In this document: positions 1 to 40,191 of the stretch, piece by piece
Numbering within the stretch: the stretch's first letter is position 1
Layout: every line of letters begins with the position of its first letter
Origin: a bacterium
GTDB lineage: Bacteria > Actinomycetota > Acidimicrobiia > Spongiisociales > JAENVV01
Assembly (NCBI GenBank): GCA_024641305.1
Contig: JAHEDI010000030.1
Coordinates: 1 to 40,191, forward strand
DNA: 40,191 bases
Direction: 5' to 3'
Program-made: the position numbers and the translations under genes
The notes under the pieces: model-generated
What the model was told of the DNA's origin: nothing
Databases searched by the model: none
Seen by the model: only the letters and a program-made list of their open reading frames with translations

Positions 1-1
1 C

Positions 2-91
2 GGATGGACCTACACCAAACTCCCCAACGGCCACCACCAATGGACCAGCCGCCTCGGCCACACCTACACAAACCAACCCCAACCACCCTAA
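2..91 (+). CDS. C-terminal tail of a DUF222/HNH endonuclease-type protein (partial)
   Basis: Only the last 29 codons lie in the window; the frame is open from the left edge to the TAA at 89-91. The tail begins GWTYTKLPNGHHQW and continues with a GHTYT motif. Actinobacterial DUF222 (13E12-repeat) proteins with an HNH nuclease domain commonly end with this pattern: GWTYT, a short turn, a W-T segment, then a G-x-TYT motif. This is recognition of a familiar C-terminal signature, because the HNH active site itself is outside the window. These proteins are often multicopy in actinobacterial genomes and some are linked to selfish elements. The gene converges on the formate dehydrogenase operon. The roughly 216 bp between them hold only a weak 5-bp hairpin just after the stop (about 98-112) and no gene I can support. 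Confidence 0.6.
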   Translation, partial: GWTYTKLPNGHHQWTSRLGHTYTNQPQPP

Positions 92-307
92 AACCCCCGG
101 GCGATCAGCCCGAAGACACTTGCCCGAATATCCGACCTTTCGAAACCCCTATCGACCTGGAAGTTCTGCGCTGCCGATGGACCGAGGCGATTTGCCAAGA
201 CTCAGATTCCGGATGGCAGATCCACCAAAACCTCTACGAGTTCCGGTGGCCAGGTGGCCGTCGCGTCTCCGCCGAGGCGTGTACCGCGATCGTCCGATCG
301 AGCAGCT

Positions 308-1261
308 TTACTTCTCGCGGACTCCACGGAGAACGACGTCTATGGGTGTGGTTGCCAGATCGTCATCCAGGTTTTGCACGTATTCGTACCCGAAGCGCCC
401 CTTGATGCAGAGGTGGCCGTCGGTGACCGAATGGTCCATGGGTGAGGTCACCTTGACGATGCGGTTGTCCTGGGTGTGCAGTTCCAGGTTGCAGCCCACT
501 CCGCAGTAGGAGCAGACAGTCCGGGTGACGTTCTGTTCATCCTCGTCCCAAACGCCGGCCTGACGTAGTTCGTACTCGGAGCGGAACATGAGGGCTCCGG
601 TGGGGCAGACGCCGATGCAGTTCCCGCAGAAGACACAGGCCGAGTCGGTGAGGCCGACGTCGAATTCGGTGGAGATCCGGGCATCAAAGCCGCGACCGGC
701 GACGGCGATGGCGAACGTGTTCTGAGCGTCCTCGCCGCAGGCCTCGACGCACTTGTAACACAGGATGCATTTGGAGTAGTCCCGCATGTACAGCCCGTTG
801 TCGATCTTGGCCGGCTGGGCAACCGTCTCGGTTACCTCTCCGCTGGCGGCGGAGTGATGTCCGGCATGGCGTTGATCGCGGTCTCCGGTTGGGGGAGCGG
901 CCGGCCCATACCGCGAAGGATCGGCGCCGTAGGTTTCCATCCACCCTGACAGGGTTGAGTCTGCCGTCGACAGATCGACGGACGAGGCGAGGAATTCGAG
1001 GACCATCTTGCGAGAGTGCTTGACCCGGTCGGTCTCGGTTTGCACGACCATGCCTTCTTCGGCGGTCCGGGAACAGGCCGGCACCAAGGTGCGACTGCCT
1101 TCGACCTCGACCACGCATACCCGGCAGGCGTTGACCGGGGTGAGATTCTCTAAATAACAGAGCGTCGGTGTGTCAATCTTCTCCGAACGACAGGCATCAA
1201 GCAGGGTGGCTCCATCCGGAACGGAAACTGCCTGGCCGTTGATCGTGACAGTGACGCTCAT
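308..1261 (-). CDS. Formate dehydrogenase iron-sulfur subunit (detached N-terminal half of FdsA-type alpha subunit)
   Basis: This 317-aa electron-transfer subunit corresponds to the N-terminal part of NAD-linked formate dehydrogenase alpha subunits. Visible modules in order are a plant-type [2Fe-2S] domain with Cys35, 46, 49 and 63, two 4Fe-4S ferredoxin motifs (CILCYKCVEAC at 165-175; CVFCGNCIGVCP at 209-220), and the molybdopterin-oxidoreductase 4Fe-4S cap (CSYCGVGC at 250-257 with LCIKG at 284-288). The protein stops just after the cap, where a normal FdsA would run into its Mo-binding domain; that domain is encoded at 3034-4908. The His-Cys3 motif usually present after the [2Fe-2S] domain is absent; residues 92-118 contain no Cys or His. 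The start overlaps the NuoEF gene stop by ATGA, so translation is probably coupled. It is the last gene of the fhs-fdh operon. Expected location is the cytoplasm, between the Mo site and the flavin subunit. Confidence 0.88.
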   Translation of the reverse strand: MSVTVTINGQAVSVPDGATLLDACRSEKIDTPTLCYLENLTPVNACRVCVVEVEGSRTLVPACSRTAEEGMVVQTETDRVKHSRKMVLEFLASSVDLSTADSTLSGWMETYGADPSRYGPAAPPTGDRDQRHAGHHSAASGEVTETVAQPAKIDNGLYMRDYSKCILCYKCVEACGEDAQNTFAIAVAGRGFDARISTEFDVGLTDSACVFCGNCIGVCPTGALMFRSEYELRQAGVWDEDEQNVTRTVCSYCGVGCNLELHTQDNRIVKVTSPMDHSVTDGHLCIKGRFGYEYVQNLDDDLATTPIDVVLRGVREK

Positions 1262-3015
1262 ATGAGTCCTAGGTCGATAAGGGAACGTACTGCAGTCGCG
1301 GCTGTGTGACCGAGGCCACAGATCGACGCATCTTTCATGGCGACGTCGATGTCGTCGATGAGTTGGAGATCGAGGTCACCGTGACCGTTTAGTTTCCGAG
1401 CGAGGCTCTCTTCAATCCGCGCGGTACCGACTCGGCACGGAACGCACTGGCCACACGACTCATCTCGAAAGAACTGGGCGAGCCGGCGGGCAACGTCCGT
1501 CATGTCGGTCGAAGTGTCGAACACCATGATGACCCCCGAACCGAGAGACACTCCAGCGGCCCGTGAGCCTTCAAACGTTAGAGGTATGTCGAGTTGGTCG
1601 CCGGTAACGAACGAACCAGCTGCTCCGCCAAGCAAGATCGCCTGGATGTCCCCGGTAGCCCCTCCCGCCAGGTCGAGGAGGTCTCCGAGCGTTGCCCCGA
1701 ACGCCACCTCGTAGACGCCCGGCCTGGCAATGGCGCCCGATAGGCAAAAGAGCTTCGGTCCCGTCGAATCGGCCGTCCCCACCTGTGCCCAGGTCTCGCC
1801 ACCGTGCTCGACGATGTCGATGACATTCACGAGCGTCTCAACATTGTTGATGACCGTTGGCTTACCAAACAGGCCCGACACGGTGGGGAATGGGGGCTTG
1901 TTGCGAGGTTCACCACGCTTGCCTTCGATCGAATTCATGAGGGCGGTTTCTTCACCGCAGATGTAGGCGCCCTGTCCGCGCCGGACTTCTAGATCGAACG
2001 CGAAACCGTGACCGCCGACGTCTGAGCCGAGCAGGCCGGCCGCATAGGCTTCGCGGATCGCCGCCCGCAGGCGGGCCGTGGCGAGCGGATACTCACCGCG
2101 AATGTAGATGTAGCCCCGGGTGGCACCGGTGGCGAAACCGGCGATCGTCATTGCCTCGACGAGCGCGTAGGGGTTCGATTCCATGAGGTCGCGATCTTTG
2201 AACGTACCCGGCTCTGACTCGTCAGCGTTGCAGATGACGTACTTGCAGTCGGAAGCAATCCCCGCGACGGCCTCCCATTTGATCCCGGCCGGGAACGCCG
2301 CCCCACCGCGTCCCCGGAGATTGGAAGCCTTGATTTCGGCGATGGTGCGATCCGGGCCCTGCGAAGCGGCGATAGCCAAAGCAACGTACCCGCCGCCCTG
2401 TCGATAGGCCTCCAGCGACGTGCCGCCCGGTCGCCCGAGCAGCGTGGTCGAGGCCGTCGAGGCCGTCGTAGGTTCGATGAGTCCATCAACCACGGCCAAC
2501 ACCGAAGCCGGAGTGGCCGGAGCGATCACCAGGTCTTCCTGGCCGGCACGTTGGACGAACACAGCAGGCGCCCGATCACATTGTCCGAGACAAGGGCTAG
2601 TCATCCATGTGGCGGGACCATCTGCTGATCGAGGCTCGCCAAAAACGGTCCGAAGAGCCCCGATAATCTCGACCGCACCTCGATCACGACAGCAAATGTC
2701 GTCGCACACGTGCACCACGATGGGCGCCAGGGGAGTGGTTGATATCAGTGCATAGAAGCTCGCCACCCCGTACGCCTCGGCGGGCGGCACGATCAGGGTG
2801 GAACAGATGTAGTCGAGGGCTCCTGGGCTTACCCAGCCGATCTCGGACTGAACGGCATCGAGGGCCGGGAGCAGCAGATGGCGAAGCTGTTGGGAGCGGT
2901 GCAGCCCGGAAAAGGCCAGTCTTCCATCAAGCGGGTTGCCATCCCACCCGGCCGGGAGCGAATCAAGGAGACCATCCACCGCGCCTCGCTCTGCTTCGGT
3001 CGCGGCCTTGTTCAT
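1258..3015 (-). CDS. NAD-linked formate dehydrogenase flavin subunit, NuoE-NuoF fusion
   Basis: This 585-aa protein fuses a NuoE-like thioredoxin-fold [2Fe-2S] domain to a NuoF-like NAD(H)/FMN domain. The NuoE part shows the C-x4-C and C-x3-C ligands (Cys104, Cys109, Cys142, Cys146). The NuoF part shows the glycine-rich LRGRGGAAFPAG nucleotide site, the CNADESEPGTFKDR segment, the AYICGEETAL segment, and near the C-terminus the 4Fe-4S motif SCGQCVPCR with a distant ICGLG cysteine. It should pass electrons between NAD(H) and the iron-sulfur subunit. It starts 18 bp after the catalytic subunit and ends overlapping the iron-sulfur subunit by 4 bp, so the three are one transcription unit. FdsG-FdsB and HndA-HndC are usually separate chains; fused EF forms are known in hydrogenases and formate dehydrogenases. 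A hydrogenase role is unlikely because the neighbouring catalytic subunit is a molybdenum enzyme. Confidence 0.9.
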   Translation of the reverse strand: MNKAATEAERGAVDGLLDSLPAGWDGNPLDGRLAFSGLHRSQQLRHLLLPALDAVQSEIGWVSPGALDYICSTLIVPPAEAYGVASFYALISTTPLAPIVVHVCDDICCRDRGAVEIIGALRTVFGEPRSADGPATWMTSPCLGQCDRAPAVFVQRAGQEDLVIAPATPASVLAVVDGLIEPTTASTASTTLLGRPGGTSLEAYRQGGGYVALAIAASQGPDRTIAEIKASNLRGRGGAAFPAGIKWEAVAGIASDCKYVICNADESEPGTFKDRDLMESNPYALVEAMTIAGFATGATRGYIYIRGEYPLATARLRAAIREAYAAGLLGSDVGGHGFAFDLEVRRGQGAYICGEETALMNSIEGKRGEPRNKPPFPTVSGLFGKPTVINNVETLVNVIDIVEHGGETWAQVGTADSTGPKLFCLSGAIARPGVYEVAFGATLGDLLDLAGGATGDIQAILLGGAAGSFVTGDQLDIPLTFEGSRAAGVSLGSGVIMVFDTSTDMTDVARRLAQFFRDESCGQCVPCRVGTARIEESLARKLNGHGDLDLQLIDDIDVAMKDASICGLGHTAATAVRSLIDLGLI

Positions 3016-3033
3016 CAGTTTGATATCGATGAT

Positions 3034-4908
3034 CTACACCTTTTCGATTCGGATGGCGGTCGCCTTGAATTCTGCGGTTCCAGACTTGGGGTCCCAGGCG
3101 TCGAGCGTGAGCTGGTTGACGTCTGCCTCGTCCGGATGGTGGAACGTCATGAAGGTGAGGCCGGGCCGAAGTGAGTCGGTAAAGATGACCGGCACTTCGA
3201 TGGCGCCTCGACGGGAGCTGATCTTGACTGTGTCGCCCTCCCGAATGTCCCAGTTGGTTCCGTCTTCCTCGCAGATCTCCAGGACGGCGCCTTTGCGAAT
3301 GGGGGAGCGGTAGCCACCTGACTGGACGCCGGTGTTGTACGAGTCCAGGGCTCGCCCGGTCGTAAGGCGAATCGGAAAGTCCTCTGAGAGCGGATCGACT
3401 GGCGGCACCCATTGCACGGGGATAAATGGTGCTGGTCCGCGCGGAGGAAGAACTTCGTCCCACAGCCAGGAATGAAGAAAGAGCGTGCCGGGATGATCGA
3501 GCGATGGGCAGGGCCACTGCAAGCCACCTTCGCTTTCAAGACGCTCATAGGACATCCCGGCGTGCATGGGAGATAGCAGGCGCAGCTCGTCCCAGACTTG
3601 CTCGGCGGTGGGATAACCCCAGCCGTGACCCATCTTCTCAGCCAGTGCGCTCAGGATGTCGAGGTCGTCGCGGGCTTGGCCAGGAGGTTCGATGGCCTTG
3701 CGGATCCGCTGGACCCGTCGCTCAGATGACGTGGAGGTTCCGTCACTCTCAGCCCATCCGGCGGCCGCAGGGAACACGACGTCGGCCAGTTCGGCGGTGG
3801 CGGTGAGGAAGATGTCCTGAACCACGATGAAAGCGAGGTCGCCAAGGAGCTTGCGGACGTGAGCCGTGTCGGCTTCCGATTGGGCGGGGTTCTCCCCAAT
3901 CACATAGAGAGCGGTCAGTTCGCCGGCTTCCATCGCTTCGAACATGAGTGAGATGTGTTTGCCCGGTTCGGCCGGGACCTCGACCCCCCATATCGCTTCG
4001 AACTTACCGCGGGCTTGGACGTCTTCGATGTCCTGGAAGCCGGGCAGTTTATTGGGCAAGGCTCCCATATCCCCGCCGCCCTGGACATTGTTTTGTCCCC
4101 GGATCGGCACCAGGCCGGAGCCGTAGCGTCCTACGTGGCCCGTCAGCAGAGCCAGGCTGATGAGGGCGATCACGTTGTCGGTGCCGTTCTGGTGTTCGGT
4201 GATGCCGAGCGTCCAGCAGATCTGAGCGGTTTCCGCGGTCGCGTAATCGTGGGCGAGTTGTTTGATGATCTCGGCCGGTACTCCGGTGACCTGCTCGCCC
4301 CGCTCCAGGGTCCATTCCTCAACACCGGCTTTGTAAGCCTCGAAGTCCATGGTCGAGTGGGCCACGAACGCTTCGTTGACAAGCCCGGCGGCGATGATCT
4401 CGCGGCCGATGGTGTTGGCGAGTGCGATGTCTGATCCGACGTCGATGCCCAACCATACGTCGGCGAATTTGGCCGACGATGTGAGACGCGGATCGACCGC
4501 ATACATCTTGGCGCCGTTACGGACGCCCTTGAGTAGGTGATGGAAGAAGATCGGATGGGCGTTCCGCGCGTTTGAACCCCACAGAACAATGAGATCGGTG
4601 GTTTCGATTTCTTCGTACGACGAAGTTCCTCCGCCCGCTCCGAGAACAGCCGCCAGACCGGCGACCGAAGGAGCGTGTCAGGTTCGGTTACACGAGTCGA
4701 CGTTGTTGGAACCCATGACGACCCTGGCGAACTTCTGGGCCATGAAGTTCATTTCGTTAGTCGCTTTAGAACACGAGAACATCCCGTAGGACGTCCCGGT
4801 GTGTTCTGCCAACCCGACCGCGGCCGCATCGAGGGCTTCGTCCCAGGTAGCCGGCTCCAAAACACCGTTGCGCCGGACCAGGGGAGTGGTCAAACGTGTC
4901 TTTTTCAT
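3034..4908 (-). CDS. fdhA: Formate dehydrogenase catalytic subunit, selenocysteine-containing (Mo/W-bis-PGD)
   Basis: Read through one in-frame TGA, this is a 624-aa molybdopterin oxidoreductase that interconverts formate and CO2. Upstream of the TGA are the typical MGSNNVDSCNRT residues; directly after come HAPSVAGLAAVLG and later GSNARNAHPIFFHHLLKG, as in formate dehydrogenases, where the residue between T and H is Sec or Cys. Sec is therefore residue 77. The C-terminus has a molybdopterin-dinucleotide-binding domain (from about residue 510, RLTTGRALDSYNTG onward). The N-terminal 4Fe-4S cap is missing and is encoded in the gene at 308-1261. The start at 4908 is chosen because AGGAGGTG sits 2 bases before the ATG and because homologous sequence (RLTTPL) begins there. 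Without readthrough only 76 residues would be made. Selenocysteine synthesis genes must lie elsewhere; none are in the window. It is the third gene of the fhs operon. Confidence 0.93.
4636..4675 (-). promoter_or_regulatory. Bacterial SECIS hairpin for SelB-dependent UGA readthrough
   Basis: On the transcribed strand, starting 2 bases after the UGA, CGCUCC (4675-4670) pairs perfectly with GGAGCG (4641-4636). An inner stem GUCGCC (4665-4660) pairs with GGCGGC (4654-4649) and closes an apical GGUCU loop (4659-4655). The loop lies 18 bases after the UGA. The same loop sequence and spacing occur in E. coli fdhF, where SelB binds. The asymmetric internal loop is UUCG against UGUUCUC. The element lies wholly inside the coding sequence. 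Pairing was worked out by hand. Confidence 0.88.
4678..4680 (-). other. fdhA: Recoded UGA selenocysteine codon of fdhA (Sec77)
   Basis: The codon reads TGA on the minus strand between ACC (Thr76) and CAC (His78). The reading frame continues open for 547 further sense codons with unbroken formate dehydrogenase homology. In the family this exact position is the Sec/Cys ligand of the molybdenum. A correctly placed SECIS hairpin follows, so this is recoding and not a nonsense mutation. Confidence 0.93.
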
Positions 4909-4910
4909 CT

Positions 4911-4918
4911 CACCTCCT
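4911..4918 (-). promoter_or_regulatory. Strong Shine-Dalgarno of fdhA
   Basis: The minus strand reads AGGAGGTG, then AG, then the ATG at 4908. This is close to full complementarity to the 16S rRNA tail. It fixes the start of fdhA 23 codons inside the longest open frame. Confidence 0.75.
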
Positions 4919-4942
4919 CTCTGTCGAAAAACGATAGCCCTC

Positions 4943-5302
4943 TTAGACCATGCCTGTAGAGGGTTGTCTCGAAACACAGAATTCGTTTCCGTCCGGATCG
5001 GCCAGGACCGTCAAAGCGTATGACGGTTTGTCGACTGCTGATACCACCGAACCGCCGAGAGCGATGACCCGCTCGATGAGTTCAGTCGGGTCCCCGCTGG
5101 TGAGGTCGAAATGGGCCCGATTCTTGACGACCTTCGGATCGGGAACGATCTGAAGCACGAGATGGATATCGTCGACGTCGAAAAAGACAAACTCGTCGAA
5201 TTTGAACGCCACATCCACCTCGAACACCCCTGACCAAAACGCCGCCGCGCGTTCTCCGTCGGAGACGTCGAGGATGATGCCGCTGATACGGGGCGCCGCC
5301 AT
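4943..5302 (-). CDS. VOC-superfamily (glyoxalase/bleomycin-resistance fold) protein
   Basis: This 119-aa protein has the single-module VOC pattern: an N-terminal GIILDVSDGERAAAFWSGVF segment with the typical AAxFW helix, a middle HLVLQIVPDP strand, an AHFDL strand, and a C-terminal VLADPDGNEFCV segment matching the family's DPxGNxF motif. Residues that could be metal ligands (His in HLVLQ, His in AHFDL, Glu in GNEF) are present. The substrate cannot be predicted; VOC proteins include glyoxalases, isomerases, dioxygenases and binding proteins. It starts 3 bp after the fhs stop and ends 34 bp before fdhA, so it is almost certainly co-transcribed with the formate genes. A role in their one-carbon chemistry is possible but is only an inference from position. 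Confidence 0.8.
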   Translation of the reverse strand: MAAPRISGIILDVSDGERAAAFWSGVFEVDVAFKFDEFVFFDVDDIHLVLQIVPDPKVVKNRAHFDLTSGDPTELIERVIALGGSVVSAVDKPSYALTVLADPDGNEFCVSRQPSTGMV

Positions 5303-5305
5303 GGG

Positions 5306-7063
5306 TTAGAACAGGCCGACGATGTTGCCATTTTCGTCGATGTCGACGTTCATGAACGCCGGCGTCGCACCGAGGCCCGGCATGGTTCGCATCTCGCCAA
5401 GCAGCGGATAGATGAACCCGGCGCCAACGGACGCCCGCACCTCACGGACCGGCACGGTGAAGCCCTTCGGAGAGCCCTTGAGGTTGGGGTCGTGGCTGAT
5501 CGAAAGGTGCGTTTTGGCCATACAAATCGGCAAATACCCGTACCCGGCCTGCTCAAATTCAGAGATCTGTTTTTCGGCAAGCGGCGAATACTCCACTCCG
5601 GCGGCGCCGTAGATCTCCGTAGCGATGATCTCGATCTTTTCCTTGATCGATCGGTCGAGCGGGTAGAGGAATTTGAAGTCTGATGGGGAGTCGGCCGCCG
5701 CAACGACCGCCTTCGCCAACTCGACGGCCCCGTCGCCGCCATCTGGGTGATGAGAGCTGGTCACGGCGGCGAAGGCACCGTACTCCATGGCGGTTTCCTT
5801 GATGAGCTGAATCTCATGTTTAGTGTCGGTTGGGAAGACGTTGACCGCCACAACCACCGGGACACCGAACTTCCTCACGTTCTCGATGTGGGTAATGAGG
5901 TTGGCGAGGCCGGCGCGTAGCAGTGGCAGGTTCTCTTCGGTGTACGCCTTGTCCAGTGGCCGACCCGCCACGACCTTCGGACCGCCGCCGTGTGTTTTCA
6001 GTGCTCGGACGGTGGCCACCAGAACGGCGGCGTCAGGCTTCAGGCCGGATACTCGACACTTGATGTCAAAGAACTTCTCAGCACCCATGTCGGCTCCGAA
6101 ACCCGACTCGGTCACAACGTAATCACCCAGGTGGAGGGCGACCCGGTCGGCCAGGATCGAGCTGTTGCCGTGGGCGATGTTGGCGAATGGCCCGGCGTGG
6201 ACAAACGCGGCCTGGCCCTCAAGCGTCTGCATGATGGTGGGGTGCAAGGTCTCTTTCATGAGGACCGTCACAGCCCCGGCCACACCCAGATCTTCGAGTG
6301 TGATCGGATTACCCGCCTTGCTGCGACCCACGACCACCCTTCCGCAACGCTCCCGGAGGTTACGAAGCGCTTCGGCGTAATTGGAACCATCGACGAGGGC
6401 CAGAATCGCCATCAGTTCGGAGGCCACGGTGATGTCGTAGCCGGTCTCGCGGGGCCTACCCTCGAGTTCGCCGCCCAACCCGACGATGATGTTGCGTAGC
6501 GCCCGGTCGTTCATGTCGACTACTCGCCGCCACGAGATCTGGTTCGGGTCCATGCCCAGTCGTTTGAGGCCGAGGTTGCTGAGCTGGTCGTCGGTCATCC
6601 GGCCTTCGTGGAACCAGCGGGCGTCGATGGCGGCCGCCACCAGATTGTGAGCCGCGGTAATCGCGTGGATGTCTCCCGTGAGATGGAGGTTGAATTCTTC
6701 CATCGGGATGACCTGGGAGTAGCCGCCGCCGGCCGCCCCGCCCTTGATCCCGAAGGTTGGTCCCATTGACGGTTGGCGGATGGCTGCGATGGCAGTTTTG
6801 CCGATCTTGCCGAGTCCCTGGGTGAGTCCGATCGTGGTGGTGGTTTTGCCTTCACCGAGCGGGGTGGGCGTGATGGCGGTTACGTCGATGTACTTGCCTC
6901 GTGGTTGTCCACCGATTCGTTTGAGGATGTCGAGATGAATCTTTGCTTTCGTCGCCCCTTGGGGAATCAACTCATCGGGATGGATGCCGATGGACTCGGC
7001 GATGGCAATGATCGGCTGTGGAGTCGCTGCTTGGGCGATGTCCAGGTCTGATGGAAAAGGCAT
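5306..7063 (-). CDS. fhs: Formate-tetrahydrofolate ligase
   Basis: This 585-aa enzyme makes 10-formyl-THF from formate, THF and ATP in the cytoplasm. It carries the P-loop-like ATP site TPTPLGEGKTTTTIG (residues 66-79), the family signature FANIAHGNSS, and the typical C-terminal ending GNIVGLF. The length is near the usual 555-560 aa with a slightly longer start. I chose the ATG at 7063 because AGGAG lies 3 bases upstream and homology starts there; the longer open frame upstream runs into the divergent promoter region. It is the first gene of a minus-strand operon that continues into the VOC protein and the selenocysteine formate dehydrogenase. This pairs formate production or oxidation with folate activation, as in the methyl branch of the Wood-Ljungdahl pathway or the reductive glycine pathway. 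A purely assimilatory or serine-oxidation role is equally possible from this sequence. Confidence 0.95.
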   Translation of the reverse strand: MPFPSDLDIAQAATPQPIIAIAESIGIHPDELIPQGATKAKIHLDILKRIGGQPRGKYIDVTAITPTPLGEGKTTTTIGLTQGLGKIGKTAIAAIRQPSMGPTFGIKGGAAGGGYSQVIPMEEFNLHLTGDIHAITAAHNLVAAAIDARWFHEGRMTDDQLSNLGLKRLGMDPNQISWRRVVDMNDRALRNIIVGLGGELEGRPRETGYDITVASELMAILALVDGSNYAEALRNLRERCGRVVVGRSKAGNPITLEDLGVAGAVTVLMKETLHPTIMQTLEGQAAFVHAGPFANIAHGNSSILADRVALHLGDYVVTESGFGADMGAEKFFDIKCRVSGLKPDAAVLVATVRALKTHGGGPKVVAGRPLDKAYTEENLPLLRAGLANLITHIENVRKFGVPVVVAVNVFPTDTKHEIQLIKETAMEYGAFAAVTSSHHPDGGDGAVELAKAVVAAADSPSDFKFLYPLDRSIKEKIEIIATEIYGAAGVEYSPLAEKQISEFEQAGYGYLPICMAKTHLSISHDPNLKGSPKGFTVPVREVRASVGAGFIYPLLGEMRTMPGLGATPAFMNVDIDENGNIVGLF

Positions 7064-7243
7064 GGCTCCTGTCCTTGGAAGACGACGCGGGCGTGAAGTT
7101 AATCCACGATAGACGATGTGGTCATTCGCGTTTGTTGGCAACTCCAGTTCCGTCATGGTCGGCCGGGCACCGGAGGGGACCGTGTACTGTTCTAGCGATC
7201 CTCGGACCACGAGGAAGCCCCCTACGAACCAGCGGTATTCACC

Positions 7244-8503
7244 GTGACCAGTCACACCACATCTGCACCGAAACCCTCCCTGGCGAGCGCCACCTGGCCG
7301 CTGTTTCTCGGTGTTCTCTTCATGATGATCGGCAATGGCCTCCAGATCTCGTTGATCGGCGTCCGGTCAACATTGGAGGCCTTCCCAACCACGGTCACTG
7401 GCATCATCATTGCGGCGTATTACGTCGGCTTCCTCCTTGGTTCCTTTCAGGTCCCACGAGTTCTCAAGTCGGTGGGACACATCAGGGTGTTCGCAGCGAT
7501 GGCGTCGCTGGCGTCGGCGGCTGTACTGATCAATGGCTTGTTCGTGAATCCTCCCGTGTGGATCGTCATGCGAGGAGTGACCGGGCTTGCCATGGCCGGG
7601 CTCTACATCACGTCGGAAAGCTGGCTCAATGCCCGGGCGACCAACGCGACGAGGGGGCGACTGCTGGCCACCTACATGATCATGTCAATGGGAGGTATTT
7701 CGATCGGCCAGGCCCTGCTGGGGCTCGGCGATCCTCTTAAGGTAGATCTGTTCGTCATGGCTTCGATAGCGGTTTCGCTCGCACTTGTTCCGTTGACTCT
7801 TACCAATGTGGAGGCCCCGGACCTGGGCATCTCGCGGTCCATCAGATTCGCCACACTCTGGAAGTTGGCCCCACTCGGAATAGTCACCGGCTTCCTCACG
7901 GGAGTTGCGAATGGGGCCTTCGCAGGGATGATCACGGTGTATGCGACGCTTGAGGGGTTCGCGATTGCCAAGATCGGTCTGTTCGCAGCTGCCGGCGTTA
8001 TCGGTGGGATAGTCTTCCAACTCCCGATCGGCCATCTGTCCGATGCTGTCCCGCGTCGCAGGGTCATTTTCGGCTGCGCCCTCGCCGGTGTCGTCCTTAT
8101 GTCGGTGGCGGCGACTCTCGCACCCGGTAGCGGACTCATGTATCTATGCGTGTTTCTGTTCGGTGGGATCCTCTATCCGATGTATTCCCTGTCGATCTCG
8201 CACATCAATGATGTGCTCGATCGCGAGCAGATGCTCGGCGCGGCGGCCGCATTCATGTTCATTTTTGGCCTCGGCGCCATTATCGGGCCGATTGTCACGG
8301 CGGTCGTTATGGATCGGTTTGGTCCTAGCGGGTTCTTCTTGACGAACGCGTTCTACTACCTGCCGGTGGCCGTCTATGCGTTGTGGCGGATCTTTACGAG
8401 GGCCGTCCCCAACCGCACGGCCCCTGGCTCCGGGTATGGCCGGGTGATTGTTGGCAGCTGGACGCCCTTCCTTCGCAAGCGCCCGACCGGACCCGACAGT
8501 TAA
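7244..8503 (+). CDS. MFS transporter (YcaD-like)
   Basis: This 419-aa integral membrane protein has about 12 hydrophobic segments and begins at a GTG. The first helices (LGVLFMMIGNGLQISLIGV, then AYYVGFLLGS) and the conserved arginine-rich loop between helices 6 and 7 region fit the major facilitator superfamily, nearest in my memory to YcaD-like members. Motif LPIGHLSDAVPRRRV matches the MFS motif-A loop (G-x-LSD-x-x-x-RR). It is divergent from fhs with about 180 bp between start codons, which must hold both promoters. It converges on the IclR gene with a 4-bp overlap of the 3' ends. The substrate is unknown. Confidence 0.85.
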   Translation: MTSHTTSAPKPSLASATWPLFLGVLFMMIGNGLQISLIGVRSTLEAFPTTVTGIIIAAYYVGFLLGSFQVPRVLKSVGHIRVFAAMASLASAAVLINGLFVNPPVWIVMRGVTGLAMAGLYITSESWLNARATNATRGRLLATYMIMSMGGISIGQALLGLGDPLKVDLFVMASIAVSLALVPLTLTNVEAPDLGISRSIRFATLWKLAPLGIVTGFLTGVANGAFAGMITVYATLEGFAIAKIGLFAAAGVIGGIVFQLPIGHLSDAVPRRRVIFGCALAGVVLMSVAATLAPGSGLMYLCVFLFGGILYPMYSLSISHINDVLDREQMLGAAAAFMFIFGLGAIIGPIVTAVVMDRFGPSGFFLTNAFYYLPVAVYALWRIFTRAVPNRTAPGSGYGRVIVGSWTPFLRKRPTGPDS

Positions 8504-9252
8504 CCGCCCAGGAGGGCCAGATCTGTGGAGACTAGAGTCGCTTTGGCTTTGACGAGCTCGGCGATTTCGACCGCTTGATCCGGGGATGGAAAACGGTAGG
8601 CCGGTCCATGAACGTGAATGGAGGCCACCGGCCTTCGGTCTCGGTCATAGACCGGAGCGGCCACGGAGTTGATTCCCTCGGCGAATTCCTCATAAACCCA
8701 GCAGTAGCCATCAGCACGAATCTGAGCCAATCGCTGGCGGATCGATTCAGGGTCGATCATCGTATTTGGGGTGAATCTCGTCAGCGGCCGGGCTAGGAAT
8801 CGGTCGAGCCGCTCGGACGGCCAGCTCGCCAACAAGACCAATCCGGACGGGACGCAATGCATCGGGACGAGTTCGCCCGTCCAATCGCGAATCTGCACCG
8901 GGTTGTCCGCGTCGGCCTGATTGATGTAGTGGACCATGTATCCGTCAGGAACCGATAGGCCGGCGTCCTCGTCGACCTCGCGCGAGAGTGAGACGAGATG
9001 CGGTCGAACCCGGGCTATTAGGTCCGGTCCGGTAGATGTGCTGCCGGTGAGTTCCGAAATCTTCGTCCCGACGGTAAGCAGTCCTTCGTTGGATCTCTCG
9101 ACAGCGCCCAGCGACTCAAGCGTGCTTATGAGCCGGGCGACGGTGCTCTTTGGCAGTCCAGATCGGGCCGCAAGCTCGGATACGCCTACCGGATCCGAGG
9201 CGAGAACCTCAAGCAGCAGAAAGGCTCGTTCGATCGATTGTACGTTGGACAT
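8500..9252 (-). CDS. IclR-family transcriptional regulator
   Basis: This 250-aa protein has an N-terminal winged helix-turn-helix (residues about 1-60: VQSIERAFLLLEVLASD, then GVSELAARSGLPKSTVARLI) followed by an effector-binding IclR domain (VRPHLVSLSREVDEDAGLSV ... GYCWVYEEFAEGINSVAAPV). The length equals the family norm when the ATG at 9252 is used; the longer open frame upstream has no homology. It probably senses a small organic acid or aromatic compound. It lies between two MFS transporter genes: the 3' end touches the one at 7244-8503, and the promoter side faces the one starting near 9385. Control of the divergent transporter and of its own gene is the natural guess. A palindrome at 9293-9309 is a candidate operator. 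Confidence 0.9.
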   Translation of the reverse strand: MSNVQSIERAFLLLEVLASDPVGVSELAARSGLPKSTVARLISTLESLGAVERSNEGLLTVGTKISELTGSTSTGPDLIARVRPHLVSLSREVDEDAGLSVPDGYMVHYINQADADNPVQIRDWTGELVPMHCVPSGLVLLASWPSERLDRFLARPLTRFTPNTMIDPESIRQRLAQIRADGYCWVYEEFAEGINSVAAPVYDRDRRPVASIHVHGPAYRFPSPDQAVEIAELVKAKATLVSTDLALLGG

Positions 9253-9292
9253 TGGCTTTCGGCTCCGGGTGCTTGCGTCACCATACAGGACT

Positions 9293-9309
9293 GTCCCGCA
9301 TCGTGGGAC
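9293..9309. promoter_or_regulatory. Candidate IclR operator (GTCCC-N7-GGGAC)
   Basis: The interrupted palindrome GTCCCGCATCGTGGGAC is located 41 bp upstream of the IclR start and 76 bp upstream of the divergent MFS start. Size and position match IclR-family operators, which are often 15-17 bp imperfect palindromes. No binding data are implied. Confidence 0.4.
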
Positions 9310-9384
9310 TTGATGAAGGGTATCGCCGGCAGCAGCAACTGTCGACACCTCGCGGTGACGGGCGAGGAGCTACTCTTGCGCCCG

Positions 9385-10617
9385 ATGAGCAGTATTGGGG
9401 AGCGTTTCTCGAAACTGTGGGGCGCTGCAGCAATATCGAATTTCGGCGACGGTTTGATGGCCGCCGCGATTCCGCTATTGATGGTCAGGCTGACGAGTGA
9501 CCCCCTGCTGGTGAGCGGTTCCGTAGTTGCGGGCACCCTGCCGTGGTTTCTCTTCTCCCTCTTCTCCGGCGCAATGGTCGACCGGCTTGATCGCAAGTTG
9601 GTGATGGTGACCGTCAACGTGGTCCGGGCAGTGGCGGTCGGTGGCCTCGCATGGACGGTGGCCACTCAAACTGTTTCTCCATCGATCATCTACGTCGTTG
9701 CATTCGCATTGGGTTCGGGCGAGACATTCTTTGACACGGCCACCGAGGCACTGGTCCCAAATCTGGTTGATAAAGAGCATTTCGAAGTGGCCAATGGTCG
9801 TATGCAGTCGACTGAACTGCTTGGGGATACGTTGATTGGACCCCCGGCTGGCGCTCTTCTTTTCGGAGTTGCTGCCGTGGCCCCGTTTGCGCTGAACGCA
9901 GCGAGTTTCGTGGCCGCCGCCATTCTCATAGGTGCGATCGGGGGGTCCTATCGTCCAGAGAGGGTCGAGGCCCGGCCCATCCTTGCCGAGATCAAAGAAG
10001 GGCTCTCATGGTTGGCTGGCCAGAAGGTGGTTCGTTCCCTCGCCCTTATGTCGGGGGCAGGCAATGTCCTGATCACCGGGGTGTTGGCGGTCTTCGTGCT
10101 CTACGCCAAAGAACTACTCGGGCTTGGCGAGGTCGCCTATGGATTTCTCCTGTCGGTGGCCGGACTGGGGGCGTTCGTCGGCGCTCTGGCCGCCTCAAGT
10201 CTGTCCAAGCGCCTCGGCGTTCGGTTCGCCATAAGCGTGATCCTGATGCTCCAGTCGGCGGTTTCACTGGTCTTTGTGCTGTTCCCAACTCCGTTTCCGG
10301 CTGCCATGGGTATGTTCGTATTGGGTTTCGGGGTGACGGCATTGAGCGTCATCAATATCACCGTACGACAGAAACTCACCCCTGACGAGTTGCGGGGAAG
10401 GGTGGCGAGCGCGGTCAGGATGGTTGCCTGGGGCTCGCAGCCGATCGGCGCGCTCCTCGGAGGGATTCTGGCGAGTCAACTCGGATTGCGCGCCCCGTAC
10501 TTCATGGCGGCGGTCGGCTGGCTCATGATCTTGATCCTGCTCAATCCAACTTTCGAAGGTGAACTAGAGCCGATGACCTACGTCGGTCGCCACCGTCGGT
10601 CGTTACTTGAGGAGTAG
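9385..10617 (+). CDS. MFS efflux transporter (EntS/MFS_3-like)
   Basis: This 410-aa membrane protein has 10-12 hydrophobic segments. The start FSKLWGAAAISNFGDGL, the motif-A loop SGAMVDRLDRKLVM and the later RQKLTPDELRGRV segment are typical of the MFS_3 / enterobactin-exporter-like group, which includes macrolide and drug exporters. Start choice is uncertain. The ATG at 9385 lacks a good ribosome site at normal distance, while a TTG at 9376 in the same frame has GAGGAG six bases upstream and would add three residues. The open frame extends further upstream over the IclR promoter, which is unlikely to be coding. The 3' end overlaps the convergent ABC-2 permease gene by 15 bp. The substrate is unknown; regulation by the divergent IclR protein is plausible. 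Confidence 0.85.
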   Translation: MSSIGERFSKLWGAAAISNFGDGLMAAAIPLLMVRLTSDPLLVSGSVVAGTLPWFLFSLFSGAMVDRLDRKLVMVTVNVVRAVAVGGLAWTVATQTVSPSIIYVVAFALGSGETFFDTATEALVPNLVDKEHFEVANGRMQSTELLGDTLIGPPAGALLFGVAAVAPFALNAASFVAAAILIGAIGGSYRPERVEARPILAEIKEGLSWLAGQKVVRSLALMSGAGNVLITGVLAVFVLYAKELLGLGEVAYGFLLSVAGLGAFVGALAASSLSKRLGVRFAISVILMLQSAVSLVFVLFPTPFPAAMGMFVLGFGVTALSVINITVRQKLTPDELRGRVASAVRMVAWGSQPIGALLGGILASQLGLRAPYFMAAVGWLMILILLNPTFEGELEPMTYVGRHRRSLLEE

Positions 10618-11409
10618 TCCGTCGAGTCTCCGCCCGACCACGGCGGTTCCGGCCGCCCCCATCGCGACCAAAACTGCGATGTGGCCAAGGATGGTCCAAT
10701 CGAACACGCCAAACGTGAGAGCTCTGATCAACTCTGCCGAGTGATAAAGGGGAGAGAACCTCGTTATTGCCTGAATGGCCGGTGGATAAACCTCAAGCGG
10801 ATAGAAGGTCGCCGAGAACAAGAACAGTGGCAGCGTCACGACGGTCACATAATCGAAGTCCTGCCATGAGCGCATGAAGGTTGAGCAGGCCATGCCGACC
10901 GCCCCGAAGGCGAAGCCGATGAGAACCGCAGCCGGAACTGCCAGGATGCCCCACCACGATTCCACATAGCCGAGGCCAGCCATCACCACCATGAATGAGG
11001 CGGCATACAACGCCCCCCGCACCAATGACCAACTGATCTCGCCGACGGCAATATCGGGTACGCCGATCGGCGTCGACAACATGGCGTCATAGGTCTTTTG
11101 GTACTTCATCTTGAAAAAGATATTCATGGTCGACTCGAACACTGCCCCGTTCATTGCAGATGAAGCGAGCAGGGCAGGTGCGACGAATGCCGTGTAGCTG
11201 ACAATGACTCCGCCAGGCCCCTTGACCTCGCCGATGTAGCCACCCAGGCCGATGCCGATCGAGAACAGATAGAAAAGTGGTTCGAAAATCCCTGAGAAGA
11301 TGACCATCCAACTTCGGCGGTAGACCATGAGGTTGCGTTCGAACACGTACTTGGATCGTTGGGCAGTCCTCAAGGGCATGGGGACGACCCGCATCAGAAG
11401 CGTGGTCAT
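10603..11409 (-). CDS. ABC-2 type transporter permease (second permease of the operon)
   Basis: This 268-aa protein has six predicted membrane spans and the ABC-2 membrane domain layout (N-terminal FERNLMVYRRSWMVIFSG, central MNGAVFESTMNIFFKMKYQK, later PLFLFSATFYPLEVYP). The P-L-F-L-F-S-A-T-F-x-P-L motif is a hallmark of NodJ/DrrB-like permeases. It overlaps the preceding permease gene by ATGA and forms a three-gene operon with the ATPase at 12170-13096. With the second permease it should form a heterodimeric pore for export of a lipid, polysaccharide or drug. The substrate is not evident from context. Confidence 0.9.
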   Translation of the reverse strand: MTTLLMRVVPMPLRTAQRSKYVFERNLMVYRRSWMVIFSGIFEPLFYLFSIGIGLGGYIGEVKGPGGVIVSYTAFVAPALLASSAMNGAVFESTMNIFFKMKYQKTYDAMLSTPIGVPDIAVGEISWSLVRGALYAASFMVVMAGLGYVESWWGILAVPAAVLIGFAFGAVGMACSTFMRSWQDFDYVTVVTLPLFLFSATFYPLEVYPPAIQAITRFSPLYHSAELIRALTFGVFDWTILGHIAVLVAMGAAGTAVVGRRLDGLLLK

Positions 11410-12173
11410 ACGACGAGTCGCTTCTCGAACTGGCGCACGGCCAGAACCGTGCCGACCGCGATGTACGCCACCAACACGCCGGCGTGGGTGGCCCGACTAA
11501 AGGTTGGATCGACTCCGAGAGCCAAAGAACGAGCCAGTTCGACTCCATGCCAGAGTGGTGTGAGGTATGCCACCGGTTCCATCCAATCCGGTAGGCGAGA
11601 TATTTCGAAAAACGTCCCTGAGAAGAGGAACAGCGGCATGATTCCGAATCGGAACAGGTTGGTCAGGCCAATACCGTCTTCAAGTTTGGCGGCGAACCAT
11701 GTGACAAAGCCCGCGAACGCCAGGCCGGTTAGAACGGCAGGGATGATCGCCAGGAGGCCTCCGGTCAACGTCATGGCGCCAAGGGCGGTTGCGACGAGAA
11801 CGAAGATGGCTGAAACGAGGGCGACTCTGGTCGCAACCCAGGCGAGATGTCCGATAACCAGATCGCGAGTGGACAGTGGTGTGGCCAACGCGGCCAGGTA
11901 ATACCTTTGCCATTTGATACCGGCCAGAACCGGCCACGATGAATCACCCGCCCCGGCCTGCATGGCGGTGGCTGCCAGTAGGCCAGGAGCGAGGAACTCG
12001 AGATAGGACACGCCAGCGATTCCGCCAGTTTGTTTATCGACCAGGTTGCCGAGGAAGATGCCCATGGCGACCAGATACAGCAAGGGATTGACAAACGAAG
12101 AGAACACGCTGCCCCGCCAAACACCCCGGTATACCCGCGCCGACCGCTCGTACATGCGCAAGGTGCTGTTCAT
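11406..12173 (-). CDS. ABC-2 type transporter permease (first permease of the operon)
   Basis: This 255-aa protein has six hydrophobic segments. N-terminal RVYRGVWRGSVFSSFVNPLL and central GIMPLFLFSGTFFEISRLPDW match NodJ/DrrB-type ABC-2 permeases, including the F-L-F-S-G-T-F motif. Another typical feature is the AGDSSWPVLAGIKWQRYYLA segment between spans 2 and 3. It overlaps both neighbours by 4 bp (ATGA), lying between the ATPase and the second permease. The two permeases differ clearly in sequence, so the exporter is a heterodimer and not a recent duplication. Confidence 0.9.
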   Translation of the reverse strand: MNSTLRMYERSARVYRGVWRGSVFSSFVNPLLYLVAMGIFLGNLVDKQTGGIAGVSYLEFLAPGLLAATAMQAGAGDSSWPVLAGIKWQRYYLAALATPLSTRDLVIGHLAWVATRVALVSAIFVLVATALGAMTLTGGLLAIIPAVLTGLAFAGFVTWFAAKLEDGIGLTNLFRFGIMPLFLFSGTFFEISRLPDWMEPVAYLTPLWHGVELARSLALGVDPTFSRATHAGVLVAYIAVGTVLAVRQFEKRLVV

Positions 12174-13096
12174 TCCACAAGACTCCGTCCGGTCAGCTTC
12201 AAGAACACATCCTCCAACGATGAGCGCCGACTCACTTGAGCCACGGGCCGTATTCCCCTGGCCTGTGCCTCAGATGAGGTGGCATCGGCGTTCGGCGTGT
12301 AGAGCAAGACGCGATCAGGCAGGATTTCGATGCGTTCGGCAAGCCCGCTCAACCGCGCGACATTCTCGTCCTGCATGCCTGGGGGGAAGCGCATCTCGAG
12401 GACCTCACGCGTTGAGTGTTGGACGATGAGATCCGATGGCGTGCCCTCGGCCACGATGCGGGCCTGGTCCATGACGACCAGTCGATCGCAAAGTTGTTCG
12501 GCCTCGTCCATGTAGTGGGTGGTAACGATGAGCGTCACCCCATCCTGCTTGAGCCGGTATAGCCGATCCCACAGGACGTGGCGGGCTTGCGGATCGAGCC
12601 CGGTTGTTGGTTCATCAAGGATCAGCAATTCGGGCTGATTGATCAGGGAGCGAGCGATCGTGAGGCGTCGTTTCATGCCTCCTGAGAGCTTGTCGACCTT
12701 TTCGTCGCGCTTACCGTTAAGTTGGACAAAATCGAGCAACTCCTCGATGCGCGGCCGGATCACGGCCCGGGAAAGACCGAAGTAGCGCCCGTAGATCATG
12801 AGATTCTCGGCGACGGTCAGCTCAATGTCGAGACTGTCTTCCTGGGGCACGACCCCGAGGCGTGAGCGGAGCTGCGGCCCCTGGGTTGCCGGATTGAGTC
12901 CCAACACCGAGAGGGAACCCGAGGTGATGGGGGAGACGGATCCGATCATTCGCATGGTCGAGGACTTCCCGGCCCCATTGGGACCGAGAAAGCCGAATGC
13001 CTCGCCCTGTTTGACTTCGAAGTCGATGGCGTCGACCGCGGTGAAGTCACCGAACCGTTTCGTAAGATCGTGGGCGATTACCAGGGCATCAGACAT
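12170..13096 (-). CDS. ABC transporter ATP-binding protein (NodI/DrrA-like)
   Basis: This 308-aa ATPase has Walker A GPNGAGKSS (about 38-46), signature LSGGMKRRLTIARSL, Walker B LLILDEPTTGLD and an H-loop in VTTHYMDEAEQLCDRL. The C-terminal 80 residues ending RRSSLEDVFLKLTGRSL form the extension seen in DrrA/NodI/CcmA-type exporters. All catalytic residues are present. It is the first gene of an operon with two ABC-2 permeases, linked by 4-bp overlaps, and together they make a complete exporter. The upstream gap to the DnaB-like gene at 13141 is only 44 bp on the same strand, so readthrough from that SOS-boxed gene is possible. Confidence 0.95.
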   Translation of the reverse strand: MSDALVIAHDLTKRFGDFTAVDAIDFEVKQGEAFGFLGPNGAGKSSTMRMIGSVSPITSGSLSVLGLNPATQGPQLRSRLGVVPQEDSLDIELTVAENLMIYGRYFGLSRAVIRPRIEELLDFVQLNGKRDEKVDKLSGGMKRRLTIARSLINQPELLILDEPTTGLDPQARHVLWDRLYRLKQDGVTLIVTTHYMDEAEQLCDRLVVMDQARIVAEGTPSDLIVQHSTREVLEMRFPPGMQDENVARLSGLAERIEILPDRVLLYTPNADATSSEAQARGIRPVAQVSRRSSLEDVFLKLTGRSLVE

Positions 13097-13140
13097 GGAC
13101 CAACCAGCCTATCCGGTTTTCGGGTCCGGTCGGTTGCGAT

Positions 13141-14064
13141 TTAGTCAGGTGGCCAGGTGGGTCGGAGTGACTTGGCAAACGAAACATTGGCCGTGTGGTC
13201 AACCATCCAGCCGTATCGCCCCGAACGCTGTAACAGCAACGATCGGGTCATCGTCGGATCGGCGGTGCGGTGTTTTACGACTGTGAGTTTGAGTGTCGAA
13301 GTTTCCGTATCGGTCCAGGCATCTTCATCCGGAGCCAGAGCTAGTACGACGTCCGAGTAGTGCGCCAGGTCTTCGGGTACTTCATGTATGACCCTTGGTA
13401 GCTGGGGTAGTACCTCGGTTAGGCGAGCCGCGAATACTAGAGCGAACTTCATCTCGTGGGCAGCGTCGCGCAATGCCAGGATTCGATCCCGGCTGGGCTG
13501 ACCCTCATCGAGAGTCCCGGCCACGAACTCTTCGTATCCGTCGATAATCACGAGGGGAGCCGCGAAGTCGTTGGTCATGTTTACGGCGGCCACTGCCTCA
13601 ACAATCGCCGACGGTTCGCGGGTTGTGATCGGGTACAGGGCAAGGCGGGCAACCTGGTCCATCGCCGCTCGAACCCGGACCATCTGCTTCTCGTTCAGGT
13701 GCCCCGCCCGGAGGCGCAACTCGTCGACATTCGCCCGGACGGCCACGAACCGCTCGACCAATTGGCTCGCGGGCCGTTGACAAGATACATAAATGACGGG
13801 ATGACCGGCCCGCAATGCCGAGTTGGTAATGGCCAACAGCAGGCTGCTGGTCCCGGACCCAACCGCCCCGACCACCGACACCAGGTCTCCGGGGAACAAG
13901 CCGCCGAGCCGGGTATCCCAGGCATCAAACCCGGTTGGAATGGCGGTGGCGGTGTCCTTGCGCCATTCCAAGTCGTCTCCGAGCGCCTCGATGAGTCCTT
14001 TCATCGGCTGGCTTGTCGTGATCGTTGCCCACTCGGCTGTTGTTAACCCCTTGCCTGTTTCCAT
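13141..14064 (-). CDS. DnaB-like (SF4) RecA-fold protein with degenerate Walker A, SOS-boxed
   Basis: This 307-aa protein resembles the C-terminal motor domain of replicative helicase DnaB and lacks the DnaB N-terminal domain. Matching landmarks are TGFDAWDTRLGGLFPGDLVS (44-63), the ELRLRAGHLNEKQM helix (115-128, DnaB LHRLRTGxL), Walker B LVIID (171-175), DLAHYSDVVLALAPDED (232-248, DnaB IEQDADVVLFLYRDE) and VVKHRTADPT (262-271, DnaB AKQRNGPTG). Two catalytic positions are changed: the Walker A reads GAVGSGTSS, so the lysine is Thr72, and the catalytic Glu after strand 2 (DnaB SLEMS) is Gln96 in SCQRP. ATP hydrolysis is therefore doubtful. A perfect LexA box lies 42 bp upstream. KaiC/RadA-like ATPases or ImuA-like RecA relatives are alternatives, but DnaB similarity is better. 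A regulatory or accessory role in damaged-fork replication is inference. Confidence 0.8.
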   Translation of the reverse strand: METGKGLTTAEWATITTSQPMKGLIEALGDDLEWRKDTATAIPTGFDAWDTRLGGLFPGDLVSVVGAVGSGTSSLLLAITNSALRAGHPVIYVSCQRPASQLVERFVAVRANVDELRLRAGHLNEKQMVRVRAAMDQVARLALYPITTREPSAIVEAVAAVNMTNDFAAPLVIIDGYEEFVAGTLDEGQPSRDRILALRDAAHEMKFALVFAARLTEVLPQLPRVIHEVPEDLAHYSDVVLALAPDEDAWTDTETSTLKLTVVKHRTADPTMTRSLLLQRSGRYGWMVDHTANVSFAKSLRPTWPPD

Positions 14065-14105
14065 TTCCGTCCCCTTGCCGGTGAATCTTCCAAGGTAACC
14101 GATGA

Positions 14106-14121
14106 TCGAACAAACGTTCGT
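14106..14121. promoter_or_regulatory. LexA/SOS box
   Basis: TCGAACAAACGTTCGT contains CGAAC-AAAC-GTTCG, which fits the Gram-positive/actinobacterial consensus CGAACRNRYGTTYG at every position. It lies 42 bp before the ATG of the DnaB-like gene (minus strand) and 88 bp before the ATG of the luciferase-like gene (plus strand). The closer gene is the more likely target. Confidence 0.8.
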
Positions 14122-14209
14122 CTTTGAGCAGGGTTTGTTTTCGCGAGTTCCCTTGGCCGGGGCTGGCGTCCGAACGGCACGGCGACCTGCGGATAACTAG
14201 CCTCCGCAT

Positions 14210-15208
14210 ATGCGTTTCGGATATGGACTCATAACGTGTCAACGACATCCGGACGATGCTCGGTCGGATGTGGATCTGTATCGCGAGGCGCTTGATCTGG
14301 CCGAAGAGGCTGAGGCGTGGGGGTTTGACTCGGTTTGGACCAGTGAGCACCACTTCCAGGATGACGCCTATATGCCGTCGGTCCTTCCTTTGTCGGCGGC
14401 CATCGCGGCGAGGACAACCCGGATTCACATCGGAGTCGGGGTCGCTTTGGCCCCGTTCTACGATCCGATCCGGTTGGCTGAAGACGCGGCGACAGTTGAC
14501 CTCATATCTGAGGGTCGCTTCATTCTCGGCCTTGGTCTCGGGTGGTTGGATTGGGAGTTCGAGGCCTTCGGGCAGGCTCGCAGAGATCGGGTACCCCGCA
14601 CTGAGAGTCTGATTTCCGTGTGTCGGGAAGCCTGGGGCAACGGCTTGCTGGAACAGACCGGCGTCCAGGTCACGCCCAAGCCGGCCCAGGCTGGAGGTCC
14701 TCCGATTTGGATTGGTGCCACCGCCGAACCAGCAGTCAGGAGGGCTGGAAAGCTTGCAGACGGGTTCATGGCTTCTGAGCCAACCTTGACAGCTTTTGCT
14801 GAGCAGGTCGGTTGGATTCATGAGGAGCGTTCGGTTTCGGAGTCGTCTCCGTTTGGGATGTCGGGCTACTGGCCGGTGTTCGTATCCGAAGACGGCAATG
14901 CCTGGGAAAGTGTGCGGCCGTATCTCCACTACATGGAGTGGAAGTACGAGGACTCCGAGCAGAGCCGGGGTCGGTTGGGTCCGCTGCCTGCGGCGCCGGC
15001 ACTCGATCCGGAAACCGAAGTGGCTCTGCGATCGGCATCGGTCCTCGGAACGCCCGAGGAGGTAGTTGGTCAAATACGTGGATTGGCTGACATTGCCGGT
15101 AATGACTTCACGTTCGTCGGGCGGTTCTACTACCCGGGGATGGACCGGGACATCATGCGTGAGTCCGCCCGGCTATTCGCTGAGGAAGTAATCCCTGCGT
15201 TTCGCTAG
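14210..15208 (+). CDS. LLM-class flavin-dependent oxidoreductase (luciferase-like monooxygenase)
   Basis: This 332-aa TIM-barrel enzyme is of the bacterial luciferase-like family. Landmarks are the N-terminal RFGYGLITCQ strand, EEAEAWGFDSVWTSEHHF with the typical W-x-x-EHH motif, the LAEDAATVDLISEGRFILGLG segment common in this family, and GPPIWIGATAEPAVRRAG near residue 170. It would use FMNH2 or F420H2 to act on an unknown substrate; cofactor choice cannot be decided by eye, though many actinobacterial members use F420. It is divergent from the DnaB-like gene, with the SOS box between them, and its stop overlaps the convergent ABC exporter gene by 4 bp. It looks monocistronic. Confidence 0.88.
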   Translation: MRFGYGLITCQRHPDDARSDVDLYREALDLAEEAEAWGFDSVWTSEHHFQDDAYMPSVLPLSAAIAARTTRIHIGVGVALAPFYDPIRLAEDAATVDLISEGRFILGLGLGWLDWEFEAFGQARRDRVPRTESLISVCREAWGNGLLEQTGVQVTPKPAQAGGPPIWIGATAEPAVRRAGKLADGFMASEPTLTAFAEQVGWIHEERSVSESSPFGMSGYWPVFVSEDGNAWESVRPYLHYMEWKYEDSEQSRGRLGPLPAAPALDPETEVALRSASVLGTPEEVVGQIRGLADIAGNDFTFVGRFYYPGMDRDIMRESARLFAEEVIPAFR

Positions 15209-16959
15209 CGGGTGGCCATCGCCCAGTCTGCGTGGAGAGCGGCGTAGACACCGCGTAATCCGATGAGTTGGGCATGCGTACCGTCTTCGACGATGTGGCC
15301 GCCGTCGAACACCAGTACCCGATCGGCCGCTTCGGCGGTGGACAGTCGGTGCGCCACCGTGATCGACGTTCGGCCTTGTGCCAGGCGCTCTATGGCGTCA
15401 CGCAGCTTGAGTTCGAGAGCCGGGTCGACCGCCGACGTCGCTTCGTCAAGGATGAGCAGATCCGGGTTGGCGACCCACGCCCGGGTCAGGGCGACGAGTT
15501 GCCGTTCTCCTGCCGACAGGTTCTGTCCACGCACGCCGGCAACGGTTGAAAGGCCGTCTGGCAACCCGTCCACCCAGTCGCCCAGATTCAGATCGGTGAT
15601 GGCCTGATGAACTTCCGTATCGGTCGCCTTCGATCGACCGTAGCGAATGTTTTCGAGCAGCGAAGCATTGAAGAGGAACCCTTGCTGGGGAACGTAGGAA
15701 ACCCGGGTCCGCAGATCTGCGAATGCCACGCTTCGAACATCGACCCCTCCAACGATTATGACCCCGCCGGTGGGGTCGACGAGGCGAGCGACCAGCTTCG
15801 CAAACGTTGTTTTGCCTGAACCGGTTTGCCCCACGACGGCCACCCGCTCGCCTGGTGCGATGTTCAGGTTCAGGTTTTGGATGATGGGCGGTCCCGTCGG
15901 GTACTGGAAAGTCGTATCGACCGCTTCAACTGCCAGATAGCCGGTTGGCAGGGGTTGCGGTTTGGCGGCGTCGGGTAAGTCGACTGGCTCATCAATGACC
16001 GCCAGGACTTTGCGGAGCCCGGCGCCGGCCGCCTGGGCGCTGTCAGACGCTTCGACGATCATTTGAACCGGCTCGGTCAAGAGATTGACGAGGAAGAGGA
16101 ACGCCAGGAGTGTTCCCGTTGTCAGTTGACCCCGAGCTCCGAAGACGACTCCGAATCCGATCACGGCTGCGGTTATGAGTCCGGCGAAAATCTCCGCCGA
16201 CGAGAACAAGAACGCGCCGAATCGAGCGGTACGAAAGCCTGCATCGAACTGGCGGCCGAGCGCCTTGTCAACCCGGTCCAGGGTCTCGGGTTCAGCCCCA
16301 TGGGCCCGGATGATGGGTAATCCGGTTATCGACTCTGACACTGCTGACATCGAGTCCGACACGGTTGCCCGATAGGCGCTGTGGGCCTTTTTCAGCAGCC
16401 GCTGGAACCACAGCAGCAGAATGCCATACACCACCACCCCGGCAATGACGATGAGGGCGAGCCTGACGTCGTAGAACAACATCGTGGCCATGGCAAGAAT
16501 CAGCTGGGTAGTCCCGATGAGCATGCCGATGCCGGCCCATTCCATGAACTGTTCCAGGGCGGCGACGTCTGATGTCACCCGGGCAACCATGGCCCCGCGA
16601 CGATTCGTCTCGGTATGGAGCGCCGAGAGTTGATGCAAATGGGCGAAGGCTTCGTTCCTTAGTTCGGCCAGACCTGCAGGGACGAAGCGGGCGATTCGCA
16701 TGAGTGATCCCCAGCGAGCCAGGGAAGCCAGCATGATGGCACCCACGGCAATCAATCCCGATCGGAGAACGGCCGATGTGTCGATCCTGTCGACCCCGAC
16801 GAGTTGCGTGTCGACGATCTTCTGGAGCGTTATCGGCACCACCAGGGACATGGCGGTGCCGGTACCCGCCAGGAGCAAAGTCACGATGAGACCCTTGCGG
16901 AGGGTGGGGGCTATCTGGAAACCGCGTCGGAGCGCCTGAACGACGGAGGTGTCAGACAT
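15205..16959 (-). CDS. ABC exporter half-transporter, ATP-binding/permease (consensus NBD)
   Basis: This 584-aa fusion of a six-span type-1 exporter membrane domain (about 1-310) and an ATPase domain is complete. Walker A is GQTGSGKTT (377-385), the signature LSAGERQ, Walker B LLILDEATS with the catalytic Glu, and the H-loop VAHRLS is intact. It overlaps the upstream partner gene by 8 bp (ATGTCTGA), so the two should form a heterodimer like BmrCD, TM287/288 or Mycobacterium Rv1272c/Rv1273c. The signature has Ala in place of Gly (LSAGE), which is common in one partner of such pairs. The substrate is unknown; lipid or drug export is typical. It is convergent with the luciferase-like gene. Confidence 0.93.
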   Translation of the reverse strand: MSDTSVVQALRRGFQIAPTLRKGLIVTLLLAGTGTAMSLVVPITLQKIVDTQLVGVDRIDTSAVLRSGLIAVGAIMLASLARWGSLMRIARFVPAGLAELRNEAFAHLHQLSALHTETNRRGAMVARVTSDVAALEQFMEWAGIGMLIGTTQLILAMATMLFYDVRLALIVIAGVVVYGILLLWFQRLLKKAHSAYRATVSDSMSAVSESITGLPIIRAHGAEPETLDRVDKALGRQFDAGFRTARFGAFLFSSAEIFAGLITAAVIGFGVVFGARGQLTTGTLLAFLFLVNLLTEPVQMIVEASDSAQAAGAGLRKVLAVIDEPVDLPDAAKPQPLPTGYLAVEAVDTTFQYPTGPPIIQNLNLNIAPGERVAVVGQTGSGKTTFAKLVARLVDPTGGVIIVGGVDVRSVAFADLRTRVSYVPQQGFLFNASLLENIRYGRSKATDTEVHQAITDLNLGDWVDGLPDGLSTVAGVRGQNLSAGERQLVALTRAWVANPDLLILDEATSAVDPALELKLRDAIERLAQGRTSITVAHRLSTAEAADRVLVFDGGHIVEDGTHAQLIGLRGVYAALHADWAMATR

Positions 16960-18724
16960 CGGCGTAGGCCGTCAGGATCTCGGAGTAGACCGGTTGCGAG
17001 GCGAGGAGTTCCTCGTGTGTCCCGGTGGCGGCGATCCGTCCCTCGTGGATGAGGACGACCCGATCGGCCAAAGCGATCGAAGCCTGGCGATAGGCGACGA
17101 TGACCACCGTTGAGGGGAGTTCGGCATCTCGCAGGCCGGTCAGGATGGCTGTCTCGACGCTTGGATCGATGGCGGATGTGGCGTCGTCCAGAATAAGCAG
17201 CCTCGGTTTGCGAATAATGGATCGAGCCAGGGCAATTCGTTGGGCCTGCCCGCCGGACAATGTGGCACCTTGCTCGCCGACGACTGTGTCGAAACCATGT
17301 GGCAGTTCGTCGATGAACGGGGTGGCTTGTGCCAGGTCCGAAGCAGTCCGGACGTCGTCCTCGGAGAACTCCTGCCCCAGGGTGATGTTTTCGCGGACCG
17401 ATAGATTGAAGAGGAAGGCCTCTTGGGGAACGATCGTCACCTCGGCGGCCACCCCCCGTTCGGCGAAGTCTCGAAGGTCGCGTCCGTCGAGGTGGATTGC
17501 CCCCAGGGAGGGATCCCACAATCGAGCCAACAATGAAACCATTGTGGACTTGCCCGATGCGGTTGGTCCCACGATGGCGACCGTTTCGCCGGGTTTGATG
17601 TCGAAGGTGAGACCAGAGAGAACCGCAGTTCCACCTGGATACGAGAAGGTGACTGCATCGCCTTCCACCGACGTTCCGGTTGGCTGCTCGGAGGGTCGCG
17701 TCTCGCCGTGCTGGATGATGTCGTCGGCCTCGACGATGCGGGCGATTCGGCGCCAACTGGCCAGAGCGAAGGTGGTCTCCCACGTCACGAATCCGATCAG
17801 GCGGATTGGGAACGACAGGAGGGACATCAGGTAGAGGGCGGTGACCACGTCACCCGGCGTGATGGCGCCTGCCTGGATCCGGAACCCGCCGACGACAATG
17901 ACGGCTACCAGACCGATGGCGGGAATGATTTCCGAGAAGGTCCTGAACGTCTCGGCCCGCGTCGATACCCACGTTCGCTGGTCGCGTAGTGCGTTGGAGA
18001 CCTTGGTGAACCGTTCGATCTCGAGTTCCTCTGCGCCAATCGCCTTGACCGTCAGCGCGCCGTCGAAGCTCTCATGGGCCACAGCTGAAACGTCGCCGAC
18101 CATTTGTTGGAGCTTCTCAAATCCGCCAAAGATGAACCACGCAGAACCGATATCGGCTGTCACGACCAGGCCAAAGCTGATCACGGCGACTAACCCGAGC
18201 CAGACATCGATACTCGTCACGAGGACGAGTGATCCAACGAGCAGAAGGCTCACGCCGGTGGCGTATGGCAAAGGCCCGAGGACGAACGTCGCCTGGCCGG
18301 CGTCGTTGTCGGTGATGGCGAGGAGATCACCGGTGTCCTCGCCATGATGCCAGGGCATGGACAGTCGGTATTGATGGTGGATCAACCGGGAAACGAAATC
18401 CATTTGCGAACGGATCTGGAGCCAGGATGCACCGACCCGCCGGATGATGATGCCGACCGCCTTGTATAGAGCGATGCTTGCGACGAGAAGCACGGCGGGT
18501 CGCAGGCGGTCAGCGTACGGTTCGCCACCGTCGAGAACTGGAATGATTACGGTGTCGGTGATGTCGCCAATAACTACGGCGGCGATCGCAATAGCCGACA
18601 CGAACATGGTCGATCCGAATACGGCGACACTGAAGGCAATCGGGTGCCCGCGAATCAGGCGCCCCACATGGGCCCCACCCTGCCGGAGCACAGTCCCCAT
18701 CGATTCAGTCGTCACGCTCCGCAC
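16952..18724 (-). CDS. ABC exporter half-transporter, ATP-binding/permease (degenerate NBD)
   Basis: This 590-aa partner of the gene at 15205-16959 has the same type-1 exporter fold. Walker A GPTASGKST and signature LSGGQAQRIALARS are canonical, but Walker B reads LLILDDATS (Asp instead of catalytic Glu) and the H-loop reads VAYRQAS (Tyr instead of His). In heterodimeric exporters this creates one low-activity and one active ATP site. The start is uncertain: GTG 18724, GTG 18712 or ATG 18700 are all in frame and none has a clear ribosome site at proper spacing. It is the first gene of the two-gene operon and is divergent from the acyl-CoA synthetase gene with an 86-bp gap. Confidence 0.92.
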   Translation of the reverse strand: MRSVTTESMGTVLRQGGAHVGRLIRGHPIAFSVAVFGSTMFVSAIAIAAVVIGDITDTVIIPVLDGGEPYADRLRPAVLLVASIALYKAVGIIIRRVGASWLQIRSQMDFVSRLIHHQYRLSMPWHHGEDTGDLLAITDNDAGQATFVLGPLPYATGVSLLLVGSLVLVTSIDVWLGLVAVISFGLVVTADIGSAWFIFGGFEKLQQMVGDVSAVAHESFDGALTVKAIGAEELEIERFTKVSNALRDQRTWVSTRAETFRTFSEIIPAIGLVAVIVVGGFRIQAGAITPGDVVTALYLMSLLSFPIRLIGFVTWETTFALASWRRIARIVEADDIIQHGETRPSEQPTGTSVEGDAVTFSYPGGTAVLSGLTFDIKPGETVAIVGPTASGKSTMVSLLARLWDPSLGAIHLDGRDLRDFAERGVAAEVTIVPQEAFLFNLSVRENITLGQEFSEDDVRTASDLAQATPFIDELPHGFDTVVGEQGATLSGGQAQRIALARSIIRKPRLLILDDATSAIDPSVETAILTGLRDAELPSTVVIVAYRQASIALADRVVLIHEGRIAATGTHEELLASQPVYSEILTAYADV

Positions 18725-18810
18725 GACGGGGGATGGTAACTGGCTCCGAGGCTTGACGATTCATCATTTTTTCGGAACCGGAACACACCGTCAGCTGGTA
18801 TGTTCGAAGC

Positions 18811-20370
18811 ATGATTCACACGAGCCCGTTTCCCGATGTTGAGCTACCGGACACACCCCTTACTTCGTACGTTCTACGCAATTCTTTGGCCGATCCTGAC
18901 CGACCTGCTCTGATCGACGGTCCGACCGGTCGGACTATCACCCATGGCCAGTTGGTTGGCGGTGTGGCCAGAGTGGCTGGGGGGCTGGCGGCCCGCGGTT
19001 TTGGTAAAGGCCAGGTTCTCGCCATTCTCGCTCCCAACATCCCGGAATACGCACTCGCCTTTCACGGGGCGGCGACCACAGGGGGCACGGTCACCACGAT
19101 CAACCCGACCTACACGGTCGATGAGGTGGCCCATCAGCTGACGGATTCGGGCGCCAGATTCATCGTGACGATTCCGATGTTCCTTGAGATCTCTCAGGCG
19201 GCCGCTGCTTCGGCCGGCGGGGTTGACGAGATCTTTGTGTTTGGAGAGGCACCGGGGGCGTCACCATTCACCGATCTGATGGGCGAACCCTACGTCGGCC
19301 ATGCTGAGGTGGATATGGATGATGTCGTCGTCATGCCGTATTCGTCGGGGACCACGGGCCTGTCAAAGGGAGTCATGCTTACCCATCGGAACCTGGTGGG
19401 GAACCTTGCACAGTCCGAACCCGTCATCAGCATCACGCCAGATGACATTGGAATAGCTGTCCTTCCTTTCTTCCACATTTATGGCATGCAGGTTCTCATG
19501 AACGGAGCGATCGCCAACGGCTCGACCATCGTGACGATGCCTCGCTTCGACCTTCAGCAGTTTCTCGAGATCTGCCAAGCGCAGAAAGTCACCCGCTACT
19601 ACCTGGTTCCACCGATCGTGCTGGCGCTCGCCAAGCATCCGATGATTGATAGCTACGACCTGTCGGATGCCCGTCAGGTGTTCTCTGGCGCCGCTCCGCT
19701 CAGCGCCGAGGTGGCTGCTGAGGCATCGGCCAGGATGGGGTGTGAGGTTGTACAAGGCTATGGACTGACCGAGACGTCACCCATCACTCATGCGACGCCG
19801 CCGGGAGGTTTCAAACCTGGCTCGATCGGGGTTCTGTTGCCAAACACGCAATGTCGAATCGTCGATCCGGAGACCGGTGAGGATCTGGATCTCGATGTCG
19901 ACGGTGAGTTGTGGATCCGTGGTCCTCAGGTGATGAAGGGCTATCTCAACAACCCCGAAGCCACCGCCAGCACAATCGACGCCGATGGCTATCTACACAC
20001 CGGAGACATCGGCCATGTTGATGCAGACGGGCACTATTACATCGTCGACCGCCTCAAAGAGCTCATCAAATACAAGGGCTTTCAGGTACCGCCTGCCGAA
20101 CTCGAAGGGCTGCTGCTGACCCATCCGGCGATCGCCGACGCGGCGGTCATTCCGATCCCCGATATTGATGCCGGTGAACTCCCCAAGGCATACGTTCAGC
20201 TCAAGCCAGGGCAAGAGTTGACGGCCGAGGAGGTCATGGAGTTTGTGGCGGGGAAGGTGGCGAACTACAAACAGATTCGCCGGGTCGAGTTCACCGACTC
20301 TATCCCCAAGTCGGCATCTGGCAAGATCTTGCGGCGCCTGCTCAAGGACAAGGAGCGGGCCGAGTCTTAG
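18811..20370 (+). CDS. Acyl-CoA synthetase, 4-coumarate-CoA ligase-like (AMP-dependent)
   Basis: This 519-aa adenylate-forming enzyme has all the core motifs: the P-loop YSSGTTGLSKGVMLTHRN (about 173-190), GYGLTETSP, HTGDIGHVDADGHYYIVDR and a C-terminal PKSASGKILRR with the catalytic lysine. YKGFQVPPAELEGLL is typical of the 4CL/firefly-luciferase clade. It activates an aryl or fatty acid to the acyl-AMP and then the CoA thioester; the exact acid cannot be read from sequence. It is divergent from the ABC exporter and followed by a gene-poor stretch, so probably monocistronic. Confidence 0.93.
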   Translation: MIHTSPFPDVELPDTPLTSYVLRNSLADPDRPALIDGPTGRTITHGQLVGGVARVAGGLAARGFGKGQVLAILAPNIPEYALAFHGAATTGGTVTTINPTYTVDEVAHQLTDSGARFIVTIPMFLEISQAAAASAGGVDEIFVFGEAPGASPFTDLMGEPYVGHAEVDMDDVVVMPYSSGTTGLSKGVMLTHRNLVGNLAQSEPVISITPDDIGIAVLPFFHIYGMQVLMNGAIANGSTIVTMPRFDLQQFLEICQAQKVTRYYLVPPIVLALAKHPMIDSYDLSDARQVFSGAAPLSAEVAAEASARMGCEVVQGYGLTETSPITHATPPGGFKPGSIGVLLPNTQCRIVDPETGEDLDLDVDGELWIRGPQVMKGYLNNPEATASTIDADGYLHTGDIGHVDADGHYYIVDRLKELIKYKGFQVPPAELEGLLLTHPAIADAAVIPIPDIDAGELPKAYVQLKPGQELTAEEVMEFVAGKVANYKQIRRVEFTDSIPKSASGKILRRLLKDKERAES

Positions 20371-20785
20371 CTCCGGGATGTACCTAATCGTGGCCTGACG
20401 AGGTCAACCAACGGTGATGGCTGTGACCGTGCCGTTGGGGATGGTGAGATTCACCCGGGAGGGCTGTAGTCCTCGGTGATCGCGAGTTGCTTCCGTCGAC
20501 TGCCGGACCAACAAGAACACCATTCCATGATCATGTACTCGTTTGCAGACTCGTAGGAGACTCGCAGCCACAATTGTTGACATGATTCGCCGTTGTGGAA
20601 ACCAGTTGAGCGGGAGTATGTGCGTTAGGGGTCGACACAAGGCACGATGGTTCCCGGTTTCTGAGGCGTTCCGTGGTCTGTCGATCAGGCACGATCCGGC
20701 CAACGCGGATGGGCCTGGCTCGGCTCCAGAGTGCTACCACGAGCGAGATGGAACCGGATCTGAACATCGGGCGCACCGACGGTTC
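20371..20785. other. Intergenic stretch without supported gene; possible gene remnant
   Basis: No convincing gene is seen in these 415 bp. Two overlapping minus-strand frames (about 20404-20703 and 20531-20776) together give scattered similarity to the start and end of histidine-phosphatase proteins (a PxRQTTERL segment, an STPNAHT segment and a final VNLTIPNGTVTAIT). They are in different frames and lack the catalytic RHG motif. An inverted repeat CCAACGG...CCGTTGG (20408-20438, 17-base loop) lies near the left side. If it was ever a gene, it is decayed. Confidence 0.3.
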
Positions 20786-21970
20786 CTATTGATCGGCGAC
20801 TGGCACCATCGACAGGCGTGGGTCACAAGCCGGGATGTAGACCTCTTCGAGTCCGAGTTCCTTCCGCACGATGTTTGCGCCTCGGACGAGCGAGACCATC
20901 TTGTAGAAGGCCTGGATGCGACTCATGGCCTGACGGCCAAAGCCGCAGTCGGATGTCAGAATCAGCCGCTCCGGCTCGATGTGCTTCAGGCAGGTGCGGA
21001 TCATGCCGGCCACCTCCTCGGGTCGTTCCACCTGCAGGGTGCGATGGTTGAGGATGCCGACGGCGATCTTCTTGTCCTTCGAGATCATGCGCCCGTAGAG
21101 CGGCACTTCCGCGCAGTTGTTCGAGGCTCCCTCCATACAGACGACGTCGACGTCGAGCTGGTCGTAATAGGGGAGTGAACGTTCGTAGGTTGCGTCGGCA
21201 TGGAGGACCCGCTGACCGGCAGGACTACCCCAGCACGCATGCGCCCACACCTCGGTTCGCTGACGCAGGCCTCTCACCTCGCGGTTGAAGGCCTCCACCC
21301 AGACCTCAGGCGTAAAGGGTGCGTTCGGGTCGTGGATCGTCTGGTGTACCTCGGGCTCTTCGATCTGGATGAGCGGAGCGCCGGCATCCGCCATGGCGTG
21401 GTACTCCTGGTTGGCGACATCCGACAGAGCGAAGAGCAGTTCGGCTCGATCCTGGTAGTGGTCGTTCTTGACCATCATCGTGAGGATTTGCGCCGAGGCC
21501 GAGCCGATCTTGCACGGTTTGTCGGTCATGCCGGCCATCGCCTTATAGGCACGGTCGAGCTCAAGTCGCGAGGCACCGATCGGACCGGTGACATGCGGCG
21601 TCAAACGGGTCTCTATGACCTCCCACATGATATCGCCCGGACCCCGGTCTGCAGACAGAAACCCTGCGGGCTGGACCTCCAGCTGGCCGCGCCCGATGCC
21701 GTCGAGGCGTTCCAGCGGGTAGGAAACCCATGACCTCCCCGCCCAGTCGTCATCAAGCCGACAATCGCCGTCGACGAGGATGTCGATACCAGCTTTGTGC
21801 TGCATGGCAATGTTGGCGGCGAGGCAGTCAAGATGCTGCTCGCGATAGGCATGGCGCGAAAACCCGACCGACAACGGTTGCCCGCGCAGGTTTTCGGTAT
21901 ACCAGGACGGCCGCGGCAACGCGCCCGTCGTGGTGGTTTGTAGGACCTTGTCTTTGGTGGCGACGAACAT
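20786..21970 (-). CDS. MetE-like cobalamin-independent methionine synthase domain protein (short form)
   Basis: This 394-aa protein matches the C-terminal catalytic half of cobalamin-independent methionine synthase (MetE, about 750 aa in full). Candidate zinc ligands are in place: His and Cys in WAHACWG, Glu in VCMEGAS and Cys in TSDCGFG. The N-terminal folate-binding barrel of full MetE is absent, as in archaeal MetE and in many related methyltransferases of unknown substrate. The start at 21970 is supported by CGGAGGTAG just upstream and by homology starting at LQTTTTGALPRP; the longer open frame back to 22159 overlaps the divergent gene. It may methylate homocysteine using a corrinoid protein or methyl-folate, or act on another thiol. 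Stand-alone; divergent from the E2-like gene. Confidence 0.85.
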   Translation of the reverse strand: MFVATKDKVLQTTTTGALPRPSWYTENLRGQPLSVGFSRHAYREQHLDCLAANIAMQHKAGIDILVDGDCRLDDDWAGRSWVSYPLERLDGIGRGQLEVQPAGFLSADRGPGDIMWEVIETRLTPHVTGPIGASRLELDRAYKAMAGMTDKPCKIGSASAQILTMMVKNDHYQDRAELLFALSDVANQEYHAMADAGAPLIQIEEPEVHQTIHDPNAPFTPEVWVEAFNREVRGLRQRTEVWAHACWGSPAGQRVLHADATYERSLPYYDQLDVDVVCMEGASNNCAEVPLYGRMISKDKKIAVGILNHRTLQVERPEEVAGMIRTCLKHIEPERLILTSDCGFGRQAMSRIQAFYKMVSLVRGANIVRKELGLEEVYIPACDPRLSMVPVADQ

Positions 21971-22157
21971 GAAATCACTACCTCCGGGAGTCAGGGTTTG
22001 GTCCACCAGTCTATGGGGAGCCGGCCCAATGACCGGCGGTATCGACACGGCTTTGAATCGACCGAAGTTCAGTGATTCGCCTCGTCCTCGACCAGAATGT
22101 TCACGTGAGAGCATTGCGAGGATGACTCGTCTTGACTGAGGAGGAGGCTGGGAGCTC

Positions 22158-22952
22158 ATGAGTTTGACACCGCACCGCCGGGTCGAGGTGAGACCGGTTC
22201 CTGCGAATCGACGGGTCGTGACCCAGGCGTTACGGGCCGGACGGCGGATCGCACCGGTTCACGGTCTGATCAGTGTCGACGTAACGGAGGCCCGCCGCCT
22301 CCTTGAGTCGAATGAGTCGTTTACCGGCTTCCTGGTGGCATCGGTCGGCAGGGCCGCGGCCGACCACCCCGAGGTGCACGCATATCGCAACTGGCGCCGG
22401 CAACTGGTCATCCACCATCACGTCGATATTGCGGTACTCGTTGAAGTCGTTGCTGCGGGCGGATCGTTCCCGCTCGCCCACTTGATCCGGGATGCCGACG
22501 AGCGAGACGTTGCTGACGTCAGTTCCGAGATTCGAGGGGTCAAAGCCTCGCCGGCAACCAGTCGGAGCGGCCGGCTACTCGGGCGCGTCAGTCCGGTCGC
22601 CGCCCGGCTTCCCGGGATGGTCAATCTCTTCTACTGGCTCATGGCTCGGTCGGTGCGGGTTCGTCGAATGGCGGGAACGGTGGCGGTGACTTCGGTCGGG
22701 ATGTTTGCCGGTGGTGGGGGGTTCGGCATCGGCTTTCCAACGGTGTTGACGTTGAGTGTCCTGGTTGGTGGGATGAGTGAACGCCCTGTCGTGATCAGCG
22801 GGGAGGTGCAGGTTCGTCAGGTCTTGGATCTGACCGTTACGGTCGACCATAACGTCGTTGACGGAGCGCCGGCGGCCCGGTTCGTCGCCGACCTGCGCAG
22901 GATGATCGAAACTGCCGAAGTCCTGAAGCAGAGGCCGAGCGAGCCGACCTAG
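22158..22952 (+). CDS. Stand-alone 2-oxoacid dehydrogenase E2 acyltransferase-like domain
   Basis: This 264-aa protein covers only the chloramphenicol-acetyltransferase-like catalytic domain of dihydrolipoamide acyltransferases. The active-site motif DHNVVDGAPAARF (consensus DHRxxDGA) is near residue 230, and GTVAVTSVGMF matches the region supplying the stabilising Ser/Thr. No lipoyl domain or E1/E3-binding domain is present, and no E1 or E3 genes are nearby. It may act as an acyltransferase on a substrate other than lipoyl-CoA or work with an E2 encoded elsewhere. It begins with GGGAG before the ATG, divergent from the MetE-like gene, and ends overlapping the convergent oxidoreductase gene by 4 bp. 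Confidence 0.82.
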   Translation: MSLTPHRRVEVRPVPANRRVVTQALRAGRRIAPVHGLISVDVTEARRLLESNESFTGFLVASVGRAAADHPEVHAYRNWRRQLVIHHHVDIAVLVEVVAAGGSFPLAHLIRDADERDVADVSSEIRGVKASPATSRSGRLLGRVSPVAARLPGMVNLFYWLMARSVRVRRMAGTVAVTSVGMFAGGGGFGIGFPTVLTLSVLVGGMSERPVVISGEVQVRQVLDLTVTVDHNVVDGAPAARFVADLRRMIETAEVLKQRPSEPT

Positions 22953-24364
22953 CTGCCCTCGCTGTCAATCCGCATGCCGATTGATTTGAGGGCGGCGGCG
23001 GCGGAGTTCCATCCGGCCATGCCATGAACACCGCCTCCTGGGGCGGTCGACGCACCGCACAGGAACACACCATCGAGGCGTGTTGAGTAAGGGTTCGGCG
23101 ACAACTTCGGACGACCGAAGACCTGGCGAAGGGTGAAGGCGCCAGCGCCAATGTCTCCGCCGACATAGTTGTCGTTGTACGAGGAATACCAGGACGGCGG
23201 CTTGACGTGTTTGGCGAGAATCAGGTCCCGGAATCCCGGGGCGAACCGTTCGATCTGTGACTCGATGTCGTCAACCATATCGATGTCGGAACCGTTCGGA
23301 ACATGGCAGTAGCCCCAGGCGACGTGCTTGCCTTCCGGAGCTCTGCTGGGGTCGATGTTGGTTGGCTGGGCGATCAGAACATACGGTTTCGCGGGGTGGA
23401 GGCCGCGGTGAACGGCCTGCTCGGCGGCGGCGATCTCTTCATATGTGCCACCGACGTGGACGGTCGCCGCCGATCCAACCGTTGGATTTGTCCACGGGAT
23501 TGGTCCGTCAAGGGCCCAATCGATCTTGAAAGCGCCCGGCCCGAATGTCCACGGCGGGATCGGTCGATCGAACATCGAGGATAGGGCCGTTGGTGTCGAA
23601 GACAGGAGCTTGAGTCGAGCGGGCGGTAGGTCGGTCGCGTGGTTGACATGCCGCCCGGTTTCAACGGTCCCGCCCAGAGACTCGAAGTAGCTGACCATCG
23701 CTTTGGTGATCGAATGGGCGCCCCCTCGCGGGATGGGCCAGCGATATGCATGAGCCGCCATCAAAAGCGCCAGCCCGACCGACACCGACGCGGCGGAAGA
23801 GAACGGGCGAACGGAATGACCGGAAACCCCCGCAATGAGCGCCTTGGCGTTCCCGTCGACGAAATGATCTGTGAAACGATCAACTGACTGAAGCGCTGGA
23901 AGCCCGAATCTTGCCATGGTGATCGGATGCTTCGGGACCCGGATCATCGGACCCATGACGAAGCTCAAGATGTCATCGGCGTCTTGGACCCATTGGCTGA
24001 ATTGCTTCTTGTAACGCTTGGCGTCCGCTCCCAGTTCGGAGCTCGTGCGTTCGATGTCTTGAAAGATGAAGGCTGCGTCGCCGCCATCGAGCGGGTGAGC
24101 TACCTCAACTTCGGAGTAGAGCCAAGCAAGGCCATGTTTCTCAAGCGGCATCGATCGAAACGCTGCCGAATGTTCGGCGAACGGCATCACGGCCGAGCAC
24201 ACATCATGAAGGAATCCAGGTTGGGTGAGCTCGGCGGTCCTGGTTCCGCCGCCGATCTCATCGTTTGATTCAATCACCAGAACGGAGAGATCCGCCCGAG
24301 CCAATCGGATAGCTGCCGCTAAACCGTTGGGGCCGGACCCCACCACGACGGCGTCATACGTCAT
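22949..24364 (-). CDS. FAD-dependent oxidoreductase, phytoene desaturase/PYROXD2-like
   Basis: This 471-aa flavoprotein starts with a Rossmann motif VVVGSGPNGLAAAIRLA (residues 5-21) and the IGGGTRTAEL continuation that binds FAD. The C-terminus has LDGVFLCGASTAPGGGVHGM, the FAD-closing motif of CrtI/amine-oxidase-type enzymes. The overall layout resembles PYROXD2-like proteins, which are distinct from true carotenoid desaturases. No carotenoid genes are nearby. The start at 24364 overlaps the stop of the TfoX-like gene (ATGA), so the two are translationally coupled; the longer frame upstream runs through that gene. The substrate is unknown. Confidence 0.88.
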   Translation of the reverse strand: MTYDAVVVGSGPNGLAAAIRLARADLSVLVIESNDEIGGGTRTAELTQPGFLHDVCSAVMPFAEHSAAFRSMPLEKHGLAWLYSEVEVAHPLDGGDAAFIFQDIERTSSELGADAKRYKKQFSQWVQDADDILSFVMGPMIRVPKHPITMARFGLPALQSVDRFTDHFVDGNAKALIAGVSGHSVRPFSSAASVSVGLALLMAAHAYRWPIPRGGAHSITKAMVSYFESLGGTVETGRHVNHATDLPPARLKLLSSTPTALSSMFDRPIPPWTFGPGAFKIDWALDGPIPWTNPTVGSAATVHVGGTYEEIAAAEQAVHRGLHPAKPYVLIAQPTNIDPSRAPEGKHVAWGYCHVPNGSDIDMVDDIESQIERFAPGFRDLILAKHVKPPSWYSSYNDNYVGGDIGAGAFTLRQVFGRPKLSPNPYSTRLDGVFLCGASTAPGGGVHGMAGWNSAAAALKSIGMRIDSEGS

Positions 24365-24681
24365 CGGCTCGAAACGAATCGGAGCGCCTCGTTGATGAGG
24401 GTTGACCAGGTGGTCTCGTCCTCTTCGGTGATGGACACCCATTCTTTGAAGGTGCGGCCAGCAGGCGAAAACGGCTTCCCCGTCCCATTCTGTACGAGTT
24501 CGGAGACCCGGTCTTTGGGAAGCTTGACGACAAGATCCCCGGACCGATGGTCAAGTGAGGCAAAGAATGCTCCGTCGGAACGCACGCACGGGAAGCCCAT
24601 CATTGGTAAGCGGCTGACATGCGTGTCGAACATGGGCTCGACAAGATCCCAGAAGAGCTCCATCTTGGATTCGGCCGACAT
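24361..24681 (-). CDS. TfoX N-terminal-domain-like protein
   Basis: This 106-aa protein has the pattern of TfoX/Sxy N-terminal-domain proteins: an early RLPMMGFPCVRSDGAFFASL strand pair, a LVVKLPKDRVSELV segment, then GTGKPFSPAGRTFKEWVSI, equivalent to the family's FxxxGRxMxxWV region. In E. coli Sxy the domain is part of a competence regulator, but stand-alone versions in actinobacteria have no established function. It is the first gene of a two-gene unit with the FAD oxidoreductase (4-bp overlap) and is divergent from the CDGSH gene with a 74-bp gap. Confidence 0.7.
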   Translation of the reverse strand: MSAESKMELFWDLVEPMFDTHVSRLPMMGFPCVRSDGAFFASLDHRSGDLVVKLPKDRVSELVQNGTGKPFSPAGRTFKEWVSITEEDETTWSTLINEALRFVSSR

Positions 24682-24755
24682 TGGGACAGCCTACCGGCGT
24701 ATGCTGTGATTCAGGGACGAGAACAGACGCTACGAGAAGGTTTTGGCGGGCAGGT

Positions 24756-25403
24756 ATGAAGATCGAAGTGACAGAACACGGCCCCTACGAGGTGTCCGGA
24801 GGGGTTCCCCTACGGCCAAAGCGTGAAGTCGAATCAGAATTTGGTGAACCGCTTACCTGGCAGACCGGCCCGGCTCTCGAGACCGAGGCGACGTATCGGT
24901 TGTGTCGATGCGGCAAGTCGGACAACAAGCCTTTTTGCGACGGTTCACACAATTTCGATTATTTTCCCGGCACCGAACAAGCCCCTGCCGAGCGGCCGGC
25001 CGACGGCATCAAGCGCCACGAGGGGACCGGTATGGTGGTGGTCCGGGATGGCAAACTCTGCGAGCACGCCGGCTTTTGCGGCAACCAGATCACCGACTGG
25101 TTCAAGATGCTTGCCGAGACCGAGGACACGATTGTGCGGGGTCACCTGATGGCGATGCTGGAGAAGTGTCCTTCGGGTGCGCTGTCATACGAAATCGATG
25201 GCGAGCAGATCGAACCGCCTCTTGCGAAGGAGATCGGTCCGGTCACCGACGGCCCGCTTTTTGTCTCAGGGGGGATCCCGATCGTGATGACCAACGGTGA
25301 GCAGATGACCATTCGGAACCGGGTCACGCTGTGCCGATGCGGGGCCTCGAAGAACAAACCCCTCTGCGATGGCACCCACGGTGAGATCGGGTTTGAAGCC
25401 TGA
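24756..25403 (+). CDS. Double-CDGSH iron-sulfur protein with central ferredoxin-like domain
   Basis: This 215-aa protein holds three metal sites. CDGSH domain 1 uses Cys50, Cys52, Cys61 and His65 (CRCGKSDNKPFCDGSH). CDGSH domain 2 uses Cys193, Cys195, Cys204 and His208 (CRCGASKNKPLCDGTH). Between them a DUF1271/Fer4_19-like segment has Cys102, Cys108 and Cys138 (CEHAGFC ... CPSGAL). Each CDGSH domain should bind a 2Fe-2S cluster with 3Cys-1His ligation. The ATG at 24756 is chosen because homology begins there and CAGGT precedes it. The stop overlaps the ferritin-like gene start (TGATG), implying coupled translation and a shared iron-related role. Redox or cluster transfer is inferred. Confidence 0.9.
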   Translation: MKIEVTEHGPYEVSGGVPLRPKREVESEFGEPLTWQTGPALETEATYRLCRCGKSDNKPFCDGSHNFDYFPGTEQAPAERPADGIKRHEGTGMVVVRDGKLCEHAGFCGNQITDWFKMLAETEDTIVRGHLMAMLEKCPSGALSYEIDGEQIEPPLAKEIGPVTDGPLFVSGGIPIVMTNGEQMTIRNRVTLCRCGASKNKPLCDGTHGEIGFEA

Positions 25404-26452
25404 TGCCGCTCGATACGGTCGAACACCTTCACGAACATCTTCGCCTGGCGGGCATTGTTGAACTAACGACGATTCCCACCTATCTGTACGCTATGTACTC
25501 GCTCGACGACCCGACGTCGGATGCGGCCAAGCTCATTCGAAGCGTGGCCGTTGAAGAGATGCTTCATCTGGCCCTCGTCGGCAACCTGCTTCTTGGAACC
25601 GGTGGTGAACCAAAGTTCTACGCGCCTGAAAGTATTCCGAGTTATCCCCTCGCCTTGCCGCATCATGTTCCTGAAACCATTGTGAGCCTTGAGCCATGTT
25701 CGCGAGGGGTAATCCGCGACCTCTTTATGGTGATCGAGCAGCCTGCTGAACTCGGAGCCCCTGCCGAAGCCGATGAGTACGAAACGCTGGGTCAGTTCTA
25801 CTCAGCCATCGAGCTAGCGGTTAAAGAACTTGAGCCGTTTGACAATCCGCGACTCGACCGTCAGCTATCGGATTCCGCCTTTTACAATCCGGTGAAGTTC
25901 GACACCGCTGACAGTGGAGGCCTGGTCGGAATCCACGACTGTGACACGGCGATGGCCGCGATGGAGATCATCATTCACCAGGGCGAAGGCGTCGGCGATC
26001 ATCATTACGCCGATCCTGACCACCGGGAGTTGACCCACTACTACAAGTTCGAACAACTGGCCGACGGGGTCGTGGAGATTGGACTGGTCAGGCCGGTGAT
26101 GTCGAATCCACATGTTACTGACTTCCCGCCTTACATCCGTCCGGTGGCGACCCTGGCGAATGCTTTGTACTCATTTGTCTTGTATGTGATGGATGAGCTG
26201 TACGCTCCGGGGGCCGACGCCAACGCACTGATCTCGGACTTGTACGGAGCGATGGCCGGGTTGCTGTCGCCGGTCGCTCACTATTTGACCACCCTCGATG
26301 TCGGTGGCGATTATGTAGCGTCTCCGACATTTGAGTTCTACGAGTTCGCCGGAGCGCCCCGAGCCGAGATTGTCGCCTTGGCACAGGCGCTGGTTGGCGA
26401 TCATCCGCATCTTGAGCCGGTCATTCATCAGATCGTCAAGCGCTGGGGCTGA
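25403..26452 (+). CDS. Ferritin-like protein (VioB/RebD N-domain-like, PF12902 type)
   Basis: This 349-aa protein matches the ferritin-like domain also found in iminophenyl-pyruvate dimer synthases. The first helix has LAGIVELTTIPTYLYAMYSL with Glu near residue 19, and the second has SVAVEEMLHLALVGNLLLG with the E-x-x-H pair; further candidate ligands are in MEIIIHQGEGVGDHHYADP. The helix pairs suggest a di-iron site. The tryptophan-dimer chemistry of VioB/RebD is not implied, because no pigment genes are nearby and this length is far shorter than VioB. It starts inside the stop of the double-CDGSH gene (TGATG) and is probably co-transcribed. Confidence 0.8.
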   Translation: MPLDTVEHLHEHLRLAGIVELTTIPTYLYAMYSLDDPTSDAAKLIRSVAVEEMLHLALVGNLLLGTGGEPKFYAPESIPSYPLALPHHVPETIVSLEPCSRGVIRDLFMVIEQPAELGAPAEADEYETLGQFYSAIELAVKELEPFDNPRLDRQLSDSAFYNPVKFDTADSGGLVGIHDCDTAMAAMEIIIHQGEGVGDHHYADPDHRELTHYYKFEQLADGVVEIGLVRPVMSNPHVTDFPPYIRPVATLANALYSFVLYVMDELYAPGADANALISDLYGAMAGLLSPVAHYLTTLDVGGDYVASPTFEFYEFAGAPRAEIVALAQALVGDHPHLEPVIHQIVKRWG

Positions 26453-26462
26453 CTGCCAAGCG

Positions 26463-26855
26463 TCAGGCGTGCTCCCAATGTGAAACACGATCAATCGTGA
26501 CGACGATCCACGGTCCATCGGGTGGCTGCTCGCGGTATTGGGGGTACTTTTCGACAAGGGCTGCTTGCCATTCCGGCTCCGCTTGATCGACGATTTGAGC
26601 TTCTCCGTCAACTCGTACCCACCACAGCTGAGACCAGTCTTCGGCGTCGTGATGCACGAGGATCGATACCGCCGGGTTGAGGCGAATATTCTCCAGTCGG
26701 GTCAGCATGCGGGTGGATTTCGGTTTTTGATCGACCGCGGTGACGAGCTGATCGCCCACGAGCGCATAGACGATCGGAACTGCGTGTGGGCGCCCATTGG
26801 CTCGCACGCTGGTGAGGATTCCGAACCGTGCCTGGCGGAGCTGATCGAACGGCAT
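26463..26855 (-). CDS. PPOX-class pyridoxamine-phosphate-oxidase-fold protein, Rv0121-like
   Basis: This 130-aa split-barrel flavin/F420-binding protein has VRANGRPHAVPIVYAL, TAVDQKPKSTRMLTRLENI, NPAVSILVHHDAEDWSQLWW and a WEHA tail, all typical of the mycobacterial Rv0121 (TIGR03668) family. The family is thought to use coenzyme F420, which would agree with an actinobacterial host. The N-terminus looks slightly short compared with relatives. It converges on the ferritin-like gene (10-bp gap) and is divergent from DinB (29-bp gap), so the promoters are packed tightly. Confidence 0.85.
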   Translation of the reverse strand: MPFDQLRQARFGILTSVRANGRPHAVPIVYALVGDQLVTAVDQKPKSTRMLTRLENIRLNPAVSILVHHDAEDWSQLWWVRVDGEAQIVDQAEPEWQAALVEKYPQYREQPPDGPWIVVTIDRVSHWEHA

Positions 26856-26884
26856 GTTGTCAGATTAACCGGTAGTTTGTTGCC

Positions 26885-27340
26885 ATGAACATTGCAGATG
26901 ACCTGGCCTCCGGATTCGCTCGCAACACGGGATATCTCGTTCGGCAAATCGCAGGATTGGACCATGCAACGAGTCTTATTCAACACGACGGCGTCAACTG
27001 TCTCAACTGGACGGTGGGTCACATCGTCAATTACCGCAATGTGATACTTCACTTGCTCGGGGCGGACCGAATCGACTGGACCGACGCCCGGTACGACCGC
27101 GAGTCGGAACCGATCACGGGTGATGGACCGGATGTCGTACCGTTCGATGAAATCAAAGAGTTGCTGGTCGCATCCGGTGAGGCGCTGGCCAGGTCACTCC
27201 GGGCGTCGACCGACGTCGACCTTCAGCGTTTGGTCGAGTCCGGCGACCAAGAGGTGGCGGTGGGGTCAAGGATCCAGTTCTATTTCTTCCATGACACCCT
27301 CCACGTCGGGCAGGCTGACGTCCTGGCTGGGATCAGCTGA
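26885..27340 (+). CDS. DinB-family protein
   Basis: This 151-aa four-helix-bundle protein has the typical NWTVGHIVNYRN helix with His near residue 46 and a C-terminal FFHDTLHVGQADVL helix with two further His, giving the three-histidine metal site of DinB/YfiT proteins. Members include mycothiol- or bacillithiol-dependent transferases and damage-inducible proteins of unknown activity. No LexA box is seen before it. It is followed one base later by an SDR gene on the same strand, so the two form an operon. Confidence 0.85.
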   Translation: MNIADDLASGFARNTGYLVRQIAGLDHATSLIQHDGVNCLNWTVGHIVNYRNVILHLLGADRIDWTDARYDRESEPITGDGPDVVPFDEIKELLVASGEALARSLRASTDVDLQRLVESGDQEVAVGSRIQFYFFHDTLHVGQADVLAGIS

Positions 27341-27341
27341 C

Positions 27342-28268
27342 GTGCGGGTGTTTCTGGCCGGAGGGACCGGCGTTATTGGACCGGTTTTGATCGATCGGCT
27401 CCAGGCGGGCGGGCACACTGTGATTGCGATGACCCGTTCAGATGCCAAGGCCGAACAGTTGGCGGCGGTCGGTTGTGAAGTGGTCAGAGGAGATGCTCTG
27501 AATCCTGAGACACTCAAGCGAGTGGCGGTCGAGGCGCGACCCGAAGTCATCATTAATCAACTGACCAGTCTTCCGAAGTCGTTGATGAATCCGCTTCAGG
27601 CCAATAGTGACGGCAAGCTGACCAACCAACTTCGGGTGTTGGGGGCGCCTGCCCTGGCTTCGGCTGCCCGGGAGACCGGTGCCAGGTTGATCGCTCAATC
27701 GATTGCTTTTGCCCAGAAGCCGGGAAGTGGCATACGCAAAGAGGACGATCCTCTCTATTTGACCGCTCCGGCCGGCCATCGGTCGGTCATCAAAGCGATC
27801 GGCATTCTTGAGGAGGCCACGCTGGCGGCTGGCGGGGTGGTGCTGCGCTACGGACACTTCTATGGCCCGGGCACCTATTTCGCTCCCGACGGCGCCTACA
27901 CCGTGATGCTGCGCAAGAGAATGCTCCCGATTGTCGGACAAGGGCGGGGTTCGTTCCACATGCTTCACCTCGATGATGCTGCCGAGGCAACCATCAAAGC
28001 CATCGGAGCGCCGACGGGTGTCTACAACGTCACCGATGACGTACGAGTCACGGCCGGGGAGCTGCTGCCGTGGATGGCCAGAGAGATCGGAGCGCCGGTG
28101 CCGCTCAGGGTTCCACCGATCACGTTCGCGTTGGGGCCGCTGACCATTCTCAGGTATCTGATTGATGAACAGCCGGCAGTTTCCAATCAGAGGGCCAAGG
28201 GCATCTTCGGATGGCTGCCGAAGCATCCCGACTGGCATGAGCCTCTGGCCGAACTACTCCGCCGTTAG
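27342..28268 (+). CDS. Atypical extended SDR / NAD-dependent epimerase-dehydratase-like protein
   Basis: This 308-aa protein starts at a GTG one base after the DinB stop. The Rossmann motif VFLAGGTGVIGPVL (residues 3-16) is clear, and RYGHFYGPGTYF matches the conserved region of extended SDRs. The catalytic YxxxK is not intact: the equivalent site reads HRSVIKA, leaving Lys but no Tyr. This places it in the atypical SDR group that includes redox sensors and regulators. The open frame extends upstream through DinB, but that part is out of frame with any homology. Function is unknown. It converges on the cupin gene with a 4-bp overlap. Confidence 0.85.
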   Translation: MRVFLAGGTGVIGPVLIDRLQAGGHTVIAMTRSDAKAEQLAAVGCEVVRGDALNPETLKRVAVEARPEVIINQLTSLPKSLMNPLQANSDGKLTNQLRVLGAPALASAARETGARLIAQSIAFAQKPGSGIRKEDDPLYLTAPAGHRSVIKAIGILEEATLAAGGVVLRYGHFYGPGTYFAPDGAYTVMLRKRMLPIVGQGRGSFHMLHLDDAAEATIKAIGAPTGVYNVTDDVRVTAGELLPWMAREIGAPVPLRVPPITFALGPLTILRYLIDEQPAVSNQRAKGIFGWLPKHPDWHEPLAELLRR

Positions 28269-28750
28269 TTCAGCGGGTGTAGTTGGCCAAGCGGTGGGCC
28301 GAGCACGTCCATCCAGGAGTTGTTGGCGATCTCCCGGTATCGATCTGGATCGGCCGGCCCGTCAGGCAGTGCGGCGTGTTCTTCAAAGAATCGTTCCATC
28401 CCCGACGGTGTGAACATCACGAGCAGCCTGCCTGGCGAGTCGCTCACATTCTGGAAGCAGTGGGCGGTTCGGCGAGGAACAAAACAGAACGACCCGGGTT
28501 CGGCCATGAAGATTCGGTCGTCGGCAATGAATCGGAAAGCCCCTTCGAGGATGTACCACATCTCGTCTTCGCGTCGATGTGAATGAAGGGGCGGTCCTTC
28601 TTTAGGGCCGATGCCGACTTCGAGGAGCGTGAACGATCCGTTGGTGGTGTCGGTGTTCGCTTTGACGGTGGCGGGTCCTCCGGCCGGCCCCCGAATGACG
28701 TGGCCCTCTCCGGGAGGCACGATGAACGCTGAGACCTTTGAATCGAACAC
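28265..28750 (-). CDS. Cupin-domain protein
   Basis: This 161-aa single cupin has motif 1 PPLHSHRREDEMWYILEG (His, His and Glu ligands) and motif 2 ending in PRRTAHCFQN with the last His. The barrel spans about residues 35-120, followed by a 40-residue C-terminal tail common in quercetinase-like or mannose-isomerase-like small cupins. The metal and substrate are unknown. It appears monocistronic, with an 84-bp gap to the HAAS gene upstream. Confidence 0.85.
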   Translation of the reverse strand: MFDSKVSAFIVPPGEGHVIRGPAGGPATVKANTDTTNGSFTLLEVGIGPKEGPPLHSHRREDEMWYILEGAFRFIADDRIFMAEPGSFCFVPRRTAHCFQNVSDSPGRLLVMFTPSGMERFFEEHAALPDGPADPDRYREIANNSWMDVLGPPLGQLHPLN

Positions 28751-28834
28751 GAGCAGCCTCCTGGTTTGGGCCGACGCTGTGGCGGCGTCAGCAGAGGCTA
28801 CCCGCCGTCGGAATGGTGATTCGGGCGTTTGCGG

Positions 28835-29392
28835 CTATTCCTTATCGGCTCGAATCAGCGATCGGATGAGCCACGCCAAAACCACGAACGGTGCCGCAAC
28901 GAACAAGATCACGCCGAGCGCTTGTAGGGCTCCGTTAGAGGCTGCTTCATTGGCGCTGCTTGATGCCCGGAGGCTTATCACCGGGATGACCAGCATGCCG
29001 AACCAGCCAAACGGCCAGACCAGGGTGGTCAGTAGTTTCTGGGCTTTGGACCACACCGGCGACATCCACACCAGCGCGACCCCGACGACCCAACCGATGA
29101 TCGGGATGAGGGAACCGACGCTGATCAAGATCAGACCGAATACTTCTTTGGTTCGATTCGGCCCCCCGACGACCGCTTGTGCCCCGGCTTCGGACGCGAT
29201 CAACTCGGGAGAACCGAGCCGTTCGAGAACGGTACGAACCTCGGCTTCGTCAGCCCCGGGTGGCAGAGCTTGTTCAATGTGCGACTCGAGATCATCAACA
29301 ATGGAGGCTTGTCGGCTCGGTGGTAGGGACCGGGTGGCCGCTCGAACCGAATTGAGGTAGTCGTCGATAAGGGTTTGGTTGGTCGATTGCAT
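28835..29392 (-). CDS. HAAS-domain membrane protein, PadR partner
   Basis: This 185-aa protein has an N-terminal HAAS (DUF1700-like) domain of about 65 residues (LIDDYLNSVRAATRSLPPSR ... VRTVLERLGSPELIASEAG) followed by three or four membrane spans. The LERLGSPE turn is the hallmark of this domain. Such proteins are regularly encoded directly after a PadR regulator and are thought to sense envelope state. Here the PadR gene ends 6 bp upstream on the same strand. Confidence 0.85.
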   Translation of the reverse strand: MQSTNQTLIDDYLNSVRAATRSLPPSRQASIVDDLESHIEQALPPGADEAEVRTVLERLGSPELIASEAGAQAVVGGPNRTKEVFGLILISVGSLIPIIGWVVGVALVWMSPVWSKAQKLLTTLVWPFGWFGMLVIPVISLRASSSANEAASNGALQALGVILFVAAPFVVLAWLIRSLIRADKE

Positions 29393-29398
29393 GAGCTT

Positions 29399-29752
29399 TC
29401 ATTCTCCTGACGCGGATAGGACTTTGTCGACGGTGTCTCGAAACCGAGCCCAGTCATTACGAAACGCATCCAGCGCTGCCACGCCGGCGCTGGTCAGTGA
29501 GTAGTACTTGCGGGGTCGATTTGAACCCTCTTGTTTCCAGTTGGTGTTGACCAGTCCAGCGTCGTTGAGTCGTCCGAGCAGCGGATACATGGTTCCCTCG
29601 CTCGTTACCAGACCATCGTGGCTGGCCAGGGTCTCCACCAACTGGAAGCCATACATCTCTTCAGTAGAGAGCAGCGACATTACGCAGTACTCGACGACCC
29701 CTCGTCTGAGTTCGGTGAGGCCGGGACCTTGATACTTAGCCATGCGTGGCAT
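29399..29752 (-). CDS. PadR-family transcriptional regulator
   Basis: This 117-aa winged helix protein shows the PadR core: LRRGVVEYCVMSLLSTEEMYGFQL is the first helix region (about 14-37), SEGTMYPLLGRLNDAGLV the recognition helix (51-68), and RPRKYYSLTSAG the wing (79-90). Two starts are possible, 29752 and 29743. The first has AAGGT five bases upstream and is preferred. That ribosome site is part of a perfect palindrome at 29756-29772, so binding there would block both transcription and translation initiation. It heads a two-gene operon with the HAAS membrane protein. Confidence 0.92.
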   Translation of the reverse strand: MPRMAKYQGPGLTELRRGVVEYCVMSLLSTEEMYGFQLVETLASHDGLVTSEGTMYPLLGRLNDAGLVNTNWKQEGSNRPRKYYSLTSAGVAALDAFRNDWARFRDTVDKVLSASGE

Positions 29753-29755
29753 GAT

Positions 29756-29772
29756 ACCTTGTCTGACAAGGT
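29756..29772. promoter_or_regulatory. Perfect palindrome, probable PadR operator
   Basis: ACCTTGTC-T-GACAAGGT is a perfect 8+1+8 inverted repeat. It ends 4 bp from the PadR start codon and contains the PadR Shine-Dalgarno (AAGGT on the minus strand). The position and symmetry suit an autorepressor binding site for the dimeric PadR protein. Confidence 0.65.
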
Positions 29773-29840
29773 TTGACTCGAAAAAGGTCAGATTCTTCCG
29801 AGAAATATTTCAAATGGAGCAGCGGGCGCGATCCGGTGTG

Positions 29841-30551
29841 TCAGGCGTGCTGGATCAGGTCGTCGAACAAACCCTGCTGGGTGGGATCTCGGTGGGCAGT
29901 CACTTCAGGATGCCATTGGACGGCAACCAGCCACGGATGGCCGGGTAGCTCGACCGCCTCGACGATTCCGTCCGGGGCGAGGGCCGTGACCACCAATCTT
30001 TCGGCTACCCGATCAAGTGCCTGATGGTGCCCCGAGTAAGTGACGACCCGTTCGGTTCCCATGGCCTTGGCAACCGCTGAACCGGGGGTGGCCTCGATGG
30101 CATGGGTTGTCCAAAAGCCGTTTTCGTCCCGGTGGATGTCAGTCTCGACAACATCTGGCAGATGTGCGTGAAGGGTTCCGCCCAGACCGACGTTGAGTAC
30201 CTGGATACCCCGACAGACCAACAGGGCCGGAATGGTCGACTCGACGAGCGACGTCGTGATTTCAAATTCGGATTGATCGCGCTCCAATGCGGCCGTTTGC
30301 ACCCGTGGATCTTCATGGCCGCCATAGCGGGAGGGGGCAACGTCGGTGCCTCCGGACATGACAACTCCATCGAGCTTGTCTAACCAGCGGGCCGTGTGAG
30401 GTTCTCCGGGAGGCAAGAGAACGGGCACGCCTCCGGCTCGCCGTACGGCGTCGACGTAGTCGGTGGGTACGGAGTAGTGAGTGGCGTAGTGTGCAGAAGG
30501 GGAGGGGTGCTCGGTTCTGTCGTAGGTTGTTATTCCGATGAGCGGTTGCAT
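29841..30551 (-). CDS. Gamma-glutamyl-GABA hydrolase-like class I amidotransferase (PuuD-type, peptidase C26)
   Basis: This 236-aa enzyme has the C26 glutaminase layout. VVMSGGTDVAPSRYG (63-77) is the oxyanion region, the nucleophile is Cys113 in LLVCRGIQVLN, and VQWHPE supplies His214 and Glu216. PuuD removes glutamate from gamma-glutamyl-GABA in putrescine breakdown. No other puu genes are present here, so the exact substrate could be another gamma-glutamyl amide. It is divergent from the small membrane protein at 30638. Confidence 0.9.
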   Translation of the reverse strand: MQPLIGITTYDRTEHPSPSAHYATHYSVPTDYVDAVRRAGGVPVLLPPGEPHTARWLDKLDGVVMSGGTDVAPSRYGGHEDPRVQTAALERDQSEFEITTSLVESTIPALLVCRGIQVLNVGLGGTLHAHLPDVVETDIHRDENGFWTTHAIEATPGSAVAKAMGTERVVTYSGHHQALDRVAERLVVTALAPDGIVEAVELPGHPWLVAVQWHPEVTAHRDPTQQGLFDDLIQHA

Positions 30552-30637
30552 GGTCGCCGATTGTATCGGACCACCAAAAGTCGGACATATCTAGGCCCTC
30601 CTGCGGGACCGGTGACATCGTTCTAGTGTGACCACCC

Positions 30638-31135
30638 ATGGATCACGAACCGTCCGAACCCGGCCAACGAAAGGCCGTCACCTTTGTGGTGATCGCCGCT
30701 CTGTTCGTGACCATGCTCGGCGGAGCTGTGGTGATCTGGCGGTCGTCGGCAGACTCCACTGTTGCGCTCGAAAACGATCTTGCTCGAGTATTCGACGACA
30801 CCTTCGGCGGACGGGCCGATCAATCTTGGTGCGAAGGCGAGTGCTCCGTGACAGGGCACGAATGGCACACCCAGGGGGCGGCACTGCTGGTCGCAGAAAT
30901 GGTTGCCGAAGAGGTCCGTACGGTTGGCGCGGAGGGTTTTGTCGAGTCAGGCGGAACCGGTGCGGCGTTGGTGCGAATTTCAAAAGGGACGGCTGACATT
31001 GTGGTCGGGGTGACTGACTCGACCTGGTACCACGCTACGGCGGACGCCGACGGGGTCTCAGTCTGGTTCACCTCGGTGACGGCCCTCGACGAACAAGAAA
31101 GCGCCAGTCGGATTGTCGTTAGTGTCACACCATGA
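30638..31135 (+). CDS. Small membrane-anchored protein of unknown function
   Basis: This 165-aa protein has a charged 12-residue start, one membrane span (VTFVVIAALFVTMLGGAVVI, about 14-33) and an extracytoplasmic part of about 130 residues containing a CEGEC cysteine pair that could form a disulfide. I recognise no family. The stop overlaps the ATG of the DUF885 gene (ATGA), so the two are translationally coupled and may work together. The base composition looks like the neighbours. Confidence 0.7.
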   Translation: MDHEPSEPGQRKAVTFVVIAALFVTMLGGAVVIWRSSADSTVALENDLARVFDDTFGGRADQSWCEGECSVTGHEWHTQGAALLVAEMVAEEVRTVGAEGFVESGGTGAALVRISKGTADIVVGVTDSTWYHATADADGVSVWFTSVTALDEQESASRIVVSVTP

Positions 31136-32775
31136 CGACCGCATCTGAACTCGCTGACGCCTATTGGCAGTATCGCAAGCAGACCAACCATTTCGCCGGA
31201 CTCATGCGCGGAGACCTGACCTACCTTGAACGCTGGACCGACCTGTCGGCTGCGGGGACCCTGGCGGCCGTTGCCAGGTATGAGGCGTTCGCTGCCGAGG
31301 CTCGGAGTCTGGTGACAGACAACCTGACCGATGAGGTTCTCGCAGCCACCGTGGCTGCTTCAGCCACGAGCGACGCCCTGACATACGCTGCCCAAGCCGA
31401 ACTACTCGGACCCAACATGCAAATGGGGGTGGTTTCGTGGCTCCTGCCCGGCCTGACGGTTCAGCCTTTGGTCACTGCCGATCATGGTGACAGGTACCTC
31501 GCGAAAATTGAGGCGTTCCCGAAGTTCGTCGCTCAGTTGATCGATCGGTTGCGGGAAGGGTCCGTTTCGGGGAGGGTCCCTTTGGCGCGACACGCAGCCG
31601 ATACCGCCGCCCGCTTGACAGCGTTGTTGGCTGCCCGGGATGAACCGTTTGCCCAGCAAGCTGCGCCTCTTGAGTTCGATTCGTCCGATGCGGTTGCGTG
31701 GAAGCGGGACCTTGCCAGGCTCATCGAGTCGCACTTGAAACCAGCTCTCCAGTTACTGGTCGAAGAACTCATCAACACAACCGTTCCCGCCGGCCGTCCC
31801 GACGACCGGCCAGGGCTGGTTCACCTCACGGGGGGCATTGAGCTGTACCGGCGCCTTGTCAAAGCCCACACGACCCTCGATGTCACGCCCGAGCACGTCC
31901 ATGCGGTTGGCCTGGAGCAGGTTGCCAGGCTGGAAGCCGAATACGCGCAACTAGCCGGTCCGCTGCTCGGAGTGATGGATATCGACGAAATCTACGAACG
32001 GCTCCGCACCGATGACTCACTGCACCATCACGACGCTGGGTCGATCATCGCCGACGCACTTCGAGCATTCGAGAAGGCCAAAGCGGCTATGGGGGGCTGG
32101 TTTGGCACCCTGCCCAAGGCCGATTGTCTTGCCAGTGCGACCGAGGTCGGGGCGCTCGCCTACTACCGCACTCCCAGTGAGGACGGGACCCAACCTGGCC
32201 ACTTCTTCTTCAACACATCCGAACCGACGATGTGGGCAACCTTCCAGGTGGCGGCCATCGCCTATCACGAAGGAATTCCCGGGCATCATTTGCAGCTGGC
32301 GCTCGGGATGGAAAACGATCGTGTGCACCTATTGCATCGCCACCTGTACCTGCCGGGCTTTGGCGAAGGGTGGGGCTTGTACACCGAACGGCTCGCCGAC
32401 GAGATGGGCCTGTACGAGGACGACTGGGAACGGGTTGGGATGCTCTTCGCCGATTCCCTTCGGGCCTGCCGCCTGGTGGTCGATACGGGAATGCACGCCC
32501 TTGGCTGGACCCGTCAACAGGCGATCGATTACATGGTCGATCACTCTCCGATGGCGGTCTACGAGATCGAACAAGAGATTGATCGGTATATCGGAGCGCC
32601 CGGCCAGGCGACCAGCTACATGATGGGCCGACTCGAGATCGACTCGATCCGGGCCGACACAAAGCAACGACTCGGAGAGAGGTTCGACATCAAGGCGTTT
32701 CACGACGCGGTGCTGAGCAACGGAACCGTACCGCTTCCGGTTCTCAAGACCATCGTTACCGCCAGGCTTCCCTAA
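31132..32775 (+). CDS. DUF885-family putative metallopeptidase
   Basis: This 547-aa protein has the DUF885 core. The helix AIAYHEGIPGHHLQLAL (residues 375-391) contains an H-E-G-I-P-G-H-H motif that resembles, but does not match, HExxH zinc sites. Another conserved block is GFGEGWGLYTERLADEMG with a possible third ligand Glu. No signal peptide is seen. The C-terminal PGQATSYMMGRLEI block is also characteristic of the family. Activity has seldom been tested; zinc peptidase action is inferred from fold. It is coupled to the small anchored protein upstream by a 4-bp overlap. Confidence 0.88.
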   Translation: MTTASELADAYWQYRKQTNHFAGLMRGDLTYLERWTDLSAAGTLAAVARYEAFAAEARSLVTDNLTDEVLAATVAASATSDALTYAAQAELLGPNMQMGVVSWLLPGLTVQPLVTADHGDRYLAKIEAFPKFVAQLIDRLREGSVSGRVPLARHAADTAARLTALLAARDEPFAQQAAPLEFDSSDAVAWKRDLARLIESHLKPALQLLVEELINTTVPAGRPDDRPGLVHLTGGIELYRRLVKAHTTLDVTPEHVHAVGLEQVARLEAEYAQLAGPLLGVMDIDEIYERLRTDDSLHHHDAGSIIADALRAFEKAKAAMGGWFGTLPKADCLASATEVGALAYYRTPSEDGTQPGHFFFNTSEPTMWATFQVAAIAYHEGIPGHHLQLALGMENDRVHLLHRHLYLPGFGEGWGLYTERLADEMGLYEDDWERVGMLFADSLRACRLVVDTGMHALGWTRQQAIDYMVDHSPMAVYEIEQEIDRYIGAPGQATSYMMGRLEIDSIRADTKQRLGERFDIKAFHDAVLSNGTVPLPVLKTIVTARLP

Positions 32776-32793
32776 CCGAAAAGGTCAGCCGGG

Positions 32794-33384
32794 TCAGAAA
32801 CCGGGGTCGCCATTGCAGGCAACAATCCGTTCGATGGCATAGAGCTCGCCTGGTTGATCGGCGTCCTCGATCGACTCCGAGTAATGAATGATTCGGAGGT
32901 CGGAAAAGGCTCTGAGGTATTCGCCCTGTTCGAGCCGGAAGTCATCGGTGGGGGGACCCGCAACGTTCAGGTGGGTTCTGAAGTGATGCTCAGCAATCAG
33001 CCAGCCATCCGGTCTTAGCGCCACCACCAGTTTGGGCCAAAGTTGTTCGCTCCGGAACCGGAAGTTCGTGATGAGGTCATAAGCGTGGAGTCCGAGATTC
33101 TGAGTGTCGAGATCGGCGACTTGCCAGTCGATCGTCAGACCCCGTTCGGATGCCGTTTTGTGGCCCATGGCGATCGCCGTTTCGGAAATATCGATCCCCA
33201 CCGTCTCGAAACCCGCCTCGGCTAGGGCAAGAGTATTGCGACCGGCCCCACACGCCACGTCGAGAGCTCGTCCAACGGGGACTCTGGGCAGCCACTCGGC
33301 CAGAAACGGTGAGGTCCAGTCACGCGGCTGATAGCCGCCCGAAGAGTACCGATGTTCCCACTTCGCTTTTTCGTCGCTGGCCAC
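32794..33384 (-). CDS. Class I SAM-dependent methyltransferase (TehB-like)
   Basis: This protein of about 196 aa has the SAM-binding motif ALDVACGAGRNTLALAEAGF and motif II GIDISETAI. A WEHRYSSGGYQPRDW start is shared with TehB-like/thiol methyltransferase groups. The substrate is unknown. The start is uncertain: I use the GTG at 33384 because homology begins right after it; an ATG at 33444 in the same frame would add 20 residues, but neither has a clear ribosome site. It is divergent from the double substrate-binding lipoprotein and convergent with DUF885 (18-bp gap). Confidence 0.85.
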   Translation of the reverse strand: MASDEKAKWEHRYSSGGYQPRDWTSPFLAEWLPRVPVGRALDVACGAGRNTLALAEAGFETVGIDISETAIAMGHKTASERGLTIDWQVADLDTQNLGLHAYDLITNFRFRSEQLWPKLVVALRPDGWLIAEHHFRTHLNVAGPPTDDFRLEQGEYLRAFSDLRIIHYSESIEDADQPGELYAIERIVACNGDPGF

Positions 33385-33520
33385 AGATCGAGTGTACGCC
33401 GACTCGCAGTCCTGCTGCGGCCGGCGCTGGTGGATGACGGTCAATCAGCTGGCCGGTGGCAGTTTTCCTCTCCACTCGGTATTGTCCTGAATGCCCGGAT
33501 GGGCTTACTCGGAGGAAACA

Positions 33521-35113
33521 ATGAAATTCTCGAAAATTCTCGCGATCTTGGTACTGCTAATAATGGCGCTTGGCGCTTGCGGCGGAGACGAAGCCACCCC
33601 GGTCACTACAGCGGCATCTGGCTCGACGGCTACTACCGCCGCATCCGGCTCGGAGTTTGATCTCGGTGGTCGTGAAGTGACCGTCGGGGTCGAGAACGCC
33701 TATCTGCCGTTCAATTATGTTCTGCCTGGTGAGACCGAAGGCAAGGGCTGGGACTACGACGCCTGGCGGGCCATCTGCGGTGTCATCAATTGCGTCCCGA
33801 CCTTTGTCGAGGCCGGTTGGCCACAGGTGATCGATCAGGTCGCCGCCGGCGAACTCGATACGGCCGCCGACGGGATCTCTATCACCGACGAGCGTAAGAA
33901 GGTCGTCGATTATTCGGACCCCTACATGGTTGTCGAACAGAAGTTCATCGTTGGACTTGACGACACCCGTTTTGCCGATGCGGATGCGCTGATAGCCAGC
34001 GACGCCGTCATAGCCACTCAGGTCGGGACAACCAACTATGAGTTGGCGATCAGCCTGGTCGATCCTGGCCGGGTGCAGGCGTTTGATCAGTTCGGTCTGG
34101 CGATTCAGGCGCTGATCAGCGGTGACGTGGATGCGGTCATCATCGACGATGCGGCCGGCCTCGGCTACATCGGCGAGAATGCCGACAAGATCAGGACGCT
34201 GGACGGTGCCTTGCAATCCGATCCGCTCGGATTCATCTTCCCACTTGGGTCCGATCTGGCGGCGCCGGTCAACTATGCCCTCACGGTCCTCAGGGAAAAC
34301 GGTACGCTCGAGACGATTGGCCGTGAGTACTTCTCAGACAGCTTCACGGTCACCTATGACGATCTGTTCCCACCCGAGGAGGGTGCCGCCCTTCCCGATC
34401 TCGGCGGAGTCGAGGTCACGGTTGGGGTCGAGAATGCCTATCTGCCGTTCAACTACATTCCGGCCGGAGAGACCACGGGCCAGGGCTGGGACTACGACGC
34501 CTGGAACGCAATCTGTGATCTCCTGAACTGCCAGCCGACGTTTGTGGAAGCTGCCTGGCCGGCCGTCATCGATCAGGTCGCCCAGAGTGAGCTTGACACG
34601 GCCGCCGATGGGATCTCGATCACTGACGACCGGAAGAAGGTCGTTGATTTCTCCGATCCGTACATGGTCGTTCAGCAAAGATTCATCGTGAAGCTTGATG
34701 ACACCCGATTCGTCGATGCCGATGCGCTGATCGCCAGCGACGCCATCATCGGAACCCAGGTTGGAACAACCAACTACGAGTTGGCTATCAGTCTGGTCGA
34801 TGCGGGTCGGGTGCAGGCTTATGATCAGTTCGGTCTGGCCATTCAGGCGCTGATCAGCGGTGACGTGGATGCGGTGATCATCGACGATGCGGCCGGTCTC
34901 GGCTACGTCGGCGAGAACTCCGACCTGATCGGGACGCTGGATGGGGCGCTGCAATCCGATCCACTTGGGTTCATCTTCCCGTTGGGGTCTGATCTGGTGG
35001 ATCCGGTCAATCAGGCATTGGCGGCTTTGAAGGACGATGGCACGCTCGAAGAGCTTGGCCGTAAATACTTCACCGACGCTTTTACGATCACGTACGACGA
35101 TATCGAGGGCTAA
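33521..35113 (+). CDS. Lipoprotein with two tandem amino-acid-binding (SBP_bac_3) domains
   Basis: This 530-aa solute-binding protein begins with a lipoprotein signal (hydrophobic residues 6-17, lipobox LGAC, Cys20) and a Ser/Thr/Ala-rich linker (28-46). Two complete type-3 periplasmic-binding domains then follow head to tail, residues 48-282 and 294-528, joined by an 11-residue linker (FPPEEGAALPD). Aligned by eye without gaps, 191 of 235 positions are identical (about 81%). Both keep the same candidate ligand region GVENAYLPFNY. The strong GGAGG lies 5 bases before the ATG. Downstream, past a hairpin, is an amino-acid permease. The pair should take up a polar amino acid. GlnPQ of Lactococcus also has tandem binding domains, but fused to the permease, while here they are on a lipoprotein. 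Confidence 0.92.
   Translation: MKFSKILAILVLLIMALGACGGDEATPVTTAASGSTATTAASGSEFDLGGREVTVGVENAYLPFNYVLPGETEGKGWDYDAWRAICGVINCVPTFVEAGWPQVIDQVAAGELDTAADGISITDERKKVVDYSDPYMVVEQKFIVGLDDTRFADADALIASDAVIATQVGTTNYELAISLVDPGRVQAFDQFGLAIQALISGDVDAVIIDDAAGLGYIGENADKIRTLDGALQSDPLGFIFPLGSDLAAPVNYALTVLRENGTLETIGREYFSDSFTVTYDDLFPPEEGAALPDLGGVEVTVGVENAYLPFNYIPAGETTGQGWDYDAWNAICDLLNCQPTFVEAAWPAVIDQVAQSELDTAADGISITDDRKKVVDFSDPYMVVQQRFIVKLDDTRFVDADALIASDAIIGTQVGTTNYELAISLVDAGRVQAYDQFGLAIQALISGDVDAVIIDDAAGLGYVGENSDLIGTLDGALQSDPLGFIFPLGSDLVDPVNQALAALKDDGTLEELGRKYFTDAFTITYDDIEG
33662..34366 (+). repeat. Tandem coding repeat, copy 1 (binding domain 1)
   Basis: This 705-bp unit encodes residues 48-282 of the lipoprotein. 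It is directly repeated at 34400-35104 with no length difference. DNA similarity is high in blocks such as those around 34120-34150 and 34855-34890. Confidence 0.9.
34400..35104 (+). repeat. Tandem coding repeat, copy 2 (binding domain 2)
   Basis: This is the second 705-bp unit, encoding residues 294-528. It has 44 amino-acid differences from copy 1, densest in the last 36 residues (about 15) and sparse in the middle. This fits a duplication followed by selection or gene conversion of the core. Confidence 0.9.
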
Positions 35114-35140
35114 GCGGGTCATCGACACGCTCAGTTGGAT

Positions 35141-35174
35141 AAGATGCGCCGGGGGCTACCCCCCGGCGCATCTT
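35141..35174 (+). terminator. Perfect 15-bp intercistronic hairpin between binding protein and permease
   Basis: AAGATGCGCCGGGGG (35141-35155) and CCCCCGGCGCATCTT (35160-35174) pair perfectly around a CTAC loop. It lies 28 bp after the lipoprotein stop and 18 bp before the permease start. The stem ends in UCUU but no U-tract follows, so partial termination or mRNA protection is more likely than complete stop. This would give more binding protein than permease. Confidence 0.7.
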
Positions 35175-35191
35175 CCGTTAAAGGAGCAATT

Positions 35192-36100
35192 TTGGGCAAC
35201 ATTCCAGGTAGCGATCCTCCCGCTCCCGGGCCGAAGGCCCTGATTGAGATCGACTCGCACGACTTTCCGTTCTGGCTGGTGGGGATGGTCGCGATAATCG
35301 CGGCCATGGGCGCTGCGGTGGTCATCAATCCCAACTACAACCAGGCCTTCCGAAACGTCTTTCCGTGGCCACTCGTCGAAGATACCGTCGCTGACGGTGT
35401 AGTGGTGGGCAAGGCCTTTGTCTGGGGCCGGGGCATTTTCGTCACGCTGACCCTCACGGTGGGATCGTTTGTGATTGCCACCATCCTTGGACTGTTCATC
35501 GGATTGGGTCGTATTGCCGGATTGTCAGACGCCGATCAGGGCAATCGTTCGATCATCAAGACCGCGATTCGCAACATTTCCCAGTTGTACATCGAGTTCA
35601 TCCGCGGCATCCCCATGATCGTGTTCATCTTCGTCATCGCCCAGGTGCTGGCCCCCGACTTTGCCGACCTCATCCACATGGAAAGCCGGGCGATCAGTCC
35701 GGTCATCCGCCTGATTGCCGCCCTGTCGCTGTTCTATGCGGCCTTTATCGCCGAGGTCTTTCGAGCTGGTATTCAGTCCGTCCCGAGGGGCCAGGTTGAA
35801 GCTGGTCGGGCGGTCGGACTTTCCGAAGGGGCGATCATGCGCAAGGTGGTCCTGCCCCAGGCGGTACGCAACATGCTCCCGGCGCTGGGCAACGACCTCA
35901 TCTCGCTCATGAAGGACACGTCGTTGGCGTCGGTTTTGGCCGTCCGCGAAATCACCCAGATGGCCCGCCTCTACACCGGCTCGACGTTCCGCTTCCGGGA
36001 AGGGTTCTTCGTGCTGGTCGTCATATACGTGACCTTGACGCTGTCACTCAGCCTGTTGCTCCGCTGGTACGAGAAGCGCATCGCCATCCCCGGCCGTTGA
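35192..36100 (+). CDS. Amino-acid ABC transporter permease (HisM/GltK family)
   Basis: This 302-aa protein has a cytoplasmic N-terminus of about 25 residues, a first span near 30-50, then the HisMQ-type core. The EAA loop reads EAGRAVGLSEGAIMRKVVLP, and QLYIEFIRGIPMIVFIF and DTSLASVLAVREIT are typical. The start is TTG at 35192, set by AAGGAG six bases upstream and by position after the hairpin; the frame is open to 35135 but that part runs through the hairpin. Only one permease is seen, so it would act as a homodimer or pair with one elsewhere. No ATPase gene adjoins it; the next gene is convergent. Confidence 0.92.
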   Translation: MGNIPGSDPPAPGPKALIEIDSHDFPFWLVGMVAIIAAMGAAVVINPNYNQAFRNVFPWPLVEDTVADGVVVGKAFVWGRGIFVTLTLTVGSFVIATILGLFIGLGRIAGLSDADQGNRSIIKTAIRNISQLYIEFIRGIPMIVFIFVIAQVLAPDFADLIHMESRAISPVIRLIAALSLFYAAFIAEVFRAGIQSVPRGQVEAGRAVGLSEGAIMRKVVLPQAVRNMLPALGNDLISLMKDTSLASVLAVREITQMARLYTGSTFRFREGFFVLVVIYVTLTLSLSLLLRWYEKRIAIPGR

Positions 36101-36532
36101 TTAAGGGTCGGGTTGGTTCCACGTGACCGGGACGACTTCTTTGAGGGCGTCGATCATCTTCCGTTCGTAGCGATTGGGTCGTTTCCCAAGGCCGAGCATG
36201 GGCATGCGGCGCTCGGCTCCGTCCCTCATGATCAGCATGACGGGATTGACCCAGGAGCCCTCGGTGACCTCGATTCGTTCAATCGTTTGGTACTCGTACG
36301 TCTGCTTCATGTACCAGTCGCTGAAAACCACTAGCTCGTTTGGTCGCAGAATCACGCCGGGACGCCGGAGAAAGATGATGACCGAAATGACGAACGCCAC
36401 CGAGGGCGGTCCTACCGCGTCCCAGGCACCGGCCGCCACTTCGCTAGTGGCCGACACGGCGAACAGGGCCGCGAAGAACAGGGCCGCTATGGCGTGATCC
36501 CATCGTCGGAACTGCAGTGGTCGCTGACCCAT
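36101..36532 (-). CDS. Small membrane protein with PH-like cytoplasmic domain
   Basis: This 143-aa protein has two predicted membrane spans (about 14-32 and 42-55) followed by an 80-residue soluble part. The region RPGVILRPNELVVFSDWYMK and the following TIERIEVTEGSW and MLIMRDGAERRMPML strands resemble bacterial PH-like (bPH/DUF2244-type) domains seen after membrane hairpins. No function is known. Its stop abuts the permease stop directly, and its start is about 30 bp from the protease gene. Confidence 0.65.
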   Translation of the reverse strand: MGQRPLQFRRWDHAIAALFFAALFAVSATSEVAAGAWDAVGPPSVAFVISVIIFLRRPGVILRPNELVVFSDWYMKQTYEYQTIERIEVTEGSWVNPVMLIMRDGAERRMPMLGLGKRPNRYERKMIDALKEVVPVTWNQPDP

Positions 36533-36562
36533 TCCCCTATATTGCCACGCCGTGCCGACAGG

Positions 36563-37636
36563 CTACGGAAGAATCGCTCCCAAGGCGTCTTCGTAAACGG
36601 CCCTGGTGTTGGCATTGAACTTGGGGCCATACATTGACTTGTCGCCGGAGTAGCCGTACGAGTTGAGCGAGGTGAGGGTCCCCCCAGCGCCTCCGTCGAA
36701 GCCTCGCAGCCAGGGTCCGCCGGAAGATCCGCCGGTCATATCACAGGCGATCCGATAGGTGCCGTTGCCCATTTGGGCATCGAAACCGATCGGCCCCTCG
36801 CAGTAGACGAGATCGTTGCCCTTGTATTTCTGGGCGGCCGGATACCCGAATGCATCGGCGACGACTCCGGCGTTGTTGGTGTCATAGGCGATGCTATGGG
36901 TACCAAGCGACTCGACGAAGCCCCCGGACTTGCCGCCACCCAACAGCACCGCGAACCCGAAGTCGTAAAGGACGGCTATGTCGTTGAACTGATTCTGTGA
37001 TGTGAAACCGGTATGGGCTTTGAGCGAGGCAGCAGTCCAGCATCCATATACCGTCGAAGCACAGAATGATCCGCTGGTGGTCAGGCGGGCCGGGGCCGCA
37101 TCGTAGTTGGGGATGTACATCCAGTTCGTCGCGTAGCTACCGCTGGCTTGGTCGAAGACGCAGTGGCCGGCGGTCAGGACGATCGATCGATCTGAAGCGG
37201 TGTCGTTGACCACCGACGCCGAACACACGTAGTACGAGCCACCCATGGCGAACAGGACCTTGCCAGTGCTGTTGGCAATGTACGGGTCGCCATTCCAGGA
37301 GGCTCCGGTGGTACCTCCGCTGCCGGCGGGGATGGTTGTCGTGGTGGAGGTGCCGATGGTGGTGGAGGTGGTGCTCGTGCTCGTGGTTGTCGTTGGGCGC
37401 CCACCGGAGCCCGGACCCCTGGTCGGTCTGGCGGCCAACTCGTACTGGTTGGGTCCGGTCTTCACGAAGTCTCGAGGGATGGCCTGAGCGACCCGTTCGT
37501 TGGTCCAGAAGTCGATGATCCGCTGATGCTCGGAAGCTGCGCTGCCCGGGTTGGCGGGTTTGGTGGCCGATCCGGCCAGGACCCCTGACAGGATGACCAG
37601 GAACGCCAGGAAAACCCGAAGTCGTCGTTCTCGCAT
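36563..37636 (-). CDS. Secreted trypsin-like serine protease with Ser/Thr linker
   Basis: This 357-aa protein has a signal peptide (MRERRLRVFLAFLVILSGVL, cleavage near AGSA), an N-terminal region to about residue 80, a Thr/Ser-rich linker (82-101) and a chymotrypsin-fold protease domain. The triad is visible: His158 in LTAGHC, Asp219 in FNDIAVL and Ser305 in GGSSGGPW. It should be secreted or surface-exposed. Several Cys pairs could form disulfides. An AGGAG lies nine bases before the ATG. The linker DNA is rich in GTGGTG-type triplets on the plus strand, which explains several spurious frames there. Confidence 0.9.
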   Translation of the reverse strand: MRERRLRVFLAFLVILSGVLAGSATKPANPGSAASEHQRIIDFWTNERVAQAIPRDFVKTGPNQYELAARPTRGPGSGGRPTTTTSTSTTSTTIGTSTTTTIPAGSGGTTGASWNGDPYIANSTGKVLFAMGGSYYVCSASVVNDTASDRSIVLTAGHCVFDQASGSYATNWMYIPNYDAAPARLTTSGSFCASTVYGCWTAASLKAHTGFTSQNQFNDIAVLYDFGFAVLLGGGKSGGFVESLGTHSIAYDTNNAGVVADAFGYPAAQKYKGNDLVYCEGPIGFDAQMGNGTYRIACDMTGGSSGGPWLRGFDGGAGGTLTSLNSYGYSGDKSMYGPKFNANTRAVYEDALGAILP

Positions 37637-37770
37637 GTCCTGTGTCTCCTCGTGCTCATCGCGATGTCCATCGCCGGCGCCAAAACGGCGTCGGTGGGGT
37701 CAAATGTACTCCAACTAGAGCCCGGCGTCCACCATGGAAAGTAGTTTCGATAGCGCGGTTAGTGACACAC

Positions 37771-38538
37771 CTAGCAACCGGAGCCGTTGCCGGGAATGTC
37801 GGGAATCGATGGATCGATGACCTCAACATGCACGTGTGGCCAACTGGGTGCCGAAGTCCCTTCATCCACCTGGCTGCTGAATGGAAGGATCGTCGGACCG
37901 TCGGCGATTTTGGTGACCCCGGCTTCGACTCGATCGCCGCGGAACACCTGGACATGGTTGATGTGGAGGATCTTGACCTCCCAGCCCGGCCGGTCGTCGG
38001 GTTCGATGACGGCGAAGTCGTCTGAGTACTGGCAATACAGCACGTAGGTGCCCGAGCGGACGACTGTCCCGGTGACCGGGGCTCGAACCGGCCGGTCAGG
38101 ATCGACGACAATGTCGGCGGCGGTCCGGGATCCGGTACCGCGCTCGCGGGTCTCCATCGTGAAAGGGGCCGCTGCCGTATCGAGTGGTTGGAGCTGGCGG
38201 GCGCCTTCGTTGGTTGACTCATGAAAGCCGATGGCTTCGACCCGGTCTGATGGGTGGGTGAGGGTCAGAGGTCCGAACGTCGCAAACGGAACGAAGTCCT
38301 GTTCGGTTACCACCCGGGCCGGGTACTCGACCGGTTGGCCGGCTACTGGATCCCAGGCCACCTCGGCGGCGGGCACCGATGGCCAGTCGACCTGCACCGG
38401 GGCGATGACATCGGCGACTGCCGCGGCGACTGCAAGAGCTGGGGCGGTCGTGGTACTCGTGACAGCGGCCGTCGCTCCTGCCGAGGCGCACGCCGACAGG
38501 GCAATCATCCCCGCAAATGTGATAGCTGCCCGGCGCAT
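37771..38538 (-). CDS. Lipoprotein with M23/LytM-like domain, catalytic site partly degenerate
   Basis: This 255-aa protein starts at the ATG 38538 (MRRAAITFAGMIALSACASAG) with lipobox LSAC and Cys17. The C-terminal half resembles an M23 peptidase barrel: RAPVTGTVVRSGTYVLYC is the typical APxxGxV strand and SWPHVHVEV gives the H-x-H motif. The upstream HxxxD-type zinc motif is not clear; the candidate region reads GFHESTNEGARQLQP. It could therefore be a non-catalytic or altered LytM-like protein. Expected on the outer face of the membrane, acting on or sensing peptidoglycan. A longer start at 38568 is less likely. Confidence 0.72.
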   Translation of the reverse strand: MRRAAITFAGMIALSACASAGATAAVTSTTTAPALAVAAAVADVIAPVQVDWPSVPAAEVAWDPVAGQPVEYPARVVTEQDFVPFATFGPLTLTHPSDRVEAIGFHESTNEGARQLQPLDTAAAPFTMETRERGTGSRTAADIVVDPDRPVRAPVTGTVVRSGTYVLYCQYSDDFAVIEPDDRPGWEVKILHINHVQVFRGDRVEAGVTKIADGPTILPFSSQVDEGTSAPSWPHVHVEVIDPSIPDIPGNGSGC

Positions 38539-38592
38539 GGGGTAAACGGTACTCCGCCGGGCGGGCAAACTCCGCTTTCCAGACCTTGCCCC

Positions 38593-39897
38593 CTAGCCGC
38601 GGTATCGCCGGAGCAGGTCGAGCATGGCCTCGCAGCCGTGATGTAATGCCTCGACGGGGATGCGTTCGTCAGCGGCATGGACGGTGCCTTGAAAAACGAA
38701 GTCGTCGGGAAGCCGCATCGGAAGAAAACCGTAATGTTGGATTCCGAGTTGGTTGAACCAGCGGCCGTCCGTCACGGCCGGGAGCAAGAAAGGAACCGGC
38801 ACGCCTTCGGAGTCGCGCTCTGTGACGATGGCCGCCAGTAGGTCGAATAGGCCGAGGTCGGGTTCAGCCAGGGCCGATAGCGACTCGGTGGTGTATCGCA
38901 CCTCGACGTGTTTGCCGACCAGGTGTTGTAGTTCGGCGGCGAACTGCTCGGCGGTGAAACCGGGGAGCATCCGTCCGTCGAGTTGGAGCGTGACTTCGGA
39001 TGGAATCACGTTGTCCTTTTCGCCGCCGGCGACGATGGTGGGGCTGACGGTATTTCGTAACACTGGTTCGAGGACTCCGAGCTGTGACCGAAGGGCGGCC
39101 AGGGTGGCGCCGGCGGTTCGCTCGTTGAGTAGCGATTTCAGTGCTCGTTGAGAAGCCCCGGTCGTGTGGGCAACCATGGTCTCGAGCATCACTCGATTGG
39201 CCTCGACAATGTGTACGGGAAGACGCTTTTTGTCGATCCGGCTGAGGGTGCGACCGAGCAGGGCCATGGCGCCGCCTTGAACGGGCACGGAGCCGTGCCC
39301 ACCCTGCCCACGCATCGTCAGGGTGAATTTCACGCTGACCCGTTCGGCGATCTGGATCGGGTAGAAGCGCACGCCTGCCACGGTGAGTGGGAACGCTCCG
39401 AACTCGCCGACGGCATACTTCACACCGGCAAATAGGTCGGCCCGTTCTTCGACAAGGAACTTGGCTCCGACAGTCCCTCCATCTTCTTCATCTGAAAGGA
39501 TCGCCAGGATGATGTCGCCGGCAGGCGGGTCGCCCGATCCCGCCAGGTTGACCATGGCGTCGATCATCATGACCGCTCCGCCCTTCATGTCGAGGGCGCC
39601 TCGCCCCCAGATGTAACCGTCGATGATTTCGCCGCCAAACGGGTCGTGACTCCAGGGCTGATGGTTGGTCGGCACCACGTCGATGTGGGCGTGCAGCAGC
39701 AGTGGTGGTGCTTGGCCGCGTCCGGGAATCCGGGCGATAAGGTTGGGTCGGGTGGCATCGTGGGCGACGATTCTGGTTTCGATGCCGGCCGCCTCCAGGA
39801 CCTGTTCGATGTGCCGTACTGCGTCGTGTTCGTTACCTGGAGGGTTGGTCGTGTCGTAACGAATGAGCTCCTGGAGCAGGGTTACTGGATCGGTCAT
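38593..39897 (-). CDS. M20-family metallopeptidase (ArgE/DapE-like)
   Basis: This 434-aa di-zinc hydrolase has LLLHAHIDVVP (His71, Asp73), GRGALDMKGG (Asp103) and LSDEEDGG (Glu137 catalytic base, Glu138 metal), and a dimerisation domain with RGQGGHGSVP in the middle. Such enzymes cut N-acyl amino acids, small peptides or succinyl-diaminopimelate; DapE-type use would need a narrower match than I can judge. The start codon overlaps the stop of the upstream MFS gene (ATGA), suggesting uptake and cleavage of the same compound. Confidence 0.92.
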   Translation of the reverse strand: MTDPVTLLQELIRYDTTNPPGNEHDAVRHIEQVLEAAGIETRIVAHDATRPNLIARIPGRGQAPPLLLHAHIDVVPTNHQPWSHDPFGGEIIDGYIWGRGALDMKGGAVMMIDAMVNLAGSGDPPAGDIILAILSDEEDGGTVGAKFLVEERADLFAGVKYAVGEFGAFPLTVAGVRFYPIQIAERVSVKFTLTMRGQGGHGSVPVQGGAMALLGRTLSRIDKKRLPVHIVEANRVMLETMVAHTTGASQRALKSLLNERTAGATLAALRSQLGVLEPVLRNTVSPTIVAGGEKDNVIPSEVTLQLDGRMLPGFTAEQFAAELQHLVGKHVEVRYTTESLSALAEPDLGLFDLLAAIVTERDSEGVPVPFLLPAVTDGRWFNQLGIQHYGFLPMRLPDDFVFQGTVHAADERIPVEALHHGCEAMLDLLRRYRG

Positions 39898-40190
39898 GCG
39901 GGAACCTCGACCTCGTCGCTGAGTTGGGCGAACATGCGCAATACCTTGACGATGACAGGTATCAAGACCACATTGGCGATGGCCAGGAACCTCAAGACGC
40001 CAACGATCCCGTACGCATCGGTGAAGCCAACAGCCGTTTCACCAAGGCCGAGACCGATGTTCGACATGACCCCAAGAATGGCGAACATCGACCCGGCGAT
40101 CCGCAGATCGGTGATGTCCATGGCGAACGTGGCATACGTCGTCCATTGAAGCCCGACTGCGATACCCCAAACCGCGGCAAAACCAACGAT
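39894..40190 (-). CDS. MFS transporter, C-terminal part (cut by window edge)
   Basis: The last 98 residues are visible; the frame is open to the right edge. They contain three hydrophobic spans: IVGFAAVWGIAVGLQWTTYA, AGSMFAILGVMSNIGLGLGE, and GVLRFLAIANVVLIPVIVKV. This is the usual end of a 12-span MFS protein. Its stop overlaps the start of the M20 peptidase gene by 4 bp, so the two form an operon. The substrate is unknown. Confidence 0.7.
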   Translation of the reverse strand: MVGFAAVWGIAVGLQWTTYATFAMDITDLRIAGSMFAILGVMSNIGLGLGETAVGFTDAYGIVGVLRFLAIANVVLIPVIVKVLRMFAQLSDEVEVPA

Positions 40191-40191
40191 G

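Follow-up and report, generated by a model that had tools for sequence, protein, structure and literature searches.

A predicted selenoprotein formate dehydrogenase with a divided FdsA-like chain in the actinobacterial class Acidimicrobiia

The window analysed here, a whole stretch of 40,191 nucleotides, carries on its minus strand a group of genes for a formate dehydrogenase (FDH) with a predicted selenocysteine (Sec) in its catalytic subunit. Read in the direction of transcription, these are a formate-tetrahydrofolate ligase gene, fhs (5306..7063, 585 aa, PF01268 at 839 bits); a glyoxalase/VOC-family gene (4943..5302, 119 aa), which lies between fhs and fdhA and is conserved in close relatives only; the gene for the FdhA-type catalytic subunit (3034..4908, 624 aa), with a Shine-Dalgarno-like GAGGAGGTG 5′ of its ATG; a NuoE-NuoF fusion encoding a 585-aa diaphorase subunit (1258..3015) with thioredoxin-like 2Fe-2S, FMN/NADH-binding and 4Fe-4S domains, which ends in an ordinary TGA stop; and the gene for a 317-aa NuoG-N/FdsA-N-like electron-transfer subunit (308..1261), whose start overlaps the NuoE-F stop (ATGA). 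The fhs gene, found upstream of the FDH genes also in the related loci L009, L010, L014 and L078, is likely to form one transcription unit with them. Elsewhere in the window, 13141-14064 encodes a 307-aa protein with a DnaB-helicase C-terminal-like domain only, and no recognised replication genes lie near it in the window.

When TGA is translated as Sec, the frame 4908..3034 contains one internal stop alone, the TGA at 4680-4678 (minus strand, codon 77), in the context ...NVDSCNRT-U-HAPSVAGL..., where residue 77 occupies the metal-ligand position. The sequence-only reading had located this frame and its single active-site TGA (CNRT-U-HAPS) correctly, in a gene that lies on the minus strand. 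Its interpretation as a selenoprotein FDH is likewise supported, but it overlooked that the chain is missing its Fe4S4 domain, found instead on another operon gene. Pfam recognises only the molybdopterin and dinucleotide-binding domains (PF00384 and PF01568) in the 624-aa subunit and no PF04879, the Fe4S4 domain; in 79/79 loci no Fe4S4 Cys motif precedes the catalytic domain in frame.

The 317-aa subunit, by contrast, matches PF13510, Fer4 and, at residues 245-297 of its C-terminus, PF04879, and has a 2Fe-2S site, two ferredoxin-type 4Fe-4S sites and a C-terminal Molybdop_Fe4S4 domain. It aligns to residues 25-308 of Rhodobacter capsulatus FdsA (958 aa), and the Sec protein to residues 308-931. 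Judged from these alignments, the FdsA chain is divided where its Fe4S4 domain meets the Mo domain, at about residue 308, with the NuoEF gene placed between the two halves. The gene order catalytic subunit, NuoEF, FeS subunit is kept in all 63 loci with enough sequence. The ligands of clusters A1, A2, A3 and A5 are also constant, all 16 Cys being invariant in 64/64 sequences. In the same 64 sequences the His(Cys)3 set of FdsA cluster A4 (H117, C121, C124, C130) is absent throughout, and the C124 column is deleted in all; in the R. capsulatus enzyme this cluster sits at the dimer interface (PMC7171172). This split, A4-less three-gene layout is the part that a specialist might not expect. One locus of the same order (L109, G117:C31:1500-9500) encodes a fused FdsA-like alpha subunit, 44% identical, with an in-frame TGA and a NuoE-F neighbour, apparently without the His(Cys)3 motif; this fused form is possibly an outgroup or precursor of the split form.

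Against the Fdh-alpha model TIGR01591, the catalytic subunit scores 649.9 bits over model positions 50-672 of 672, under the cut-off of 666.25. Model positions 1-49, which it lacks, are encoded on another gene, hence the narrow shortfall; the 317-aa subunit supplies them, with a match of 57.1 bits to model 1-52. It could still be argued that the protein shares the fold and the Sec residue but has another MopB-family activity, or that it is not NAD-linked: the score does lie below the cut-off, a NasC-type nitrate reductase model also matches the subunit (414 bits), and the FDH assignment is made from sequence. We consider this very unlikely, given that the best solved relatives of the subunit are FdhF of HDCR, an F420-linked FDH, FDH-H and FdsA; that the Sec-His ligand pair and RGQ arginine motif are present (CNRT-U-H ... 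PIRGQNNVQGG, a motif class as in PMC8808070); that the genome encodes FdhD (contig C11); and that Fhs adjoins, together with NuoE-F and NuoG-N partners, the operon's subunits matching FdsA, NuoE and NuoF and providing a NuoE/NuoF-type diaphorase. In addition, selenium-dependent formate removal has been published for a strain whose own enzyme matches in subunit sizes (PMC7176365).

Turning to the recoding site of the putative FDH, homology to relatives extends on both sides of the codon 77 TGA. Compared with L009, codons 1-76 differ by 18 synonymous changes and 1 nonsynonymous change, and codons 78-624 by 143 and 23, respectively. Without recoding, the first start past the TGA is the ATG at 4506, which opens a 490-aa ORF; the first 134 codons are lost, as had been anticipated for an ordinary gene caller, and automatic annotation would leave the enzyme without its active site. 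That the TGA is a true stop, in a gene that is broken or yields two separate products, might be suggested by the standard code, by this in-frame ATG and by the use of TGA as the normal stop of the adjoining NuoE-F gene. However, the codons from the TGA to ATG 4506 are conserved with mostly synonymous changes, as are those 5′ of the TGA, a 490-aa product would be without the metal ligand, and the TGA, the hairpin described below and the Sec machinery co-occur across several phyla, which makes a true stop highly improbable.

The predicted SECIS element is a hairpin at 4675-4636 on the minus strand, with the apical loop GGUCU at 4659-4655. It folds in RNAfold as the sequence-only reading had described, at -23.2 kcal/mol (z = -3.1; 1/200 shuffles equally stable). 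That reading had given it two perfect 6-bp stems: the lower stem is indeed formed by 6 perfect pairs (CGCUCC/GGAGCG), but the 6 pairs of the upper stem include one U-G wobble, and RNAfold lengthens this stem to 8 pairs. The loop starts 18 nt past the UGA, the spacing that had been likened to that of Escherichia coli fdhF, and the fdhF sequence checked in annotated genomes has the identical spacing. No Rfam family matched anywhere in the window at the gathering threshold; in a permissive search, SECIS_3 aligned end to end at 21.5 bits against a gathering score of 63.

Because the TGA, hairpin and loop are found again at 59 homologous loci, the arrangement is far beyond chance. The loop codons GGT CTG are invariant in 52/52 distinct TGA sequences, in surroundings whose third-position freedom is otherwise normal; in Cys homologues the Gly-Leu at the loop site is spelled GGG, GGA or GGC followed by CTG or CTC. 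Covariation was assessed over 47 distinct 48-nt elements and 11 pairs: 96.5% of the pair cells are standard, slid controls all pair far worse, and two-sided changes occur in 3/11 pairs, namely 9-42, 18-30 and 20-28. In L053, a compensatory change from C18-G30 to G18-C30 is achieved through two synonymous changes. The outer-stem pair 9-42 is broken in 14/47 sequences, and the hairpins of some relatives, such as L021 from Pseudonocardia dioxanivorans CB1190, an isolate with the Sec form, are not the minimum free energy fold when folded alone. A covariance model (R1) built from the FDH elements gave the TGA copies searched 62.7-70.1 bits, against 16.8-39.8 bits for Cys copies. In the window's own genome it matched only the 4675-4636 site, and no second FDH-type SECIS was found by this model, whose reach is limited to FDH-like elements and leaves outside unlike ones such as that of selD.

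We compared 80 loci encoding relatives of 61-96% identity, drawn from named genomes, 79 of which cover the residue-77 site; in the remaining one, L080, the match begins past the site, and its Cys label in the tree reflects these missing data alone, so it is excluded from the Cys loci. The codon at residue 77 is TGA in 59/79 homologues and TGC or TGT (Cys) in 20/79, so that the Cys homologues to which comparison had been recommended do exist and could be aligned at the Sec site. SelB was detected in 15/16 tested named genomes with the TGA form and 0/20 with the Cys form; a true insertion of Sec would be expected to leave just this pattern, SelB being lost alongside the change to Cys. In a quick tree, whose within-group branching is poorly supported, the Cys forms of Streptomyces, Nocardiopsis, Streptomonospora and Glycomyces are nested within Sec forms, with the Sec-bearing Allonocardiopsis beside them, a placement compatible with one or two Sec-to-Cys replacements. 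Such Sec/Cys pairs of one enzyme, found in related actinomycetes, lend themselves well to a comparison of the two residues within a single scaffold.

The window's own genome is a 3.42-Mb draft of 93 contigs, 97.1% complete. It carries a selA-selB gene pair on contig C77, and a tRNA-Sec with anticodon UCA (76.3 bits) and selD on contig C60; the predicted presence of SelA, SelB, SelC and SelD was therefore borne out in full. The selD frame itself (L097, contig C60, minus strand) contains an in-frame TGA at 2400-2398, where the catalytic residue is encoded (SHGAG-U-ACK); behind it lies a stable hairpin (z -3.0), a predicted SECIS that differs from that of the FDH. Because of this TGA and hairpin, at least two selenoproteins, the FDH and SelD, are predicted in the genome.

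Across the class, SelB scored above the cut-off in 96/198 genomes, including 44/50 in the same order, and the suggestion that selenoproteins are uncommon in many actinobacterial lineages does not hold for this one. Wherever an FDH of at least 60% identity covers the site in these 198 genomes, it has exactly one TGA. SelB is present in 49/52 genomes with a TGA-FDH versus 47/146 without (Fisher p 5.5e-16, kinship ignored); two of the three TGA-FDH genomes without SelB are <90% complete, and tRNA-Sec is found in 2/3. The class Acidimicrobiia is thus shown to have the selenocysteine trait, which would be used for formate oxidation. A second, weaker tRNA-Sec-like gene (52.8-56.3 bits, above the gathering score) stands beside the main one in five genomes of the order (G013, G062, G074, G082, G192). 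Separately, an apparent occurrence of tRNA-Sec without SelB in genomes of ~1 Mb (group f12) proved no clear anomaly, as a laxer rerun on five of them recovered full-length SelB-like proteins below the curated cut-off in at least four.

It might also be supposed that the UGA is read through as a residue other than Sec (Cys or Trp, by near-cognate decoding or a reassigned code). Homologues do accept Cys at the residue-77 position, and selC-independent selenocysteine incorporation into E. coli FDHs is reported (PMC3636253). Yet UGA terminates the neighbouring gene, tRNA-Sec(UCA), SelA, SelB and SelD are all encoded in the genome, and the loss of SelB coincides exactly with a Cys codon at the site; such a reading is exceedingly improbable. 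That the TGA is a misread or misassembled Cys codon (TGC/TGT) has next to no probability, for although Cys homologues exist at 20 loci and the genome is a 93-contig draft, the error is refuted by independent genomes, the same TGA recurring in independent assemblies of the genus (G046, G148) and at 59 homologous loci, while the SECIS loop accompanies TGA only and the genome contains sel genes. For practical purposes, a sequencing error, a pseudogene and a plain stop can all be ruled out, and the TGA-encoded selenocysteine FDH is confirmed as real and well supported, Sec insertion itself being a prediction from these patterns.

UGA decoding and the enzyme class are thus strongly supported. The operon very probably encodes a cytoplasmic, NAD(P)+-linked, Mo- or W-dependent three-subunit FDH with a selenoprotein catalytic subunit, for which we infer Sec insertion, metal, cofactor specificity, stoichiometry and direction; domain homology points to NAD+ as the acceptor. 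On meeting the UGA at codon 77, the ribosome would insert selenocysteine with the help of SelB, which, with Sec-tRNA(UCA), would bind the hairpin just 3′. Sec77 would then ligate the metal of the bis-MGD cofactor, with His78 and the RGQ motif's conserved Arg as neighbours. The electrons released from formate would pass to the [4Fe-4S] cluster of the Fe4S4 domain (A1), supplied by the separate 317-aa subunit, and from there through that subunit's two ferredoxin-type [4Fe-4S] clusters, possibly with its [2Fe-2S] cluster, to the FMN of NuoE-F and on to NAD(P)+. The linkage to fhs suggests a role in C1 disposal or assimilation: together with the neighbouring formate-THF ligase, the enzyme would probably remove formate arising from one-carbon metabolism as CO2, with formation of NADH, or feed formate into C1-THF.

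The locus may further represent a distinct and widespread subclass of NAD(P)+-linked FDHs, found in Actinomycetota, Chloroflexota/Dormibacterota, Acidobacteriota and others and marked by a cut in FdsA that separates the Fe4S4 from the Mo domain, by a changed gene order and by loss of the dimer-interface cluster A4, with Sec as the ancestral state, replaced by Cys together with SelB loss in Streptomyces and Nocardiopsis relatives; we put the chances of this reading at about even. If it is true, a different polypeptide carries the cluster nearest the Mo/Sec site, and the protomers may lack the electronic connection seen between those of FdsABGD. A Mo/Sec domain that is naturally separate from its nearest Fe-S cluster would help to establish by experiment which clusters the transfer of electrons to NAD+ and the coupling of the dimer require. 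In a search of openly readable papers, limited to their main texts, we found no described split FdsA in actinobacteria and no description of the split, A4-less anatomy.

Several known enzymes share parts of this design. The E. coli FdhF (FDH-H) gene has the same UGA-CAC context and a GGUCU loop 18 nt past the UGA, and its catalytic domain aligns with that of the present enzyme at 457.6 bits over query residues 4-623. In FdhF, however, the Fe4S4 domain lies within one chain, and the electrons are passed to hydrogenase 3, not to a diaphorase. Methylobacterium extorquens FDH1 (PDB 7vw6) is NAD+-dependent and likewise has a fused NuoE-F beta subunit, close in size to the one here (572 aa), but its alpha subunit is a one-piece chain of 989 aa, it is recorded as a tungsten enzyme, and its records carry no selenoprotein description.

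The soluble NAD+-dependent FdsABGD of R. capsulatus and Cupriavidus (PDB 6tg9) has all the cofactor domains seen here, including the FdsA-like N-terminal and catalytic parts and an FdsB/FdsG-like diaphorase, and the FDH ligand motif. Its FdsA is one 958-aa chain with Cys386, whereas here the residue is a predicted Sec, the chain is divided between two genes at ~308 with the diaphorase gene between them, the diaphorase halves are fused and the A4 His(Cys)3 motif is gone; no FdsD was noticed among the genes of the operon. As read from these alignments, the split chain and the missing A4 motif depart consistently from what defines an FdsABG enzyme. The enzyme appears FdsABG-like in its working, but it should not be filed as a standard FdsABG enzyme because it lacks two defining features, the one-chain alpha subunit and the cluster A4 His-Cys3.

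FDH-alpha is the most widespread bacterial selenoprotein, followed by SelD (PMC5029168; PMC13188914), and Sec-to-Cys changes have been listed in both FdhA and SelD (PMC13188914). The closest published parallel comes from Actinomycetospora chiangmaiensis, another actinobacterium, in which three Sec-FDHs were predicted and their SECIS elements sought by bSECISearch (PMC7176365). The cytoplasmic FDH3 of strain DSM 45062 consists there of FdhA3 (640 aa, WP_084681743.1), FdhB3 (614 aa, WP_018332443.1) and FdhC3 (316 aa, WP_018332444.1); all three proteins were detected and induced, and selenite was needed for formate removal. FDH3 thus resembles the present enzyme in having a cytoplasmic Sec alpha subunit with a predicted SECIS and three subunits near-equal in size to those found here (624, 585 and 317 aa). 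It differs in belonging to another class, and the part of the account available to us does not mention a split of the Fe4S4 domain. Because the subunit sizes match and Pseudonocardia relatives, members of the same family (Pseudonocardiaceae), are among the loci compared here, FDH3 is the probable published counterpart, as judged by sizes, description and family relatives only. No bacterial selenoprotein family is commoner than the one to which the enzyme predicted at this locus belongs, and an equivalent from another actinobacterium has already been published (PMC7176365).
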